Translations under genes and position numbers: made by a program
Notes under the pieces: generated by a model
What the model was told of the DNA's origin: nothing
Seen by the model: the letters and a program-made list of their open reading frames with translations, nothing else
Databases searched by the model: none
Assembly: GCF_020923495.1 (NCBI RefSeq)
Contig: NZ_CP064048.1
Span: forward strand, 1,017,501 to 1,081,500
Direction: 5' to 3'
Origin: Brevibacillus sedimenti
GTDB lineage: Bacteria > Bacillota > Bacilli > Brevibacillales > Brevibacillaceae
Length of the DNA: 64,000 bases
Part shown: positions 1-64,000 of the stretch, one piece after another
Position numbering within the stretch: the first letter of the stretch is position 1
Layout of the letters: each line of letters opens with the position of its first letter

Positions 1-64
1 TACTTCCATCCGGACTATTGCCGTGAATAATCGCACACCCACAACCGCCTTCCTCTTACAACTA

Positions 65-104
65 TGGAGGTATCTCTATATGAAAGAGATACCTCCATTT
101 TTTT
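65..104 (+). terminator. Rho-independent terminator of a plus-strand gene left of the window
   Basis: A 12-bp perfect stem (65-76 pairing with 86-97) has a 9-nt loop and is followed by seven T residues on the plus strand. It ends transcription coming from the left, and may also stop the minus-strand gene that ends at 114, although the minus side has only a weak U tract. Confidence 0.85.
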
Positions 105-113
105 CCGTAACTG

Positions 114-476
114 TTAGTTTGTCAAACTTCCGTTTCCTTCTGCGCCGCCACTGATTTGCTCCAATTGCACATAGTAAGCATTATCTGCACTAGACAAAGT
201 TACGTTTATACTTTTACTCGGTGCAGAAGAAGTGAGTTTAAGAGATGCTATTGTCTCATCTGGCCACATCTTGTGTACCATTCTTGCTTTGGAGTACATA
301 TCTGAACCTTTAGTGAGATTTCCTTTAAGTTTTCCATTACCGCTTCCTTGGTAAATTAGGCTTCCTGTGGCAACATCTTGAGTGTTGCTGAGCGTCGTAG
401 AAGAAGTTGCTGCAGATACAGCACCGGTAGCCATGACAGCACACAAAAACACAGTACTAACCAATTTTTTTCTCAT
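114..476 (-). CDS. Small secreted protein of unknown function
   Basis: The product is about 120 residues. It opens with a typical signal peptide: MRKK, then a hydrophobic stretch, then a small-residue cleavage region near VSAA. The mature part is rich in Ser, Thr, Asn and Gly, with no cysteines and no domain I recognise, and it should be exported. I chose ATG at 476 because GGAGGGG lies 7 bases upstream; a TTG two codons earlier is in frame but too close to that ribosome binding site. It stands alone, with a hairpin terminator downstream. Its low GC relative to the following genes could mean recent acquisition, but that is only an impression. Confidence 0.6.
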   Translation of the reverse strand: MRKKLVSTVFLCAVMATGAVSAATSSTTLSNTQDVATGSLIYQGSGNGKLKGNLTKGSDMYSKARMVHKMWPDETIASLKLTSSAPSKSINVTLSSADNAYYVQLEQISGGAEGNGSLTN

Positions 477-621
477 TTTCAATCCCCTCCATAAATTTAT
501 AAATTTTGTAAAATGGTTACACTTAAATTATCACATACCATTTTTTGGAGTAAATAGAAAGCAACAAAGTTAAAATATATTTATTTTTCTGTAAATAAAC
601 AAGCTGTATGAACACGAAAAA

Positions 622-644
622 AGCGGGATTGCTCCCGCTTTTTT
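622..644 (-). terminator. Bidirectional terminator after the AGCS symporter gene
   Basis: A 7-bp stem, AGCGGGA/TCCCGCT (622-628 and 633-639), has a four-base loop. It is flanked by A residues on one side and T residues on the other, so it can work on both strands. It sits 20 bases past the symporter stop codon. Confidence 0.8.
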
Positions 645-662
645 CTTTCACTTATCCGGCTG

Positions 663-2108
663 TTACGACGCCATCGTGTTCTTTGCCTTGTCTTCCTGCC
701 AGCATTCCACCTCAGACAGCCCAGGAATGTTGCTGGCACGGAAAACCGGATTTTGACCGGACTTCAATTGTTTCGTATAATCGTTCAATGCGGCGAACGC
801 GACTTTTCCCAACAACGCGATCGCAACGAGATTCAACAGCGCCATGAACGCCATAAACAGGTCGGCCAGATCCCAGACGATGCTGATTTTCGCCACGGCC
901 CCAAACATCACCATGCCGACCACAGCCAGGCGGTAGAGTGTCAACCAGGTTTTGTCGGTCTTGATGAACTCGATGTTGGTCTCCCCGTAATAGTAGTTGC
1001 CGATGACCGAACTGAAGGCAAACAGGAATACGATTAAAGCGACAAACACACTCGCCCATGCGCCCACATGCGTACTGAGCGCCGCTTGCGTCAGAGCGAT
1101 GCCGTCCAGCCCCTCTGTCGTGTACATGCCGGACAGAAGCACGATAAACGCCGTCGCGCTGCAAACCACCAGCGTGTCGACAAACACGCCCAGCGCTTGA
1201 ATCAGCCCTTGTTTGGCCGGGTGGGTCACATCAGCGGTGGCCGCAGCATTGGCCGCGCTCCCCATCCCCGCCTCATTGGAGAAGAGACCGCGCTTGATTC
1301 CCTGCATCAGCGCAGCGCCCATTCCGCCGCCGGCAACCTGTTCCAGGCCGAACGCAGATTTGACGATCAGGAGCAGAACGCCCGGCAGTTGGGTGATGTT
1401 GGTCACGACCACGTACAGCGCCACCAGGACGTACGCGCCCGCCATGAACGGGACGAGGAATTCGGCGACTTTTGCCACACGCTTGACACCGCCAAAGACG
1501 ATGAAGCCCGTAATGGCCGCCAGAATCAGCCCCATCACGACAGGAGGAACGCCATACGCCGTCTGAAACGCCTGCGAAATCGTGTTGGCCTGCACGGCAT
1601 TGAAGACGAGACCAAAGCAGAACGTGATCAGTATGGCGAACAGAATGCCCATCCAGCGCTTTTTCAGCCCTTTTTCCATGTAGTAGGCAGGGCCGCCGCG
1701 GAAGCCGTCTTTATCTTTCACTTTATAAATTTGCGCCAACGTGCTTTCCACAAAGGCGGACGCCGAACCGATCAGGGCGATCAGCCACATCCAGAACACC
1801 GCACCGGGGCCGCCGACGGAAATCGCCATGGCCACACCAGCGAGATTCCCGGTCCCGACCCGGGATGCGGTGCTGATACAGAATGCTTGAAAGGACGAGA
1901 TGCTCCCCTTTTTCTTGTCCGTTGCGCCTTCTCCGAGGAGACGGAACATTTCGCCCGCCAATCGGAACTGTACAAACTTTGTACGTAAAGTAAAATAGAT
2001 GCCTACCACAATCAACAAGGCGATCAAAATCTTGGACCAGAGCAAATCGTTTGTTACCGCAATCATTTTTTCTGATAATTCAAAAAGGAACGACACTAGA
2101 CCAATCAC
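663..2108 (-). CDS. Sodium:alanine/glycine symporter, AGCS family
   Basis: This is an integral membrane protein of about 480 residues with some ten hydrophobic segments. It should carry alanine or glycine into the cell with sodium. The family-typical stretch GTGNLAGVAMAISVGGPG lies near residue 87, and the N-terminal block ending FRLAGEMFRLL is also characteristic. The length is normal. The start is uncertain: GTG at 2108 gives the longest form, while a second GTG at 2096 has a GGGGTG sequence nine bases upstream and may be the real one. The gene is monocistronic, with an AT-rich upstream region and a good terminator downstream. Alanine rather than glycine specificity cannot be decided from the sequence. 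Confidence 0.93.
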   Translation of the reverse strand: MIGLVSFLFELSEKMIAVTNDLLWSKILIALLIVVGIYFTLRTKFVQFRLAGEMFRLLGEGATDKKKGSISSFQAFCISTASRVGTGNLAGVAMAISVGGPGAVFWMWLIALIGSASAFVESTLAQIYKVKDKDGFRGGPAYYMEKGLKKRWMGILFAILITFCFGLVFNAVQANTISQAFQTAYGVPPVVMGLILAAITGFIVFGGVKRVAKVAEFLVPFMAGAYVLVALYVVVTNITQLPGVLLLIVKSAFGLEQVAGGGMGAALMQGIKRGLFSNEAGMGSAANAAATADVTHPAKQGLIQALGVFVDTLVVCSATAFIVLLSGMYTTEGLDGIALTQAALSTHVGAWASVFVALIVFLFAFSSVIGNYYYGETNIEFIKTDKTWLTLYRLAVVGMVMFGAVAKISIVWDLADLFMAFMALLNLVAIALLGKVAFAALNDYTKQLKSGQNPVFRASNIPGLSEVECWQEDKAKNTMAS

Positions 2109-2227
2109 CCCACAGCCTGAATATATGAATATATCAAAAGTTAATACAAAAGATAGTTTATCACAAAACTTTCAAAATGAAACCCTGCCAACATATATGT
2201 CGCGGCAAGGAAATTACTCCCACCACG

Positions 2228-2267
2228 ACAACAAAAGAACACCCTGTCCTCACCGGACAGAGTGTTC
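2228..2267 (-). terminator. Terminator of the mtl-pts operon
   Basis: A 13-bp inverted repeat (2237-2249 with 2255-2267, one mismatch) has a 5-nt loop and is followed on the minus strand by TTTTGTTGT. It lies just past the ptsH stop codon and closes the six-gene operon. Confidence 0.8.
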
Positions 2268-2292
2268 GCTAGGCCGTAACCGGCAGATGCAG

Positions 2293-2550
2293 TTACGCCT
2301 CTTCCTTCAGCGCCTTCTCCAGAGCCGCGATAGCTTCCGCTTCGTCGGCACCGTCGGCAATCAGCGTAATTTCCTCGCCTTTGGCGACCGCCATGGACAT
2401 AATGCCCATGATGCTTTTTCCGTTGGCTGTTTTTTCGTTTTTGACAATCTTGATCTCACTGGCAAAGGACGATGCCAGACGCACAAAATTGGCTGCCGGT
2501 CTCGCGTGCAGACCGTGCGGCAGCTCGACGACCACTTTCTTTTCGATCAT
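2293..2550 (-). CDS. ptsH: HPr, phosphocarrier protein of the PTS
   Basis: HPr is a small cytoplasmic carrier that takes phosphate from Enzyme I on His15 and passes it to EIIA domains. The 85-residue product has the active motif GLHARPA with His15 and the regulatory Ser46 in GKSIMG. Ser46 is the site used by HPr kinase in Firmicutes for CcpA-dependent catabolite repression. The length is typical. AAGGAAGGTG lies ahead of the ATG, and the gene follows ptsI by 15 bases. Here ptsH is last in a mannitol operon and comes after ptsI, the reverse of the usual ptsH-ptsI order. Whether it is the cell's only HPr cannot be told from this window. Confidence 0.97.
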   Translation of the reverse strand: MIEKKVVVELPHGLHARPAANFVRLASSFASEIKIVKNEKTANGKSIMGIMSMAVAKGEEITLIADGADEAEAIAALEKALKEEA

Positions 2551-2565
2551 GAATGTACACCTTCC

Positions 2566-4293
2566 TTACATGCTGTTTCCTGCAAAGGTTTTGCGAACAA
2601 ATGCTTCCACTTCTTGCGACGTGCTCATCGACAAGATGGTGTCCGTGTAAGCCGCCGCTGCCTCCTTGGACAAGCGGCTGATCTGATAGCGTGCGGGCAG
2701 GATGCTGCCGGCGCTCATGCTGAACTCGTCCAGTCCCATGCCCAGCAGAATCGGGATGGCCACTGGATCGCCGGCCATTTCGCCGCACATGCCGACCCAC
2801 TTGCCTTCCGCATGAGCTGCCTGGATGACGCGGTGGATCAGGCGCAGCACAGCGGGATGATAGGGCTGGTACAGGTAGGAGACGCGCTCGTTCATCCGGT
2901 CGGCCGCCATCGTGTACTGAATCAGATCGTTGGTGCCGATGCTGAAAAAGTCCACTTCCTTGGCAAACAGATCGGCGATCATCGCTGCCGCCGGAATCTC
3001 GATCATGATGCCCACTTCCAGCTGTTCCGATACGGCGATGCCCTTTTCAAGCAGGGCTTGTTTCTCTTCTTCCAGCACCGCTTTGGCCTGCCGGAACTCT
3101 TCCAGGGTGGCAATCATCGGGAACATGATTTTCAGATTGCCGTAAGCGCTTGCCCGCAGCAGAGCGCGAAGCTGTGTCCGGAACAGGTCCTGCTGCTCCA
3201 GGCAGAGGCGAATGGCGCGGAATCCCAGGAACGGGTTCATCTCTTGCGGCAGGTTCATGTAGGACAAATGCTTGTCCCCGCCGATGTCAAGGGTGCGGAT
3301 CACGACGGGCTTTTCACCCATTTGCTCCAGCACCTGCTTGTAGGCCTGGAACTGCTCGTCCTCCGACGGGAAATCATCCCGCCCCATGTAGAGGAATTCC
3401 GTGCGGAACAGCCCGACGCCTTCCGCTCCGTTCTCCAGAGCACCGGCCAGATCCTGCACACTGCCGATGTTGGCGGCCAGCTCGACGTGAACGCCGTCCT
3501 GGCTGGTGGTAGCGGTATGAACCAGTTTGGCCAGCTCGCTCTTTTGCCGCTCGTACTCAGCCTGTTTCTTCCGGTATGTTTCGATCTCTTCCGGCGTGGG
3601 GTCGATGATGACAAGTCCTTCATGCCCGTCCAGAATGATCGTCACCCCGGCTGCTGCTTCCTTGGTTACGTCCTTCGTCCCTACCACCGCAGGGATTTCC
3701 AACGAGCGGGCCATGATGGCGGAGTGGGAGGTACGGCCTCCGATGTCCGTGACAAAGCCTTTGACATAGCGGCGATCCAATTGGGCGGTATCCGACGGCG
3801 TCAGGTCCTCCGCCACGATAATTACCTCTTCCGCCAGATCGCTCGGCGCCGCAAACTTTACGCCCAGCAAATGGCTGAGTACTCGCTTGGTCACGTCGCG
3901 AATATCCGCCGCCCGCTCTTTCATGTACTCGTTGTCCATCTGCTCAAACAGCTCGATGAACATCTGCGCCGTCTCATGCAGCGCGCTCTCCGCATTTACT
4001 TTTTCCGCAGCAATTTTTCCCTTCACCGTCTCCACCAGTTCTGGATCTTCCAGGACCAGGAGATGGGCTTGGAAAATGGCCGCCTTGTCCGGCCCCATTT
4101 CCCTTTCTGCGCGCTCGCTGATCTCCTGCAGTTCTGCCTTCGCCTGTTCCAGAGCATCCGTCAACCGTTTGATTTCGCTCGACGGGTCCTCGATCGAGAC
4201 CGTTTCGATTTGCAGGTGGGGATTGGTGAGCACAAACGCCTTGCCAATCGCCACACCGGACGATGCGGCAACGCCTACAATTGTTTTGGACAC
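2566..4293 (-). CDS. ptsI: PTS Enzyme I, PEP-protein phosphotransferase
   Basis: Enzyme I takes phosphate from phosphoenolpyruvate and hands it to HPr, the first step for all PTS sugars. The 575-residue protein has the full architecture: an N-terminal HPr-binding/phosphohistidine part with the active His190 in [13 protein letters not shown], and a C-terminal PEP-binding barrel with [24 protein letters not shown] and the catalytic GMCGEMAGD. The start is GTG at 4293, supported by AGGAGGAGAGG four bases upstream. It lies 18 bases behind mtlD and 15 before ptsH, so it is probably co-transcribed with the mannitol genes and induced by mannitol. It could be the housekeeping copy or a second one. 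Confidence 0.97.
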
Positions 4294-4311
4294 TTGCCCT
4301 CTCCTCCTCTC

Positions 4312-5472
4312 TTAGTTTGTCTTTCTTCTGGCCTGCAACTCCCGGGCGTGGTTCATCACGATGGAAAAGAGGGCGTGATTCACGCGAATGCCGGTATACG
4401 TCTTGAGAACGTGTTCCAGTCCGAACTGCTTGATCTCTTCCGTCAATTGGACCGCCTCGGGATCTTCCCGGAAATCAAACAGCAGCGCGGCTGCGATCCC
4501 CAGCCCCAGGTGCTCCGGCACGATTCCGTAATCGAAGCACTGCATTGCCGGACCAACCAGCCGGTCTTGCGGCGCCAGTTTGCGAATGGGCGAACGTCCC
4601 ACGCGCGTCACCTGGTCGGTGATGTACGGGTTGGCAAAACGGCCAAGAATCTTTTCCACGTACGCCTCATGCTGACCCTTGTCAAAGCCGTGTTTGGCGA
4701 CCAGAAGCGCTCCTGTCTCCTGCAGGGCCTGCCGCGTCGCGCGAAGAATCTCGTCGTCCCGAATCGCTTCATCAATGGCGGCATACCCCATTTGATAGCC
4801 CAGATAGGCAATTACTGCATGCCCCGTATTTACAGTATACAACTTTCTCTCAATGTAGGGGGTCAAGTCATTTACATACGTGACACCTTCGATTTGCGGG
4901 ATGTCCCCGATGATGCGCGATTGATCGACAGCCCATTCGAAAAACGGCTCCACTGTCACCAGCAGCTTGTCTTCGTGTTTTTGCAGCGGCACGATGCGGT
5001 CGACGGCAGCGTTGGGGAAGCCGACCAGCTCCTGTGCCTTTTCCCGGGTTATTTCATCCAGCTTTGCGAACACGTGGGTTTTCAGCTGCTCACTGCCGCC
5101 GATCATGTTTTCGCACGCGATGACGTTCAGCGGCCGATCGGATTGTGCGATCCGCCGGGTAATGCCCGCCGCGATGACAGGAGCGATATGGGGCAGCACA
5201 TTGGGCCCCACAGCCGTGGTGACCAGATCGGCCTTTGCGATCGCCTCGGCGACAGCCTCCGTATCCTGGCCGTGAATGGCGCGGACACCTTCCACGACGG
5301 AAACCGGTGTTCCTTCCATCGCCAGTTGCACCGAGTACGCTTTGCGGCTGTTGATCTCATCGACCAGCTCCTGATTGACATCAATGAAGCAGACCTCGTA
5401 CCCAGCCTGGTGCAGCAGTTGACCGATAAAGCCTCTTCCGATGTTCCCCGCTCCAAAATGAACAGCCAGCAT
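4312..5472 (-). CDS. mtlD: Mannitol-1-phosphate 5-dehydrogenase
   Basis: This cytoplasmic enzyme oxidises mannitol 1-phosphate to fructose 6-phosphate with NAD, feeding PTS-imported mannitol into glycolysis. The 386-residue length is normal. The N-terminal Rossmann motif HFGAGNIGRGFIGQ, the NVIACEN block and the catalytic-domain sequence KLYTVNTGHAVIAYLGY are all characteristic of MtlD. It starts two bases after the mtlF stop, so it is probably translationally coupled, with its ribosome binding site inside mtlF. It is followed by ptsI and ptsH. No anomalies were seen. Confidence 0.97.
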   Translation of the reverse strand: MLAVHFGAGNIGRGFIGQLLHQAGYEVCFIDVNQELVDEINSRKAYSVQLAMEGTPVSVVEGVRAIHGQDTEAVAEAIAKADLVTTAVGPNVLPHIAPVIAAGITRRIAQSDRPLNVIACENMIGGSEQLKTHVFAKLDEITREKAQELVGFPNAAVDRIVPLQKHEDKLLVTVEPFFEWAVDQSRIIGDIPQIEGVTYVNDLTPYIERKLYTVNTGHAVIAYLGYQMGYAAIDEAIRDDEILRATRQALQETGALLVAKHGFDKGQHEAYVEKILGRFANPYITDQVTRVGRSPIRKLAPQDRLVGPAMQCFDYGIVPEHLGLGIAAALLFDFREDPEAVQLTEEIKQFGLEHVLKTYTGIRVNHALFSIVMNHARELQARRKTN

Positions 5473-5474
5473 GA

Positions 5475-5918
5475 TTACATCCCCTCTTCAAACAGCGTGA
5501 TAATCTCTTCTGCCGTTTTCGCGTGAACAACACGGTTGACATTGGCCTCGTCGGAGCAAATTACCGCGATGTTGGACAGAAGTTCCAGGTGTTCGTCACC
5601 GACTGCGGCAATCCCGATCAGCAGATACGCCGTGTTTCCTTCCCCAAAATCGACGCCGTCCGGAATCTGCACGACGGAGATGCCGGTCGAGCGAATGGAC
5701 TCTTTGGATTCGTTGGTGCCGTGCGGGATGGCCACGCCGCTTCCGATATAGGTGGTCACAATCTCTTCCCGCTCGAGCATCTTGTCCACATAGTCCGGCG
5801 TGACGTGACCCGCCTTCACCAGCAGCTCGCCAGCCAGGCGGATGGCTTCCGTCTTGTCAGCCACTTTTGCATTCAGCATGATTTTTTCTTTGGATACTAC
5901 TTTGGTTGCCATACTCAT
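5475..5918 (-). CDS. mtlF: PTS mannitol-specific EIIA component
   Basis: EIIA accepts phosphate from HPr and passes it to the EIIB domain of MtlA. It belongs to the mannitol/fructose EIIA family: His66 lies in GVAIPHGTNESKESI, the phosphorylated motif. The usual length is about 145 residues. ATG at 5918 gives 147 and has GGAGAG nine bases upstream; an in-frame TTG at 5954 would add twelve residues inside mtlR and is unlikely. The ATG overlaps the mtlR stop in ATGA, so translation is coupled. Besides transport, this EIIA can control MtlR, as known in related bacilli. Confidence 0.96.
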   Translation of the reverse strand: MSMATKVVSKEKIMLNAKVADKTEAIRLAGELLVKAGHVTPDYVDKMLEREEIVTTYIGSGVAIPHGTNESKESIRSTGISVVQIPDGVDFGEGNTAYLLIGIAAVGDEHLELLSNIAVICSDEANVNRVVHAKTAEEIITLFEEGM

Positions 5919-8023
5919 GATTGCGTTCTCTCCATTCCTGTTTTTTTTCGACAAAACTGATAGAGTCCTTCTGCCAGACAGTCGGCGATCCGCTGCCGGT
6001 CGCCCGCTTCCAGCGCGTCGATCATCTCGTCCTCGATCAAAAGAGAGCTGACCTCGCTCAGCACTTCCAACCCTTCTTTTGCCACATCCCTTGGCCCCAG
6101 GAGCATCAGCAGGGTATGGATCGGCATCTCCCGCTCGTCCATCGACTTCAGCAGGATCGGCTGGCGAAGCACATGCACGGTAAACGACGGCCGGACGACC
6201 TGTTCGTATTTGCCGTGAAACAGCGCCAGCGTCGTGCCCGGAATGCCCAAACCGCCCAGTCTTTCCCGCTGCAGGAGCTGCCGGACGACCGGCTCGGCTT
6301 CCCGGATCACGCCAAGCTGGACCAAATCACCGCAAATTTGATCCAGAAGCACCCGGATGTCATCGCTGTGATCTTCCAGCCGCCGCAGTTGAAACCCGTC
6401 GAGGAGTTGAACGGCATGTCCGGCGTACTGGTGCATCGCATTCAAGCGCTGCTTTGGTCCTTCCCCGTCCGCACGAACGGCCACTGCGGCGCGCGATGCG
6501 CGCGAGCGACTAAGGTTGTGCAGATGGTAGGCGATCTTCTGGATGTCCTCCTTTGGCAGCAGCGGGCTGACCACCACGTACTCGCTTGGGTCCATCGGCA
6601 AGGGGATGGTGGAAATGATGACGTCATATTCGCTTTTGGGGATGCGCCCCACCTCGAACAACGAAAGATTCTGCAGGCTGACGATCTCCGGAATCTCTTT
6701 TTTGATCCGGGTGGCCAGAATCTTGGAAGAGCCGATCCCGCTGGAGCAGACGACCAGCGCCCGATAGCGCCGATGCGTCTGTGACGTCCGTTCCACGGCC
6801 GCGCCAATGTGCATCACCAGGTAGCCGATCTCTTCATCCGGCACATGCAGCTCGGGAAACACCTTCGAGACTGCCTCCCGGACAACCTGGAACAATTCCG
6901 GGTAATTGTCCCGGATCTGCTCCAGTATCGGATTGCGGATTTCCATCTGGCGCTTGAGCCGGTACAGCGCCGGCTCCATGTGCGTAAGCAGACCGTGAAA
7001 CAGGGAGGAGTCATACCGCAGAGGAATCTGGAGCCGATCTTCGCAGAGCCGGATAAACCGCTGTGTCTTGGCCATCAGCTCCACATTTCCCGGCCAGTAG
7101 ATGTCCTCATGGGAGCTGCGCAGTTTGGCTCCCCTCAGATGCATGGTGATGTACCCGATTTCTGCGGCAGGAATGTCCATCTGGAAGATGTGCGTCATCC
7201 GCTCCATGATTCTCTGCGCTGCCTCATACTCCGGCGTGCCCTGCAGTTCGTGCAAGGTGTGTTCGTCAAAGTGGATGTTCTCTCCCTTTTCGATCCGCTC
7301 GACGGCGAGCGCGAGGTGAATCACCAGACCGATGTAGGCGCTGTCCGCCAGTGGGTACGGCAGGTCGTCATCCAGGCGCTTCAAGGCGTTTTCCACCTTG
7401 ATCAGCTTTTCCTTGTCGACGAGCCCCAACAGGCGCTCCGAGATGGAGTCGATGTCGCGCAGCGATTTGTTCTGGATGTTTTCCTTGATCAGCCCGATCA
7501 GTTCGTGTTCATTCAAATGGTCCAGGATCAGCCGGCTGATCGCCTGCCGCTTGGCCGACTCGGAGCCTCGGATTTCCACGCCATAGCCCCGCTTGCGCAC
7601 CAGCGACAGACCGTATTTGTCCAGCACGTCCTCCAGATCGTCCAGGTCATGACTGATCGTGGCCGTCGTCACTTTCAGGTCGAGCGCCAGCGAGATCAGC
7701 TTGACCGGCTCTGTCGCCTCCAGCAGCGTGCACAAAATGATCACTTTCCGCTCTTCCGCGGTGTACTCGGTCGTCGTCAGGTCAAACAGCGCCAGGCGCA
7801 GCGCTTCCTTTTGCTCCGGCGAACCTTGCAGCTCCACGCCCAACCCCGACTTTCTCACCAGCTGCAGGCCGTGCTCGCGGACCGTCTCTTCCAGAGCGTC
7901 CAGTTCCCGGTGGATCGTCCGGGCGCTGACCCCGATCCGCTCGGCGATCGCGCCCACGGTGAGCCCCGGTCCGCCCTGCAGCAGCATCTCGAGGATCGTC
8001 CGTTGTCTCGAGGAAACACTCAT
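5915..8023 (-). CDS. mtlR: Mannitol operon activator MtlR (PRD regulator)
   Basis: MtlR is a DNA-binding activator of mannitol genes whose activity is set by PTS phosphorylation. The roughly 702-residue product has an N-terminal HTH pair (RQRTILEMLLQGG and a second helix-turn-helix), two PTS regulation domains with conserved His in VIHLALAVERIEKGE and YLVMHIGAAVERT, an EIIB-like domain with Cys in ALVVCSSGIGSSKI, and a C-terminal EIIA-like domain. ATG at 8023 is preceded by AAGGGGATGG four bases away; the GTG fifteen codons upstream lacks a site. It lies between mtlA and mtlF in the operon it presumably activates. Confidence 0.94.
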   Translation of the reverse strand: MSVSSRQRTILEMLLQGGPGLTVGAIAERIGVSARTIHRELDALEETVREHGLQLVRKSGLGVELQGSPEQKEALRLALFDLTTTEYTAEERKVIILCTLLEATEPVKLISLALDLKVTTATISHDLDDLEDVLDKYGLSLVRKRGYGVEIRGSESAKRQAISRLILDHLNEHELIGLIKENIQNKSLRDIDSISERLLGLVDKEKLIKVENALKRLDDDLPYPLADSAYIGLVIHLALAVERIEKGENIHFDEHTLHELQGTPEYEAAQRIMERMTHIFQMDIPAAEIGYITMHLRGAKLRSSHEDIYWPGNVELMAKTQRFIRLCEDRLQIPLRYDSSLFHGLLTHMEPALYRLKRQMEIRNPILEQIRDNYPELFQVVREAVSKVFPELHVPDEEIGYLVMHIGAAVERTSQTHRRYRALVVCSSGIGSSKILATRIKKEIPEIVSLQNLSLFEVGRIPKSEYDVIISTIPLPMDPSEYVVVSPLLPKEDIQKIAYHLHNLSRSRASRAAVAVRADGEGPKQRLNAMHQYAGHAVQLLDGFQLRRLEDHSDDIRVLLDQICGDLVQLGVIREAEPVVRQLLQRERLGGLGIPGTTLALFHGKYEQVVRPSFTVHVLRQPILLKSMDEREMPIHTLLMLLGPRDVAKEGLEVLSEVSSLLIEDEMIDALEAGDRQRIADCLAEGLYQFCRKKTGMERTQS

Positions 8024-8083
8024 CGTTCCATCCCCTTTTGTAAAAAGCCGGAAAACGCTAGTTTGCACTAGCGTTGATTCCGT

Positions 8084-9478
8084 TTACCCTAAACGTTTGA
8101 CCAATTTCTCGTACTCCGGACTGTTCAGGAAGTTGTCGATGGAAATGTGTTCTGCATTTGGTGCCTTCAACTTGGCCCGTTCCGTCAGCGATTTGTGCGT
8201 GATGACAATGTCTGCGTCGTCCGGGATGTCGTTGATCGCCGTATTGATGACGGTGATGTCGATGCCTGCATCTTTGAACTTCTTGCGCAGGGACGCTGCC
8301 CCCATCGCGCTGGAACCCATGCCGGCATCGCAGGAAAAGACGACCTTCTTGATTTCTTTTTTCTCCGCCACCGCCGTGTCGGCTTGAGCTTCCTCTTGCT
8401 TTTTTCCTTTGAGCTGATGCATTTTTTCCGTCGCTTTTTCCAGCTCTTCTTCACTCTCAGCTTGCCCGCCCATTTTCAGCAGGAACGCTGCGATGAGGAA
8501 GGAGACGACGGTTGCCGCGACGACCCCGGTCAGGACCGGCAGCAGCCCGCCCTTGGGTGCCATGGCGCTCAGGGCGAATACGCTGCCCGGCGATGGCGGC
8601 GCCACAAGGCCCGCATTTAACAGTGTAAAGGTAAAGACTCCGGTCATTCCGCCGCCGATGACGGCCAGCAGCAGGCGTGGATTCATCAGGATGTACGGGA
8701 AGTAAATCTCGTGAATGCCGCCCAGGAAGTGGATGATCGCCGCACCGGGTGCCGATTGTTTCGCCGTGCCCCTGCCCACCAGCCAGTAGGCCAGCAGGAT
8801 GCCAAGCCCCGGTCCCGGGTTGGTCTCCAGCAGGAAGAAAATCGACTGTCCGGCCTTCGCCGCCTGATCCAGTCCGATCGGGCTGAGAATGCCGTGGTTA
8901 ATCGCGTTGTTCAGGAACAGGATCTTGGCCGGTTCGATCAGGATGCTGGCCAAGGGCAGCAGTCCGGCATCCACAATCGCTTGTACGCCGGAAGCAAGCG
9001 CTTTGCTCAAGCTGGCCACGACCGGCCCGATCGCGTTGAACGCCAGCAGCGTCAACAACCCGCCGACGATACCGGCAGAGAAGTTGTTGACCAGCATCTC
9101 AAAGCCGGAGCGCACTTTCCCTTCGATCAACTGGTCCAGCTTTTTCATGACCCAGCCGCCAAGCGGCCCCATGATCATGGCACCCAGAAACATCGGGATG
9201 TCGGCACCCACGACGACACCCATGGTAGCGACCGCACCAACGACGCCACCACGCACGTCGTGAATCATCTTGCCGCCCGTGTAACCGATCAACAGCGGCA
9301 GCAGATAGGTAATCATCGGGCCAACCAGTTTGGCCATATGTTCATTGGGCAGCCAGCCCGTCGGAATAAACAGCGCCGTAATCAAGCCCCAGGCGATAAA
9401 CGCGCCAATGTTGGGCATGACCATGCCGCTTAAAAAACGCCCAAACTTCTGCACAGAGACGCGAAGTCCGCTCTCCAT
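8084..9478 (-). CDS. mtlA: PTS mannitol transporter subunit EIICB
   Basis: This membrane protein imports mannitol and phosphorylates it to mannitol 1-phosphate. The 464-residue form has an EIIC transport domain (roughly residues 1-340, starting GRFLSGMVMPNIGAFIAWG, with the substrate-site motif GGIHEIYFPYILM), a charged Glu/Lys linker, and an EIIB domain with phospho-Cys383 in VVFSCDAGMGSSAMG. There is no fused EIIA; MtlF supplies it. ATG at 9478 has GAAGGGGGATG upstream, so an upstream in-frame extension to 9637, which runs through the promoter, is rejected. First gene of the operon. Confidence 0.97.
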   Translation of the reverse strand: MESGLRVSVQKFGRFLSGMVMPNIGAFIAWGLITALFIPTGWLPNEHMAKLVGPMITYLLPLLIGYTGGKMIHDVRGGVVGAVATMGVVVGADIPMFLGAMIMGPLGGWVMKKLDQLIEGKVRSGFEMLVNNFSAGIVGGLLTLLAFNAIGPVVASLSKALASGVQAIVDAGLLPLASILIEPAKILFLNNAINHGILSPIGLDQAAKAGQSIFFLLETNPGPGLGILLAYWLVGRGTAKQSAPGAAIIHFLGGIHEIYFPYILMNPRLLLAVIGGGMTGVFTFTLLNAGLVAPPSPGSVFALSAMAPKGGLLPVLTGVVAATVVSFLIAAFLLKMGGQAESEEELEKATEKMHQLKGKKQEEAQADTAVAEKKEIKKVVFSCDAGMGSSAMGAASLRKKFKDAGIDITVINTAINDIPDDADIVITHKSLTERAKLKAPNAEHISIDNFLNSPEYEKLVKRLG

Positions 9479-9545
9479 CTTGCTGCATCCCCCTTCTTTT
9501 TTCTCTATATTGTTGACAAAATTTAATTGTACGACTCCTAATACA

Positions 9546-9574
9546 AATATAAAGCGTTTACATTCCGGTCTCAA
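9546..9574 (-). promoter_or_regulatory. Sigma-A-type promoter of mtlA with an internal cre-like site
   Basis: On the minus strand TTGAGA (9574-9569) and TATATT (9551-9546) are separated by 17 bases. A catabolite-responsive-element-like sequence (plus strand 9549-9562, AAAGCGTTTACA core, 12 of 14 positions matching the TGnAAnCGnnnnCA consensus) fills the spacer and -10, where CcpA would block RNA polymerase. Confidence 0.65.
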
Positions 9575-9604
9575 CAAAATGAAAGTGGGCATTTGTCCAT
9601 TAAG

Positions 9605-9614
9605 TTGTTGACAA
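9605..9614. promoter_or_regulatory. TTGTTGACAA element upstream of the mtlA promoter, candidate MtlR site
   Basis: TTGTTGACAA occurs here, about 30 bases upstream of the mtlA -35, and again exactly at 9510-9519 in the leader. The similarity extends on the right (aaatttaat versus aaagttaat). An activator site upstream of -35 fits MtlR, but no footprint supports this. Confidence 0.35.
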
Positions 9615-9644
9615 AAGTTAATAGTCTGACTTGGCATTTTCTGG

Positions 9645-9673
9645 TTGACAACATGGGGTTACGCCTGTATATT
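9645..9673 (+). promoter_or_regulatory. Sigma-A promoter of glpQ
   Basis: TTGACA (9645-9650) and TATATT (9668-9673) are separated by exactly 17 bases. A perfect AAATATT-ttg-AATATTT palindrome lies at 9684-9700, at and after the expected start point, and could be an operator. The glpQ coding start follows at 9818. Confidence 0.75.
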
Positions 9674-9716
9674 TTAAATAACAAAATATTTTGAATATTT
9701 GTGGCGGAGATGACGG

Positions 9717-9773
9717 AGATTCACAATATTCCCTTGCGTGTCAAACGCTTGTTGGAGTATGTGAATCTTTTTT
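9717..9773 (+). terminator. Intrinsic terminator within the glpQ leader (attenuator)
   Basis: AGATTCACA (9717-9725) pairs with TGTGAATCT (9760-9768) and is followed by T residues to 9773; a small GCGT/ACGC hairpin sits in the loop. It lies between promoter and ribosome binding site, so glpQ can only be made on readthrough. In B. subtilis, glp leaders with such terminators are read through by GlpP with glycerol 3-phosphate; the same is inferred here. Confidence 0.75.
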
Positions 9774-9817
9774 ATGCTCCGCTGCCGGCAACACACACTG
9801 AAACAGGGGGAATGCGA

Positions 9818-10924
9818 ATGAAAAAGGTATTGTCGTCTCTCGTGCTGCTTCTTACGTTGAGCTGCGGACTGGGGTACACCAGCACCAGCCATGCCCAGGA
9901 ACAAAAGCTGGTGATCGCCCATCGCGGCGCCAGCGGCTATCTGCCGGAGCACACGCTGGAAGCGAAGGCGATGGCATATGCCATGGGGGCTGATTACATC
10001 GAACAGGACGTCGTCATGACAAAGGATGACAGGCTCGTCATCCTGCACGACCACTATCTGGACAGGGTGACCAACGTGGCTGAGGTCTATCCGGACAGAA
10101 AGCGGGCGGACGGACGGTATTACGTCATTGATTTTACGCTGGACGAAATCAAGCGTCTGCGTGTGACGGAAGGCTTCGACCTCAAAAACGGTGCACAGGT
10201 TCCCAATTACGAAGGGCGCTTTCCGATGTGGAAATCCTCGTTTCAGATCAGTACGCTGGAAGAAGAAATCGAGCTGATCCAGGGATTGAACAAGAGCACG
10301 GGCAGAAACGTCGGTATTTACCCGGAAATCAAAGCCCCGTGGTTCCACCGGCATGAAGGCAAGGACATCAGTCTCGCCGTGCTGAAGGTGCTGAAATCGT
10401 ACGGATACGACAGCCGCGACGACAAGGTCTACGTGCAGTGTTTTGACCCGAATGAAACCAAGCGCATTCACGACGAGCTCCTCCCCAAGCTGCAGATGGA
10501 CGTAAAGCTGGTGCAGTTGATGGCCGTGAACGACTGGAACGAAACGATGGTTTATCAAAACGGCAAGGCCGTCCCTTATGATTACGACTGGATGTTTCAA
10601 CCAGGGGCAATGAAGAAGATCGCCGAGTACGCGGACGGCGTCGGGCCGTGGTGGCCGATGGTCATCCGGGAAGATTCAACGAGGGATCGCCTGAACATCA
10701 CCAATCTGGTCAAAGAAGCCCACGCCGCCGGACTGGAGGTGCATCCCTACACGTTCCGCCTGGACGACGGGCAAATCCCCGCCTTTGCGGCCAGCTTTGA
10801 AGAACTGCTCGACCTGTTCTACTTTACTGCCGATGTCGACGGCGTCTTTACCGACTTCCCTGACCGGGCCGTCCAGTTTTTACGCAGGGCTGAATTCCGG
10901 GCAAACGGGTACAGCCAAAACTGA
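9818..10924 (+). CDS. glpQ: Glycerophosphodiester phosphodiesterase, exported
   Basis: The enzyme hydrolyses glycerophosphodiesters to glycerol 3-phosphate and an alcohol outside the cytoplasm. The 368-residue product has a signal peptide (MKKVLSSLVLLLTLSCG, cleavage probably after SHA). The catalytic GDPD motif follows directly as IAHRGASGYLPEHTLEA, with metal-binding residues in YIEQDVVMTKD and LHDHYLDR; YPEIKAP and VFTDFPD complete the family pattern. ATG at 9818 is chosen because AGGGGG lies 7 bases upstream. It has its own promoter and a leader terminator, which suggest induction by glycerol 3-phosphate. A Cys occurs in the hydrophobic segment, but the lipobox is poor. Confidence 0.95.
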   Translation: MKKVLSSLVLLLTLSCGLGYTSTSHAQEQKLVIAHRGASGYLPEHTLEAKAMAYAMGADYIEQDVVMTKDDRLVILHDHYLDRVTNVAEVYPDRKRADGRYYVIDFTLDEIKRLRVTEGFDLKNGAQVPNYEGRFPMWKSSFQISTLEEEIELIQGLNKSTGRNVGIYPEIKAPWFHRHEGKDISLAVLKVLKSYGYDSRDDKVYVQCFDPNETKRIHDELLPKLQMDVKLVQLMAVNDWNETMVYQNGKAVPYDYDWMFQPGAMKKIAEYADGVGPWWPMVIREDSTRDRLNITNLVKEAHAAGLEVHPYTFRLDDGQIPAFAASFEELLDLFYFTADVDGVFTDFPDRAVQFLRRAEFRANGYSQN

Positions 10925-11007
10925 CCAGGCCCGGCGAAATGCGGGGAGCGTTGCGATTCCCGTGGCGCTTCCCCCTGACCGCCCGTATCGGAAAAATCGG
11001 GCAACGA

Positions 11008-11037
11008 TTGAACCGCACACTCAAGCAATGATATAAT
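11008..11037 (+). promoter_or_regulatory. Sigma-A promoter of the erm-rlmA operon
   Basis: TTGAAC (11008-11013), an 18-base spacer and a perfect TATAAT (11032-11037). Transcription would start near 11044 and give a leader of about 190 bases before the methyltransferase gene. Confidence 0.75.
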
Positions 11038-11085
11038 TCAAATTGTCCTGGCGGCTGATAAAACCAAGATGGAGGACACTCATAC

Positions 11086-11127
11086 ATGTTGCGTTACACA
11101 GGCATCTATTTCATTCGGATTCGGTAA
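11086..11127 (+). CDS. Erm leader peptide MLRYTGIYFIRIR
   Basis: A 13-codon ORF starts with ATG nine bases after GGAGGA (11071-11076), at the very start of the erm leader transcript. The peptide ends Arg-Ile-Arg before TAA. Arg/Lys-X-Arg/Lys motifs are the known macrolide-dependent stalling signals of leaders such as ErmDL. The coding bases 11110-11117 (TTCATTCG) can pair with 11213-11220, right before the methyltransferase ribosome binding site, so a stalled ribosome would change the fold. Its role as a drug-sensing leader is inferred from position, motif and RNA structure. Confidence 0.7.
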   Translation: MLRYTGIYFIRIR

Positions 11128-11130
11128 TGG

Positions 11131-11227
11131 AAGGTACAGAACATGTAGGCTCGGCCAACATTTGACAATGGGTCGGGTTTATTTGTGCTGTACCTTTATT
11201 CATTCCCGATTACGAATGAATGAGGTG
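11131..11227 (+). promoter_or_regulatory. Attenuator stem-loops before the erm-type gene
   Basis: AAGGTACAG (11131-11139) pairs perfectly with CTGTACCTT (11188-11196), enclosing CTCGGCC (11150-11156) with GGTCGGG (11171-11177, two wobbles). ATTCATTC (11198-11205) then pairs with GAATGAAT (11214-11221), abutting the GAGGTG ribosome binding site (11222-11227). GAATGAA can instead pair with the leader-peptide coding region, so the stems compete as in translational attenuators of inducible erm genes. Confidence 0.7.
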
Positions 11228-11232
11228 CTTTT

Positions 11233-12111
11233 TTGTGTCCAAAAACAGCCGAATATCGCAAAAAAAACGGGAGCCGAGGAACGCAAGGGACAGGCAAATA
11301 CGGTCCCAACAGTTCCGGCCAACATTTGATTTGCAGCAAACGACTGGTTCGCCGCATGATCCAGCTCGCTGAAACCAAGCCGCACTCCCTTGTGCTGGAC
11401 ATTGGCGCCGGAACCGGTGCCATTACGATGCCGCTGGCACAGGAAGGGTTGCGGGTACTGGCAATTGAGAACGACCCGGCATTCGCAGAAAAGCTGCGGA
11501 AGAAATGCGGTGAAGCCGACCATATACGGATCATTGAAAACGATGTGCTGAAGTGTACGCTGCCCAGGGAGCCGTTCGTGGTGGTTTCCAACATCCCCTT
11601 TTCCATTACGACTCCCATTCTCGGAAAACTGATGGATCAGCCGGCAATGCCGTTCCAACGTGCCGTGCCGATCGTCGAATACGGGGCGGCTCGCCGGTTT
11701 ACGGCTGATCCGATCACCAACCCGCGGATTCTGGGTTGGCGCATGTGGTTTGATATCACCTTCGTGCAAACCGTTTCTTCCGTTCATTTTTCACCTCCGC
11801 CTCGGGTGAATGCGGCCATTTTGCTGATCAGCAGAAAAAGCAGGCCGCCTGTGGCGATCGGGGAACATCGCCGCTTTATGGGGCTGGCCCTGCATGCCCT
11901 GCGCTCTCCGTACATGCCCGTGCGCGAGGCCTTGAGCGGCATATTCACGGTTCCCCAAATCACGCGTTTGACGAGAAATCTGGGAATCGATCGGAACGAG
12001 CCGATCTGCTCGTTGAATGAAACGCAGTGGGCCCTCACGTATGATGCCATGCGACATTATGTGGACCCGCACCGCTGGCCGAGGGTGCCTAAAGCGGGGT
12101 GGACCACATGA
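11233..12111 (+). CDS. erm: Erm-family 23S rRNA (adenine-N6) methyltransferase
   Basis: Members of this family methylate A2058 of 23S rRNA and give macrolide-lincosamide-streptogramin B resistance. The 292-residue product has the N-terminal SGQHL motif, the SAM site LVLDIGAGTGAITMPL, the acidic IENDPAF turn and the catalytic SNIPFSITTPI. GWRMWFDITFV, HFSPPPRVNAA and the C-terminal NETQWALTY resemble the ErmD/ErmK branch of Bacillus rather than housekeeping KsgA (inference from remembered family sequence). TTG at 11233 lies five bases after GAGGTG; a GTG at 11235 is out of frame. The stop overlaps the next ATG in ATGA. Confidence 0.88.
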   Translation: MCPKTAEYRKKNGSRGTQGTGKYGPNSSGQHLICSKRLVRRMIQLAETKPHSLVLDIGAGTGAITMPLAQEGLRVLAIENDPAFAEKLRKKCGEADHIRIIENDVLKCTLPREPFVVVSNIPFSITTPILGKLMDQPAMPFQRAVPIVEYGAARRFTADPITNPRILGWRMWFDITFVQTVSSVHFSPPPRVNAAILLISRKSRPPVAIGEHRRFMGLALHALRSPYMPVREALSGIFTVPQITRLTRNLGIDRNEPICSLNETQWALTYDAMRHYVDPHRWPRVPKAGWTT

Positions 12112-12986
12112 AAAAAATCGAGCGGGCCGCCCGCCTCTTTCGGCAGCACAGTGAGATGTTCAGGTGTCCCCTGTGCAGCGCCGGCATGAATATGAACGAG
12201 TCCAACAGTTTGATCTGTACGAACCGTCACTGCTTTGACCTCTCCAAACACGGATATATTCACTTGCTGTCACGAACGGCAAGACCGTCGAAATACGGCA
12301 AAGCAGTGTTCGAATCCAGACAGGCGATGTGCCGAAACGGTTTCTTTGACGAAGTAATCGAGCAGATCCGGGACATCGTCAGCCGTGAAACCAAAGACAC
12401 CCGCACCCTCCGCATACTGGAGGTCGGGTGCGGGGAAGGCTCTCACCTGGCTGGTTTGACAACAAGCCTGGGTATGACGGCGGAACGAGCGATCGTGGGG
12501 GTCGGCATGGATCTTTCCAAAGACGGGATACATCTCGCTGCGAAGGAGTATCCCGGCCTGATCTGGTGCGTGGCCGATCTGGCGCGTAGTCCCTTCGCGG
12601 ACAAGCAGTTCGACGTCATCCTGAACATCCTCTCCCCGTCCAACTATACGGAATTTACCCGGATGCTTCGCGATGACGGTCTCCTGATCAAGGTGGTTCC
12701 CGGCCCCGACTACCTCCAGGAATTGCGAGCGCTGTTCTACGAGCAGACAGACCGGCATGCCTATTCCAACGACCATGTGGTCAGCCATTTCCGGTCGCAC
12801 TTCCCCCTGGTTCAGACCTTTCACATTCGCTGCGGCAAACGGCTGGATCAAACAAGCCTGACGCACCTGATTCACATGACGCCCCTCTCCTGGGGCACGG
12901 CGGAAGAAAATCTGGAAAAGGCGCTTCATGCAGGCATTTCCTATGTGACCGTCGATATCGCGGTGCTGGTGGGTAAAAAACAATAA
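12108..12986 (+). CDS. rlmA: RlmA-family 23S rRNA (guanine-N1) methyltransferase
   Basis: RlmA proteins methylate N1 of G745 (Gram-negative type) or G748 (Gram-positive type, including the tylosin resistance protein TlrB). This 292-residue protein has the N-terminal zinc site with Cys20, Cys23, Cys37 and His41 (FRCPLC then CTNRH), the block FDLSKHGYIHLLS, the SAM motif ILEVGCGEGSHLAG, NILSPSNYTEF and the C-terminal HMTPLSW. The Gram-positive position and NILSP favour the G748 type, but this is not decided. ATG at 12108 overlaps the erm stop, so both enzymes are made together under the same leader. A strong terminator follows. Confidence 0.88.
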   Translation: MKKIERAARLFRQHSEMFRCPLCSAGMNMNESNSLICTNRHCFDLSKHGYIHLLSRTARPSKYGKAVFESRQAMCRNGFFDEVIEQIRDIVSRETKDTRTLRILEVGCGEGSHLAGLTTSLGMTAERAIVGVGMDLSKDGIHLAAKEYPGLIWCVADLARSPFADKQFDVILNILSPSNYTEFTRMLRDDGLLIKVVPGPDYLQELRALFYEQTDRHAYSNDHVVSHFRSHFPLVQTFHIRCGKRLDQTSLTHLIHMTPLSWGTAEENLEKALHAGISYVTVDIAVLVGKKQ

Positions 12987-13007
12987 CCCTAGGCATGTGA
13001 TAAAGAA

Positions 13008-13043
13008 ACGGCCCGGATGGCACGATCATCCGGGCCGTTTTTT
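13008..13043 (+). terminator. Terminator of the erm-rlmA operon
   Basis: Perfect GC-rich stem of 11-12 bp (13008-13019 with 13027-13038), 7-nt loop, then T residues. Confidence 0.92.
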
Positions 13044-13048
13044 CATAC

Positions 13049-13089
13049 AAAAGAGGGCATGTTCCTCGCGATGGAACATGCCCTCTTTT
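13049..13089 (-). terminator. Bidirectional terminator after the solute-binding protein gene
   Basis: Sixteen-bp stem (13049-13064 with 13074-13089) with A residues on the left arm and T residues on the right, so it can work in either direction. It ends the minus-strand gene that stops at 13119. Confidence 0.85.
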
Positions 13090-13118
13090 CTTCGTGTCAT
13101 GGTAATGGGAGCCGGGTG

Positions 13119-13985
13119 CTACTCGACCCATTTTTTGTACAGCTCGTCAAATTTGCCCTGCAGCTTCATTTCGTCGAGCCATACGTCCAGGTAGCTGGCG
13201 AAGATGAAGTCGCCGCGCCGGATCATATAAGCTTTTTCGCTTTTGGTGAACGGATCGTTCACGCGGGCGGCGTACAGACGCGCATCGTTTTTCGCGTACA
13301 CAATCGCTTCAAAGGTGTCGGTGATCATGACGTCGTAGGTGCCGTTGGCCACCAGACCCGGGATGTCGAGGTTGTTTTGCACCACGGTTACATTTGCATT
13401 CGGCAGATATTCACGCACGAAACTTTCGTTGGTTCCACCCGGGTTGACGCCGATGCGGATGTTCGGTTTGTTGATGTCCTCGATGGTTTTGTACTTGTCC
13501 TTGTCTTCCGCGCGGATGAGCGGCACTTTGCCGAACTGCACGTACCCCTCGCTCAAGTGGGCAGTTTTCTGTCTGTCGGTGTTGCGGGTCACGCCGCCCA
13601 CGGCAATGTCAAACTTGTCGGCGAGCAGATCGTTCATCAGTGTCGGCCAGGAAGTTTGCACAAAGCGGGCTTCCACGCCCAGGCTTTTGCTAACTCTTTC
13701 ATCGCGTCGATGTCGTACCCTTCGTATTGGCCTGTTTTCGGGTTGAGATATGTAAACGGCTTGTAATCTCCGGTGGTTCCGATGCGGATGTACCCTCTCG
13801 CGATGATTTCATCCAGCCGGGATTCGAATTTTTTCTTGGCTTCCTGCTTTGCGGCGCTATCCGCGACGGTCGCCGCTTGGTTGGGCCTGTTGGGCACCTG
13901 CGGCGGTCACATAAGCGGCCAAGCCCGTTCCCGCCAGGGAAACCGCCACTGTTCCTGCAATCAGCATGCTTTTCCATTTTTTCAT
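13119..13985 (-). pseudogene. Periplasmic-type amino acid/cyclohexadienyl dehydratase-like solute-binding protein, two frameshifts
   Basis: Reading from ATG at 13985 gives a signal peptide (MKKWKSMLIAGTVAVSLAGT), then a frame change near 13883-13895, then a type-3 solute-binding domain (YIRIGTTGDYKPFTY), then a second change at 13685-13688, then the remaining lobe to 13119. One extra base in a CCC run and one missing base in an AAAA run explain both and restore the original frame; the repaired protein has about 288 residues. KPNIRIGVNPGGTNESF and DVMITDTFEA resemble the PheC/polar amino-acid binding group. No permease or ATPase lies nearby. As written the gene is broken; sequencing error in homopolymers is a live alternative. 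Confidence 0.8.
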
Positions 13986-14173
13986 TGTCGTTCTCCTCCC
14001 TTGTAGCCGTTTTGTCAGTTTCTCTTGTCGATCTTGCTTTGCGGGCTGTCAAGCAGGGGCTCTCCCCTCCCTACATGTTTTGTTACTTTTTTCCGTGTTA
14101 AAATATGCGAAAAGATTAACACAAATTGAAAAATGAAGGCCAGCCTCCCCGCCGACGCGGAAGGTTGGGACCA

Positions 14174-14206
14174 TTTCGTAAGAATTTTGTAAGGATTTCC
14201 CAAGGT
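14174..14206 (+). repeat. Tandem 11-bp repeats upstream of a response regulator gene
   Basis: TTTCGTAAGAA (14174-14184) and TTTTGTAAGGA (14185-14195) are adjacent 11-mers differing at three positions, followed by a weaker third unit to 14206. One-helical-turn spacing is typical of OmpR-family regulator sites, so this is a candidate autoregulatory site about 75 bases before the coding start. Confidence 0.45.
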
Positions 14207-14278
14207 GATTTGTAAAACATTCTCGGTAAGATAGAAGTGGCTCAGGTACACGACACATTTAACCAAGCAAGACGGGTG

Positions 14279-14977
14279 ATGATCATGCCAACGTACAATG
14301 TCCTGGTCGTGGACGACGAAGCGGAAATCCGGGACGCAATCGAAATCTATCTGAAAAACGAAGACATCCGTGTGCTGAAAGCAGGAAACGGGCAGGAGGC
14401 CCTGGCGGTTTTGGAGCAGGAAGAGGTTCATCTGATCATCCTGGACATCATGATGCCGGAGATGGACGGGATCAAAACGACGTTTGCCATTCGGGAGAGC
14501 AAAAACATCCCGATCATCATGCTGTCGGCCAAATCGGAAGACACCGACAAGATTCTGGGGCTGACCGTCGGTGCCGACGATTACGTGACCAAACCGTTCA
14601 ATCCGCTGGAGCTTGTCGCCCGGGTGAAATCGCAGTTGAGGCGTTACACCCAACTGGGCAACTACATCGCCAGTGAAGATGAAATCCGGGTGCGGGGACT
14701 CGTCTTGAACAAGCGGGAAAAAACCGTGTACGTGGACGGCGAGGAAACAAGGCTTACCCCTACGGAATACAAGATTTTGGAGCTATTGATGGAGAATCGG
14801 GGCAGGGTCTTTTCGATCGAAGAGATTTACGAAAAAGTGTGGAAGGAGCCGTGCCTGAACGCGGATAACACGGTAGCCGTGCACGTGAGAAGAATTCGCG
14901 AAAAAATCGAGATCAATCCGAAAGAACCTCAATATCTCAAGGTGGTGTGGGGCATTGGCTACAAGATTGAAAAATAA
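14279..14977 (+). CDS. OmpR-family response regulator
   Basis: A two-domain regulator of 232 residues. The receiver domain has the acidic pair VVDDEAEIRD, the phosphoacceptor Asp56 in ILDIMMPEMDG, Ser in IIMLSAKSED and Lys in DDYVTKPF. The C-terminal winged-helix DNA-binding domain contains LTPTEYKILELLMENRG and VAVHVRRIREKIE. ATG at 14279 or 14285 can start it; the purine-rich GACGGGTG upstream is modest. The downstream histidine kinase overlaps by 23 bases and is surely its partner. The receiver and wing resemble VanR-type regulators, but no target genes are apparent here; tandem repeats upstream suggest autoregulation. Confidence 0.92.
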   Translation: MIMPTYNVLVVDDEAEIRDAIEIYLKNEDIRVLKAGNGQEALAVLEQEEVHLIILDIMMPEMDGIKTTFAIRESKNIPIIMLSAKSEDTDKILGLTVGADDYVTKPFNPLELVARVKSQLRRYTQLGNYIASEDEIRVRGLVLNKREKTVYVDGEETRLTPTEYKILELLMENRGRVFSIEEIYEKVWKEPCLNADNTVAVHVRRIREKIEINPKEPQYLKVVWGIGYKIEK

Positions 14978-17135
14978 ATACGGGCCGGTCATCGCGCTGG
15001 TCCTGCTTGTCCACCTGTCGGCTCTGGCCTTGCTGGCGACCGCAGATGTGATTCGGCACCGCGAATACCTGGACAAGGATTACTACTTTCGCAGCCCGTC
15101 TTTTCACCAGGAACTGGCGGAGGTCGTTCACCTGGCCATCATGGTTCATTTCAAGGAGAAGAATGATCCCTATCTGATCGAAACGGAAGAGGCGGGCACC
15201 AAAACGCCGGAGCAAATCCGCGAGACGTTTGCGGCCGATCTCCGGGAGAAAGAAGCGGAAATTGCAGGACGATATGCAGCCGACATCATGGAGGCAGAGC
15301 GCAGCGGCAATCACGCCGAAGCCGGCAGACTCGCGCAGGCGCGCGATCAGGAACTGGCCCGAGTGAAGCAGGAACTTCAACAGCAGATGGATGAGCAGAT
15401 CAAGTCATGGGAAGCGGCCCGGGATCGAGCATATGAACAGGCGAAAAACGCGTTGGCCGCACAAGGCGACACGATCAAATACTACATCAAGGATCGGAAT
15501 ACGGGCAAAGTCTACACCAACCATTCCTCCGACCTCAACATCATCCGGGACCTGCAAAAAAAGGCGGCTTACTCGATTCATTTCCCGCTGGCTTCGCCGA
15601 AAAATTGGTCGATACAGCAGGCGAATGAATTCTTTCTCACCAACAATCTCGAAGGGTATTTCATTATCCCCCAGGCAGCCGCGGGGTACTCACGTTTTCA
15701 AGACGATTACACCTATGCGCTCGGCATACGGGAGCGACTGCTGAACGAATGTATCCTGTTGGTCGTAAGTGTTATCGCGGCAGTTGGACTCTTCGTTTAT
15801 CTGCGGAAGCGCAGTCCGTGGGATTTCCCGCTTGTCGACAGATGCGCCTCCTTGTTGCGGCGGGTTCCCCTCGATGCAAGAGTTGCGACAGTTCTCACGG
15901 TCGGGCTGGTCACACTGAGCTGGGTCAGGGACGAATCGTTCTTCTATTTTCCCATCGGCCTGAAACATGTGACAACGCTTTCCTTTACGGCGGCATGCAT
16001 CGCCTATCTGGGGATCAACGCAAGCGAGGCATGGCGTTTAATCAACGACCACACGCTCATTCGGCAGCAGTGGGAGTCCAGCTTGTATCGCAAATTCCGC
16101 ACGCTACTGGCTGGGAGCTTCGCCAATCGATCCGTATTTTTCAAGGCCAGCCTCATCTTTGTGCTGACGATCGGCCTGGGGACGGGCATGGGTTTTGTTC
16201 TGACAAGCCTTTATTATGGATCGAAGCGGCTGTTTTTGATGGGGGCAAGCTGTACGCTGCTGTGCCTTCTATTCGTGCTGCCGTACATCCTCAGCCGGGT
16301 CGCCCTGCTGAACAACATTCTCCGGGGAGCGGACGAAATGGCCGCCGGCAATCTGGATTCTCTCATCGCAGAGCGCGGCAAAGGGAATCTCGCCCATCTG
16401 GCCCGCTGCCTGAACAACATCAAGCTGGGACTGCGCCACGCCCTGGAAAGTCAGATGAAGAGCGAGCGCCTCAAAACGGAGCTGATCAGCAACGTTTCGC
16501 ACGATTTGAAAACGCCGCTCACTTCCATCATCAACTACGTGAATCTGCTGAAACGCCCCGATCTGTCGCCGGAAGAGGTCAGCAGCTACATCGATGTGCT
16601 GGAACGCAAAACCCACAGGCTGAAGGTGCTGATCGACGACCTCTTTGAAGCATCCAAAATGGCAAGCGGGTCCGTCGAGCTGCATATGGAGCGCGTCAAT
16701 GTGGCCGCCCTGCTCAATCAGGCCCTGGCGGAGTTTAACGATGCCATTACCGAATCCTCGTTGACATTCCGGGTCCAGACGGAAAAGCCGCACATCCACG
16801 CGCTGGCCGACGGGAAAAAAACCTGGCGAGTCTTTGAAAATCTCATCACCAACGTCCTGAAGTACGCGCTGCCCCACACCAGGGTCTACATTTCGCTGAC
16901 CGAACAGGAGAACAGCGTCGTGCTGACGATGAAAAACATTTCCGCCTACGAGATTGATTTTGACCCGGACGAACTGTTTGAACGCTTCAAACGAGGCGAC
17001 CAATCGCGCCACACGGAGGGCTCCGGTCTGGGACTGGCCATCGCCAAAAGCATCATGGAACTGCAGGGAGGGCGGCTGGCCATCGAGCTGGACGGCGATC
17101 TGTTCAAAGTGATCGTCGAGTTTCAAAAGGCGTAA
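14955..17135 (+). CDS. Membrane sensor histidine kinase
   Basis: A 726-residue sensor. One membrane segment at about residues 10-30 precedes a long extracytoplasmic region (about 40-255) with a charged, Glu/Ala/Gln-rich predicted coiled coil near 75-160. Several further membrane segments follow between about 260 and 455. The cytoplasmic part has a HAMP-like stretch, the phosphoacceptor His516 in NVSHDLKTPLTSIINY, the N box in FENLITNVLKYALP and the G box RHTEGSGLGLAIAKS. The start is TTG at 14955 inside the regulator gene, with GGTGGTGTGG before it. The multi-pass insert after the sensor region is unusual for VanS-like kinases. Signal unknown. Confidence 0.9.
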   Translation: MATRLKNKYGPVIALVLLVHLSALALLATADVIRHREYLDKDYYFRSPSFHQELAEVVHLAIMVHFKEKNDPYLIETEEAGTKTPEQIRETFAADLREKEAEIAGRYAADIMEAERSGNHAEAGRLAQARDQELARVKQELQQQMDEQIKSWEAARDRAYEQAKNALAAQGDTIKYYIKDRNTGKVYTNHSSDLNIIRDLQKKAAYSIHFPLASPKNWSIQQANEFFLTNNLEGYFIIPQAAAGYSRFQDDYTYALGIRERLLNECILLVVSVIAAVGLFVYLRKRSPWDFPLVDRCASLLRRVPLDARVATVLTVGLVTLSWVRDESFFYFPIGLKHVTTLSFTAACIAYLGINASEAWRLINDHTLIRQQWESSLYRKFRTLLAGSFANRSVFFKASLIFVLTIGLGTGMGFVLTSLYYGSKRLFLMGASCTLLCLLFVLPYILSRVALLNNILRGADEMAAGNLDSLIAERGKGNLAHLARCLNNIKLGLRHALESQMKSERLKTELISNVSHDLKTPLTSIINYVNLLKRPDLSPEEVSSYIDVLERKTHRLKVLIDDLFEASKMASGSVELHMERVNVAALLNQALAEFNDAITESSLTFRVQTEKPHIHALADGKKTWRVFENLITNVLKYALPHTRVYISLTEQENSVVLTMKNISAYEIDFDPDELFERFKRGDQSRHTEGSGLGLAIAKSIMELQGGRLAIELDGDLFKVIVEFQKA

Positions 17136-17140
17136 CGAAG

Positions 17141-17161
17141 GGGGCACCTGGAATGCCCCCT
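17141..17161 (+). terminator. Weak terminator-like hairpin between the kinase gene and fumC
   Basis: GGGGGC (17141-17146) pairs with GCCCCC (17156-17161) just after the kinase stop. The U tract is poor on both strands, so efficiency is doubtful; it sits between convergent genes. Confidence 0.4.
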
Positions 17162-17166
17162 GCTTG

Positions 17167-18555
17167 CTATTCTTTCGGATGAATCATGTTCTCCGGCCGA
17201 ACGATCCGGTCGAACTCCTCCGCCGACAACAGCCCGCTTTTAACCGCCGCCTCCCGCAGCGTGATCCCTTCCTGATGAGCCAGCTTTGCGATTGTCGCCG
17301 CCTTTTCGTAGCCGATGTGCGGATTCAGCGCGGTGACCAGCATGAGCGAGCGTTCCAGATTCCGTTCAATCACCGGCCGGTTCGGTTTGATGCCGACTGC
17401 ACAGTTGTCTCCAAACGAACGCATGGCGTCAGCCAGCAGCCGGGCCGATTGCAGGAAATTGTATATGATCATCGGCTTGAACACGTTCAGTTCAAAGTTC
17501 CCCTGGCTGGCGGCAAACCCTATCGCCGCATCGTTGCCCATCACCTGGCAGACGACCATCGTGAGCGCTTCGCTCTGCGTCGGATTCACCTTGCCGGGCA
17601 TGATGGAACTGCCCGGCTCATTGGCCGGAATCGTGATCTCGCCGATGCCGGAGCGCGGACCGCTGGCCAGCCATCTGACGTCATTGGCAATTTTCATCAA
17701 ATCGGCGGCAAGTGCCTTGAATGCGCCGTGGACATGAACCAGCTCATCGTGACTGGTCAAGGCGTGGAACTTGTTGACCGCGGAGACAAATCGCTTCCCC
17801 GTCAGCCTGCTGATCTCTTCCGCCACCATTTCGCCGAACCTGGGATGAGCGTTGATGCCGGTGCCGACGGCCGTACCGCCGATCGCCAGCTCCCGGAGGT
17901 ACTCCGCGCTCTCTGTGATCATCCGTTCGCTTTTTTCCAGCATGCGGTGCCAGCCGCTGATCTCCTGTCCCAACGTCAGCGGAGTAGCATCCTGCAGATG
18001 GGTGCGGCCAATCTTGATCACGTCCCGGTACGCCTCGCTCTTTTGGCGCAGCGTTTCCTTAAGGGCGGCCAGGGCGGGCAGCACCTGGTCTTCGACAGCA
18101 ATCAGCGCGGCGACGTGCATCGCCGTCGGAAACGTGTCATTGGAGCTTTGCGACATGTTGACATCGTCATTGGGATGGACCCGCAGTGCACTTCCCTGCT
18201 GCTCCAGCAGCTGGTTGGCCCGGTTGGCAATCACTTCGTTTACGTTCATGTTGGACTGCGTGCCGCTGCCGGTCTGCCACACCACCAGGGGAAAATGCTC
18301 GTCCCATCTCCCCTGCAGCACCTCATCGGCCGCCGCCGCGATGGCCTTCGCCTTTTCGATGTCCAGTTTGCCCAGCCGCTGATTGACCAAAGCAGCGCTT
18401 TTCTTCAAGACGGCCAACATCCGAATTATTTCCCGGGGCATCCGTTCCGTGCCGATTCGGAAGTTCTGGTAACTGCGCTGCGTCTGCGCCCCCCACAGTT
18501 TGTCCGCAGGCACTCTCATTTCTCCCAGGGTATCCCTTTCGATTCTGTACGCCAT
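17167..18555 (-). CDS. fumC: Fumarate hydratase class II
   Basis: Interconverts fumarate and malate in the TCA cycle; cytoplasmic homotetramer. The 462-residue length is normal. The fumarase/aspartase signature [16 protein letters not shown] is intact and carries the catalytic loop Ser; [26 protein letters not shown] and [16 protein letters not shown] mark the other active-site segments. The N-terminal [21 protein letters not shown] is typical of class II fumarases rather than aspartase. ATG at 18555 follows a GAAAGGGGGAAG site. Monocistronic, convergent with the preceding kinase gene. Confidence 0.97.
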
Positions 18556-18710
18556 GCCGCTTCCCCCTTTATGGAATATGCACAGTATATGATGTCCAAC
18601 GCGCCCCTTTTCACATGTTTCTGTTCTTCATGCCTGCCCGAAATCTTCCGTCTCCCCCGCTACTTCATTACAGTATAATAAGCATAGACGAATGACAGGA
18701 GACTTTCGCA

Positions 18711-20099
18711 ATGATGATCTTGATTTTGCTGGCCATCTGGGCCTTCGGGTTATTTGTCCTCTTCACCGATCCGAAAAGCACTTACGCCCGCTGGGGGAGC
18801 GCTACAGCGTTTGTCGGGGGAGGCGGCTTTTTCTCCGCCGTGATCGACGAGACGCTGTTTCCCCTGTTGCAGGACTATGCGGCCCGCTATCCGGCACTGG
18901 CAGCTTTGCTGCTGTTCACCAGCCGAAGTGCCTCCTTTCTCTGTCAGGTGGGGCTGCCGTACACGTACCTCATGTTTGCCGTCCACTCCGGTGATTGGTT
19001 CACGCGCAAGACGAAGCGGCTGATTCAGTACGCCGCCCTCGTGCCCCCGCTGGTCATGTGGGCGATCACGCCGATCTACCCGGTGCTGGCGTTTAACTAC
19101 TGGATCATGGTCGCCTGGGTCTTTCCCTATTTCATCGCAGCGAGTCTGATGCTCGTGCTGCTGTACCTAAAGGAAAAAGACCCGCTCGTCAAAAAGAGCC
19201 GTCTGTTTACCAACATACTCGTCATCATTCCCCTGCTGCTCGTGTTCATCCTGATCTACGTGATGCGGACGCAAAACCTGTACGACGCCTGGCGGTACAA
19301 CACCCTGGTCGTTGGAATTCAGTTTTTTCTGATACTGTTCATCAGCATAAAGTACGGGTTTCTCGGCGTGAAGCTGCGCGTGGAGAAGCGCCGCCTGGAC
19401 AGCACGCTGCGGGCGATGACCTCCGGGGCGCAGATCGTCAACCACACGATCAAGAACGAAGTGGGCAAAATTCTGCTCTACGCCGACCGGATCCAAACCC
19501 GCGCCGCCGAGACCAACCAGCCGGCTCTGATGGAAGACGCGCGGATTTTGTCCCAATCGGCCCAGCATATATTAAATATGGCCAACCGGATTCAGGGACA
19601 ACTGCAGGACATCGTGCTGCGCGAGGAAACGGTGAACCCCAGCGAAGTGATTGCCCAGGTGCTGCACACGCTAAAGCCTGGTGCCGACGAGCAGCACGTC
19701 CAGATCGTCACCGAGCTGGACGAAACACTGCGGCTCACTTGTGATCGCGTACAGCTTCGGGAGATTCTCACCAACCTCTGCATGAATGCCCTGGAGGCGA
19801 TGAAAGCGGGCGGCACACTCACGCTGCAATTGTTCTTGTCCAACAAACATTTGGTCATCGCGGTGGCCGACACGGGCGTGGGAATTGCCCAGGAGCACCT
19901 GCCCTACGTGTTTGACCCGTTTTTTTCCACCAAGAAGACCGGCCAAAACTTCGGCCTGGGGCTGTCCTACTGCTACAACGTAATGCAGAAGCTCCAGGGC
20001 ATGATGGAGATATACAGCGTCAAGGACCAAGGTACGACCGTGTTTTTGTTCTTCCCGCGCAGACGTGTCGCGCGAGCCGGAAGAGCGGAGGCTCACTAG
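18711..20099 (+). CDS. Sensor histidine kinase with multi-pass membrane domain
   Basis: A 462-residue kinase. Residues 1 to about 220 form some seven hydrophobic segments with no large outer domain, suggesting membrane-embedded sensing. The phosphoacceptor is probably His245 in IVNHTIKNEVGKI, a variant H box; NLCMNALEAM (N box), VADTGVGI and FGLGLSYCYN build a complete ATP-binding domain. CAGGAGA lies ahead of the ATG; a second ATG follows at once. Fourteen bases after its stop comes the cognate NarL-type regulator. The signal is unknown. The H box Asn-His-Thr-Ile-Lys-Asn recalls kinases with non-standard dimerisation domains. Confidence 0.88.
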   Translation: MMILILLAIWAFGLFVLFTDPKSTYARWGSATAFVGGGGFFSAVIDETLFPLLQDYAARYPALAALLLFTSRSASFLCQVGLPYTYLMFAVHSGDWFTRKTKRLIQYAALVPPLVMWAITPIYPVLAFNYWIMVAWVFPYFIAASLMLVLLYLKEKDPLVKKSRLFTNILVIIPLLLVFILIYVMRTQNLYDAWRYNTLVVGIQFFLILFISIKYGFLGVKLRVEKRRLDSTLRAMTSGAQIVNHTIKNEVGKILLYADRIQTRAAETNQPALMEDARILSQSAQHILNMANRIQGQLQDIVLREETVNPSEVIAQVLHTLKPGADEQHVQIVTELDETLRLTCDRVQLREILTNLCMNALEAMKAGGTLTLQLFLSNKHLVIAVADTGVGIAQEHLPYVFDPFFSTKKTGQNFGLGLSYCYNVMQKLQGMMEIYSVKDQGTTVFLFFPRRRVARAGRAEAH

Positions 20100-20113
20100 G
20101 GGGGTAAACAACC

Positions 20114-20752
20114 ATGGAAAAAATTCGCGTGTTTCTCGTGGAAGACGACCCGGCCTGGCGAACAGGCCTGGCTGATTATCTCAACCGGCAGGACGACATC
20201 ACTGTCGTCGGCGAAGCCGGGTCCAGGGAAGAGGCGATCGAGCACTTTAAAAACTGCGAAGCCGACGTGGTCCTGATGGACATCAATTTGAGCGACAACA
20301 ATCTCGACGGCATCGACACCGCACTTGCCTTCGCCGACATGCGGGAAGACTGCTGCATCATCATGCTGACGTCCCTGACGGCGCAGGACGTGATTGTGGA
20401 ATCCTTTTCCGCAGGTGCCGTCAATTACATCAGCAAGGCAAACTTTGACGAGATCCCCGATGCCATCCGGGCGGCCCACCACCGCCAATCGGCGATCCAC
20501 CCCACCGCTGCCGCCGCATTGCGCAGCGAGTTTCTGCGCTTGAAACAGGATGAGGCCCAAAAGCTGCTCTCCCCGGCGGAGAAAGACATCCTGCGGCTGA
20601 TCGACCAGGGCCGCACCCAGTCCCAGATTGAACAAACCCTGCACATTACCAGACGGACGATCAAAAATCACATCAACCGGATTTTAAAAAAAATGGGCGT
20701 CAAAACCAGCAAGGAAGCGGCCGCCAAAGCGAAACAGAAAAAGATGATCTGA
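20114..20752 (+). CDS. NarL/LuxR-family response regulator
   Basis: A 212-residue regulator, partner of the preceding kinase. The receiver domain has VEDDPAWRTG, the phosphoacceptor Asp56 in VVLMDINLSDNNLDG, Thr in IIMLTSLTAQ and the conserved Lys in VNYISKANFDE. The C-terminal LuxR-type HTH spans about residues 150-200 (LSPAEKDILRLIDQG then RTIKNHINRILKKMGV). AGGGGGGT lies before the ATG. A strong terminator after the stop separates this pair from the aas-lplT operon, so any functional tie to phospholipid repair is not shown. Confidence 0.93.
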   Translation: MEKIRVFLVEDDPAWRTGLADYLNRQDDITVVGEAGSREEAIEHFKNCEADVVLMDINLSDNNLDGIDTALAFADMREDCCIIMLTSLTAQDVIVESFSAGAVNYISKANFDEIPDAIRAAHHRQSAIHPTAAAALRSEFLRLKQDEAQKLLSPAEKDILRLIDQGRTQSQIEQTLHITRRTIKNHINRILKKMGVKTSKEAAAKAKQKKMI

Positions 20753-20789
20753 GGCGTTTCCACAATGCCCCAGCAGGTGTTATGACCAG

Positions 20790-20816
20790 GTACCAATGAA
20801 AGTTGGTACTTTTTTT
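20790..20816 (+). terminator. Terminator after the second two-component system
   Basis: GTACCAA (20790-20796) and TTGGTAC (20803-20809) form a 7-bp stem with a 6-nt loop, then seven T residues. Its presence also rules out an aas start at 20803. Confidence 0.9.
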
Positions 20817-20880
20817 GCCGGGGCCACTCCTTAGAATGAAAGCTAACAGCACTTATTTTTTCGTAAAGGTGTGGTCCGAA

Positions 20881-22995
20881 ATGGCACTCATGTATCATTT
20901 GGTCAAGTGGATCCTGGTTCTCTGGTTCCGCCCCCGCTTCCGGGGCCTCGACAAACTGGACGTCTCGCGGCCATGCATTATCATCCCCAACCACGTCTCG
21001 CTCCTGGACGCGGTTCTGCTGGCCTTTGTCTTGCCGTCCAGCACCACATTTGTCGCCAACACAGAAATTGCCAAAAGATTCTCATTTTTCCTTCGATTCC
21101 GCAAGCATGTCACAGTCGACCCGCTTAATCCCTACTCGATCCGTCACATGCTGCGGGTGCTCAAAAACGGGGAATCGCTGGTGATTTTCCCCGAAGGCCG
21201 GATTACCACCACCGGCGGCCTGATGAAAATCTACAGCGGCGTCGGCTACCTGGCCATGCGCACCGGTGCTCCCGTCTATCCCGTCATCATCCAGGGGCTG
21301 GAACGGTCGGTCTTCTCCTATCTGAAAGGCAAAGTGCGGATCGCCTGGTTCCCCAAAGTGACCATTACTGTCGGCACGCCGTTCACCTTGCACAAAAACG
21401 AACACGAATCGATGCGCGAGCAAAAGGCAGCGGCCAGCGACTTTATCCTGCGCACGCTGCAGACTGAGCTGTTCCAGGCGCGGATGAAGCAGGACATCAA
21501 CCTGTTCGACGAGGCGCTGGAGGCATCCCGCATCCACGGTGCCCGGCAGGTGATCGCCAAGGATCTGACCACCTCCGTCAGCTATCGCACCTTGCTGGTC
21601 GCCAGCTACCTGCTCGGCGACAAGTGGAAGACGCTCCTGGCCGGCAAACAGTCCGTCGGCGTGCTCCTGCCCAACTCGGTCGGTCATCTGGTCACCCTGC
21701 TCTCCCTGTTCCGGGTCGGGATCACTCCCGCCATCCTGAACTTCTCGCTCGGCATCCGGTCGCTTGTAGACTGCTGCGAGACGGCAGGCATCGACACCGT
21801 CCTGACCTCCCGCGTGTTTATCGAAAAAGGGAAACTGGAGCATTTGATCCAGGGCCTTTCCGAGCGCGTCGCGATCATCTACCTGGAGGATGTGAAAGCC
21901 TCCGCGACCACCGGCAACAAGCTCACTGCCCTTTACCGCTACCTGACCCGCCAGCGGTCGCAGGCAGGCGCCAACGAACTGATCCTGTTCACCTCCGGCA
22001 GCGAAAGCAAACCGAAAGGCGTTGTCCTGACACACACCAATGTGTACGCCAATATCAAACAGGTGACCAGCGTGATCGACATCACCGCCCGCGACAAGAT
22101 TTTCAACGCGCTGCCGATGTTTCACAGCTTTGGGCTGACGGCGGGCACCCTGCTGCCAGTCGTCGCCGGGGTCCCCGTCTTCCTGTACCCCAGCCCGCTG
22201 CATTACAAGGTGATCTCCGAACTGTGCTACGACCAGAATGCGACGATCCTGTTCGGCACTTCCACCTTCCTGGCCGGGTACGGCAAAGCCGCCCATCCCT
22301 ACAACTTCTATTCGCTCCGCTACGTCTTTGCCGGTGCGGAGAAGCTGAAACCGGATGTACGGCAATTGTGGATGGAGAAATTCGGAGTGCGGATTTTTGA
22401 AGGCTACGGCGCGACGGAGACGTCTCCGATCCTGTCGCTCAATACGCCGCTGGCCAACAGGCCGGGCACCGTCGGACGGCTGCTGCCTGGCATCCAATCC
22501 CGTCTGGAGCCGGTGGAGGGCATCGCCCGCGGCGGTCATCTGCTGGTCAAAGGGCCCAATGTGATGAAAGGGTACCTGATCCACGGCAAGGGCTTCGTCC
22601 CGGCAGACGAGTGGTACCCGACAGGCGATCTGGTGGAACAGGATGCCGACGGCTTTCTCACGATCCAGTCGCGGTTGAAACGCTTCGCCAAAATCGCCGG
22701 CGAGATGGTCTCGCTCAACCTGGTGGAAGAATTGGCCGCCCAGTGTTTCGGCCACTCCGAGCTGGCCGCCATCGCCGTCAGCGACCCGCGCAGGGGCGAA
22801 AAAATCGTGCTGTACACGACCGACGAATCCGTGCGCACGGACCGGCTGCGGGCGTACCTGGCGGAGAAGCAGTTTTCTCCCCTGCTGCTGCCGTCCGCCG
22901 TGCACGTCATCAAACAGCTGCCGCTCCTGGGCAGCGGCAAAACCGATTACGTCGCGCTGAAACAGTTGGCCGAACAAGGGAGGAACGCGTCGTGA
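20881..22995 (+). CDS. aas: Bifunctional lysophospholipid acyltransferase / acyl-ACP synthetase (Aas-like)
   Basis: Aas reacylates lysophospholipids at the inner membrane using fatty acid activated on bound ACP. The N-terminal PlsC-type domain (about residues 1-200) has the catalytic motif NHVSLLD with His38 and the FPEGRIT block. The C-terminal AMP-binding ligase domain has LILFTSGSESKPKGVVLTH, FEGYGATETSP and YPTGDLV. At about 704 residues the length matches E. coli Aas. ATG at 20881 follows AAAGGTGTGG; upstream in-frame codons lie in or next to a terminator. The stop overlaps the lplT start in GTGA, so the two products are coupled. Confidence 0.88.
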   Translation: MALMYHLVKWILVLWFRPRFRGLDKLDVSRPCIIIPNHVSLLDAVLLAFVLPSSTTFVANTEIAKRFSFFLRFRKHVTVDPLNPYSIRHMLRVLKNGESLVIFPEGRITTTGGLMKIYSGVGYLAMRTGAPVYPVIIQGLERSVFSYLKGKVRIAWFPKVTITVGTPFTLHKNEHESMREQKAAASDFILRTLQTELFQARMKQDINLFDEALEASRIHGARQVIAKDLTTSVSYRTLLVASYLLGDKWKTLLAGKQSVGVLLPNSVGHLVTLLSLFRVGITPAILNFSLGIRSLVDCCETAGIDTVLTSRVFIEKGKLEHLIQGLSERVAIIYLEDVKASATTGNKLTALYRYLTRQRSQAGANELILFTSGSESKPKGVVLTHTNVYANIKQVTSVIDITARDKIFNALPMFHSFGLTAGTLLPVVAGVPVFLYPSPLHYKVISELCYDQNATILFGTSTFLAGYGKAAHPYNFYSLRYVFAGAEKLKPDVRQLWMEKFGVRIFEGYGATETSPILSLNTPLANRPGTVGRLLPGIQSRLEPVEGIARGGHLLVKGPNVMKGYLIHGKGFVPADEWYPTGDLVEQDADGFLTIQSRLKRFAKIAGEMVSLNLVEELAAQCFGHSELAAIAVSDPRRGEKIVLYTTDESVRTDRLRAYLAEKQFSPLLLPSAVHVIKQLPLLGSGKTDYVALKQLAEQGRNAS

Positions 22996-24209
22996 AGACG
23001 AGATGGCAGCCGCTTCAAGCCCTGTATTTCACACAGTTTTTGTCCGCATTTGCCGACAACATGATTTTGTTCGTGATCGCCAATCTGCTGCGGGAGAACG
23101 GCTTTTCTCCCGCGATGCTCGCACTTGTCTCGATGTCGTTTTTCCTGCCGTACATCGTCCTCGCCCCGGTCGTCGGACCGTTTGCCGACAAGCACCCCAA
23201 ATCAGTGGTGCTGGTGATCGGCAACCTGATCAAGGCGTTTGGCGTCCTGCTCTTGCTGGTGACCGACCACACCAGCATCCTGATGCTGATGCTCAGCTAC
23301 TTCACGGTCGGGGTGGGCGCTGTCGTCTACTCTCCGGCCAAGTACGGGATTCTGCCGGAGCTGACGCATAGCGAAGACGAGCTGTTTCGCGCCAACGCAC
23401 GAATCGAAGCGTACACGATCTTCGCCATATTGACCGGGATTGGCGGCGGAGGGGCGATCGCCTCAATGACGCCCCCATTGATCTCCTCGCTGATCTGCAT
23501 GGTCCTGTACGTCTGTTCCGTGGCGCTGACGTTTTTCATCCCGCGCCTCCACGGCAATCCCCGGATTCGCTACGGCACGGAGGCGCGGCGGTTCTTCCAC
23601 AACTTTCGCCAGTTGATGGGACGGCCTAAGACCAGCTTCTCCCTGATCGGCACCGGCGCGTTCTGGATGAGCTCAGCCGTGCTGCGGGTCGCGGTGCTGG
23701 CCTGGATTCCCGCCGCGCTCGGCATCCATCCGGAGAGCTTTTCCGTCTCGCTGATCCTGGCCACCACTTCGATCGGGATCATCTTTGGCGCGTTTCTCGC
23801 GCCCCGGCTGATCCCGCTGAACCGGTTCTACCGTTCAGTTGTCTACGGATTCGGCATGTTCCTGTGGATTCTGCTGTTCCCCTGGTTTCACGTCACGGCG
23901 ATCGCCATCCTGTTCCTGCTAATGGTCGGCTTCATGGGCGGGGTGTTTATCGTCCCGATGAACACCGTGCTGCAGGAAGAAGGCAAAAAGGTCGTCGGTA
24001 CAGGGCAGACGATTGCGATCCAAAATTTCGTCGAAAACATCCTGATGCTGGTCGGCTCCGGCATCTACTACGTCATCGTCTACTTCGGCGCCAGCGTATC
24101 CGCTGCAATCGTAGCACAGGGGGGCCTGCTGCTGATCTTTTTGCTCTATCTCTACGCACAGACCAGGCAGTTTGCCCGCGGCCGGGTGGAAAGCAGCCCG
24201 GGCCTGTGA
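22992..24209 (+). CDS. lplT: Lysophospholipid transporter LplT-like MFS protein
   Basis: A 405-residue MFS protein with about twelve membrane segments, resembling LplT, which flips lysophospholipids across the membrane. The N-terminal YFTQFLSAFADNMILFVIA, the cytoplasmic loop FADKHPKSVVLVIGN and YSPAKYGILPEL are typical. GTG at 22992 overlaps the aas stop (GTGA) and has AAGGGAGGAA upstream. Pairing with aas is known from E. coli (order lplT-aas); here the order is reversed. The pair would recover lysophospholipids made by phospholipases or envelope stress. Confidence 0.85.
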   Translation: MKTRWQPLQALYFTQFLSAFADNMILFVIANLLRENGFSPAMLALVSMSFFLPYIVLAPVVGPFADKHPKSVVLVIGNLIKAFGVLLLLVTDHTSILMLMLSYFTVGVGAVVYSPAKYGILPELTHSEDELFRANARIEAYTIFAILTGIGGGGAIASMTPPLISSLICMVLYVCSVALTFFIPRLHGNPRIRYGTEARRFFHNFRQLMGRPKTSFSLIGTGAFWMSSAVLRVAVLAWIPAALGIHPESFSVSLILATTSIGIIFGAFLAPRLIPLNRFYRSVVYGFGMFLWILLFPWFHVTAIAILFLLMVGFMGGVFIVPMNTVLQEEGKKVVGTGQTIAIQNFVENILMLVGSGIYYVIVYFGASVSAAIVAQGGLLLIFLLYLYAQTRQFARGRVESSPGL

Positions 24210-24212
24210 TGA

Positions 24213-24247
24213 AAGAAGCCGTGACGCGCTTCGTGTCACGGCTTCTT
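24213..24247. terminator. Hairpin between convergent lplT and MATE genes
   Basis: A 13-bp perfect stem (24213-24225 with 24235-24247) between the two stop codons; U tracts are short on both strands. Confidence 0.6.
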
Positions 24248-24271
24248 GCTGTGTTGAACTGCCGCAGCCGC

Positions 24272-25633
24272 TCAAGCAGCTGCGTCGGCTTTGACCGTCC
24301 GCCGCTGCATCAGGAGCAGCCGGCCGAACAAAAACACGGCGCCTGCGGCCAGTCCGGCGATCAGGCCAATCCAATACCCGAACGCGGCCAGGGAGGTGTA
24401 GTTGGCCAAGAGATAGCCCAGCGGCAGGCCAATCACCCAGTAGGAGACAAGCGCGGCGACGAACGGGACCGTCACGTCCTTGTACCCGCGCAGAATGCCC
24501 TGGATCGGTGCAGCCACTGCGTCCGACAAGAGAAACAAAATGGAGTACATCAAGAAATGCTGTGTAAGCTGAAGCACGTCCGGGTCGGTCGTGTAAAAAC
24601 CGGCCACCTGTTGGCTAAACAGGAACAGCCCGACGGCGAACAAACTCGCCATCATCAGGGCGATGCCGATGCCCAAAAAGCTGTACTGGCGGGCGTCCCG
24701 GAATCGTTTGGCCCCCACTTCAAACCCGACCACGATCGTGAGCGACATGGAGATGCTCAGCGGCACCATGTAAATAAACGAAGCGAAGTTCATCGCCGCC
24801 TGGTGCGCCGCGATCGTAACCGTGTTGAATTGGCTCATCAGCAGCGTGACGGCGGCAAAAATGCTCACCTCGAAAAAGATCGAGAAGCCGATCGGCACGC
24901 CAAGCCGGAGCAGTTCTTTCCACGCCGGCAAGGACAAGCGGAACATCCGCGAAAACATCCTGTATTCGGTAAACGGCTGAACGCGATGCACCACGTACAA
25001 GCTGATCAGGGTGATGCACCAATAGGTGATGGCCGATGCCACCCCCGCACCGACGCCCCCGAGCCGGGGAAAACCGAACTTCCCGAAAATGAGCAGGTAG
25101 TTCAACGCGACGTTGATTGGCAGGGAAATCAGCGTAATGATCATCGTCACCCGCGTCATGCCGAGCGCGTCGATAAAACAGCGCAGCACCGTGTAGACAA
25201 ACATGGGGACGATGCCAAACGACAGCGCAATCAGGTATCGCCTGGCAATCTCGCGTACGTCCGTCTCCAGGCTCATGCTGTTCAAAATCGGCTCAAGAAC
25301 CAGCGCACCGCACAGGATGACAGCGACGCCGATCACGACGGACAAATAGAGCGCCTGTATGACTGTAAACGGCACCTGATCCTTCCGCATCGCCCCCACC
25401 AGTTGGGCCACCATCGGCGTCACCGCCAGCAGGATGCCGGTCAGCCCTGACTGGATCGGGACCCAGATGCTCGATCCGATCGCCACGCCCGCCAGGTCGA
25501 CGGGACCGGCGTGGCCGGACATGATCGTATCAAAAAAGGTCATGGAAAACAGGGCCAACTGCGAGACCAGAATCGGCAGCAGCACGGACAGGAACTGACG
25601 CAATTTTTCTTGGAGCGTGTGCGTTTGATACAT
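24272..25633 (-). CDS. MATE-family multidrug efflux protein
   Basis: A cation-coupled exporter of 453 residues with twelve predicted membrane segments in two similar halves. [20 protein letters not shown] near the N terminus and the second-half repeat around [19 protein letters not shown] fit the NorM-like branch of MATE proteins (MatE domain twice). GGAGGAGAA precedes the ATG at 25633. It is monocistronic, divergent from sspH and convergent with lplT. Typical substrates of the family are cationic drugs and dyes; the actual substrate cannot be read from the sequence. Confidence 0.92.
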
Positions 25634-25801
25634 GATTTGTTCTCCTCCGAATACGGCAAATACAGCGAATGTGAATGATTCGTCCCGCTTTCACCCAAGA
25701 GATGCTCCGTCTATTCTACCATGTGATCTCGTTTGCGTCCGCATATGGATAACTTCGCGAGCACACAATATCACTGGAAACAACGACAAGGAGGGCAAAC
25801 G

Positions 25802-25981
25802 ATGAACGTACAACGGGCAAAAGAAATTGCCGCTTCCCCCGTCATGGCAAACGTGACCTGCGACGGCATTCCCGTCTACATCCAACATGTCGATGAGCAA
25901 AACGAAACGGCCCGCATCTATCCCCTGGGTGAGCCGGAGAAAGAACGGACAGTGCCGTTGGATAGCCTGATCGAGCACTAA
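25802..25981 (+). CDS. sspH: Small acid-soluble spore protein, H type
   Basis: A 59-residue protein starting MNVQRAKEIAASP with GIPVYIQHVDEQNETARIYP; this is the SspH family pattern. Minor SASPs of this type are made in the forespore under sigma-G and packed into the spore core. GGAGGG lies before the ATG, and a terminator follows directly. No convincing sigma-G promoter was identified upstream by eye. Its presence is the best evidence in the window that the organism forms endospores. Confidence 0.93.
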   Translation: MNVQRAKEIAASPVMANVTCDGIPVYIQHVDEQNETARIYPLGEPEKERTVPLDSLIEH

Positions 25982-25999
25982 GACAAGAAACGATCAAGA

Positions 26000-26024
26000 A
26001 ACCTCCTGATAAAGGAGGTTTTTT
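26000..26024 (+). terminator. Terminator of sspH
   Basis: AACCTCC/GGAGGTT stem (26000-26006, 26014-26020) followed by TTTT, 18 bases after the stop. Confidence 0.88.
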
Positions 26025-28137
26025 ACACCGTGCCCGGAGACAGTGTCCCTGTCTTCTCGCCCATTGACACCCGCTCTCCCTGCTGCAGCTGATACATGTG
26101 ATAATAGCGGCCGCCCAGCTTCATCAGCGTCTCGTGGTCTCCCCGCTCCACGATTTCGCCCCGGTCCAGGACGAGAATCAGATCGGCATGTTTGATCGTC
26201 GACAGCCGATGGGCGATGATAAACGTCGTCCGCCCCTGTTTCACCACGTCCAGCGCCTCTTGAATAATCGCTTCTGTCTCCGTGTCAATGTTGGAAGTGG
26301 CTTCGTCAAGGATCAGGATGGCGGGATCAAATGCAAGCGCGCGGGCAAACGAGATGAGCTGCCGCTGTCCCGCCGACAGGGTGCTGCCTTTTTCCACTAC
26401 GGGCTCGTCGATGCCGTTGGGCAAATGCTTGAGCAGGCGATCCGCTCCAATCTCGCTCAGCACCTGTTCCACCCGCTCCCGGGAGATGGCAGGATCACCA
26501 AGCGACACGTTGGACGCGATCGTTCCCGTAAACAGGAACGGGTCCTGCAGTACGATACCCATGTGCTCCCGCAGGGTCTGACGGGGTATCTCGCAAATGT
26601 CCCGATCGTCGATGGCAATGCGTCCGCGGCTAGCGTCGTAAAAACGAAAAAGCAGGTTCAGGATGGAGCTTTTCCCGGACCCCGTATGTCCGACCAGCGC
26701 CACCGTCTGTCCCGGCATCGCCTCAAACGAAATGCCCTTGAGCACGTACTCGTCATCCTTGTAGGCAAACCAGACGTCCTCGAAGGTCACTTTCCCCTTG
26801 AACCGCTCCATCCTGTCGTCCGAGACATCTTCGCCCTTCTCGTCCAGCAAGACGAATACCCGCTCTGCGGAGACAAGCGCGGTCTCCAGGTTGGGCAGCT
26901 GATTCACAATACCGACAATCGGCTGAAACAGCCGGTTCAGATAATCGACAAACGCATACAGCACGCCAAGCGAGATCGCTCCCTCCACTCCGGAGATGGA
27001 GACACCGCCAAAATACCAGATCAGCGCCACAAAGGCGATCGTCCGAATCAACCCGACAAGATTGTGGCCGGTCAGGGCGTTTAAGCTGAGCAGCTTGCTG
27101 CGGTACGTGAAGTGGCGGGTATTGTGCTCCTCAAACTCCCGCTCTGTCTGTTTTTCCCGGCGAAACGCCTTAATCACCGCAATGCCCTGGATCGATTCGT
27201 TGATCATGGCGTTGATTTCGCTGAGGGTGGAGCGAATGACACGGTTGTACCGCTTGGCATACAGCCGGTAGACATACATCCACACCGCCAGCACGGGCAC
27301 GATGAACAGGCAGATTGCCGCCAACCGGACATCCAGCACGAATAGCGCGGCAAACACCCCGATCATGTAAATTGAACCGGTGAAAAAGTTGGCCAATACC
27401 GACACGTACAGCTCTCGTATTGACTCGGTGTCGTTGGTGATCCGCGACACGACCTTCCCCGCCGGCAGATTGTCAAAATAGCGGATCGGCAGCCGGTGAA
27501 TGTGAGCAAACACGTCCGTCCGCATTTTGCGGATGATGCGGTTGGCCGTGGCCTGCAGCAGGTATCGCTGACCGTAGCTGAACAGCGCTGACAAGACGAC
27601 CAACCCGAAATAGATCTGGCAGAGGTGAAGCAGCCCGTTCATCTCCGGTCGGAAAAACATATACATCTCTCCGACCGTCAGCCTGCGTGCTTCGTAGGTC
27701 TGCCTTTGCTCCCCATTTGTAATCAGCAAGCGCCCGTCTTCCGTGATGGATCGATCACCGTCAAAAGCAAGCGGGCTTTCGACAAAATAGTAGTCCCGGT
27801 TCACCTGCAGGACCCTGACCTCCGCACCGCGCGGCTCGTCTGCTGCAAAGCGGTCCGCCCGTTTGTACAGCTTTTCGCCGTACGCGACCGCATACGCCCC
27901 TTCCGCTTTCGTTTCGTACCAGGGCTGCTCGATGCCGGAAATGTGCACATCGATCATCCGCTTGGCGATCAGCGGCCCGGCCAGATCCGTGCCCACGGCC
28001 ACGGCGAGCATGAGCAGCGCCAGGATCAGCGAGGTCTTGAAATGCAGTGCGTATCGAATCAGCCGCCTGCCTGTTTTGGCCAGGCTGCCAGCAGTCCGGT
28101 CCATCTCCAAATCAAACGTTTTCCTCTCCATACTCAC
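26023..28137 (-). CDS. bmrD: ABC multidrug exporter subunit, BmrD/YheH-like
   Basis: A 704-residue fused membrane/ATPase protein that pairs with the upstream gene product as a heterodimeric exporter. Six membrane segments lie in the first 400 residues; a long insert between the first two (about residues 65-165) matches the extracytoplasmic domain of BmrD. The nucleotide domain has Walker A LVGHTGSGKSS, the signature LSAGQRQ and Walker B ILILDEATSNID with the catalytic Glu. ATG at 28137 overlaps the stop of the partner in ATGA. The Glu here, with Asp in the partner, means one active and one degenerate ATP site. Confidence 0.92.
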   Translation of the reverse strand: MSMERKTFDLEMDRTAGSLAKTGRRLIRYALHFKTSLILALLMLAVAVGTDLAGPLIAKRMIDVHISGIEQPWYETKAEGAYAVAYGEKLYKRADRFAADEPRGAEVRVLQVNRDYYFVESPLAFDGDRSITEDGRLLITNGEQRQTYEARRLTVGEMYMFFRPEMNGLLHLCQIYFGLVVLSALFSYGQRYLLQATANRIIRKMRTDVFAHIHRLPIRYFDNLPAGKVVSRITNDTESIRELYVSVLANFFTGSIYMIGVFAALFVLDVRLAAICLFIVPVLAVWMYVYRLYAKRYNRVIRSTLSEINAMINESIQGIAVIKAFRREKQTEREFEEHNTRHFTYRSKLLSLNALTGHNLVGLIRTIAFVALIWYFGGVSISGVEGAISLGVLYAFVDYLNRLFQPIVGIVNQLPNLETALVSAERVFVLLDEKGEDVSDDRMERFKGKVTFEDVWFAYKDDEYVLKGISFEAMPGQTVALVGHTGSGKSSILNLLFRFYDASRGRIAIDDRDICEIPRQTLREHMGIVLQDPFLFTGTIASNVSLGDPAISRERVEQVLSEIGADRLLKHLPNGIDEPVVEKGSTLSAGQRQLISFARALAFDPAILILDEATSNIDTETEAIIQEALDVVKQGRTTFIIAHRLSTIKHADLILVLDRGEIVERGDHETLMKLGGRYYHMYQLQQGERVSMGEKTGTLSPGTV

Positions 28138-29897
28138 GTTTGGTTCACCCTGCTTCCGGTCAGTATTGCTTCCACCTGCTGGCGTTCAAACTGCTCTTTG
28201 TACCAGCCGTCTTGTTTCATAAGCTGATCGTGCGTCCCCCGCTCCACAATCCGTCCTTCGTCGAGCACCAGGATGAGATCGGCGTGTTGAACAGCGGAGA
28301 GCCGGTGCGCCGCGATGATCGTGGTTTTGCCGGCACGCGCCCGGCGGATGTTGGCGATGATCTCCGCCTCTGTCCGCGCGTCCACCGCCGACATCGCATC
28401 GTCCAGGATGAGAATGGGCGGATCGCTAATCAGCGCCCGTGCGATGGAGACCCGCTGTTTCTGTCCGCCCGAGAGCGCGACGCCTTTTTCCCCGACAAGC
28501 GTTTCCAACCCGTGCGGCAGGTAAGCCAAGTCCTTTTGAAACGCCGACGCCGCGATCGCCTCGTCCAACTGCTCCGCTGTCGCACCGCCACTGCCAAAAA
28601 GAATATTGTTTCTCACCGATCTTGAGAACAAAAACTGCTCCTGCGGCACATACCCGTACCACGATTTCAGCTGATCCATGTCAATCCGCTCGATCGGGAT
28701 GCCGGAGATGGTGATGAATCCTTCTCCCGGCGGATATTCCCGCAGCAATTGCTTGATGAGCGTCGTTTTGCCGCTGCCGGTGCGTCCCACCAGCCCCAGC
28801 GTCTGTCCTTTTTCCAGGGTAAAGGTCACGTCCTCCAAATTGTTGACGGCAGACGTCGGATACCGAAATGTCACGTGCTTAAATTCGATTCGTTCGGGAC
28901 GTTCCACCGCGATCGTCTCCTTTGGTTCGGGAACGTCAGGAGGACAGTTGAGCGTCTCACTGACCCGATCCAGAGAGGCATTGCCGCGCTGCATGATGTT
29001 AATCATCTCGCCGATCGCGAACATCGGCCAAATCAGCATGCCCAGGTAAACGTTGAAGGCCACCAGACCGCCGATCGTCAATTCGTTGTGAAAGACCAGG
29101 GAGGCCCCGTACCCAAGCCCGATCAGGTAACTGGCCCCGACAAATATCTTGATCGTCGGCTCGAACAGGGCGTCGATCCTGGCCACGGCCAGATTCTTCT
29201 CCAGCACGTTCCGGGTCACATCGGCAAAATGCCTCTCTACCGCCCGCTCCTGCACGTACGCCCGGATTACGCGAATGCCCGAGATCGTCTCCAGTACGCC
29301 GTCATTCATCTCGCCAAACGCATCCTGCGCCGCCGTAAACCGCGCATGCATCCATTTCCCGTAAAAACTGATCAGCACCGCCATGATCGGCATCGGCAAT
29401 ACAGCCGCCAGCGTCAGCTTCCAGGAGACAAACGAAACCATCGTCACCAGGAGCGTCGCCATCCACACCGTGGAGTCAATGAACGTCAAAATCCCAAAGC
29501 CGGCCGTCTGCGAAATCGCCTGCAGGTCGTTCGTTGCCCGGGCCATCAAGTCACCTGTACGGTTCCGTTCAAAAAAGGGCGGGCTCATCTTGAGAAAATG
29601 GCGCATCAGCCGGGACCGCATCAGCCGCTCCACCACAAAGGCCCCTCCAAACAGATGATACATCCACACGTAGGTGATTAGGTAAACAGCCACTGCGATT
29701 ACACCCAGCAAGATCAGCGTCCGTGTCAACCCTTCCCACGTCAGCGTCCCGTGCTGAATGGCGTCAATCGAACGGCCCACCATCATCGGCGGCATCACCT
29801 CCAGGATGCCGGCAAAGATGAGCAGCGACACGGCAAGCGTATACCGTTTCCACTCGCGCCTGAAAAACCATCCCAGCTTTTGTATGACCGACAGCAT
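28134..29897 (-). CDS. bmrC: ABC multidrug exporter subunit, BmrC/YheI-like
   Basis: A 587-residue half-transporter with six membrane segments (about residues 1-310) and an ATPase domain: Walker A LVGRTGSGKTT, signature LSGGQKQRVSIARAL and Walker B ILILDDAMSAVD, where Asp replaces the catalytic Glu as in B. subtilis BmrC. It therefore forms the degenerate site of a BmrCD-type heterodimer. The gene lies behind a leader with a terminator and small ORF, which fits the ribosome-mediated attenuation known for bmrCD in B. subtilis. GAGGAGGGGAAACCAC precedes the ATG. Confidence 0.93.
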   Translation of the reverse strand: MLSVIQKLGWFFRREWKRYTLAVSLLIFAGILEVMPPMMVGRSIDAIQHGTLTWEGLTRTLILLGVIAVAVYLITYVWMYHLFGGAFVVERLMRSRLMRHFLKMSPPFFERNRTGDLMARATNDLQAISQTAGFGILTFIDSTVWMATLLVTMVSFVSWKLTLAAVLPMPIMAVLISFYGKWMHARFTAAQDAFGEMNDGVLETISGIRVIRAYVQERAVERHFADVTRNVLEKNLAVARIDALFEPTIKIFVGASYLIGLGYGASLVFHNELTIGGLVAFNVYLGMLIWPMFAIGEMINIMQRGNASLDRVSETLNCPPDVPEPKETIAVERPERIEFKHVTFRYPTSAVNNLEDVTFTLEKGQTLGLVGRTGSGKTTLIKQLLREYPPGEGFITISGIPIERIDMDQLKSWYGYVPQEQFLFSRSVRNNILFGSGGATAEQLDEAIAASAFQKDLAYLPHGLETLVGEKGVALSGGQKQRVSIARALISDPPILILDDAMSAVDARTEAEIIANIRRARAGKTTIIAAHRLSAVQHADLILVLDEGRIVERGTHDQLMKQDGWYKEQFERQQVEAILTGSRVNQT

Positions 29898-29929
29898 GTG
29901 GTTTCCCCTCCTCTTCTCATGTCAAGACG

Positions 29930-29960
29930 AAAAAGCACACCACTCGGGAGCGGTGTGCTT
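29930..29960 (-). terminator. Leader terminator (attenuator) in front of bmrC
   Basis: On the minus strand AAGCACACC (29960-29952) pairs with GGTGTGCTT (29941-29933) and runs into TTTTT. It ends 33 bases before the bmrC start with no other gene on this strand to terminate, so it probably controls readthrough into bmrCD. Confidence 0.8.
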
Positions 29961-29976
29961 GTCACAACGATTGAAG

Positions 29977-30027
29977 TTAAGAAAATCGCATGCCACGAGG
30001 GTGCGTGACCTGCGCCTGCTTACGCAT
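29977..30027 (-). CDS. Possible bmrCD leader peptide, MRKQAQVTHPRGMRFS
   Basis: A 16-codon ORF ends 17 bases before the leader terminator stem. That spacing suits ribosome-coupled attenuation, where a stalled ribosome would let polymerase pass the terminator. There is no clear Shine-Dalgarno sequence, so translation is uncertain; a four-codon ORF MRFS in the same frame is another option. The peptide does not look like a sequence I remember for B. subtilis BmrB. Confidence 0.35.
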   Translation of the reverse strand: MRKQAQVTHPRGMRFS

Positions 30028-30088
30028 ATGCAGCAAAAATGATACGTGTGCACTGTACTGCTCTTGGCGTCAGAAGGGAGGTCACATC

Positions 30089-30199
30089 ATGAGCTATGGA
30101 ATTGTGACCGGCATCAAACGAAATCCAATTCCGGATCATGACAGACACCCCTCCTTTTCAGAAAATTTTATCGTTGCGTATACTGGTACGGTAACATGA
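30089..30199 (+). CDS. Possible 36-residue peptide of unknown function
   Basis: MSYGIVTGIKRNPIPD begins six bases after a strong AGAAGGGAGG site at 30071-30080 and ends at TGA 30197. The peptide has no membrane segment and no cysteine, and I do not recognise it. It is divergent from the bmrCD leader. The good ribosome binding site is the only evidence for it; it could be the remnant N terminus of a longer gene. Confidence 0.35.
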   Translation: MSYGIVTGIKRNPIPDHDRHPSFSENFIVAYTGTVT

Positions 30200-30349
30200 A
30201 TGGATACCACTGTCAATTCCTTTTCCCGCGACGGGCCATCGCCACTGTCCTCCCTGGTTCGTCCAGGGGAAGCCGTCAGACGGTTAATGCGTGCTCGCCG
30301 ATCCTTCCGATGTCAGCATTTGACAGAACCATCTGTTCTGGCAAGCCGC

Positions 30350-30404
30350 AGCAAAAAAGAAAAACACGGTGCGACCAACCGTTCTCCATCGCTTGTACCG
30401 TGTT
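30350..30404 (-). terminator. Terminator of the siderophore ABC operon
   Basis: On the minus strand AACACGGT...GCGA pairs with TCGC-ACCGTGTT (30363-30374 with 30389-30392 and 30397-30404), followed by TTTTTCTTTTTT. Confidence 0.75.
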
Positions 30405-30425
30405 CGTTTTGATTGAAAATCAGGT

Positions 30426-31256
30426 TCATGCCCCTTTTTCATGCGTACGGGCTCGTTCAACCGCTGCATGCGCCAACCCATACGGCAGACACAGCGGCAC
30501 CCCTGTTCGCGGGTCGGGCACAATATCCGCTTCGATCCCGAATACTTCACGCAGCACGTCATGCGTCATCACCTGATCGGGGGCGCCTTCGCATACGACC
30601 TTACCCTTTTTGATCGCGATCATGTGCTGGGCGTAACGCGCCGCATGGTTCAGGTCATGCACCACCATGACAATCGTGCGCTGTTCCTCTTGATTCAGCT
30701 TGTGCAGCAGTTCGAGCACTTCCAACTGGTGAGCCATGTCCAGGAACGTCGTCGGCTCATCGAGAAACAAGAAATCGGTCTGCTGGGCCAGCGCCATGGC
30801 GATCCATGCCCGCTGCCGCTGCCCGCCGGACAGTTGTTCGACCGGACGGTCATGAAAATCCACGATGCCGGTGACCTCAATCGCCCACTGTATGATTCGC
30901 TTGTCCTCCTGCGTCAACGAACCCAATCCTCTCTGGTGAGGAAACCGCCCGTAGCCAACCAGTTCGGAGACGGTAAGCCCGTCGGGGGCCGTTGGATTTT
31001 GCGGCAAAATGGCAAGCTGTTTGGCCACTTCCTTGGTCGACTGGCTGTGAATCGCTTTGCCGTCGAGGAAAACAGCCCCGTTTTTCGGCTTCATGATCCG
31101 CGCCAGCGTCTTGAGGATCGTAGACTTCCCGGAACCGTTGGCACCCACCAGGGCCGTGATTTTCCCCGTAGGGATGCTCAGATTCAACTGTTCCACAATG
31201 ATGCGATCACCATAGGCGATATCTACCTGCTGTGCATACAGACGTCCCATAAACAC
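30426..31256 (-). CDS. Iron-siderophore ABC transporter ATP-binding protein (FecE/FhuC type)
   Basis: A 276-residue ATPase that powers siderophore import. Walker [12 protein letters not shown], signature [15 protein letters not shown], Walker [13 protein letters not shown] and the switch His in [12 protein letters not shown] are all intact. The spacing of [14 protein letters not shown] and [15 protein letters not shown] is typical of the FecE/FhuC/YusV group. It is the last gene of a three-gene operon behind two FecCD-type permeases; the Fur-like box upstream suggests iron control. No binding-protein gene is adjacent, so this ATPase may serve several binding proteins made elsewhere, as YusV does in B. 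subtilis. Confidence 0.93.
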
Positions 31257-31271
31257 TTACGCCTCCATTCA

Positions 31272-32297
31272 TCAGGTCTTCATCAGCAAATAGATGAAGT
31301 ACGGTGCGCCAATAACGGCCACGACAATGCCGACGGGAATCTCCGAGGGCTGCAGAATCCAGCGAGCCAGTGTGTCCGCCACGATTAACAGCAGTCCTCC
31401 CGTCAGTGCGGAAGCAGGAATCAGATACTGGTGATGGGGACCGACCAGCCGCCGCGCCAGGTGAGGCGCAATCAGACCGACAAAGCCGATGCCGCCTCCG
31501 ACCGACACGCTTGCGCCCGCTAACCCGACCGCTGCGGCAAGCAGTCTGATCCGTTCCCGTTCCGTGGACGTGCCAAGACCAATCGCGAGCGGTTCTCCCA
31601 AGCGCAGGATATCCATTACCCGCGCTTTCACCATGACATAGGGAAGCAGGATGATGAGCCAGGGCAGCAAAGCCAGGACAAAGTGCCAGTTCGCTCCCCA
31701 GATGCTGCCCGCCAGCCACACGGAAACAAACTGAAATTTTTCGGGATTCAGCTTGATCGTAAGCACGATCATGGCGGCGCTAATGCCCGCAGAAACGGCA
31801 ATCCCCACCAGAATGAGCCGCGTCGGCGCAACACCCTGTCCCTTTCGGAAGGCCAGGGAGTAGATGAGTGCGGCAGTCAGGGAAGCGCCTGCAAATGCAC
31901 ACAACGGCAGCAGGTAAACAGGCGCGCCTTCCGTCATCGGATAAAAGGAAATAACCAGGATCACCGCGAGGCCTGCCCCTGCGCTGATTCCCAACAAGCC
32001 CGGATCAGCCAGTGCATTCCGGGAAACGCCCTGCAATATCGCCCCGGAGACAGCCAACCCCGCTCCCACCAGCACAGAAAGAACGATACGAGGCAGCCGA
32101 AAGTCAAACAAGACAAGCTCCTGTTTCTCGGTGCCTGCGCCTGCCAGCGTCTTCATGACATCCCACGGCGAGAGTTTGATAAACCCCGTGTTCATGCTGA
32201 TGAGAAACGACGCAAACATCAATACGCCCAGCACGGCCATAACCTTGGCTGCACGGATTTTTCGCCGGTTTTCCACGGACCCTGCCATCGCTTTCAT
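31272..32297 (-). CDS. Iron-siderophore ABC transporter permease (FecD type)
   Basis: A 341-residue permease with about nine to ten membrane segments. RLPRIVLSVLVGAGLAVSG, AILQGVSRNALADPGLLGIS and GGIGFVGLIAPHLARRLVG are hallmarks of the FecCD/BtuC family. ATG at 32297 overlaps the preceding stop (ATGA) and is preceded by AAAGGAGGGAATTGGG; a longer in-frame extension upstream encodes no membrane protein sequence and is rejected. It forms the membrane channel with the upstream permease. Confidence 0.93.
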   Translation of the reverse strand: MKAMAGSVENRRKIRAAKVMAVLGVLMFASFLISMNTGFIKLSPWDVMKTLAGAGTEKQELVLFDFRLPRIVLSVLVGAGLAVSGAILQGVSRNALADPGLLGISAGAGLAVILVISFYPMTEGAPVYLLPLCAFAGASLTAALIYSLAFRKGQGVAPTRLILVGIAVSAGISAAMIVLTIKLNPEKFQFVSVWLAGSIWGANWHFVLALLPWLIILLPYVMVKARVMDILRLGEPLAIGLGTSTERERIRLLAAAVGLAGASVSVGGGIGFVGLIAPHLARRLVGPHHQYLIPASALTGGLLLIVADTLARWILQPSEIPVGIVVAVIGAPYFIYLLMKT

Positions 32298-33328
32298 CCC
32301 AATTCCCTCCTTTCCCTGCGGGCCAAGCAGAGGAAAAAGGGCACGCCGAGCAGGGCAATCAGGGCGCCTACCGGCGTTTCGTAAGGCGGATTGATCATTC
32401 TCGCGCCAATATCGGCAAACACCATGAGCACACTGCCCAGCACGGCAGAGCACGGAATGATCCACCGGTAGTCTACGCCTACCAAAAAACGAGCCACATG
32501 CGGGATAACCAAACCGATAAAGCCAATCATGCCGACCGTAGACACCGCCGCCCCCGCCAGGATTAAAACGATCACGGCACCGGCAAGCTTGACGCGACCT
32601 GTTCGCTGCCCCAAACCGGCTGCCATTTCTTCTCCCAGACTAAACACCGTGATGGAACGGGAAAGCATCAGGGCCGCGACCAAACCAGCCACAATCCACG
32701 GGAACATGATCCTGATGTGAAGCCACGTGGCTCCCGCTACACCGCCTGCGTACCAGTAGGCCAGTTCCTGCCCCACCTGGTAGTAGATCGCCACGCCTTC
32801 GCTGAGGGCCACGAGCAGAGCGCTGACGGCTGCGCCAGCCAAAGCCAGCCTGACCGGAGTCAATCCTCCTTTGGCCAGGGAACCGATCCCATACACCAGC
32901 CCCGCCCCCAGACCGGCGCCGAGGAAGGAGAACAGGATCACGTACGGAAAAGGCAGGCTGGGCCACAATGCAAAACAAAGCGCCAACACGAAGCCCGAAC
33001 CGGCATTCACGCCGAGAAGGCCGGGGTCTGCCAACGGGTTGCGGGTCATCCCCTGCATGATCGCGCCCGCCACGGCAAAACCGGCGCCAACCAGCGCTCC
33101 GCACAACGCCCGAGGCAATCGCAACTCCTGAATGATTTGGTGCTGTGTCACATCTGACTGAAAATGAAAGAGCGCTTCCCATACTGTCAGCAGGTGAATG
33201 TCAGCTGTCCCAACGGAAATCGAAAGGGTCAAACCAAGCACAAGCAGTATCAACCCGCCGAAGAGAATGAACAAAGCCAAAACGGGCCGAGTTTGCATGG
33301 GGGGTTTTGGTTTGGATGCTGCTGACAT
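32294..33328 (-). CDS. Iron-siderophore ABC transporter permease (FecC type)
   Basis: A 344-residue FecCD-family permease, first gene of the operon. RLPRALCGALVGAGFAVAG, AIMQGMTRNPLADPGLLGV and GMIGFIGLVIPHVARFLVG are intact. Roughly nine to ten membrane segments. It lies directly behind a Fur-box-like sequence at 33393-33407. A substrate-binding lipoprotein normally precedes such permeases; none is present here, so the siderophore cannot be named. Confidence 0.93.
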   Translation of the reverse strand: MSAASKPKPPMQTRPVLALFILFGGLILLVLGLTLSISVGTADIHLLTVWEALFHFQSDVTQHQIIQELRLPRALCGALVGAGFAVAGAIMQGMTRNPLADPGLLGVNAGSGFVLALCFALWPSLPFPYVILFSFLGAGLGAGLVYGIGSLAKGGLTPVRLALAGAAVSALLVALSEGVAIYYQVGQELAYWYAGGVAGATWLHIRIMFPWIVAGLVAALMLSRSITVFSLGEEMAAGLGQRTGRVKLAGAVIVLILAGAAVSTVGMIGFIGLVIPHVARFLVGVDYRWIIPCSAVLGSVLMVFADIGARMINPPYETPVGALIALLGVPFFLCLARRERRELG

Positions 33329-33392
33329 TTGTGAAACCCACTTCCATTCATTCCGTAATCATGATTGTCGCTGCCACATTTAGACAGGTTAA

Positions 33393-33407
33393 TGATAATG
33401 GTTTTCA
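33393..33407. promoter_or_regulatory. Fur-box-like operator
   Basis: TGATAAT-g-GTTTTCA matches the 7-1-7 Fur consensus TGATAAT-n-ATTATCA with two mismatches, 65 bases upstream of the permease operon. Iron repression through Fur is inferred. Confidence 0.6.
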
Positions 33408-33533
33408 TTTGCATCTGTCAATAATCAAGCCGTTACTTGCCAGTACCTTTCTTTCCGAAAAAAATACAGCGAGACCTTTGGAGGATCTCGCACGGGTGAA
33501 GCCGTATGGTTTACTCAACTGGAGCCATGCCGA

Positions 33534-33995
33534 ATGAAAAGGTTAATTTCAGAGGAGAGTACGATTTGTACGGACTCACTGAAAGGGGCGGAATGCACAA
33601 TCGTGAATTTCTGGGATATGGAGCGCGTGTTTCGATTCAAGGATGCAGAAGCCTGGGACCTGACAATCAACGAGAAGCGCTGCAGATTAATGATTATGGA
33701 TCTGCGCAGACCCCCTTCTCAAGAGGATTATCCATACCTGAATGAAGACATAGAGAGTCGAGAGAACCACATCAAATGCCATATTGTAACACCGCATTCA
33801 CTTGATGCTGCGGAAAAAGATGAGCTCTGTTCCATCATTGGTGTGTTTCTGTCTCACGTGGCACAAGCCCATTGCAGTTGGAATATTGAATTCTATGAAA
33901 ATCAACGTGTGGAACACGTAACAAAAACGCTTCTATCAGCAATCACCTCTCATTCGCAAGATGAACTGAACTTCACCTTCTTCTCCCAAGACTAG
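33534..33995 (+). CDS. Hypothetical protein
   Basis: A soluble protein of 153 residues with no signal peptide. Sequence features: FWDMERVFRFKDAEAWDL in the first third, an acidic middle with DYPYLNEDIESREN, and a Cys/His-containing stretch FLSHVAQAHCSWNIEFYEN. I recognise no family. TGGAG lies seven bases before the ATG. It is divergent from the siderophore operon, so the shared intergenic region with the Fur-like box could control it as well. A terminator follows at 34014-34063. Confidence 0.55.
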   Translation: MKRLISEESTICTDSLKGAECTIVNFWDMERVFRFKDAEAWDLTINEKRCRLMIMDLRRPPSQEDYPYLNEDIESRENHIKCHIVTPHSLDAAEKDELCSIIGVFLSHVAQAHCSWNIEFYENQRVEHVTKTLLSAITSHSQDELNFTFFSQD

Positions 33996-34013
33996 AGAGC
34001 ATCAGCAGAATGG

Positions 34014-34063
34014 AAAACCCCTTCCCGCCGTACGTTCGCTTCCATACGGTGGAAAGGGGTTTT
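34014..34063. terminator. Bidirectional terminator between the hypothetical gene and ulaA
   Basis: AAAACCCCTTCC (34014-34025) pairs with GGAAAGGGGTTTT (34051-34063), with an inner CCGTA/TACGG stem. A and T runs on both arms suit termination on both strands. Confidence 0.85.
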
Positions 34064-34074
34064 GTCAAATCTTA

Positions 34075-35337
34075 TTAATTGAACAGAGCCATTACTTTGC
34101 CCAGGATAATCCCGACAAACCCGAAGTCGGCATCACCAAACGTGGTTCCTTCAACCCCCAGCGAGCCGAGCACCGGCAGCAGCATCGCCGGCAAAAAGCT
34201 GATCAAGAGGCCGTTGACGAATGCCCCGGCGATGGCGCCGCGCCGTCCGCCTGTCGCATTGCCAAACACGCCGGCCGCAGCCCCTGTAAAGAAGTGCGGG
34301 ACAAGACCCGGCACAATGATTTTCAATCCGAACAGGGGCAGCAGGAACATGGAGATCAGTCCCGCAATAAAGCTTACGAAAAATCCGATGACAACCGCAT
34401 TGGATGCGAACGGAAAGACCGTTGGGCAATCCAGTGCCGGAATGGCATTGGGCACCAGTTTTTCCGCGATCCCTTTAAATGCGGGCACAATTTCCGCGAG
34501 CAAAATCCGCACCCCTGCCATGACAATGTACACACCTGCTGCAAACGTAATCGCCTGCATGATGGCATACACCACATAGTTCTGGCCAGCGCTCAAATTC
34601 TCTTCCACAAAAGCCGGCCCCGCTGCAATGGCCACGACGACAAACAGGACCGTCATGGTTAACGAGACGGACACCGATGTATCCCGCAAGAAACCGAGCG
34701 ATTTTGGCACTTTGATATCTTCTGTCGATTTTTCCGGGTTCCCGACGACTTTTCCGATATAGCCTGCCACCAGGTAACCAATGGAACCGAAGTGCCCCAT
34801 CGCAATGTCATTGTTCCCCGTGATTTTCCGCATAAACGGCTGCAGCATGGCAGGAGACAGGACCATCACGGAGCCAAGAATCAGCGATCCAATGACCACC
34901 AACGGGACTCCTTTGACACCGCCCGTAGATAAAATGACGGCAATCAGACAAGCCATAAACATGGTATGATGACCGGTTAAGAATATGTATTTAAAAGGAG
35001 TCAAGCGGGCAAGCAAGATGTTGACGATCATCCCAAACAGCATGATCAACGCCGTTTCCGCGCCAAATGTTTGCTGCGCCAGGGCTACGATAGCCTCATT
35101 GTTGGGAATAACCCCCTGGATGTGAAACGCTTCGTCGAACATACTCCCGAAAGAACCCAGTGCACCAACCAAGATTCCTGCACCGCCTGACAGGATCAAA
35201 AAGCCCATGACGGTTTTCAAGGTTCCCGATACGACGTCTGCCACGCCTTTACGCTGCAGCAGCAACCCGATCAGGGCAAACAAGCCTACCAATATGGACG
35301 GTGAGCCCAGGATGTCTTTCATGATCAAGTCGAGCAT
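34075..35337 (-). CDS. ulaA: PTS ascorbate-type EIIC component (UlaA/SgaT family)
   Basis: A 420-residue membrane transporter of the PTS ascorbate-galactitol superfamily. LLQRKGVADVVSGTLKT, AFHIQGVIPNNEAIVALAQ, RLTPFKYIFLTGHH and the C-terminal ALFGLKI-type repeats are typical of UlaA. It imports and, with EIIB, phosphorylates its substrate. L-ascorbate is the known substrate of the family's founder, but no ascorbate catabolic genes (ulaD, ulaE, ulaF, ulaG types) are nearby, so the sugar acid remains unknown. Follows EIIB by 7 bases. Confidence 0.88.
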   Translation of the reverse strand: MLDLIMKDILGSPSILVGLFALIGLLLQRKGVADVVSGTLKTVMGFLILSGGAGILVGALGSFGSMFDEAFHIQGVIPNNEAIVALAQQTFGAETALIMLFGMIVNILLARLTPFKYIFLTGHHTMFMACLIAVILSTGGVKGVPLVVIGSLILGSVMVLSPAMLQPFMRKITGNNDIAMGHFGSIGYLVAGYIGKVVGNPEKSTEDIKVPKSLGFLRDTSVSVSLTMTVLFVVVAIAAGPAFVEENLSAGQNYVVYAIMQAITFAAGVYIVMAGVRILLAEIVPAFKGIAEKLVPNAIPALDCPTVFPFASNAVVIGFFVSFIAGLISMFLLPLFGLKIIVPGLVPHFFTGAAAGVFGNATGGRRGAIAGAFVNGLLISFLPAMLLPVLGSLGVEGTTFGDADFGFVGIILGKVMALFN

Positions 35338-35344
35338 CCATACA

Positions 35345-35620
35345 TCATTCCTTTGCGAAGTATTGTTGTAAAGCTTCCTTGATTTCGTTCTGGTCCAGAA
35401 TGTTTTTCAGGCCAATCACGTAACGTTTGCCGTTTTCCAATTGACTGACAATATCTTTTGAACCCATATACACATCAGCCTGTTCCGTTTTGCTCGTAGC
35501 CAGATCGGTATGGGATACTTCCGCCTGAATGCCCATTTCTCCCAGAATTTTCTTTACATTCATCTCCACGATAAAGCTGCTGCCCAATCCATTTCCGCAT
35601 ACAACCAGAATCTTTGTCAT
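35345..35620 (-). CDS. ulaB: PTS ascorbate-type EIIB component
   Basis: A 91-residue cytoplasmic protein with phospho-Cys8 in ILVVCGNGLGSSF and the typical EIIB fold length. It takes phosphate from an EIIA and passes it to the substrate bound by the EIIC encoded next. ATG at 35620 overlaps the regulator stop in ATGA. No separate EIIA gene is present; the EIIA domain at the end of the upstream regulator is the obvious donor candidate. Confidence 0.9.
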   Translation of the reverse strand: MTKILVVCGNGLGSSFIVEMNVKKILGEMGIQAEVSHTDLATSKTEQADVYMGSKDIVSQLENGKRYVIGLKNILDQNEIKEALQQYFAKE

Positions 35621-37689
35621 GCTTCTGTCCCCCTGTTGTTGGAATACATTGAGATATAGTGAAGAATGGTTTCCTTGTCTTGCGCACGAATGATCCTGTC
35701 GATATTGTCTTCTTCCGACAGCATCATCGACAGTTGGGCCAATGCTTTGAGATGGGTCTCATTATCGACGGCAGCCAGGACGATGATGAGCTGTGCATCA
35801 CGCTCCTGCGTGTTTGAAAATGAAACCGGCTGTTTCAACCGAAGCAGACTCATGCCGATTCGATTTACCCCCTGCTCCGGTCTCGCGTGCGGCAGCGCCA
35901 CCCTGGGTGCGATCACGATATAGGGACCATTTTCTTCTACATTGGCAATCATCGCTTGCACATACGCTTCTGTGATGGACTGGCTTTTCAGGAGCGGCTC
36001 GGCTGCCAGACGAATCGCTTCCTTCCAATCGCTCACGGAGTCTTTTAGCTGGATGTATTCTTCTTGCAACAACTCGTCGAGCATCGGCTTTCTCTCCCTC
36101 ATGATCTGTTTCTGCTGGTGCAGTACTTGCCTGATTTCCTCTGCCAACTGTTCTTCGTTTTCCACGACCGCATATTTTTTCACAATATCGACGATCGTTT
36201 GCGCCGTTATATGCGAGGGCGCACGATGGGTAACCGCTTCCATCTCATTTAGTAACTGCAACTTGTCGCGATCTGTTAAGATCGGGTTCACCAAGATGAT
36301 CCGATGACGCGGGTTCGCAATTTTGGTTGTGGACACAACCAAATCCACGTCTCCCCGAAAGTCATCATACTCCCTGAGAGTGATCGGCCCGAGCAGATCG
36401 ATGTTGGAAAACAACCCGTCCAACTGCTGTACCAGTATGCGCGACGTGCCGACCCCGTTTGCGCATACCAGCAGCACCCGCCTCAGGGTGGTTGCGGCGA
36501 TACCTTGCCGGCGCATCCATCCCCCAAAATGGACCGTGATATAGGCAATCTCATCTTCGCTGATGGATTTGCCGACCAACTTCTCCAAAGGGGAAATGCT
36601 TTTTTTCGTAAGTTCGTAAATATCACGGTATTGGCGCAGGATCACGTCCTTCAACGGGTTGGTGACGTCCATGTCGTAAAGAAACCGATAATAGGCTGGC
36701 TGCAGGTGAATATACAAATTGTGTTCCAACTGAACACGCTGATCAAATACAACACAAGCCCGCATCTCAAACAGATCAACCATATCGGTAATCGCCTGTC
36801 TTAACGCGGGGATTTCATACGCTTCCGCCAATTTCCCGAAGCGGTGCACCTTTGCGCTTAACAGCAGTGTGGCCAGATAACACTTTTCATCCTGCGGGAG
36901 CCGCAGCGGCAAGACCTTCTCCAAAGTCTGCACAACCTGGTAATGTATGGTATCCATGATGCGCTTGATCCGCCTCTGCGGAAAAGCAATCGCATTTCCG
37001 CCCATCACCCGCTGCACGCAATACGTAAAAAGGTAGCTAAGTGACTTCACCGTATCTTCGGCAAATTGGACCTGCAAATGCTTTTCGCAATCGTTCAACC
37101 ACTGCATGATGATGTCGGGAATCGGGACGTCGTGATCATCATCATGGAGATCCTGCAAAAGCAAGTCCTGACCTTCATGCAGCAGGGAATGAACATGGTG
37201 ACTGATCAGATTGCGAATCGTCAATTCATCGCCGGAAATTTTATACCCGCAAGCGTAGGAGTACGAGAGGCGCAAACCGTGCTTTTTCACTTCTGCTCTG
37301 ACCTTTTTGAGATCGTTCAGAATCGTATTGCGGCTGACACCTGTCTTCTCCATGCACTCGTGCGTGGTAATGCGTTGATTTGCCAGAAGTATATACAACA
37401 GCAAATAGATTTGCCTGTCTTCCGGTCGCAGGGCATACACATTCGGCTTCTTGTCCCCGATGATCCGGGCTGCTGCCTGTCTGCTGCTTTCATCCAAATA
37501 GTAGCCTTTTGCATAGATGTACTGGACTCGCGGCAGACCTGCTTCTGTAAGCCATTCATTGATTTTATGGATGTCGTAGTACAACGTTCGTCGCGAGATC
37601 GAGAAATGCTCCATCAATTCCTTGACGGACAGGGAATGACGAGACTGCACAAGAAGTTGCAACATTTGCATCGTTCTTTTGTCTAACAT
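35617..37689 (-). CDS. PRD-containing regulator with EIIB- and EIIA-like domains (BglG/MtlR type)
   Basis: About 690 residues. An N-terminal HTH (MLDKRTMQMLQLLVQ, SVKELMEHFSISRRTLYYDI) and a second HTH are followed by two PTS regulation domains (His in LISHHVHSLLHEG and IAYITVHFGGWMRR), an EIIB-like domain (LLVCANGVGTSRI with Cys) and a C-terminal EIIA domain of the fructose/mannitol type with His in RVALPHARPEQGVNR. ATG at 37689 has AAAGGTGG upstream. It leads the operon with ulaB-ulaA. Phosphorylation by HPr and EIIB would set its activity; its EIIA may also supply transport phosphate. Confidence 0.9.
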   Translation of the reverse strand: MLDKRTMQMLQLLVQSRHSLSVKELMEHFSISRRTLYYDIHKINEWLTEAGLPRVQYIYAKGYYLDESSRQAAARIIGDKKPNVYALRPEDRQIYLLLYILLANQRITTHECMEKTGVSRNTILNDLKKVRAEVKKHGLRLSYSYACGYKISGDELTIRNLISHHVHSLLHEGQDLLLQDLHDDDHDVPIPDIIMQWLNDCEKHLQVQFAEDTVKSLSYLFTYCVQRVMGGNAIAFPQRRIKRIMDTIHYQVVQTLEKVLPLRLPQDEKCYLATLLLSAKVHRFGKLAEAYEIPALRQAITDMVDLFEMRACVVFDQRVQLEHNLYIHLQPAYYRFLYDMDVTNPLKDVILRQYRDIYELTKKSISPLEKLVGKSISEDEIAYITVHFGGWMRRQGIAATTLRRVLLVCANGVGTSRILVQQLDGLFSNIDLLGPITLREYDDFRGDVDLVVSTTKIANPRHRIILVNPILTDRDKLQLLNEMEAVTHRAPSHITAQTIVDIVKKYAVVENEEQLAEEIRQVLHQQKQIMRERKPMLDELLQEEYIQLKDSVSDWKEAIRLAAEPLLKSQSITEAYVQAMIANVEENGPYIVIAPRVALPHARPEQGVNRIGMSLLRLKQPVSFSNTQERDAQLIIVLAAVDNETHLKALAQLSMMLSEEDNIDRIIRAQDKETILHYISMYSNNRGTEA

Positions 37690-37699
37690 GGCGGCCACC

Positions 37700-37720
37700 T
37701 TTAGCACAAAATCATGCACA
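37700..37720 (-). promoter_or_regulatory. TTTGTGC direct repeats before the PRD regulator, candidate operator
   Basis: On the minus strand TTTGTGCATGATTTTGTGC holds two TTTGTGC units, about 11 bases apart, close to the regulator start. The same core recurs as a perfect palindrome at 37824-37840. Confidence 0.3.
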
Positions 37721-37823
37721 AATTGCTGCACTTACTGATTGATTGTACGTCTCTATGGTTCTACTTTACATCAAATCTGCTTGTACAGTTAGACCGAATT
37801 TACCCCACGTGAATGTGCAAAAA

Positions 37824-37840
37824 TTGTGCTCACAGCACAA
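37824..37840 (-). terminator. TTGTGCT palindrome, operator or third terminator hairpin
   Basis: TTGTGCT-cac-AGCACAA is a perfect 17-bp palindrome. On the minus strand it is followed by TTTTTG, so it can be a third hairpin in the terminator series after mqo; its core also matches repeats beside the PRD regulator start, so a binding site is equally possible. Confidence 0.4.
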
Positions 37841-37844
37841 AAAA

Positions 37845-37915
37845 GCCCGCCTGTCGCGGCGGACGACAAAAAAAAGAACCTTTAATCCGCGCGAAATTTA
37901 GCAGATTAAAAGTTC
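37845..37915 (-). terminator. Tandem terminators after mqo
   Basis: The first hairpin, 37904-37915 with 37876-37887 (11 pairs plus one wobble), is followed on the minus strand by eight T residues. The second, 37858-37864 with 37845-37851, is followed by six T residues. Two consecutive intrinsic terminators protect the ula operon promoter from mqo readthrough. Confidence 0.88.
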
Positions 37916-37950
37916 GAAGATAGGCAATGGCTTGTCTGTTGCGTCTACTT

Positions 37951-39453
37951 TCAGCTGTAGACCAGTTCTTTTTCGACCAGACCCAGCGTCTGCTCGGTCG
38001 ACTTTTGAATTTCTTGCAGCAGTTGCGGGTTATCTGCAAGCGACACCCCATAAGACGGAATCATTTCGGTTATTTTCCGTCTCCACTCATTCATTTGCTG
38101 CGGGAAGCATTTTTCCAATACCTCCAGCATCACATGAACAACCGTAGAAGCACCAGGAGAAGCCCCGAGCAGCGCAGCTACCGAGCCGTCAGCAGCCGTA
38201 ACCACTTCCGTACCGAATTGAAGGGTGCCTTTGCCGCCTTCCTTGGTGTCCTTGATCACCTGCACACGTTGACCCGCTACCACGATATCCCAATCTGCGC
38301 TGTTGGCAGTCGGAATAAACTCGCGCAGTTCTTCCATGCGCTGTTCATTCGACAACAGAACCTGCTGGATCAGATACTTGGTCAGTGCCATTTCTTTTAC
38401 GCCTGCTGCCAGCATCGTCAGGACGTTGTCCGGTTTTACGGATCGGATCAGATCAAAATAAGAACCCGTTTTCAAAAACTTGGGTGAGAAGCCGGCAAAC
38501 GGTCCAAACAGCAGCGTTTTTTGAGTCTCAATATATCTGGTATCCAGATGCGGAACAGACATCGGTGGAGCGCCAACCTTGGCCTTGCCGTATACTTTTG
38601 CATGGTGCTTTGCGATCACGTCCGGATTTTTACATACCATGAACAGTCCGCTTACCGGGAAACCGCCAATGTGTTTTGCCTCCGGAATCCCCGTTTTTTG
38701 CAGCAGCGGCAGGCTTCCGCCCCCTGCGCCGATAAACACGAATTTTGCCGTATGGGTTTCGATCTGACCGCTGTCGAGATCGTGCACCTTCACACTCCAC
38801 GAACCGTCGCTCGCACGTGTAATATCCTTTACGTGATGCTTGTAGTGAATCTCGACGTGCTGCTTCTGCAAGTGCTCAAACAGCATGCGCGTCAACGCAC
38901 CAAAGTTGACATCCGTTCCTGAGTCAATTTTCGTGGCCGCGATCGGTTCATTCACGGTACGGCCTTCCATGATCAGCGGGAACCATTCCTGCAATGTAGC
39001 CGGGTCATCAGAAAACTCCATTCCTTCAAACAGCGGGATGTTCGACAGCGCTTCAAAACGTTTTTTCAAGAACGCGACATTTTTTTCCCCTTGTACGAAA
39101 CTCATATGGGGAATGGGCATGATAAAATCTTTCGGATTCCGAATCAGATTACGTTTGACGAGATAAGACCAAAACTGTTTGGAAAGATGAAATTGTTCGT
39201 TGATTTTAATCGCTTTGGTAATATCGACAGACCCGTCCGATTTTTCCGGTGTATAGTTAAGCTCACAAAGAGCAGCATGGCCCGTCCCTGCATTATTCCA
39301 TTCATTCGAGCTCTCATTACCTGCGACCGGGAGTTTCTCAAACACTTTGATCTCCCAATCCGGTGCTAACTCTTTCAGCAATGTTCCCAAAGTCGCGCTC
39401 ATGATTCCGGCACCAATCAAGATAACGTCTGTTTTCTTCTGGATATTGCTCAT
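37951..39453 (-). CDS. mqo: Malate:quinone oxidoreductase
   Basis: A peripheral membrane FAD enzyme oxidising malate to oxaloacetate with electrons to quinone; alternative to NAD malate dehydrogenase. The 500-residue product has the FAD motif [15 protein letters not shown] near the N terminus, [21 protein letters not shown] (family hallmark split here: [16 protein letters not shown]), [16 protein letters not shown] and the C-terminal [19 protein letters not shown] at 39453 is preceded by GGAAGGGGTATC. Monocistronic with tandem terminators. Confidence 0.96.
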
Positions 39454-39871
39454 GATACCCCTTCCTTTTAAAAGAGTAGGCGCTCCTGCATAGACATTAC
39501 AAAAGGAAGGCCCCCCACCTCGGAACACACCGTCAAAATTCGACCATCATACTCTATTATGATACCTATGGTTGCAAATATCTACTATAAACTGATGGGG
39601 ATTCTCCATTTGGGGGCTGGTAATGATGGGTAGTTGCTTGCGAGAGGCTGAAAACACCCAAAAAAACTAGCCTTACCCCGGCTTCTGACAAGGGGTAAGG
39701 CGAGTATGTTTGTTTGCGAATGTTGTTTTGCCTGCCAACTACTTTTGAGCATCAAGAATAAACAGTGATGCATCCTGACCCATGAATATGTTGCTTCCGG
39801 TGTTTTTTGAATGCAATCATCCCCCATTTAAGCTGGACAAGTACAGAACCATTTGTCATCCAGTTATACCT
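39454..39871. other. Intergenic region between mqo and an MFS gene
   Basis: About 420 bases with no gene I can support. It holds the mqo promoter region (AT-rich, no clear hexamers by eye) and, at 39670-39701, a terminator for the MFS gene to its right. Confidence 0.5.
39660..39701 (-). terminator. Terminator of the MFS gene at 39872
   Basis: GCCTTACCCC (39670-39679) pairs perfectly with GGGGTAAGGC (39692-39701); the minus strand then reads TTTTTTT. Confidence 0.85.
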
Positions 39872-41137
39872 TTAGATTGTGTTCTCTAAGGTCGTGTTCC
39901 TTTCCTCACTGCTTTTGATCTCATACGCACGAACGTTGGAACGTGCAAGACAAATGGACACGATTAGCAAGATAAAGGCAGTGCACATGAACGCGATCCT
40001 CGTCCCGTATGCATCGGCCAACCCGCCAAGCAGCAAGGCCGATAACGGGAAAGATACCGTTAAAATCATGCGAAATGCAGCATTAATCCGTCCCATAAAT
40101 TCATTTGGTATTTCCAACTGACGGATCGTAAAAGTATAGACGACGCGAATCGTTGCAGCCATGGTAATAATGCCGTAGCCGATCAAAGGCATGAACCATC
40201 CTGTCGGGATTACCATGATGCAGCCGCCGATAAACATTGCATTCGAGACGTGGATAATCGCTCGGCCGATCGGCATGCGTTTTAATATCAGCGGCGCGCA
40301 AACAGACCCGATTGTCGTCATAATGCCAATAACCGAATACATCGTTCCCACCAACAAAGCGTTATGCAGTTCGTTTGCCAAATAAAATCTCATCACCGTG
40401 TGCAGTGCTCCGACAGCCAAATTGCTGAGCCCTCCAATGAAGGCCAACACCCAAAGAATCTCCGAGCGGAATAAAAACGTGATCCCTTCCTTAATGTCAA
40501 GGAAAACGGTTTGCCATGTCATGCGTGTCCTGGCTTTTTCGTTCTGCAGCGTGATGGGCAGGATGGTCACGACAATCAATGTGAATAAATACGAGAGACC
40601 ATCAATATACAGCGACTCGACCGTTCCGACCAATCCCACGAGCGCGCCTGCGATAACCGGTCCCAACATGGTCGTGATATTGTCCATTGACCGATACAAG
40701 GAGTTTGCAGCGGTAAGTTGTTCTCTTGCTACCAATTGCGGAATGACTGAAAAGTCTGACACCAAATCAAACATGATCATGAAGATCGACAGACAAAACC
40801 CAATTACAAAGAGCCAGATAACATTCAGCAATCCCACCTTATACAACAAGGGAATCAAGCAGACCAAAATCATCCTGGCAAAATCGGACCAGATCAATAC
40901 TTTTCGACGATCCCATCGATCAACGAAAACCCCCAAGAATGGACCGACCAGGACAAAAGGCAGCATTTCAACTGCCCACATCGTACTCATCCAACCTACG
41001 GAACCGGTCATTTCAAACAACAGCCAGGGCAACGCAAACAGGTAGATTTGACTTCCGATCTTGGAAAAAAATGAGGCGATAAAATATATCGCAAACCATT
41101 TATTTTTAAATAGATGCCCTTGTTTAACTGCACTCAT
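39872..41137 (-). CDS. MFS transporter, MFS_3/Mef-like exporter
   Basis: A 421-residue MFS protein with about twelve membrane segments. IASFFSKIGSQIYLFALPWLLFEMTGS, split here as FFSKIGSQIYLFALPW and LLFEMTGS, the loop FVDRWDRRKVLIWSDFARM and PQLVAREQLTAANSL match the MFS_3 (enterobactin/macrolide exporter-like) group. AAGGAG precedes the ATG by nine bases within an AAGGAGACTCCTT palindrome that could pair in the mRNA. Its base composition is visibly more AT-rich than the flanking core genes, suggesting transfer. Substrate unknown; Mef-type macrolide export is one possibility, not shown. Confidence 0.85.
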   Translation of the reverse strand: MSAVKQGHLFKNKWFAIYFIASFFSKIGSQIYLFALPWLLFEMTGSVGWMSTMWAVEMLPFVLVGPFLGVFVDRWDRRKVLIWSDFARMILVCLIPLLYKVGLLNVIWLFVIGFCLSIFMIMFDLVSDFSVIPQLVAREQLTAANSLYRSMDNITTMLGPVIAGALVGLVGTVESLYIDGLSYLFTLIVVTILPITLQNEKARTRMTWQTVFLDIKEGITFLFRSEILWVLAFIGGLSNLAVGALHTVMRFYLANELHNALLVGTMYSVIGIMTTIGSVCAPLILKRMPIGRAIIHVSNAMFIGGCIMVIPTGWFMPLIGYGIITMAATIRVVYTFTIRQLEIPNEFMGRINAAFRMILTVSFPLSALLLGGLADAYGTRIAFMCTAFILLIVSICLARSNVRAYEIKSSEERNTTLENTI

Positions 41138-41222
41138 GAAAGGAGTCTCCTTATAATCTAATTGCCGACTGTATTCCTATTTTTTCCTTATAATTTTATT
41201 CTACCCAAATCCCTATGACATT

Positions 41223-41256
41223 GGAAAGAGGTGCCCCCTGCGAGACACCTCTTTCC
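41223..41256 (-). terminator. Hairpin after the AraC-VOC operon
   Basis: GGAAAGAGGTG (41223-41233) and CACCTCTTTCC (41246-41256) form an 11-bp perfect stem about 50 bases past the VOC stop. The U tract is weak. Confidence 0.5.
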
Positions 41257-41303
41257 TGACGGTCTCGGCTTTCGAAACCCTCCCGGATTTGAGCCCAACC
41301 GCC

Positions 41304-41756
41304 TTATGACGTTTGCTGTTTTTGGTATTTTTCGTCAGCTTTCCGAAGCCCTTCATCCCACGATTCAGCGGGAAGCGATTCTATCAGTTCAATCAGGTTT
41401 CCATCCGGGTCCCGCAGGTGTGCGGTGCGAATTCCCCAGCCTGGACGGTCCTGAACGTCTGTAATCATGGAGATGCCTTCCGCTTTTAAGCGGGCTGCGG
41501 TTGCGTCAAGATCGTTCACCCTCACAATCAACGCAAATTGATCCTGGGCATCCGAAGCGGCCGGGAGATGGTCTGTACCTACAGCCTCAGCCATTTCGCT
41601 GCGAGAGAAGATCGCGAATTGGCTTTCCGCCGTGCCAAAACTGGCATATCCCCCGCCCAATTCGCCCCACAGGACCGGGAAACCCAGCTTTTCGTGATAA
41701 AAGGTAAAGCACTCATCAAAACGGGTTACCAGCAATCGTACGTTATCCAGTTTCAT
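41304..41756 (-). CDS. Glyoxalase/VOC-family protein
   Basis: About 150 residues forming two betaalphabetabetabeta units: KLDNVRLLVTRFDECFTFYHEKLGFPVLW in the first (here given as VTRFDECFTFYHEKLG) and LIVRVNDLDATAARLKAEGI with HLRDPDGNLIELIE in the second. The VOC superfamily includes glyoxalases, dioxygenases and bleomycin-type drug-binding proteins; the specific role is unknown. ATG at 41756, or TTG two codons earlier, which has a better distance to AGGAGG. It overlaps the end of the AraC gene by about 14 bases, so the pair is coupled and probably co-regulated. Confidence 0.85.
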   Translation of the reverse strand: MKLDNVRLLVTRFDECFTFYHEKLGFPVLWGELGGGYASFGTAESQFAIFSRSEMAEAVGTDHLPAASDAQDQFALIVRVNDLDATAARLKAEGISMITDVQDRPGWGIRTAHLRDPDGNLIELIESLPAESWDEGLRKADEKYQKQQTS

Positions 41757-42672
41757 TGGCAAACTCAGCCTCCTCACTCGTTTCAATACGATGATAGGCC
41801 GGATATGACCTGTCCGTATTGAACAAATCGGACATGCTCGCTCGCCTGATGTAATGTCCGGGAGACATGCCCGCGAGTGCGCTGAAATCCCGGACAAAGT
41901 GCGCCTGATCGGCATACCCGCATTGATACGCCAAGTCAGCCCCCTGGATCTGGCCTGTGCTTTTGGCGATCAAATCAACGGCTCGTTGAAACCGTACGAC
42001 GCGACAAAACTGTTTGGGGCTGCAGCCTGTCCACATTTCAAACCGCCGCAACAATTGCCGGGGGCTCACCGCTTCGCGGGCGGCCAGTTCATGAATCCGA
42101 ACATTCCCGGAATGGCGGTACATCTCATGCAACACGTTGGCGACGAGCGGATCGAACGGTTCGTCAGGGGAAACCGAAAGCCGCTGCTGCAAAGCCGCGT
42201 CCAACACCCGAATCCGTGTCGGCAGGTCCTCCGCGTCCGCCAGCCGATCCAACAGACGCAGCGCACCGTCTCCGAACAGTTCGGTCAGGGACGGGGAGCT
42301 CCCGCCGCGATACAGGGACAGCGGCGAGCGAAGAAATGGCACGGCTCCTCCCGGACGAAAGCGGACCCCAAACCATGCGGTGTCAGGACCCGGATAGATG
42401 GTGAAGGCGGACTCCATCACCCCGGACAGATGTCCGGAAACCGTACGATGACGGGATACGGTAAACACGAAGTCAAAACATCCGTCAGGGATGACGAGAA
42501 TGTCGTCGAATTCACCTGTGTCATCTTCAGCACGTGTTGTCACACTCCAGTAGCAGGCAATATGCGGCCGTAAAGACGGACTCGGCGAATACTCCCGGTA
42601 CTGGACGGAACTCCGGCCGGATACCGGCAGTCCTTGCGATGGAGTAAACCATTTCACCAGGTGTTCATGCAT
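41743..42672 (-). CDS. AraC-family transcriptional regulator
   Basis: A 309-residue regulator with an N-terminal sensing domain (IACYWSVTTRAEDD, VIPDGCFDFVFTV, WFGVRFRPGGAVPFL) of the DUF6597-like type and a C-terminal double HTH: VRIHELAAREAVSPRQLLRRF and ADLAYQCGYADQAHFVRDF, with the family ending GMSPGHYIRR. ATG at 42672 has GGATGGAGAG upstream; a longer form is unlikely. It overlaps the downstream VOC gene and probably controls it. Ligand unknown. Confidence 0.9.
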   Translation of the reverse strand: MHEHLVKWFTPSQGLPVSGRSSVQYREYSPSPSLRPHIACYWSVTTRAEDDTGEFDDILVIPDGCFDFVFTVSRHRTVSGHLSGVMESAFTIYPGPDTAWFGVRFRPGGAVPFLRSPLSLYRGGSSPSLTELFGDGALRLLDRLADAEDLPTRIRVLDAALQQRLSVSPDEPFDPLVANVLHEMYRHSGNVRIHELAAREAVSPRQLLRRFEMWTGCSPKQFCRVVRFQRAVDLIAKSTGQIQGADLAYQCGYADQAHFVRDFSALAGMSPGHYIRRASMSDLFNTDRSYPAYHRIETSEEAEFANETG

Positions 42673-42734
42673 TTTCTCTCCATCCTCCTCACGTCCCACT
42701 CTTCTTCATTCTATCCAAAATTTTTTGACAAATG

Positions 42735-42770
42735 AAAGCAGAAAAAAGAGCCGCCCCTTGGAAGGCGCCT
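42735..42770 (-). terminator. Terminator of the ferritin-like protein gene
   Basis: On the minus strand GAGGCGCCTT pairs imperfectly with GGGGCGGCTC (one mismatch, wobbles) and runs into TTTTTT. It lies about 70 bases after the gene that stops at 42841. Confidence 0.55.
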
Positions 42771-42840
42771 CCTTTGTGGAAGTCCTCGTTCATCTGGTGA
42801 TATCGACGCGGTGATAGGGGTTGCTCCGCTTATGTTGACG

Positions 42841-43296
42841 TCAGGGAGTTGGTAACAACTGCAGATGTTTCTTCAGCTGATCGACGCGCTTTTGGTCTTC
42901 CTCCAGCACCGTATCCACAATTCGCTTGCTTTCCTCATCCAGGTCACCGGCTACCATTCTGTGCGAGAAGTGAATGCCGTATTTGTTCTCACCGAGCAGC
43001 GCGTCATGCAGAATGTCCCTTGAATTCTGCGGCGGCTCCCGAAATGTTTGCATCCATTCCCTCAACTCGCCCATAACGCCCACACCATCTACTGCCTGAC
43101 CGCCCAAATCCTGAATGCGTTTGGCAATTTTCTGCGCGCCCAGTTTGGCATGTTGCTGGAACTCTTGCAGCAGCTCCCTTACTTTCGGCTCCTTGGCATG
43201 TGAAATCAGGTACTCGTATTGATGGATGCCCATATACCTTCCTTGCAAAAACCTGTTCAATTCCCGGATGACGCGCTGTCGCTGTTTCTCGTCCAT
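42841..43296 (-). CDS. DUF2383-like four-helix-bundle (ferritin-like) protein
   Basis: A 151-residue helical protein: FLQGRYMGIHQYEYLISHA, EFQQHAKLGAQKIAKRIQDLG and HDALLGENKYGIHFSHRM supply the spaced Glu and His pairs of ferritin-like/PA2169-type bundles, with a long last helix EESKRIVDTVLEEDQKRVDQL. Such proteins are often stress or sporulation associated, but the function is unknown. AAGGGGGATAACGT precedes the ATG. Monocistronic. Confidence 0.7.
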   Translation of the reverse strand: MDEKQRQRVIRELNRFLQGRYMGIHQYEYLISHAKEPKVRELLQEFQQHAKLGAQKIAKRIQDLGGQAVDGVGVMGELREWMQTFREPPQNSRDILHDALLGENKYGIHFSHRMVAGDLDEESKRIVDTVLEEDQKRVDQLKKHLQLLPTP

Positions 43297-43368
43297 ACGT
43301 TATCCCCCTTTTTGGGAATAGTATGTCCAACAGCTGCTCAACTGCCTCCTCGAAAAGAAACAAAAAAG

Positions 43369-43395
43369 AAGAGGCATCCAATCGCGGTGCCTCTT
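43369..43395 (-). terminator. Terminator of the DHA2 transporter gene
   Basis: AAGAGGCA (43369-43376) pairs with TGCCTCTT (43388-43395); the minus strand continues CTTTTTTG. Confidence 0.7.
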
Positions 43396-43433
43396 TTCAG
43401 GCTGATATGCAGTGCCTGCGTACCATCGTAGTT

Positions 43434-45053
43434 TTATTGACTTGATGCGGAAACCTTTTTGCGCAAGGGTGCCAAGATAAGCGAAACGAGGATGACGAGC
43501 ACACTTAACACTGCCGCAGACCCGTACAGCCCACCGTAACCGATTTCTGCAGCCCTTTTTGTCACTTCCGACACACTGGCCAGGATCACTTCCTTTAATG
43601 CTGGATCTTGGATGGAGCGAATGATTTCATTCAATTGATTGGCGTCGAATGAATCCGCTTCGGAAGCCATCCGCTGTCCAATTTGCGCCAACTCGCCAAG
43701 TGCCTGCTGTGACAAGTTGGCCTTGGCGATGTTGTCTTGCAGGATATCGGGAAAATCCGTCTTGAACAGTTCCCCCATATTGTTGTAGCCGCGGGCAATA
43801 AAGCCTGCGTAAACGGTTGGCGCTATGGTCATGCCAACCTGGCGAAGCAGTGATAAGGACGCAAGGGCCGAACCTTTATTGGATCGTAACCCTTCTGTCG
43901 CCAGAATGTTTAACGGTGCGCCTAAGATGACACCGATTCCGATACCGGCAACCATGCTGGATATGACAAACTGCCATTTCGTTTCAATCCAGAAAGGAAA
44001 CAAGGCAAACCCGACCGATGCGAGGAGTCCAGAGATGATCACCGTAAATACAGGACCTCGTTTCGATACGAGTGCACCCCCCAATCCGGCACCTACACCT
44101 GATGCCAGTGCCAGCGGCGTCATCCAGTAACCCGATTTTTCCGCCGGAATGCCCAGTACATTTTCTGTGAAACCAGGGATGAAAATCATCGCTGCCAAAA
44201 TTCCGCCAGATAATGCACCAATGACAAGGACCAGCAAGAAGCGGGGCTGCTTGATTAAATACAATGGTAAGATCGGATCGCCATTTTGCTTGCGCGCGAA
44301 TGCGGCCTCATACATGAACAAAACGACAAACAATCCGATTCCGGCACCGAGAAAACCGAACACTTCCGGTTGGGCAAGGCTTGTCCAGAAATCGATTTCG
44401 ATGTTTGTCAAGCCATACATAAGCGACAAGATGGCAAACGATAAAATGACGGTTCCCACCAGATCCAAACGGCCAGGACTGGGATCAGACGATTCCACCA
44501 GCCGCATGATTGCCAAAATGAACAATCCAATGGCAATCGGCACGTTGATGAGAAATAAAATATGCCAATTCCCTGTTACGTCAAGCAAGAATGAACCGAT
44601 GTTCGGTCCCAATATAGCGGCCACCCCGTTCATCGCGCCTAACAGCCCCAAATATTTGGCCTGCTTCGCCGGCTCAACCGTGCTTAAAATATGCGAGTTG
44701 CCGATAATGAAGATGCCGCCGCCGCCAAGAGCTTGAATGAAGCGTGCAGCCAAATAAAAGCTAAACGAGGGGCTAAGCGCTACCAACAACGAACCGATGC
44801 CGAACAAGGCGATTTCGATAATAAATAGTTTTTTTCTGCCATACCTGTCGGAAAGTTTGCCCACAATCGGCAAGCTGATCGCTAAACCCAGCGTGTAAAT
44901 GGTAATCCCCCAGGCGCCCCAGTTATCGCTCACATCGAAATGACGATTAATGGTGGTAAGCGCTGAACTGATAATCCCGTTATCAAGCTGTGCCATAAAT
45001 ACGCCGATTGAAAATAAAATCAGCGCCCAATATTGGGAGGATTGTTTTGCCAA
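43434..45053 (-). CDS. MFS drug exporter, DHA2 (14-TM) family
   Basis: About 539 residues with fourteen predicted membrane segments. FMAQLDNGIISSALTTINRHF (split as FMAQLDNGIISSALTTI) is the DHA2 opening motif; GKLSDRYGRKKLF is motif A, and GNIGSFLLD-like GPNIGSFLLD corresponds to motif C. Family members export drugs and dyes with protons. GTG at 45062 lies inside the ribosome binding site AGTAGGTGAT, so TTG at 45053, five bases after it, is the better start. No regulator is adjacent on its own operon. A tail of uncharged repeats was not seen. Confidence 0.9.
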   Translation of the reverse strand: MAKQSSQYWALILFSIGVFMAQLDNGIISSALTTINRHFDVSDNWGAWGITIYTLGLAISLPIVGKLSDRYGRKKLFIIEIALFGIGSLLVALSPSFSFYLAARFIQALGGGGIFIIGNSHILSTVEPAKQAKYLGLLGAMNGVAAILGPNIGSFLLDVTGNWHILFLINVPIAIGLFILAIMRLVESSDPSPGRLDLVGTVILSFAILSLMYGLTNIEIDFWTSLAQPEVFGFLGAGIGLFVVLFMYEAAFARKQNGDPILPLYLIKQPRFLLVLVIGALSGGILAAMIFIPGFTENVLGIPAEKSGYWMTPLALASGVGAGLGGALVSKRGPVFTVIISGLLASVGFALFPFWIETKWQFVISSMVAGIGIGVILGAPLNILATEGLRSNKGSALASLSLLRQVGMTIAPTVYAGFIARGYNNMGELFKTDFPDILQDNIAKANLSQQALGELAQIGQRMASEADSFDANQLNEIIRSIQDPALKEVILASVSEVTKRAAEIGYGGLYGSAAVLSVLVILVSLILAPLRKKVSASSQ

Positions 45054-45282
45054 CAGGATCACCTACTAATGATTTCATGTTGTTTTGATTTTGGTGACAG
45101 ACTACATTCAGCTTGTCCGGAAAGGCTGATATTTATTCTATTTCTTTCCGTCCATATCACATTACCGTGAAACGAGAAAAACAATGGCTGCCACAGGTTG
45201 CTTGCGGCTAAACCTGTCGCAGCCCTCAAATCCCTTGCCCTCTAACCCCTTGGCGAGAAGGGAAACATTCATCAATTTGAAG

Positions 45283-46518
45283 CTATCCGAATGAACGGCG
45301 TTCAGGCTTAAAAGCGTAAGTCTTGCCTTTCCATACCGTGAACAAGGTGATCAGGCTAAGCAGTGCAACGGCCCAAGGAATTGATCCCGCTCCTGTGTGA
45401 TCCAGCAGGAGACCGCCAATGACGCCACCTCCGGCCACTGCAAGGTTAAAGATGGTCACCAGCATGGATTGCGCCACATCAGCTCCCTCCCCTGCTGCAT
45501 CCGCTATGGCCGTCTGCAGTAACGTCGGTGCGCCCCCGAAAGTCAAGCCCCAAATAGATACGCCTAGATAGGTTATCGCATGTGCTTCGCCAGCAATCCC
45601 CATTATGGTTGATACCAATGCGAACCCAGCAAGGCTAATAAGTGTCAGGAAACGAAGCCGTACGTCTATAAACAGGCCGATAATCCAAATCCCGATTATA
45701 GATGAGCAGCCAAAGATTAGCAGGATGAGGTCCAAACGATCCACGAGCCCGACGTGAGCCATAAATGGCGCAATGTAGGTATAGAGGATGTTGTGAGCCA
45801 AAATCCATACAAAAACGACAAACAATACCGAGCGGATCCCAGGAAGCATGAAAACTTTGCGAATGGGCTGCCGTTGTTGGTACGCTTGCCCTGGATAATC
45901 GGGCACTGCAGCAAGTATCCATACGAAAAGGGCAAGCGTAAGCATTGAAATCATTCCAAAGATAACCCGCCAATCGAGTAACGTACCAAGCCAGGTACCA
46001 AGCGGCACGCCTAGAGATAAGGCGATAGGCTGACCGACTCCCACAATCGCCAATGCACGCCCCTGTAGATGATACGGCACCATTCTTCGCGCGTAACCGG
46101 CAAGCAGTCCCCAGGTCAACGCTGCGGCCATGCCCGCAACGAATCGAGCTCCTAATGTCACGAAATAGTCAGTGGCCAATGCAGTTACAGCGTTGAAAAG
46201 AAACAAGCCTCCGACTGCCAGTAACAATGCATGTTTTCTGCGCCAGCTGCGTGTCGCGGCTATAATCGGAATTGCCGCCACCACCGAGCCAAAAGCATAG
46301 AGCGACACAAGTTGACCCGACAACGCCTCTGAGATGCCAAAGTCCCTGCCGATTTGCGGCAGCAACCCCGCCGGCATCGTTTCGGTCAATATGGCGATAA
46401 AACCGGCCATTGTAAACGCCAGAAGTCGCAAAACGGGAAGCTGATCTGCAGCAGGTGCATCCTGAAAGTCAATGCCAGTACATTCATTATTTTTGACATT
46501 GTTCATAGCTCTACTCAC
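45283..46518 (-). CDS. MFS exporter, DHA1 family (AraJ/YdhP-like)
   Basis: A 411-residue protein with twelve membrane segments. FIAILTETMPAGLLPQIGRDFGIS (first part ILTETMPAGLLPQIG) and SGQLVSLYAFGSVVAAIPI are typical of the AraJ/NepI-like DHA1 group; GRALAIVGVGQPIALSLGVPLG is motif C. GTG at 46518 overlaps the stop of the oxidoreductase gene (GTGA); an ATG four codons later is possible. It is co-transcribed with that gene behind a TetR operator and is probably induced with it. Confidence 0.9.
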   Translation of the reverse strand: MSRAMNNVKNNECTGIDFQDAPAADQLPVLRLLAFTMAGFIAILTETMPAGLLPQIGRDFGISEALSGQLVSLYAFGSVVAAIPIIAATRSWRRKHALLLAVGGLFLFNAVTALATDYFVTLGARFVAGMAAALTWGLLAGYARRMVPYHLQGRALAIVGVGQPIALSLGVPLGTWLGTLLDWRVIFGMISMLTLALFVWILAAVPDYPGQAYQQRQPIRKVFMLPGIRSVLFVVFVWILAHNILYTYIAPFMAHVGLVDRLDLILLIFGCSSIIGIWIIGLFIDVRLRFLTLISLAGFALVSTIMGIAGEAHAITYLGVSIWGLTFGGAPTLLQTAIADAAGEGADVAQSMLVTIFNLAVAGGGVIGGLLLDHTGAGSIPWAVALLSLITLFTVWKGKTYAFKPERRSFG

Positions 46519-47375
46519 ACCAATCCGGATGCAGCCATATCCTTCTCTGAATGGCCCGCTTCGAACGCGCGTCGGAATCTCTCTAGCCCGGCAGCGGCAA
46601 CATCCGCAGTGATGCCAGCCTGCTCAACAGCTTCCATAACCAGTTGGGCGTCTTTGAGCGCATTCGCAATCGAAAAACTGACAGGGTAATCATCTGCAAG
46701 TATTAAAGCAGCTTTCGACTGAAAAAATGCGCTGTCCATAGGTCCGCCTTTCACGACATCCACTACCAACGCCGGATCGACGCCAAGCCCCTTGGCTATT
46801 GCCAAGCTTTCAGCGACACCATGCGTCAACGCAAACGCCCAGCTGTTCAATGCCAGCTTGAGACGGCTGGCCGCTCCAATCCGCTCTGACACCCACACTG
46901 TCCGTTTGCCGATCGCGTCAAACACCGGCTGTACGGTATCCCGATCTTCAGTTGGTCCGGATGCCATGATGACAAGTTGTCCCTGTTCCGCTGGTTGACG
47001 GGTGCCCTGAATGGGGGCGTCAAACAACCTGAGCCCGCGCTGCTCGGCGAAGACCGCCAATTCATCGATCGCTTTGATGCCGACCGTACTCATCTGAATC
47101 CAGATAGCTCCTTTGGACAAACCGGAAGCAGCGCTTTCCATCACATCCAGCACGGACGCTCCATCCTTAAGCAGCGTAATGATAATATCCGCATCCTGCA
47201 CAGCTTCCCGTGGCGATTCAAATACATCCACACCGGATGATGCAAGCGCCTCTGCCTTGCCACGTGTCCGATTCCATACACGCACGGAAAAACCATGCTT
47301 CTGTAAATTACGAGCCACTGGTGCACCAATGATGCCGGTGCCAAGTACGGTGATCGTTTTTCGATGTAATTTCAT
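46515..47375 (-). CDS. NAD(P)-dependent oxidoreductase, 3-hydroxyisobutyrate dehydrogenase family
   Basis: A 286-residue enzyme. The N-terminal Rossmann motif ITVLGTGIIGAPVARNL, the NADPH-suggesting VWNRTRGKAEAL, IWIQMSTVGI, DAPIQGTRQPAEQGQLVIM and the catalytic-lysine region RLKLALNSW place it in the beta-hydroxyacid dehydrogenase/imine reductase family. Substrate unknown. ATG at 47375 follows AAAGGAGGTTTTTAAA. It heads a two-gene operon with an MFS exporter, and a 24-bp TetR-type palindrome sits upstream at 47436-47459. Confidence 0.9.
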   Translation of the reverse strand: MKLHRKTITVLGTGIIGAPVARNLQKHGFSVRVWNRTRGKAEALASSGVDVFESPREAVQDADIIITLLKDGASVLDVMESAASGLSKGAIWIQMSTVGIKAIDELAVFAEQRGLRLFDAPIQGTRQPAEQGQLVIMASGPTEDRDTVQPVFDAIGKRTVWVSERIGAASRLKLALNSWAFALTHGVAESLAIAKGLGVDPALVVDVVKGGPMDSAFFQSKAALILADDYPVSFSIANALKDAQLVMEAVEQAGITADVAAAGLERFRRAFEAGHSEKDMAASGLV

Positions 47376-47435
47376 TTTAAAAACCTCCTTTTGGGAAAAA
47401 GGGCTCCGCATGTCGAACATGCTTCACGCCATTAT

Positions 47436-47459
47436 GTTTTGGAACGATCATTACAAAAC
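47436..47459. promoter_or_regulatory. TetR operator 1, before the oxidoreductase-MFS operon
   Basis: A 24-bp palindrome GTTTTG-G-AA-n6-TT-A-CAAAAC. The same pattern occurs at 48133-48156 upstream of the TetR gene; in the inverted orientation the first nine bases are identical. Confidence 0.8.
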
Positions 47460-47532
47460 GTTGCAAAAAAATTCCTGCAAGGTAATGCAGGTTTTTCCAG
47501 TTGGATGCAGAGATGCTCTGCTCAATCCGCCT

Positions 47533-48114
47533 TTAAAGCGCCTGAATTGCAACATCCACCACATCAAGCAACAGTTGACGCCGGTTATGCCCAATATATC
47601 CTTTGCTTAATACGCGCAACCCTTGAATCGTATTCAGTATGAAGCGAGACAGTGCGCGAGCATTCTTGTCTGAAGCAATTTCACCGTTTTCTTGGGCACG
47701 AGAAAATGCCTCGTATAATGCGGATTCCAATTCTTTAAAGTTTTGCGCCACAATAGCAGCGATTTCGGAATCATGACTTGCAAGCTCTAGTGCTGCGTTG
47801 GCAGTCATGCATCCGAGTCCTTTTTCTTTGCCAAGCTCTTCCTCGACGACATCCATCAATAGCAGCCTAACGCGCTCTTTTACTGAACCGGGTCCGGACA
47901 GCACCGCAATTTGCGATGCCTTCAACTCCTGATATCGGCGAAGCGTATGCTTATAAAGTTCGTGTTTGCTGCCAAAGGCATTATAAATACTGCTTCGTCC
48001 CAGTTCAGTGCCTTCCACCAAATCTTGAATCGAGGTCGCAGTATAGCCTCGTTGCCAAAAAACTTGCATGGCTGCATCCACTACATCATCTGGATCAAAC
48101 TCTTTTGGGCGCAA
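47533..48114 (-). CDS. TetR-family repressor
   Basis: A 193-residue regulator. The HTH is in residues 9-55: AMQVFWQRGYTATSIQDLVE and LGRSSIYNAFGSKHELY, typical of TetR. The C-terminal ligand domain has GCMTANAALELASHDSEI, resembling the YxaF/AcuR-like groups with a Cys there. TTG at 48114 is used, with GGAGGTGAGCAT upstream; no ATG is available. Its own promoter and the downstream oxidoreductase-MFS operon share a 24-bp palindrome, so it represses both. Confidence 0.9.
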   Translation of the reverse strand: MRPKEFDPDDVVDAAMQVFWQRGYTATSIQDLVEGTELGRSSIYNAFGSKHELYKHTLRRYQELKASQIAVLSGPGSVKERVRLLLMDVVEEELGKEKGLGCMTANAALELASHDSEIAAIVAQNFKELESALYEAFSRAQENGEIASDKNARALSRFILNTIQGLRVLSKGYIGHNRRQLLLDVVDVAIQAL

Positions 48115-48132
48115 ATGCTCACCTCCTGTTCT

Positions 48133-48156
48133 GTTTTGAAACGTTCATTCCAAAAC
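48133..48156. promoter_or_regulatory. TetR operator 2, before the tetR gene
   Basis: GTTTTG-A-AA-n6-TT-C-CAAAAC, 24 bp, 18 bases upstream of the TetR start; matches operator 1 and indicates autorepression. Confidence 0.8.
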
Positions 48157-48420
48157 AAACATAAATCTTTATCGTCTTTCTGTCAAGATTGTGCAGGATC
48201 TCCTGTGTGGTCTCACTTTGAAGCTCGGCTATCCAGTGGTGGATTGGGCGGCGTCTTTATCGGGCGGTCAATTCGTTTAACTGAATCTCAAAAGTGCTAG
48301 AGATGGCTTGGATACATTTAACGTAAGTAAAGCAGGCGCAAAAAAAGTAGTAAATCATGTAAATTATTGGTATTATGTTGAGGGTGGTCACATTTTATTG
48401 GTTTTCACCAATTTACCGCA
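48157..48420. other. Intergenic stretch without a supported gene
   Basis: About 260 bases, AT-rich to the right. A plus-strand reading around 48187-48276 gives a short protein-like string without a ribosome binding site; I see no reliable gene or RNA. Confidence 0.4.
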
Positions 48421-48666
48421 CTATCTCATGACCACTGATAAGGCTCGTCGCTCCATTTCATAAATCCCCATATCAAACATATCCAGGTGATAAATCCATG
48501 AACCATGACGAACGGTATTTTCATCATCTGGTCCAAATACTGCGATTATTATATTAATAATTTTGAATCCCTTATCAATTGTATAAAACGAATGTTCCGG
48601 GATCAGAGACGAACCATGCGAATAAATGTTGTAAACTATTTTGCTTCCACCACCACTTATCCGCAT
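48421..48666 (-). CDS. Doubtful 81-residue ORF
   Basis: The predicted protein contains YTIDKGFKIINIIIAVFGPD and an acidic end with HLDMFDMGIYEMERRAL. No ribosome binding site at a proper distance and no family that I recognise. It may be a gene remnant in an AT-rich accessory stretch. Confidence 0.25.
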   Translation of the reverse strand: MRISGGGSKIVYNIYSHGSSLIPEHSFYTIDKGFKIINIIIAVFGPDDENTVRHGSWIYHLDMFDMGIYEMERRALSVVMR

Positions 48667-48737
48667 CCTCGCGTCATGTAGTTAAAATGCATCATCTTCC
48701 GAAAACCAGAAGATGATGCACTACAGTCATTTAGACT

Positions 48738-49933
48738 TCATCCAGGATACTGTCCGGCACCTTGACTGCCGGCACTCATTCGCATCCTTAAGAACGACAC
48801 CACCACGATCGCAATCGCGACTCCGACCATCCCCGCCCATGTAATGGACGACAGAGACACCCGGTCGACCATAACGCCTCCGATTGCAGCACCCGCAGCC
48901 ATGGACAGCTGCATCATGGATTGGTTCAGGCTCAGCATGATTCCCGAATAATTCGGTTCAATCCGCACCAGATTGACTTGTTGCGTTGGACCGGAAGACC
49001 ATGCCGAAAACGACCACAAGATCAGAAGGATGACAATCGGCAGCCACGAGTGCGTGTAGGTAACGGTTAGCGAGAGGAGAAGCAGCGCTATGACATGCAA
49101 GAGCATTCCCCCTGACAGCGTCGGGAATACCCCCCATTTGTCCGCACTGAAGCCGCCGAATTTGGAACCGACCAGGCTAGCGATGCCGAACGCCAACAGC
49201 ACTCCGCTCAGCATTCCTTCTTTCAATCCAGCCACATCCAGCAGATACGGTGAAATGTAGGTGTAGGCGACCGAGTATCCGCCGAGCCAGAAAAAGGTAA
49301 TCGTAAGCCCCAGCGCTACGTTTCCGTTTTTCAGGAAGGCCAGTTGCTTGGACAGCGGCATCGGTTTATCTCCCTGAACTCGGGGAGGATGGCATACAGG
49401 ATGAACATCGCCACCAGACCGGCCAGTGCCAATATGCCAAAAACAGACTGCCATCCGAATTGTGCTGCAACGATACGTCCAAGAGGCACGCCGATAATCA
49501 GGGAAGCGGTAAAGCCCATGACCACGGTAGCAATCGCGCTGGCTTGTTTGCCTGGGACAGCAATTTTCGCGGCGATGTCCAAAGCGGTTACCACGACCAT
49601 TCCCGCGCCCAGAGCCATGATGACGCGAGCCGCGAGAAACGATGCATAGCCAGACAAAACGAAAGAGAGAATGTTCCCGATTACGAAGGCACCCATCGCC
49701 CAAACCAGCAGTTTTTGCCTTTCCACCTTCGCCGTCAACGCCATCAGGATCGGGGTGCCGATGGCGTACACAAGTGAAAAGATCGTGACCAACTGCCCCG
49801 CAGAAGTAACGGAAATCCCCATCGTATTCGAGATCTTATCCAGGATGCCGGAAATAACATACTCGGATGTACCCACCAAAAAAGTAACCAACGCCAATAA
49901 ATAGACTCTCCACGTGTTAGACATTGCGTTCAC
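48738..49933 (-). pseudogene. MFS transporter (PbuE/DHA1-like), one frameshift
   Basis: The 5' part (49933 to about 49386) gives LLALVTFLVGTSEYVISGIL, AGQLVTIFSLVYAIGTPIL and GFTASLIIGVPLGRIV, half an MFS protein of the purine-efflux PbuE/DHA1 type. The other half continues in another frame from about 49380 (GDKPMPLSKQLAFLKNG) to a normal end at 48738. One missing C in the CCCC run at 49382-49385 explains it and gives 398 residues. The ArsR gene upstream probably regulates it: the two share an operator motif. AAAAAAGGAGAAGTG precedes the start. True lesion or sequencing error cannot be decided here. Confidence 0.82.
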
Positions 49934-49984
49934 TTCTCCTTTTTTGTTCGAATAGGTACCAATGCAACAACTTTTATCGAATAT

Positions 49985-50000
49985 ACATATCGCGATATGT
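49985..50000. promoter_or_regulatory. ArsR-type operator before the MFS gene
   Basis: ACATATCGCGATATGT is a perfect 16-bp palindrome 52 bases upstream of the MFS start. A 13/16 match lies in the arsR promoter at 50372-50387. Confidence 0.7.
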
Positions 50001-50052
50001 CGATTTGTTTGGCCAAATAAAAACTGAATACGGTTGAGGTATTCAGTTCAGA

Positions 50053-50355
50053 CTAGAGCGTCTGATGTAAGTAATCAGCTATTTCTTTTATTTTCTCTTC
50101 GTTTCGTTTGTAGTACGTGTATTTGCCGATCCGATTGGTTCGAATCAGTCCGGCCCGCTGCAGAATGGACAAATACTGCGAAACCGTCGACTGTGTCATG
50201 TTCAACTTCTCCGTCACTTGACTGACACACACCCCGACTTCCCTCATATCCACTCCTTCGTGGGGCACAAAATGTTTTTCGGGCTCCTTCAGCCACTGTA
50301 AAATCTGTAACCTCGACTCGTTCGACAACGCCTTGAATACTTCAATTGGATCCAT
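50053..50355 (-). CDS. ArsR-family winged-helix repressor
   Basis: A 100-residue regulator: MDPIEVFKALSNESRLQILQ opens the winged helix and MTQSTVSQYLSILQRAGLI is the recognition part. Metal-binding Cys clusters of ArsR/CadC are absent; one Cys sits in MREVGVCVSQV. ATG at 50355 fits the family's start and a preceding promoter whose -10 lies only 7 bases from the ATG, so the mRNA is probably leaderless; no ribosome binding site is seen. It precedes an MFS gene on the same strand and shares an operator motif with it. Confidence 0.88.
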   Translation of the reverse strand: MDPIEVFKALSNESRLQILQWLKEPEKHFVPHEGVDMREVGVCVSQVTEKLNMTQSTVSQYLSILQRAGLIRTNRIGKYTYYKRNEEKIKEIADYLHQTL

Positions 50356-50362
50356 GGCTTTT

Positions 50363-50390
50363 ATTATATCTACATTTTTCGATATGTCAA
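50363..50390 (-). promoter_or_regulatory. arsR promoter with overlapping operator
   Basis: On the minus strand TTGACA (50390-50385), 16-base spacer, TATAAT (50368-50363), then 7 bases to ATG. The operator copy at 50372-50387 covers the spacer and -35, implying autorepression. Confidence 0.75.
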
Positions 50391-50430
50391 TATCACTCAA
50401 GCACACAGGCGGGTCAACAAAGCCGGCAGC

Positions 50431-50476
50431 AAAAAAACAGCCCCTGTAACGGACCTTCATCCGCAACAAGGGCTGT
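50431..50476 (-). terminator. Terminator of the oxidoreductase-marR operon
   Basis: ACAGCCCCTGT (50437-50447) pairs with ACAAGGGCTGT (50466-50476) with one wobble; the minus strand then has seven T residues. Confidence 0.85.
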
Positions 50477-50503
50477 CTTGCATCACGATTTGCACAAGAG
50501 GAG

Positions 50504-50938
50504 CTAGTCTAGCCGCTTCATCGTTTGGTATAGACGTCTTAAATTCATCAACAAGCTTTCTTTATCCTCCGGAGTCCATTCAGCCAAAGCCTCTTGCATC
50601 ATGCGCTCACGGGTACGGTTGATGATTGCAATGATTTCCTCCCCGTGTTTTGTCAATTCAGACACGCGTATGCGCGAATCCGAACGTGACGGATACGTAT
50701 GAACCAACCCGGCATTCTCCAACTTGTCAATTTGCCGACTGACACTCGAATAACTTTTCCCCATCATGGCAGCCAATTCTCCAACACTCGTTGATTGGAG
50801 ATGGGCGATCCCCACCAGGACGCGGAAGGCAGCTGCCTCCAGATTCATACCCGTCTTGGCAATCATTTCCAGATCACGATCCGGCCGATTGAGAAGGGAA
50901 ACGATATCGATTAGCGCTTTGAAAATTTCACGTTCCAT
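50504..50938 (-). CDS. MarR-family regulator
   Basis: A 144-residue winged-helix regulator: AAAFRVLVGIAHLQSTSVGELA, MMGKSYSSVSRQIDKLENAGLV and the wing PSRSDSRIRVSELTKHG (DxR motif) are typical of MarR. ATG at 50938 lies 8 bases after the stop of the oxidoreductase gene; there is no good ribosome binding site, so translation may be by coupling. Two perfect 25-bp palindromes upstream of the oxidoreductase are probably its operators, making this a self-controlled pair. Confidence 0.88.
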   Translation of the reverse strand: MEREIFKALIDIVSLLNRPDRDLEMIAKTGMNLEAAAFRVLVGIAHLQSTSVGELAAMMGKSYSSVSRQIDKLENAGLVHTYPSRSDSRIRVSELTKHGEEIIAIINRTRERMMQEALAEWTPEDKESLLMNLRRLYQTMKRLD

Positions 50939-50946
50939 GCCATTTA

Positions 50947-51900
50947 TTATACCGTAACCACCGGGCGGGGCGTCAATGGAGCGTTCCAAGCAGCTTCGAT
51001 ATCTTCCAAAGCAAACTCCGTTGTGGAAATGGTTAATTTGCCCTTGGCGGCCATCTCAAAAACCCCTTTTACCGCAGACAACATATCTGCTTTTGAAACG
51101 CTCTTGCCCCCGCTGCCTGCCAGTTCAATGGTTGATGCACGCAGAATTGATGAAGGCAACGGTATGCTTTCTTGACCAGATGCAGTGCCAATGCTCACGA
51201 AGCGGGTTGCACGATCCGTATTTACCTTGGCAACAGCTGACATGATGGCGATTGCACTGTCGCCCCAAAGGTAATCCAATACAACATCAACGCCTTCAGC
51301 CATAACGGGCATGAGAGCATGTTCAAAGCTGGTTTGTCCGTTCTCTGCTGTCATATCAAATGAAATGACTGTATCGGCTTCAAGCGCTTGTAATTTCGCT
51401 TCACTGCGCCCGGTTGCAATAATCTTCCTGGCTCCCAGCCCCTTGGCTATCTGAACCGCCAAGCTGCCTGATGCCCCCGTGGCTCCATTAATCAAAACCG
51501 TTTGCCCGGACTTGAAGCCCGCTCGAAATACCAACGCCGCCCATGATGACATCGCCGGGTTGGCTATCGCGGCCGCAGTTACGTCATCAACACCGTCCGG
51601 CAAATGGACAATCAGCTTTTCACTCACCATGGTTTGTTCAGCCAAACTGCCATAAGGCCATGCAGGCATTGCAAAGTAGACACGAGTCCCATCTTCCAAG
51701 GTCCCAACGCCATCCATACCGGCCACCATTGGAAAGTTACCTTCAGAGGAGTAATGCATGCCGAGTGAACGGAACTTACTCACTCGACTCAAGGCTGCTG
51801 CCGAAACGTTAACGACAACGTGCCCCTCTGTCACAACGGGGGGATCAAAATGGCCCAGTACAGGAGGTGTTCCCTTCTCCTTCACGATCGCTGCCCTCAT
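50947..51900 (-). CDS. Quinone oxidoreductase-like zinc-independent alcohol dehydrogenase
   Basis: A 317-residue medium-chain dehydrogenase/reductase. The GroES-like half has VVNVSAAALSRVSKFR and FPMVAGMDGVGTLEDGT; the Rossmann half has TVLINGATGASGSLAVQIAK with IATGRSEAKLQAL. Zinc ligands of classical ADHs are missing, so it belongs to the quinone oxidoreductase branch (NADPH-linked). It is the first gene of an operon with marR, behind two strong palindromic operators; substrates and inducer may be quinones or other electrophiles (inference). Confidence 0.9.
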   Translation of the reverse strand: MRAAIVKEKGTPPVLGHFDPPVVTEGHVVVNVSAAALSRVSKFRSLGMHYSSEGNFPMVAGMDGVGTLEDGTRVYFAMPAWPYGSLAEQTMVSEKLIVHLPDGVDDVTAAAIANPAMSSWAALVFRAGFKSGQTVLINGATGASGSLAVQIAKGLGARKIIATGRSEAKLQALEADTVISFDMTAENGQTSFEHALMPVMAEGVDVVLDYLWGDSAIAIMSAVAKVNTDRATRFVSIGTASGQESIPLPSSILRASTIELAGSGGKSVSKADMLSAVKGVFEMAAKGKLTISTTEFALEDIEAAWNAPLTPRPVVTV

Positions 51901-51925
51901 CGTAATTTCACCCTTCTTTCGCTCA

Positions 51926-51950
51926 AATTATGTGCGTTTTGCACATAATT
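51926..51950. promoter_or_regulatory. MarR operator 1
   Basis: AATTATGTGC-n5-GCACATAATT, a perfect 25-bp inverted repeat just upstream of the oxidoreductase start. Confidence 0.85.
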
Positions 51951-51962
51951 GAGTATAGCACG

Positions 51963-51987
51963 AAATATGTGCATGATGCACATATTT
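51963..51987. promoter_or_regulatory. MarR operator 2
   Basis: AAATATGTGC-n5-GCACATATTT, a perfect 25-bp inverted repeat centred 37 bases from operator 1. A TATACT -10 candidate lies between them on the minus strand. Confidence 0.85.
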
Positions 51988-52086
51988 TTCTGCCCAATGT
52001 GAAGACAGCTCCTGGGCAAGGGGCCGTACAATTTTAACCATGTATGCGAGCGACACCTGCGCTGCTTACACCCGTGGCACAAGATA

Positions 52087-52120
52087 AAACTCCCCCGCCA
52101 ATTGTTCGGCGAGGGAGTTT
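52087..52120 (-). terminator. Terminator of the CHAT-like gene
   Basis: AAACTCCC..CGCC (52087-52099) pairs with GGCGAGGGAGTTT (52108-52120); the minus strand continues TTTTATC. It lies about 40 bases past the stop. Confidence 0.75.
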
Positions 52121-52158
52121 ATCTGCAATCTTCGGCAAGCTATTGATCTACACACGTC

Positions 52159-52731
52159 TCATTTTCTACCAGATTGCTGCGCGTTTTCATATAGCTGAAA
52201 CATATCCATCTCCGCGTCCAGAGACTTGGCGTTTTGGAAAGCTTCCTTTACGCTTCGATTGTTCTGAATGAGATCGTAGAAAAGCCTCAGCACAAACATG
52301 AGCGCGTCATTTCCATCCGGATAATCATTGGGCCCAATATAGATTTCGCAACCGCTGTCGAGAAATGCTTGTGCCGTCTCTACGTTTCCTGCTGAGCACC
52401 CTGTGCTGATTACTGTTTTCCCTGCCAGTCTGGCAAATCGTCTGATCTCCTCCGGCCCAAAGTTACCCTTGGGTTCTCCTGGTTCATAGACGCTTTCTTC
52501 CAGCTCTGGCATAATCAATTGGCCTTCCTCGCCATGAAAGCAAAGAACGATCGTATCCGTATTCGGATACAGATCCTTACCGGACAGAATATCAATCAGA
52601 TCATATGGTCTGCCGACCCAATACGTAAACACTCTTGCACCAAAATACTCCAGAGTAGCTCGGATTGCGTGGACTTCCATATCGCAATCAGGTCCGCATA
52701 CCAATGCTACGTTCATTACAGGCTTACTCAT
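52159..52731 (-). CDS. Stand-alone CHAT/caspase-like protein
   Basis: A 190-residue protein with no signal peptide. It has the order seen in CHAT/caspase-fold proteases: a strand ending in His66-Gly (DTIVLCFHGEEG), a strand ending in Cys112 (GKTVISTGCSAGN), then AQAFLDSGCEIYIGPNDYPDG and a helical end FVLRLFYDLIQNNRSVKEAFQNAK. That end matches the CHAT pattern of FY-x2-L-x-G/N...S...A-x2-A. It is only the catalytic-size core with no repeats or effector domain. Family assignment is by motif order, not by a search. ATG at 52731 has GGAGG eight bases upstream, which sits in a stem with 52785-52794. Confidence 0.55.
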   Translation of the reverse strand: MSKPVMNVALVCGPDCDMEVHAIRATLEYFGARVFTYWVGRPYDLIDILSGKDLYPNTDTIVLCFHGEEGQLIMPELEESVYEPGEPKGNFGPEEIRRFARLAGKTVISTGCSAGNVETAQAFLDSGCEIYIGPNDYPDGNDALMFVLRLFYDLIQNNRSVKEAFQNAKSLDAEMDMFQLYENAQQSGRK

Positions 52732-52787
52732 CTTTTCATCCTCCATATGCTCTCAATTTTTTGCATTAAGATATAGAGTAGAATCAT
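52728..52787 (-). CDS. Upstream overlapping ORF MILLYILMQKIESIWRMKR
   Basis: A 19-codon ORF whose TGA stop overlaps the ATG of the CHAT-like gene (ATGA). GAGGA lies seven bases before its ATG. It runs across the stem that hides the downstream ribosome binding site, so its translation would open that stem and couple to the CHAT-like gene. Existence of the peptide is not proven. Confidence 0.4.
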   Translation of the reverse strand: MILLYILMQKIESIWRMKR

Positions 52788-52794
52788 ATGGAGG
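52740..52794 (-). promoter_or_regulatory. Ribosome-binding-site-sequestering stem
   Basis: CCTCCATATG and CATATGGAGG (plus strand 52740-52749 and 52785-52794) form a perfect 10-bp inverted repeat with a 35-nt loop. In the minus-strand mRNA the GGAGG of the CHAT-like gene is inside this stem. Confidence 0.6.
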
Positions 52795-52824
52795 TCCTCG
52801 GGCTTTGGGGCGAAAGGCTATTCG

Positions 52825-52851
52825 TTACATCTGATCCCGAATCAAACTCAT
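52825..52851 (-). CDS. Short leader ORF MSLIRDQM
   Basis: Eight codons starting with ATG nine bases after AAAAAAGGAG, the best ribosome binding site in this leader, about 95 bases before the CHAT-like start. A promoter candidate (TTGCAC, 18 bases, TAAAAT) lies just upstream. Could be a regulatory leader peptide or a chance ORF. Confidence 0.35.
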   Translation of the reverse strand: MSLIRDQM

Positions 52852-53036
52852 TGAAGAAATCTCCTTTTTTAACATTTCTTATATTTTACCTATAGGCGAT
52901 ACATAAGTGCAATTATCGATAAGGACTGTTTACTGAAATTGACAGAAATCCAGCAGGTGGTAAAATTACAAAAGAATAAGCGAAGGAAACGGAAAAATAT
53001 TTATAACAAGACAATTGAGGTAAAAACCCCCACAGC

Positions 53037-53073
53037 AAAAAGAAGGAAACAAACAGATGTTATCCTTCTTTTT
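53037..53073. terminator. Hairpin with A and T arms before the propeller gene
   Basis: AAAAAGAAGGA (53037-53047) pairs with TCCTTCTTTTT (53063-53073). It could terminate transcription on either strand and isolates the gene at 53104. Confidence 0.6.
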
Positions 53074-53436
53074 GCCTTTATTTGTTGAAAGGATGAGTTC
53101 GACGTGAAGAAATGTAAGAATATGATCATTTTGATACTGGGGGTGGTGATTTTCTATTTATGGCTAAATGATACAAACAAAGATTACGCCATCAATCCTG
53201 CAGAAGAAAAGATTTACGGGCTAAAGAAATATGGAAACAATGTTATTGTCTCTTCCATGTCAAATCATGTTCAAAAGAAAATCCGTGGGCTGTCAACCCA
53301 TTTATCAATTGATAAAAATAGTCGGATGTGGGTGCCCATAGAAGAAGGTGGAAACCAAGTATATGTGCTTCAGGGGAACAAAATCGTCTATACGTATAAT
53401 GACCTACCTTCTCCAATCAGAGTAGTTCATTCGGAT

Positions 53437-53441
53437 AACAA
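53437..53441 (+). repeat. Left target site duplication AACAA
   Basis: AACAA directly before the left end of the IS element; the same five bases follow its right end at 55613-55617. Confidence 0.85.
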
Positions 53442-53553
53442 TGTCACCGCCGGGATATAATTGACCCAGGTTCGCCGGAAAGAAAATGACCCACCCATAG
53501 CGAATATATCCCCTTCGTAATTAACGGCCAAGTTAATCTTCGGAGGGAGACAC

Positions 53554-54777
53554 ATGCTAAGGAGTGGGATAGTGATATCGTTACATACCATGAGGGCAGA
53601 AGGCAAGAGTATTCGTGAAATTGCCCGTCTAACGGGGCATTCTCGAAATACAGTTCGCCGATATCTCCGGGGTGAATTCTCCCCCGAAAAGGGAACCCGT
53701 AAATCTCGTGGTTCCAAGCTTGATCCGTATAAACCGTTCCTGCAGGAACGTCTTCAAGAAGGTATCTATAACTGCGAGGTTTTATTCGATCTTCTACGAG
53801 AAAAGGGGTATACCGGGGGACGTACCATCTTGAAAGACTATGTGAAGGACTTCCGTCCTCCCAAACAAGTTCCCGCTGTTCTTCGTTACGAGACGAAACC
53901 TGGTGAATACGCACAGGTCGACTGGGGACTGTGTGATTACGTAGATTTGGACGGTACAGTCCGAAAAGTGCCGGTATTTGTCATGGTATTGGGGTACTCT
54001 CGTTCCACCTATATAGAGTTCACTAAGCGTTGTGACATTCACAGCTTTCTTCGTTGCTTGATTCATGCTTTTGAATATTTTGGGGGCATCCCAAAGGTAA
54101 TGCTGACCGACCAGATGAAAACCGTCGTACTGGGCATGGAAGATGATCGAAAACCTCGCTGGCATCCGCTTTTTGCCGACTTTGCTGCAGCGATTGGGCT
54201 TGTTCCAAAAGTATGCAAAGTTCGACGCCCCGAAACAAAGGGAAAAGTGGAACGAGGCGTTCAATACGTAAAAAACAACTTTCTTCCTGGCAAACGCTTC
54301 GTTGATTTACAGGATCTCAATCAACAAGCCCTACACTGGTGCGAGCGGATTAACCGCCGTATTCATGGAACAACCGGCGAACGTCCCTTTGACCGACTCC
54401 GTGAGGAAAAACTGTCGCCCATCCCTTCAGCTGAACGGTGGGAAAAATACTTGCATGAACCAAGACAGGTCAGCCGAGACGGATTTGTTAGCTACGATGG
54501 TGTACGATATGGAGTTCCATGGAGGTACAGTGGACGTGAGGTAACCGTTCGAGAAGTGAATGGGTGGGTGGAAATCTGGGCCGACGGCACATGTATTGCT
54601 CGACACCAAAAGGTCTATCGATCCCGCACAACTGTTTTTTGCGAAAACCAGTATGCAGGTCTTTCGACCGCTCAAGGATATGCCTATCCACGTCCGCAAG
54701 CCCGACAGATTTCATCGCAGCAAGTGGAAGTACGTTCGCTGGATGTCTATGAGCAGCTAACAGGGGTGGGAGCATGA
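53554..54777 (+). CDS. istA: IS21 family transposase IstA
   Basis: A 407-residue transposase. The N-terminal HTH (IREIARLTGHSRNTVRRYLRG) binds the ends; the DDE catalytic core has Asp in GEYAQVDWGL, Asp in VMLTDQMKTVV and Glu in KGKVERGVQYVKNN; the C-terminal part holds the IS21-typical beta-barrel region (YGVPWRYSGREVTVRE). Length fits. Start ATG at 53554 follows CGGAGGGAG. The stop overlaps istB in ATGA. Confidence 0.97.
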   Translation: MLRSGIVISLHTMRAEGKSIREIARLTGHSRNTVRRYLRGEFSPEKGTRKSRGSKLDPYKPFLQERLQEGIYNCEVLFDLLREKGYTGGRTILKDYVKDFRPPKQVPAVLRYETKPGEYAQVDWGLCDYVDLDGTVRKVPVFVMVLGYSRSTYIEFTKRCDIHSFLRCLIHAFEYFGGIPKVMLTDQMKTVVLGMEDDRKPRWHPLFADFAAAIGLVPKVCKVRRPETKGKVERGVQYVKNNFLPGKRFVDLQDLNQQALHWCERINRRIHGTTGERPFDRLREEKLSPIPSAERWEKYLHEPRQVSRDGFVSYDGVRYGVPWRYSGREVTVREVNGWVEIWADGTCIARHQKVYRSRTTVFCENQYAGLSTAQGYAYPRPQARQISSQQVEVRSLDVYEQLTGVGA

Positions 54778-55541
54778 TTGAACTGGAACAAGCACGGCTA
54801 CGCCTCGAGGAACTTGGGCTTCAGCAAGCAGCTCTCCTCTTGGATGCTCACTTGGAAGCGGCAAGTCATGGACAGCCCACCTATCTGTCCTTTCTTAACA
54901 CGCTCCTTGATGCCGAGATAGCGGAACGTCAAAAACGGAATATGGAGGTACGCACCAAACTTGCACACTTGCCTTACCGAAAAACACTAGAGGAGTTCGA
55001 TTTTGCTTTCCAACCCAGCATTGACGAACGGTTGATTCGAGAGCTGGCCACGATGACTTTTGTAACCCGACACGAGAATGTCTTGTTCTTAGGGCCTCCC
55101 GGAGTAGGAAAAAGTCATCTGGCGGTGGCGTTGGCTGTAGAAGCCATCTCGCAAGGGATATCCGTTTACTTTGTCAGTCTCTCGCAACTCATCGAAGATC
55201 TGCGAAAAGCTTACACGGAAAACAGGCTGGATAAACGCCTACGCATCTATATTCGACCAAAGCTCCTGATTATTGACGAAATTGGTTACTTACCGTTTGA
55301 CAGTTTGGCAGCTAACCTCTTTTTCCAGGTAGTAAGTGCAAGATACGAGAGAGGGAGTATTCTGTTGACCAGCAACAAGAGTTTCGGTGAATGGGGGGAA
55401 CTGATGGGCGATCCGATACTTGCTACGGCTATCCTGGATCGGCTCTTACACCATTCCCACATCGTCAATATTAGGGGGAATAGTTACCGACTTCGTGAGA
55501 AGATGAGGACTGGAGCCTACGGCTCCCCCTCTACCACCTAA
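54774..55541 (+). CDS. istB: IS21 family helper ATPase IstB
   Basis: A 255-residue AAA+ ATPase of the DnaC/IstB type that assists IstA in target capture. Walker A is FLGPPGVGKSHLAV, Walker B KLLIIDEIGYLPFD, and sensor-1 is around ILLTSNKSFGEW. ATG at 54774 overlaps the istA stop (ATGA), as typical. The ORF is intact. Confidence 0.97.
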   Translation: MIELEQARLRLEELGLQQAALLLDAHLEAASHGQPTYLSFLNTLLDAEIAERQKRNMEVRTKLAHLPYRKTLEEFDFAFQPSIDERLIRELATMTFVTRHENVLFLGPPGVGKSHLAVALAVEAISQGISVYFVSLSQLIEDLRKAYTENRLDKRLRIYIRPKLLIIDEIGYLPFDSLAANLFFQVVSARYERGSILLTSNKSFGEWGELMGDPILATAILDRLLHHSHIVNIRGNSYRLREKMRTGAYGSPSTT

Positions 55542-55612
55542 CCAACAAAAAATCGCCGGGTGGGTCAATTCTAAACCGGCGATGGTGGGTCAAAATAAAG
55601 TCGGCGTTGACA

Positions 55613-55617
55613 AACAA
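55613..55617 (+). repeat. Right target site duplication AACAA
   Basis: AACAA directly after the right IS end; matches the left copy at 53437-53441. Confidence 0.85.
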
Positions 55618-56312
55618 TTTCACTGCTGTTCTTTGTGTTGAGGATGGGGTAAACGGAAAAGTTGTTATCATCAATAATGAATCAATGAACATCATCAAAA
55701 CAATAAGTCTAAAGGGATTAATAACAAACGCAGTGTTTCACAACGATCGTTTATATGTTACAGCAAATGAAATGTTAAACGAACAGGATAGCTATCTCCA
55801 CAAAATTGATTTGATAACATATAAAACACTCACAATCAATCTGGATGGGCAAGCGGCACGCTCCCTTGACGCCGATGATAAAAACGTGTACGTTGGATTA
55901 TTTAATCCAAGGCATACAAATTTGGTAATTTACAGAGCGGATACACTGGAAAAATTATCACATGTAAAAGTGCCTCCAGCTCCATATAAACTGAAGTTAT
56001 TCAAAGACAAATTGTATATTCTTCATTTTGACATCACCAGCTTCTTTGGAAGGATACTAACTATCGTTGATACAAATACGAAATCTGTAACTAGTCATTC
56101 CATTCCGCTGCTTGCCGACGATTTTCATATAACGAACCATGAATTAATCTTATCCTCCTCCGTAGAGGATTCATTATTTGTGTTATCGTCGGATTCTCTG
56201 GAAATCAAAGAAAAGAAACCTTTTAACGGATTACTTTCAAATACTGTTGTAACAGAAAATGGGGTGAAAAATTAGTTCCGGGATCGTACCTAAATGTCAT
56301 TTTAAAAGGCAT

Positions 56313-56334
56313 GGCCATCCTTTATTGGATGGCC
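56313..56334. terminator. Hairpin between convergent gene remnants
   Basis: GGCCATCC (56313-56320) pairs with GGATGGCC (56327-56334), 38 bases after the stop of the split propeller gene. Weak U tract on both strands. Confidence 0.4.
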
Positions 56335-56373
56335 GCTTGCATTGCTTTCGCGATCATCAAGAAAGCTTCACGC

Positions 56374-56508
56374 TTATCGCAAAGTGGCTGATACGGAACG
56401 AGTAGCCCCAATTCCGTTTGCCACACTAACCGCCCGCTGCACATGCGACTTCGAAGCTACGCCTATCCAGTAAGAAGGCTTTCCGCTTTCCATTCCGGGC
56501 TCATCCAT
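56374..56508 (-). pseudogene. Short ORF resembling the start of an EVE-domain protein
   Basis: The reading MDEPGMESGKPSYWIGVASK continuing SHVQRAV resembles the beginning of EVE/YTH-like domain proteins (YWIGV-S-HV), then diverges and stops after 44 residues. Another frame over 56322-56450 stays open and looks protein-like (RLVWQTELGLLVPYQP), so one frameshift may have destroyed a small gene. ATG at 56508 overlaps the DinB stop. Family assignment is weak. Confidence 0.3.
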
Positions 56509-57082
56509 GAGCTTCCCTCCAAGCGTCGCACAGGTGCTGCTTTTGGAGTAAATGATGGCGATAATGCATCTCGATAAGCCGAAACCATTCCAACGCGTTT
56601 AATCCGCCAAATCGCGGATGGAGAACCGTATTTCGAACGATCTCCTTACCCGGTTCTGATTGCCTCTGGGCAACCGGATCAAACACCGACGCTACTATGG
56701 GTTCAATCTCGACCATTCGACGCAGCGTATCCTGCAATCCGGCGACAAGTTGTTCCTTGCTCTCCGGTTGCGGCGGCGTATATTGCGGGGACGGGGGGAG
56801 TTGGATTCGCTCAGGCGGGAAGCTCTCCCCCTTGAACAGATCCTCTCCCCACTTCGTCTTTCCCGCCTGTGAGACTTCCGGGCTGCCTCCCGGTTCAAGG
56901 CACAATGCGACGTTCCTCAAATGCAATTGCGCGGAACGGATCAGGTGCATGTACATCTGACCAAGCGACCATTCGTCCTCCGCCGGCTTCCAAAGCAGTT
57001 GTTCAAGAGTCAAGCCATCCAATTCTCGCATATAACCGCTGACAGTCTCCTCAAATTTGCTCAACGTCTCTTTCGTATCCAT
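56501..57082 (-). CDS. DinB-family protein
   Basis: A roughly 193-residue four-helix-bundle protein of the DinB/YfiT superfamily. LTLEQLLWKPAEDEWSLGQMYMHLIRSAQLH gives the first metal-binding His region (shown here in part: EWSLGQMYMHLIRS), and LEWFRLIEMHYRHHLLQKQH the C-terminal His motif. Such proteins bind a divalent metal and act as thiol transferases or have unknown roles. ATG at 57082 or TTG at 57088; AAAGGAG suits the TTG. Divergence from the WYL gene is not the case: both are minus-strand. Confidence 0.82.
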   Translation of the reverse strand: MDTKETLSKFEETVSGYMRELDGLTLEQLLWKPAEDEWSLGQMYMHLIRSAQLHLRNVALCLEPGGSPEVSQAGKTKWGEDLFKGESFPPERIQLPPSPQYTPPQPESKEQLVAGLQDTLRRMVEIEPIVASVFDPVAQRQSEPGKEIVRNTVLHPRFGGLNALEWFRLIEMHYRHHLLQKQHLCDAWREAHG

Positions 57083-57149
57083 CGCCAAACCCGGCTCCTT
57101 TCAGCTTTAGTTGAATCCAGCATACAAAAACGCTACTGACAACAGTTTG

Positions 57150-58097
57150 TCAGTAGCGTTCGATCATTTTTTTGATTTCTTCGCGCACCTGTTCGCGCAG
57201 CGATTCCGGTTCCAGCACACGCACCGCTGCACCCCATCCGAGCGTCCATTGAAGGAGGTCCTCCACCCGCCGGACGCGAAACGTCGCCAGCCAGCCTTCT
57301 TCTCCCGGCTCGAACGACTCCATGTAGAAATTGTCCGATTCCTGAACCCGATCCGCGATGGCATGGTCCACCAACATGCGGACCGTCACATTTCGATCGT
57401 CTATCGGCCGATGATCCTGAAAGCTAAAACCCGGAACGATTCTGAACGAGTCTTCCAGTACAACAAGCTCTTTTATGCGAGACAGCCGAAAGTGCCGGAT
57501 GTCCTGCCTCAGCTCACAGAACGCAACAAGGATCCACACCCCTTTGGAAAAAACAAGCCCGTAAGGATCAACCGTTCGTTCGCTATGGCGATTTCCGTCC
57601 GGACCCGGCAAGTTTTTGGAGTAGCGGAAACGGATCTTGCGCTTCCGCAGAATCGCCTGGCGCAACTGTTCGAACGTCTCCTTTTCCTGCCCGCGCACTT
57701 TCGACCCTTTTTCATTCAGCAGTCGAATCGTCGATCTGATCCGTTCGGTCTCCTTTCGTACTTTCTCCGGTAAAATCGCCTCGATCTTCTCTTTCGCACT
57801 GCGGGCCTTCGCGGCGTACTCAGCATCCAGCCCCATTTTTACGAAATCAGCTCCGATGAGCAGCGCTACCGCTTCTTCCTCTGTAAAGCTGACAGGAGGA
57901 AGAAAATAGCCCTCCATTAAGGAGTAGCCTATTCCCGGCGCACCGGCTACCGGAACACCCGCTTCGCTTAGCGCCTGAATGTCACGGTAAATCGTGCGGA
58001 TACTCGTCTCGAACTTGCAAGCCAAATCCTCAGCGCGCAGCACGCCTTTACGCTGCAGCTCAATCACGATGGCCAACATCCGATCAGTTTTCTTCAC
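57150..58097 (-). CDS. HTH-WYL-domain transcriptional regulator (YafY/PafC-like)
   Basis: A 315-residue regulator: N-terminal DeoR-like HTH (KTDRMLAIVIELQRKG, ASIRTIYRDIQAL-like SIRTIYRDIQALSEAG), a central WYL domain (RKIRFRYSKNLPG, VDPYGLVFSKGVWILVAF, FRLSRIKELVVLED) and a C-terminal WCX part (DLLQWTLGWGAAVRVLEP). GTG at 58097 fits the family start. WYL proteins sense small ligands or nucleic acid; many regulate neighbouring stress genes. The downstream DinB gene, 61 bases away on the same strand, is the likely partner. Confidence 0.9.
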   Translation of the reverse strand: MKKTDRMLAIVIELQRKGVLRAEDLACKFETSIRTIYRDIQALSEAGVPVAGAPGIGYSLMEGYFLPPVSFTEEEAVALLIGADFVKMGLDAEYAAKARSAKEKIEAILPEKVRKETERIRSTIRLLNEKGSKVRGQEKETFEQLRQAILRKRKIRFRYSKNLPGPDGNRHSERTVDPYGLVFSKGVWILVAFCELRQDIRHFRLSRIKELVVLEDSFRIVPGFSFQDHRPIDDRNVTVRMLVDHAIADRVQESDNFYMESFEPGEEGWLATFRVRRVEDLLQWTLGWGAAVRVLEPESLREQVREEIKKMIERY

Positions 58098-58246
58098 ATC
58101 GACCGCTTCCTTTTTTTCAAATTTCAATAGGGCATCAAATACAGGTTGAGCCGGTTCCATTTTCCGCTTTACAATCACTTGTGATATGCCTCAGCGTGTC
58201 ACACCAAAGCAAATAAGAATGGCGCCCGATTGGACGCCAGCAGATA

Positions 58247-58672
58247 TTAGTGAGTTTCCGTATATTTTTTAAAATTGTCCAGAATCGATTGCCAGCCTGC
58301 TTGCTGATACTCAACGGGGTGAATGTCTTCCGCATCGAACGTTTCGACGACCTCGGTTTCGTTTCCTCGGGCAGTGAAGATGATCTCAACTTTTCTCCCA
58401 TCCCCCATTGTGTATGAGATTTCCTCATGTAATTTCACGACATCGTATGTTCCCCCAAAATCAAAGCCCATACTGCCATCTTTCGCTTCCATCCTGGTAA
58501 CAAACTTGCCGCCGACCCGCAAATCATTTTCCGCTCTTGGCGCATGCCAATCATCCGAAGCCTGATTCCACTTCGTGATGTGTTCCGGCTCGGTCCAATA
58601 CTTCCAGACCTTTTCCACCGGCGCCTGAATGACTGCCCGTACGGTTGCTTTCTTTGGTTTGCTGGTTCCCAT
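58247..58672 (-). CDS. SRPBCC (AHSA1-like) family protein
   Basis: A 141-residue START/Bet v1-fold protein: TVRAVIQAPVEKVWKYWTEPEHITKWNQ (in part: APVEKVWKYWTEPEHITKW), GGKFVTRMEAKDGS and AGWQSILDNFKKYTE are the typical AHSA1 blocks. Function unknown; members bind hydrophobic ligands or are Aha1-like. ATG at 58672, nine bases after GAGGTG. Gene order sigma factor, SRPBCC, WYL, DinB is all on the minus strand. Confidence 0.88.
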   Translation of the reverse strand: MGTSKPKKATVRAVIQAPVEKVWKYWTEPEHITKWNQASDDWHAPRAENDLRVGGKFVTRMEAKDGSMGFDFGGTYDVVKLHEEISYTMGDGRKVEIIFTARGNETEVVETFDAEDIHPVEYQQAGWQSILDNFKKYTETH

Positions 58673-58746
58673 TTTAACGTACACCTCATTTCATCAGAAT
58701 CGGATTTTTGTTTCTCATATCATTAGACGAAATAAGCTTCTGAAAT

Positions 58747-59703
58747 TCATCGGTGTATTTGTTCGGGAAGCCCAAAGCGAGTAAATAATTTTGCGTGAAT
58801 AAAATTTTGGGTGTGCAAAATTTTACCCTCTTTTATTACCAGAACATGAATGCCCCAGGGAACCAGGACGGACTTATTGTCACTTGGCATATATTGCGCA
58901 AATGCAGGATAACCGCCATTCACCGTAATCGGCAATAGTCGGGAGCCTTCGCAATGCCAACGAGTTGCGGTAAAAAACTTGAACAGATTGTCCTTGCCGC
59001 GGACCCACATCTCGAAAGGCGGCATGGACAGGCACCCGTCTTCATGAAACAACGCCACCAGCGCATCAATATCAAATTGTTCAAAAGCATCCACATACCG
59101 CGAGAGCAGCTCTTGGTCCGGTTCAGCATCCATCATGCAGAGCTCTTCGGAGCGAAGCTCGGCCCGGTCCATCGTCTCTCTCGCTCTTTGCAAGGCACTG
59201 TTAACGGCTGCAGGTGTTATCCCTAGCGCCTCTACAATCTGCCTTGCAGACCACTCGAATACATCCTTCAAAATAAGTACTGCACGTTGACGGGGAGGTA
59301 GTGTTTGCAGAAGGGCAAGAAAGCAAAGTTGAAGCGTATCTTTCCGCAGCACAACATGTTCCGGGTCACCTGCAAAATCTGGAGCAGGCCAGATCCATGA
59401 CGATTCAGGCAACGTCTCGCGAGGCTCGATGATCGAAACAGCCGGGTCAAATATGTCAACAGGAAGGGCACGGCGTTTGGCTTGCCTCAGCTTGTCTATA
59501 CATACGTTTGACGCGATGCGGTAGATCCACGTTTTGCGCGAAGATTGTTGTCTGAATGAATCCCAACTCCGCCAAGCGCGAATGTAGGTTTCCTGAACTG
59601 CATCATCCGCGTCTACGATCGATCCCAACATCCTATAGCAGAACGATGTCAACTCCGGCTTTAACTTCTCAAAGAGTTCAAGATCAAGTGAGGATTCGTT
59701 CAT
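58747..59703 (-). CDS. ECF sigma factor with C-terminal SnoaL/NTF2-like domain
   Basis: A 318-residue RNA polymerase sigma factor. Region 2 has SFCYRMLGSIVDADDAVQET and RKTWIYRIASNVCIDKLRQ; region 4 has LPPRQRAVLILKDVFEWSA and ITPAAVNSALQRARETM. The last 120 residues (SRYVDAFEQFDIDALVALFH, WVRGKDNLFKFF) form an NTF2/SnoaL-like fold, as in the SigJ/ECF41-type groups where this domain adjusts activity instead of an anti-sigma factor. AAAAGGAGGCCTAAG precedes the ATG. No anti-sigma gene adjacent. Confidence 0.92.
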   Translation of the reverse strand: MNESSLDLELFEKLKPELTSFCYRMLGSIVDADDAVQETYIRAWRSWDSFRQQSSRKTWIYRIASNVCIDKLRQAKRRALPVDIFDPAVSIIEPRETLPESSWIWPAPDFAGDPEHVVLRKDTLQLCFLALLQTLPPRQRAVLILKDVFEWSARQIVEALGITPAAVNSALQRARETMDRAELRSEELCMMDAEPDQELLSRYVDAFEQFDIDALVALFHEDGCLSMPPFEMWVRGKDNLFKFFTATRWHCEGSRLLPITVNGGYPAFAQYMPSDNKSVLVPWGIHVLVIKEGKILHTQNFIHAKLFTRFGLPEQIHR

Positions 59704-59791
59704 CTTAGGCCTCCTTTTGAGTGATTGCCTGATGACGATCTAGGTCCATGCTACATTCGATAATCTGGTTACTTCATCGTAACCGCTTCCG

Positions 59792-60271
59792 TTACTTGTG
59801 GTAAGGCTCTCCCCGGTTGATCCGATACGCCCGATACACCTGCTCCAGCAGGATCAACCGCACCAGTTGATGGGGAAACGTCATCTTGGAAAACGACAGC
59901 AGCACGTCCGCCCGCTTCAGCACCTCCGGCGAGAGGCCCAGCGAGCCGCCGATGACAAACGCCACCTGGCTTTTGCCGTACGTGGCCAGGCGGTCCAGCT
60001 CGCTGGCCAGCTTCTCGGACGACCACATCTGCCCTTCGATGGCGAGCGCGATCACGTACTGATCTGGTTTGAGCTGGGCGAGGATGCGCTCGCCCTCCTT
60101 GCGCTTCACCTGCTCCATCTCGACTTCGCTGAGCACTTCCGGCGCTTTTTCGTCGGCCACCTCCACCACCTGCAGCTTGCAGTAGGCGGAGAGGCGCTTG
60201 CTGTATTCATTGATTCCTTCACGCAGGTATTTTTCTTTCAGCTTGCCCACGGCGACCACGGTAATGTTCAT
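59792..60271 (-). CDS. rlmH: 23S rRNA (pseudouridine1915-N3)-methyltransferase RlmH
   Basis: A 159-residue SPOUT methyltransferase acting on pseudouridine 1915 of 23S rRNA in 70S ribosomes. [20 protein letters not shown], the knot motif [18 protein letters not shown] and the C-terminal [17 protein letters not shown] are diagnostic. AAGGAATGTAGCCC precedes the ATG. Same neighbourhood (htrA nearby) as in Bacillus genomes close to the walRK region, which should lie to the right of the window (inference). Confidence 0.97.
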
Positions 60272-60274
60272 GGG

Positions 60275-60544
60275 CTACATTCCTTTCACGCGCAGGAGAG
60301 CAATTTTGCCCTCGGCACCGCACACCCGGCAGCGCTTGTCCAGGGGGCCGCCTTCCACTTCCTCGGCCCGATACGTATCCGGCGCCGCCTCAAATTGATC
60401 CACGTACTCGTCGATCTCCTGGTCGACGTGCTCCATGCAGGCAAACCGCACCGGGTGTGCCGGATGCAGTTCCACCTCTGTTCCCGCGATGCGGATCGTT
60501 TGTGCGGTAGGCTGTTCGTTTGTGTTTCTGGTCTTCTGCTCCAT
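60275..60544 (-). CDS. CxxH/CxxC protein (BA_5709-like)
   Basis: An 89-residue protein with a CMEH (CxxH) motif near residue 36 and CRVC (CxxC) near residue 72, suggesting a zinc site. This pairing is the mark of a small Firmicutes family of unknown function usually found next to rlmH, as here (gap 3 bases). The N-terminal 20 residues are low complexity. Confidence 0.8.
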   Translation of the reverse strand: MEQKTRNTNEQPTAQTIRIAGTEVELHPAHPVRFACMEHVDQEIDEYVDQFEAAPDTYRAEEVEGGPLDKRCRVCGAEGKIALLRVKGM

Positions 60545-60656
60545 GTGTTTCCGCTCCTTTTCCTGTTCGTTACCCGTCCTTATTCTACCCCAGTTCCAGG
60601 AAAGGTCAATTGACGCTGTCCGTTCCGGAAAAACGCCTCTGCCATTCCCCGCGAAA

Positions 60657-60709
60657 GGAGGCGGGCCGACCGGATCGCCAGGTATGGTCCGGAATCCCGC
60701 CCGCCTTTC
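60657..60709 (-). terminator. Possible terminator after cls
   Basis: GGCGGGC (60660-60666) pairs with GCCCGCC (60699-60705) around a 32-base loop with further pairing. It overlaps the end of cls and has a poor U tract. Confidence 0.3.
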
Positions 60710-62161
60710 CTACAGAATCGGCGACAGCAGCCGCGTCAGCGACTCTTTCAGCCGGACGACAACCGGCCGCTGCTCGTACGCCTCCAAGGTCACTTCCGTA
60801 CAGACGGCCAGGTCCTGACGGAAAATCTGTTCAAGATGGGTGGCCAAATCCGTATCAAACAGAAAGGCATTCGTCTCAAAATTGATCTTGAAGCTGCGAA
60901 TGTCCAGGTTGGCACTGCCGACCGAGGCGATTTCACCGTCGACGACCATCATTTTGGCGTGCAGGAAGCCCTTGTCGTACCGGAAGCAGCGGACGCCGCT
61001 CTTCAACAGTTCGCCGATGTAGGATTGGGACGCCCAGTAAACCAGTTTGTGGTCGGCGCGGCCGGGGATCATGACCCGGACGTCGACCCCGGACATGGCT
61101 GCCATCTTCAAGGCCGTCAGCAAGCTGTCGTCCGGGATCAGGTAAGGTGTCTGCACATAGATGCGCTTTTTTGCCTTGTAGATCATTTTCAGGTAGCCGT
61201 GCTTGATTTGCTGCTTTTCCGAATTGGGACCGCTGGACACGATCTGGACGCCCACGCTGCCGGCCGGGATCGGTTCGGGGAAGTACCGCGGTCGCTCCTC
61301 CATCCGCCGCGTCGCGGACAGGTTCCAATCGAGGAAAAAGCGGGCCTGCAGCATGGGAACGGCACCGCCGGTCAGCTTCAGATGGGTGTCCCGCCAGTAG
61401 CCGAGCCGTTTGTGCAGTCCCAGGTACTCGTCGCCGATGTTGAATCCGCCGATGAAGCCGGTCCTGCCGTCGATGACGGCGATTTTCCGATGGTTGCGGA
61501 AGTTGACCCAGATATTCACGTAGGGAATCCGCGACGGGAAGAACGCGGCCACCTGTCCGCCCTCCTTCACCAGCGGGCGGAAGAAGCGGGTAGACAAGTG
61601 GGAGCCGATCGCGTCGTACAGCAGTCGAACCTCCACTCCCTGCCGCGCCTTGTCGGCCAGGGCCCGGATGAGCCGTCTGCCCAGTTCGTCATTGCGAAGG
61701 ATGTAGGTCGTGATATGGATATGGTCACGCGCTTCGCCGATACTCTGAAACAGCGCGTCAAACAGGCTGCTGCCGTCGGTAAACACCTCGACCGCGTTGT
61801 CCTGGGACAGCAGCGCGGCGTCACTGGCCGCATTCATCAGGATCATATCCCGATGATCGCGCATGGCCGGATCGCGAAAGGACAGCGTTCCGTTTTCCAG
61901 CTGCCGCATCTGCTGCTCCACCGCCTCCTGAAACCGGGAAAACTCGCCTTCGCGCAGCCTGTACAGCTTCCGCCTCGTCAATTTCTGTCCAAACAGCAGG
62001 TAAAACACGAATCCCAGGCCGGGCAAAAACAACAACACCATCAGCCACGCCCAGGTGGCGGCAATGTTGCGCCTCTCCATAAAGATGAGAATCGCCGCCA
62101 GCAGCAGGTTGGCTATCGTCAAGAGGGAAACGATTTGTTGAAACAGTTCCATATCCCACAT
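60710..62161 (-). CDS. cls: Cardiolipin synthase
   Basis: A membrane phospholipase-D-type enzyme that makes cardiolipin from two phosphatidylglycerols. About 483 residues: two N-terminal membrane segments (residues about 5-25 and 33-55, ending LLFGQKLTRRK), then two HKD motifs, NHRKIAVIDGRTGFIGGFN and LHAKMMVVDGEIASVGSANLD. ATG at 62161 or 62152; the longer form from 62206 has no ribosome binding site. Adjacent to rlmH and the CxxH/CxxC gene; shares membrane-lipid theme with aas-lplT only by function. Confidence 0.95.
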   Translation of the reverse strand: MWDMELFQQIVSLLTIANLLLAAILIFMERRNIAATWAWLMVLLFLPGLGFVFYLLFGQKLTRRKLYRLREGEFSRFQEAVEQQMRQLENGTLSFRDPAMRDHRDMILMNAASDAALLSQDNAVEVFTDGSSLFDALFQSIGEARDHIHITTYILRNDELGRRLIRALADKARQGVEVRLLYDAIGSHLSTRFFRPLVKEGGQVAAFFPSRIPYVNIWVNFRNHRKIAVIDGRTGFIGGFNIGDEYLGLHKRLGYWRDTHLKLTGGAVPMLQARFFLDWNLSATRRMEERPRYFPEPIPAGSVGVQIVSSGPNSEKQQIKHGYLKMIYKAKKRIYVQTPYLIPDDSLLTALKMAAMSGVDVRVMIPGRADHKLVYWASQSYIGELLKSGVRCFRYDKGFLHAKMMVVDGEIASVGSANLDIRSFKINFETNAFLFDTDLATHLEQIFRQDLAVCTEVTLEAYEQRPVVVRLKESLTRLLSPIL

Positions 62162-62310
62162 CCGTCCCTTTGCCTCGGACGCTCCCATCTGCGGGGGACC
62201 GGGCACAAGGTGTCTCCTTTTCGCTCCACATTTCTTTCATTGTAACACGATGTACGGTACTGCATGCACTTGGTCACAAGCAGCAGGCTACGGAGAGCGG
62301 ATGGTCACGC

Positions 62311-62340
62311 AAAACGGGTGCCGATCCGGTCGACACCCGT
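62311..62340 (-). terminator. Terminator of htrA
   Basis: ACGGGTGCCG (62314-62323) pairs with CGACACCCGT (62331-62340), one mismatch; the minus strand then reads TTTTGCG. Confidence 0.75.
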
Positions 62341-62405
62341 TAGGGAAGAACGTGCTGTTGGTTTTTTTGGGAAGCAGTTGCTTGAGCAGTCCGGTTGGAA
62401 CTACG

Positions 62406-63626
62406 TCACCGCTCCGGCGTATTGCCCAGAGTGGCGGTCGTTGTTTTCAGGAAGCCGTCCCGGTAGTAGGTGATTTCGATCTTGTCACCCGGCTTCTTGT
62501 TCAGGGTCAGGTATTTGCGCAGTTGGGCGGCGTTGTTGATTTCCTTGCCGTCCAGCTTGACGATGACGTCATACATGCGCAGGCCAGCTTGACCGGCCGG
62601 CGAGAATCTGGTCACTTCGTCGCGAATGACGACGCCTGCTTTCACGCTGTCCGGCAGATTCAGCGTCTCTTTCCAGTGATAACGGGGAACGTTGGTCAAA
62701 TCGTAAGGCGCAATGCCCAGATACGGTCGTTTCAATTGGCCGTACTGCATCAGTTGGGCGACAATCGTCTTCACGTCGTTGATCGGGATGGCAAAGCCCA
62801 GACCCTCAATGCCTTCCTGGGAAATCTTCAGCGTATTGATTCCGATTACCTGTCCGTAGATGTTGACCAGCGCACCGCCGCTGTTCCCCGGGTTGATCGC
62901 CGCGTCCGTCTGCAGGACGTCCAGCTCCCAGTCATCCTGCCCGTCCTTGTCCACGTCAATCGGCATGGAGCGCTGCAGCGAACTGATAATGCCCTGTGTA
63001 ACGGTGCGGGAGAACTCCATGCCAAGCGGGTTGCCGATGGCGATCGCCGGTTCGCCCACTTTCAGCGTGCTGGAGTTGCCCAGTTCCGCCACCTTCGTCA
63101 CCTTGGAGCCGTCGATTTCCAGCACGGCTAAGTCTGTAAACGCGTCGGCTCCCAATACTTTTGCGTCCACCTTGTCCCCGGACGGGAGGACGACCTCCAC
63201 TCTTTCTGCATTGGCAATCACGTGGTTGTTGGTAATGATGTGCGCTTTGCCGTCTTTTTTCTCAAAAACAACGCCAGATCCTTCATCGCGCTTCAGCGAC
63301 TCCTGGTTGAACCAGTTGACCACCCGGCGGACGTTGATCACGCCGACGACCGCATCTTCCACTTTTTCCACGGCCTGCACCGTCGCCGTGTTGACCTCGA
63401 CGGAAATTGGCTGCGTAAACAGATTGGCCGCTGAATTGGTCATGGCATTGGCCGTGCCTTTCTCCACTGTGGAGAGGTATCCCGATTTGGAGAGGGTCGG
63501 GAGCATCAAGAGGACGACCATCCCGCCGATCACAGCCGAGGTGATCGACGTCATGATCAGCCGCCCGAGCCCCGCCGGCTTCCGCTTTTTACGCTCCACA
63601 TGCGCTATATCATCATAAAAACCCAT
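62406..63626 (-). CDS. htrA: HtrA-type serine protease with PDZ domain (YyxA/HtrC-like)
   Basis: A 406-residue membrane-anchored protease for misfolded exported proteins. MGFYDDIAHVERKKRK is cytoplasmic, followed by a membrane segment (about residues 25-45). The trypsin-like domain has the triad His in HIITNNHVIANAERV, Asp in DAFTDLAVLEIDG and Ser in INPGNSGGALVN. A C-terminal PDZ domain starts around RPYLGIAPYDL and includes SPAGQAGLRMYDVIVKLDG. AAGGAGAG lies before ATG at 63626. Its position with rlmH matches the yyxA-rlmH end of the walRK cluster in Bacillus. Confidence 0.95.
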   Translation of the reverse strand: MGFYDDIAHVERKKRKPAGLGRLIMTSITSAVIGGMVVLLMLPTLSKSGYLSTVEKGTANAMTNSAANLFTQPISVEVNTATVQAVEKVEDAVVGVINVRRVVNWFNQESLKRDEGSGVVFEKKDGKAHIITNNHVIANAERVEVVLPSGDKVDAKVLGADAFTDLAVLEIDGSKVTKVAELGNSSTLKVGEPAIAIGNPLGMEFSRTVTQGIISSLQRSMPIDVDKDGQDDWELDVLQTDAAINPGNSGGALVNIYGQVIGINTLKISQEGIEGLGFAIPINDVKTIVAQLMQYGQLKRPYLGIAPYDLTNVPRYHWKETLNLPDSVKAGVVIRDEVTRFSPAGQAGLRMYDVIVKLDGKEINNAAQLRKYLTLNKKPGDKIEITYYRDGFLKTTTATLGNTPER

Positions 63627-63857
63627 GGTTCTCGCTCTCCTTTCTCTACTTACTAGCTTAGCGGCTTTTTTGCCTACGTATACATACGATTGCGACACTT
63701 TCAGTATACGATCTGTTTTCGGCAAAGTCGCGTGAGAATTATGGAAAGATTGTGGAACGACACCGTAAAACCGGCATAAATCGCAAGCGGCGCGGATATG
63801 CTGGAGGTAACACTTTCCACAGAGAAATCCCAGAGCTGCGAGAAAGGATTGATAGGC

Positions 63858-64000
63858 ATGAAAGACGTAAACGTCATCGCCAAACTGGCTGACCTGCAGG
63901 ATGTAGGATACCAGAACGCGCTATTGCTGCACGCGTTGGTGGACCTGCTGGCGGCCAAGGGACTGCTGAACAAGGACGAGCTGATCGGCAGCATGCACGA
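63858..64000 (+). CDS. Unknown protein, N-terminal part only
   Basis: An ORF starting ATG at 63858 after AGAAAGGA stays open to the window end: MKDVNVIAKLADLQDVGYQN, then ALLLHALVDLLAAKGLL. It looks like a soluble, helical protein beginning, divergent from htrA. I do not recognise it from 47 residues. Confidence 0.55.
   Translation, partial: MKDVNVIAKLADLQDVGYQNALLLHALVDLLAAKGLLNKDELIGSMH

Follow-up and report, generated by a model that had tools for sequence, protein, structure and literature searches.

A leader with a short open reading frame and two tandem hairpins precedes the bmrC orthologue of Brevibacillus sedimenti and is probably a ribosome-mediated transcription attenuator related to that of Bacillus subtilis bmrB

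The DNA analyzed here (the window) is a stretch of 64,000 nucleotides from Brevibacillus sedimenti that carries, on the minus strand, a pair of genes for ABC exporter halves (Table 1). Comparison by phmmer of the product of the first gene gave a score of 820.7 bits over 574 residues with B. subtilis YheI/BmrC (PDB 8t1p) and of 461 bits with the next different solved protein. On the basis of sequence, this protein is the BmrC (YheI) orthologue, and the product of the adjoining gene is the second half of the heterodimeric exporter. A MATE-family efflux gene (24272-25633, minus strand) lies downstream of the pair. At a cut of at least 60% identity, a bmrC orthologue was found in 21 of the 26 genomes of the window's genus and in 27 of the 39 genomes of its family; the remaining genomes contained, at the cut used, just a paralogue of ∼50% identity. 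Upstream of paralogous exporter halves (∼51-52% identical; L023, L024, L026 and L030), a terminator-like hairpin directly follows a promoter-like site and no leader ORF is evident.

The region upstream of bmrC contains a promoter-like site, a strong Shine-Dalgarno (SD) region, a leader ORF of 39 codons and two hairpins, termed H1 and H2. The same order, that is, a TTGACA-like promoter, SD, short ORF, H1, H2 and the gene, is the layout of the family across 27 orthologue upstream regions. Of 26 scanned family orthologues, 20 have the −35-like hexamer TTGACA at a distance of 60-230 nt upstream of H1, three have TTGACG, one has TTGACT and two have none of these. The −10-like element of the window was missed by a consensus promoter scan; its counterparts, identified by eye, are TACCGT in L003, TACCTT in L062, TACGTT in L063 and TAAAGT in the main clade. 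An SD-led ORF occupies the leader position in 24 of the 27 family orthologues and typically contains CATGAYGTRACC, and the 5′ arm of H1 in the family reads GCGYAGGTYAC. Both the SD and the leader ORF are absent from L004, L017 and L018, in which hairpins follow shortly after the promoter; these three may be uninducible or differently controlled. In the window, the 39-codon ORF stops at 30020, upstream of both H1 and H2. The earlier note on this DNA dealt with positions 29930-30027, outside which the 39-codon ORF and the promoter-like site lie; it had missed both of these, as well as the SD region AAAAGGAGGGG and H1 as a hairpin.

Table 1. Features of the bmrCD locus and its leader in the window
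Feature	Position	Strand	Description
−35-like element of the leader promoter	30211-30216	−	TTGACA; read from sequence
−10-like element	30188-30193	−	TACCGT, weak match, spacer 17; read from sequence
SD region of the leader ORF	30148-30158	−	AAAAGGAGGGG; doubles as one strand of P0, the predicted anti-antiterminator
Leader ORF	30020-30139	−	39 codons, ATG start, MIRNWISFDAGHNSIAHDVTSLLTPRAVQCTRIIFAAYA then stop
Predicted antiterminator strand	30079-30086	−	TGTGACCT, ORF codons ∼18-21; can form helix P1 with the complementary AGGTCACG in the H1 5′ arm
16-codon ORF	29977-30027	−	Rejected as leader peptide; lacks an SD; ATG not kept in L003; crosses H1
Hairpin H1	29986-30015	−	First, weaker terminator-like hairpin, −12.5 kcal/mol, then TTTTCTT
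Hairpin H2	29933-29960	−	Predicted main intrinsic terminator, with U tract, −18.4 kcal/mol; hairpin of the earlier note
bmrC orthologue	28134-29897	−	ABC exporter half, 587 aa, putative controlled gene; phmmer vs. B. subtilis YheI/BmrC
bmrD-like gene	26023-28137	−	ABC exporter half, 704 aa; start overlaps bmrC stop

The hairpin to which the earlier note drew attention is H2. It is present 35 nt ahead of the bmrC ATG (29897), with nine Watson-Crick pairs counted from its base and a U tract after it; in total it comprises 12 pairs, one of them G-U, and a loop of 4. The observation is thus real, but the hairpin is the final element of a more extensive leader. Terminator-like hairpins of at least 12 pairs gave 17 strand-hits in the window, some hairpins being counted on both strands, vs. 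0-2 in each of six dinucleotide shuffles, and a laxer consensus terminator scan of 6 kb revealed no excess (7 hits vs. 7.1 expected). In an alignment of 24 family leaders (A1, from which L004, L017 and L018 were left out), 95.4% of cells were paired in H1 and 97.0% in H2, with two and three pairs, respectively, changed on both sides. These counts of both-side changes were equalled by 38 of 500 shuffles for H1 and by 59 of 500 for H2, and slid controls for H2 were 39-71% paired. A run of at least TTTT follows H1 in all 24 aligned leaders.

Upstream regions of BmrC orthologues from across the Bacilli were scored with a rule that requires an SD-led ORF (14-45 codons) and a terminator after it. 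At a strict cut, 131 of 398 class genomes were matched, and part of their upstream regions are among the 211 scored; the set is redundant, given that several species were drawn from two collections, and L170 was excluded from all counts. The rule called 189 of the 211 orthologue regions and 4 of 40 window genes, one of which is bmrC itself. At least two terminators were present in 120 of the 211 regions vs. one of the 40 window genes, again bmrC. Inspection by eye judged the ORF pick to be wrong in eight of the 189 leaders (L008, L018, L118, L119, L159, L160, L182 and L243), a proper leader ORF being present in L008 despite the wrong pick. Another 29 in which the first detected terminator lay >70 nt past the ORF were dropped, leaving 152 leaders in 17 clusters, which were formed at a loose identity cut and in some cases mix genera.

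Two further observations were made in these regions. Among 150 distinct leader peptides from 181 loci, the sequence QLN occurs in 36 (shuffled mean 1.5) and VT in 56 (shuffled mean 22.1), at residues 15-23 in 52 of the 56. In Bacillus and relatives (L091, L078, L068 and others), a second SD-led ORF, mostly of 16-27 codons, is located after H2 and just before bmrC; its N-terminus is variable and its end constant (…LE(S/G)G-stop or similar). This second ORF is found in 106 of the 211 regions of the redundant set, 85 of which end in (S/G/D)G, and is absent from the window, where only 35 nt separate H2 from bmrC.

The stretch of the leader ORF that is complementary to the 5′ arm of H1 (P1) is also involved in pairing to the SD region (P0). 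These complementarities were assessed by permuting the pairing partners among the leader clusters (5000 permutations). For SD:ORF pairing, the native mean over 17 clusters was −18.4 kcal/mol vs. −13.8 kcal/mol after swapping, and none of the 5000 swaps was as good. For pairing of the ORF with the H1 5′ arm, the values were −14.2 and −12.2 kcal/mol (17 clusters; 6 of 5000 swaps), with just 5 of the 17 clusters falling individually in the top tenth. By the same procedure, pairing between the 3′ side of H1 and the 5′ arm of H2 was not significant (−10.0 vs. −9.3 kcal/mol; 961 of 5000 swaps; 13 usable of 17 clusters), so that an antiterminator of this composition is unsupported across the Bacilli, although it is strong in single folds. 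An antiterminator pairing, for which the earlier note had suggested a search by structure prediction, is thus predicted between the ORF and the H1 5′ arm, above the swapped controls.

Within the family alignment, 97.9% of P1 cells were paired, as compared with 18-51% for slid controls. One P1 pair is A-U in 19 leaders and G-C in four, and the helix reads GUGACC/GGUCAC in the window's clade and GUAACC/GGUUAC in the main clade. Given that a single pair changes on both sides, a result reached by 264 of 500 shuffles, covariation of P1 within the family is modest. P1-like pairs seen by eye outside the family include GCAACC/GGUUGC in Paenibacillus and GCGCGG/CCGCGC in B. subtilis. The register of P0 differs from clade to clade, which precluded a count by alignment column.

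The effect of a stalled ribosome was mimicked in silico by removing the leader from the SD to +28, as with a ribosome held near codon 5, in RNAs that end in the H1 loop. The mean probability of P1 over 24 leaders was 0.23 for the free leader and 0.83 once this 5′ part was removed, with an increase in 20 leaders and a decrease in none; for the window, with H1 half made, the values were 0.09 and 0.97. When the 5′ part was instead shuffled (20 times for each leader), the mean P1 probability was 0.54 (0.96 for the window) and exceeded the native value in 20 of the 24 leaders, which indicates that the native 5′ part restrains the strand. In L062, L020, L021 and L064-L066, P1 was already high in the free leader. 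Addition of the H1 3′ arm gave, at equilibrium, mean H1 probabilities of 0.93 for the free leader and 0.74 with the 5′ part removed (0.75 and 0.77, respectively, for the window), and in the latter state P1 had a mean of 0.19 (0.05 for the window). Once complete, H1 thus prevails on average at equilibrium, also in leaders that lack the 5′ part, and the model described below needs co-transcriptional kinetics for read-through. Minimum-energy folds of the whole window leader varied with the ends chosen: in one, P1 replaces H1 without a ribosome, and a longer fold contains a P0-like SD pairing together with H1.

The elements described above, which are conserved and whose pairing in P0, P1, H1 and H2 exceeds that of controls, make it probable that bmrCD is controlled by ribosome-mediated attenuation of transcription, through a leader homologous to that of B. 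subtilis bmrB. Transcription would start ∼40 nt before the well-initiated 39-codon ORF, and codons ∼18-21 (UGUGACCU) would pair either with the ORF's own SD region (P0, the predicted anti-antiterminator) or with the H1 5′ arm (P1, the predicted antiterminator). With no ribosome on the leader, P0 would hold the strand, and with a fast ribosome the strand would be covered; in either case H1 and H2 would form and transcription would stop, mainly at H2. An antibiotic that holds the ribosome in the first codons would leave the SD side occupied and the strand released, whereupon P1 would form ahead of synthesis of the H1 3′ arm, and a fraction of the polymerases would read through into bmrCD. We infer here that H1 and H2 terminate transcription in the cell, that stalling leads to read-through and that disruption of H1 reaches H2. 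Comparison thus gives good support to the attenuator that the earlier note placed before a BmrC/BmrD-like exporter. It does not support the accompanying idea of an independent, non-homologous solution, since the layout and the complementarities are common to the window's family, to Bacillus and relatives including B. subtilis, and to Paenibacillus.

Several other readings of the locus were weighed. The leader peptide named in the earlier note was a 16-codon ORF (30027-29977; MRKQAQVTHPRGMRFS), and it is extremely unlikely that this ORF encodes a sensor peptide unrelated to BmrB. The frame is indeed open, and coupled re-initiation is conceivable because the stop of the 39-codon ORF and the start of the 16-codon ORF overlap (ATGCGTAA); L006, L007 and L022 have an in-frame ATG 9 nt further on. 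However, the 16-codon ORF has no SD, as had been conceded, and among the 26 family orthologues scanned (the landmark used did not recover L019, the 27th) no start of this frame at or before H1 has an SD match of at least 5. The ATG is AAG in L003, an orthologue of 93% identity, TAG within the H1 5′ arm closes the frame in 12 of the 26, and a ribosome translating the frame, which spans H1, would break that hairpin. The 16-codon ORF was rejected as the leader. It is likewise very unlikely that the hairpin before bmrC is a plain terminator of the siderophore-type ABC operon upstream (30426-33328), leaving bmrC without special control. The operon is on the same strand and the hairpin lies 466 nt past the stop of its nearest gene, but that gene already has a strong, separate hairpin and U tract of its own behind it (30430-30356, −21.0 kcal/mol), on account of which this reading was made less likely and rejected; moreover, a promoter-like site and an SD-led ORF are located in between, and orthologues retain the ORF, the hairpins and the complementarity.

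A leader that senses a ligand or an RNA-binding protein rather than ribosome stalling, with the ORF of importance as RNA only, is improbable. Much of the conservation does fall in the pairing segment, and the peptide motif is, for most of the B. subtilis/velezensis group, in a different frame from that of the SD-ATG; against this, a strong SD and an open frame recur, no Rfam family matched the window at gathering score, and the B. subtilis orthologue, according to the accessible text of PMC4191407, answers translation inhibitors and needs leader translation. The proposed ribosome-mediated attenuator is itself compatible with a version in which termination falls to H2 alone, as in B. subtilis, and H1 acts only in anti-antitermination or pausing; the likelihood of this version falls somewhat short of even. 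H1 is the weaker hairpin, an A separates its stem from the U tract, and the counterpart hairpin in B. subtilis and in Paenibacillus examples is without a U tract, against which stands the U tract common to the aligned family leaders.

Control of bmrCD has been dissected in B. subtilis, where lincomycin, erythromycin and chloramphenicol induce the genes via a terminator in bmrB, and where translation of bmrB is required for induction and its blocking lowers expression (Reilman et al. 2014, PMC4191407, accessible text). Such lowered expression is as P0 predicts, and P0 thus offers a reason for it. The same text calls the role of the bmrB anti-antiterminator unclear, and its accessible part contains no description of P0 or P1 for bmrB. 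The window shares with this system, as presented there, the orthologous gene, an SD with a short ORF, and two hairpins ahead of bmrC, the second being the terminator; for the B. subtilis sequence (L223), too, SD:ORF and ORF:H1 complementarities are predicted. By contrast, the annotated 53-codon B. subtilis ORF runs through the terminator, whereas the window ORF stops before H1, and H1 of the window has its own U tract. L223 was taken as B. subtilis; its BmrC is 100% identical, it yields the annotated 53-residue BmrB, and it has C at both of the mutated positions 136 and 140, with H1 at nt 75-97 and H2 at nt 112-141. The annotated ORF in L223 ends 125 nt before the bmrC ATG used, a distance given as 119 in the accessible text of PMC4191407. 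The published bmrB anti-antiterminator, antiterminator and terminator would correspond to H1, to H1 3′ arm:H2 5′ arm and to H2, respectively.

A strong SD with an ATG was observed in all 17 leaders of the subtilis/velezensis group (L223-L239), opening an ORF of 23-32 codons that is mostly in a frame other than that of annotated BmrB. The annotated GTG start is present in 7 and missing in 4 of 11 leaders (L223-L233). In B. subtilis and most of the group, the QLNxxVT-like motif of other genera lies in the annotated BmrB frame and not in the SD-ATG frame, which weakens the idea of an error in the B. subtilis BmrB annotation; the choice between the two frames, from the SD-ATG or from the annotated GTG, is a point of interest for that species.

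The accessible text of PMC5418344 and PMC7828314 also deals with bmrCD control in B. subtilis, and that of PMC11109978 contains neither 'Brevibacillus' nor 'bmr'. No dissection of a bmrCD leader outside B. subtilis was found in the literature searched, which consisted mostly of papers free of subscription. In B. cereus, BC0870 is induced ∼thirtyfold by tetracycline, >tenfold by chloramphenicol and ∼threefold by erythromycin, and its authors report possible stem-loops upstream (PMC5417439, accessible text). BC0870/BC0871 thus resemble the window genes as BmrC/BmrD orthologues, in their induction by ribosome-targeting antibiotics and in their upstream stem-loops, but differ in that, in that text, the leader is undissected and no clear BmrB homologue was seen. 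In the B. subtilis vmlR leader, as described in the accessible text of Takada et al. 2022 (PMC9226507), a ribosome stalled on the uORF similarly blocks an anti-antiterminator, such that an antiterminator forms and termination is avoided; vmlR differs, however, in its three-codon uORF, its ABCF gene and a hairpin that sequesters the vmlR SD, whereas the window has a 39-codon ORF before an ABC exporter half. The ermC and cat-86 leaders share control of a resistance gene by an antibiotic-stalled ribosome on a leader peptide, with the difference that ermC control acts on the translation of the gene and not on termination (PMC4191407, accessible text).

Like the BmrB-type leader, that of the window lies directly upstream of a bmrC orthologue and has a short ORF with SD and ATG, the intrinsic terminator H2 and, by prediction, the alternative antiterminator P1 and anti-antiterminator P0 above swapped controls. 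Given that the terminator is not inside the leader coding sequence, as it is annotated to be in B. subtilis, the leader was filed as a variant and not as a BmrB member. What is new here is the presence of two tandem hairpins outside the ORF and the comparative case for an anti-antiterminator that uses the ORF's own SD.

A broader proposal is offered tentatively. The bmrCD leader widespread in Bacilli may be a chain of mutually exclusive helices, in the order SD:ORF, ORF:H1 5′ arm, H1, H1 3′ arm:H2 5′ arm and H2, in which the SD of the leader ORF is itself one strand and a ribosome in the first codons could simultaneously disable two terminators in tandem. Such a chain might account both for the bmrB anti-antiterminator of B. 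subtilis and for the unrecognized BmrB of B. cereus, the peptide having diverged while the RNA layout stays. It would thus bear on B. cereus bmrCD, which is drug-induced though no BmrB homologue was seen (PMC5417439, accessible text). A form of control dissected in one species would become a comparative family across several groups of Bacilli, and, with regard to drug efflux, several lineages may couple the bmrCD exporter to ribosome stalling.
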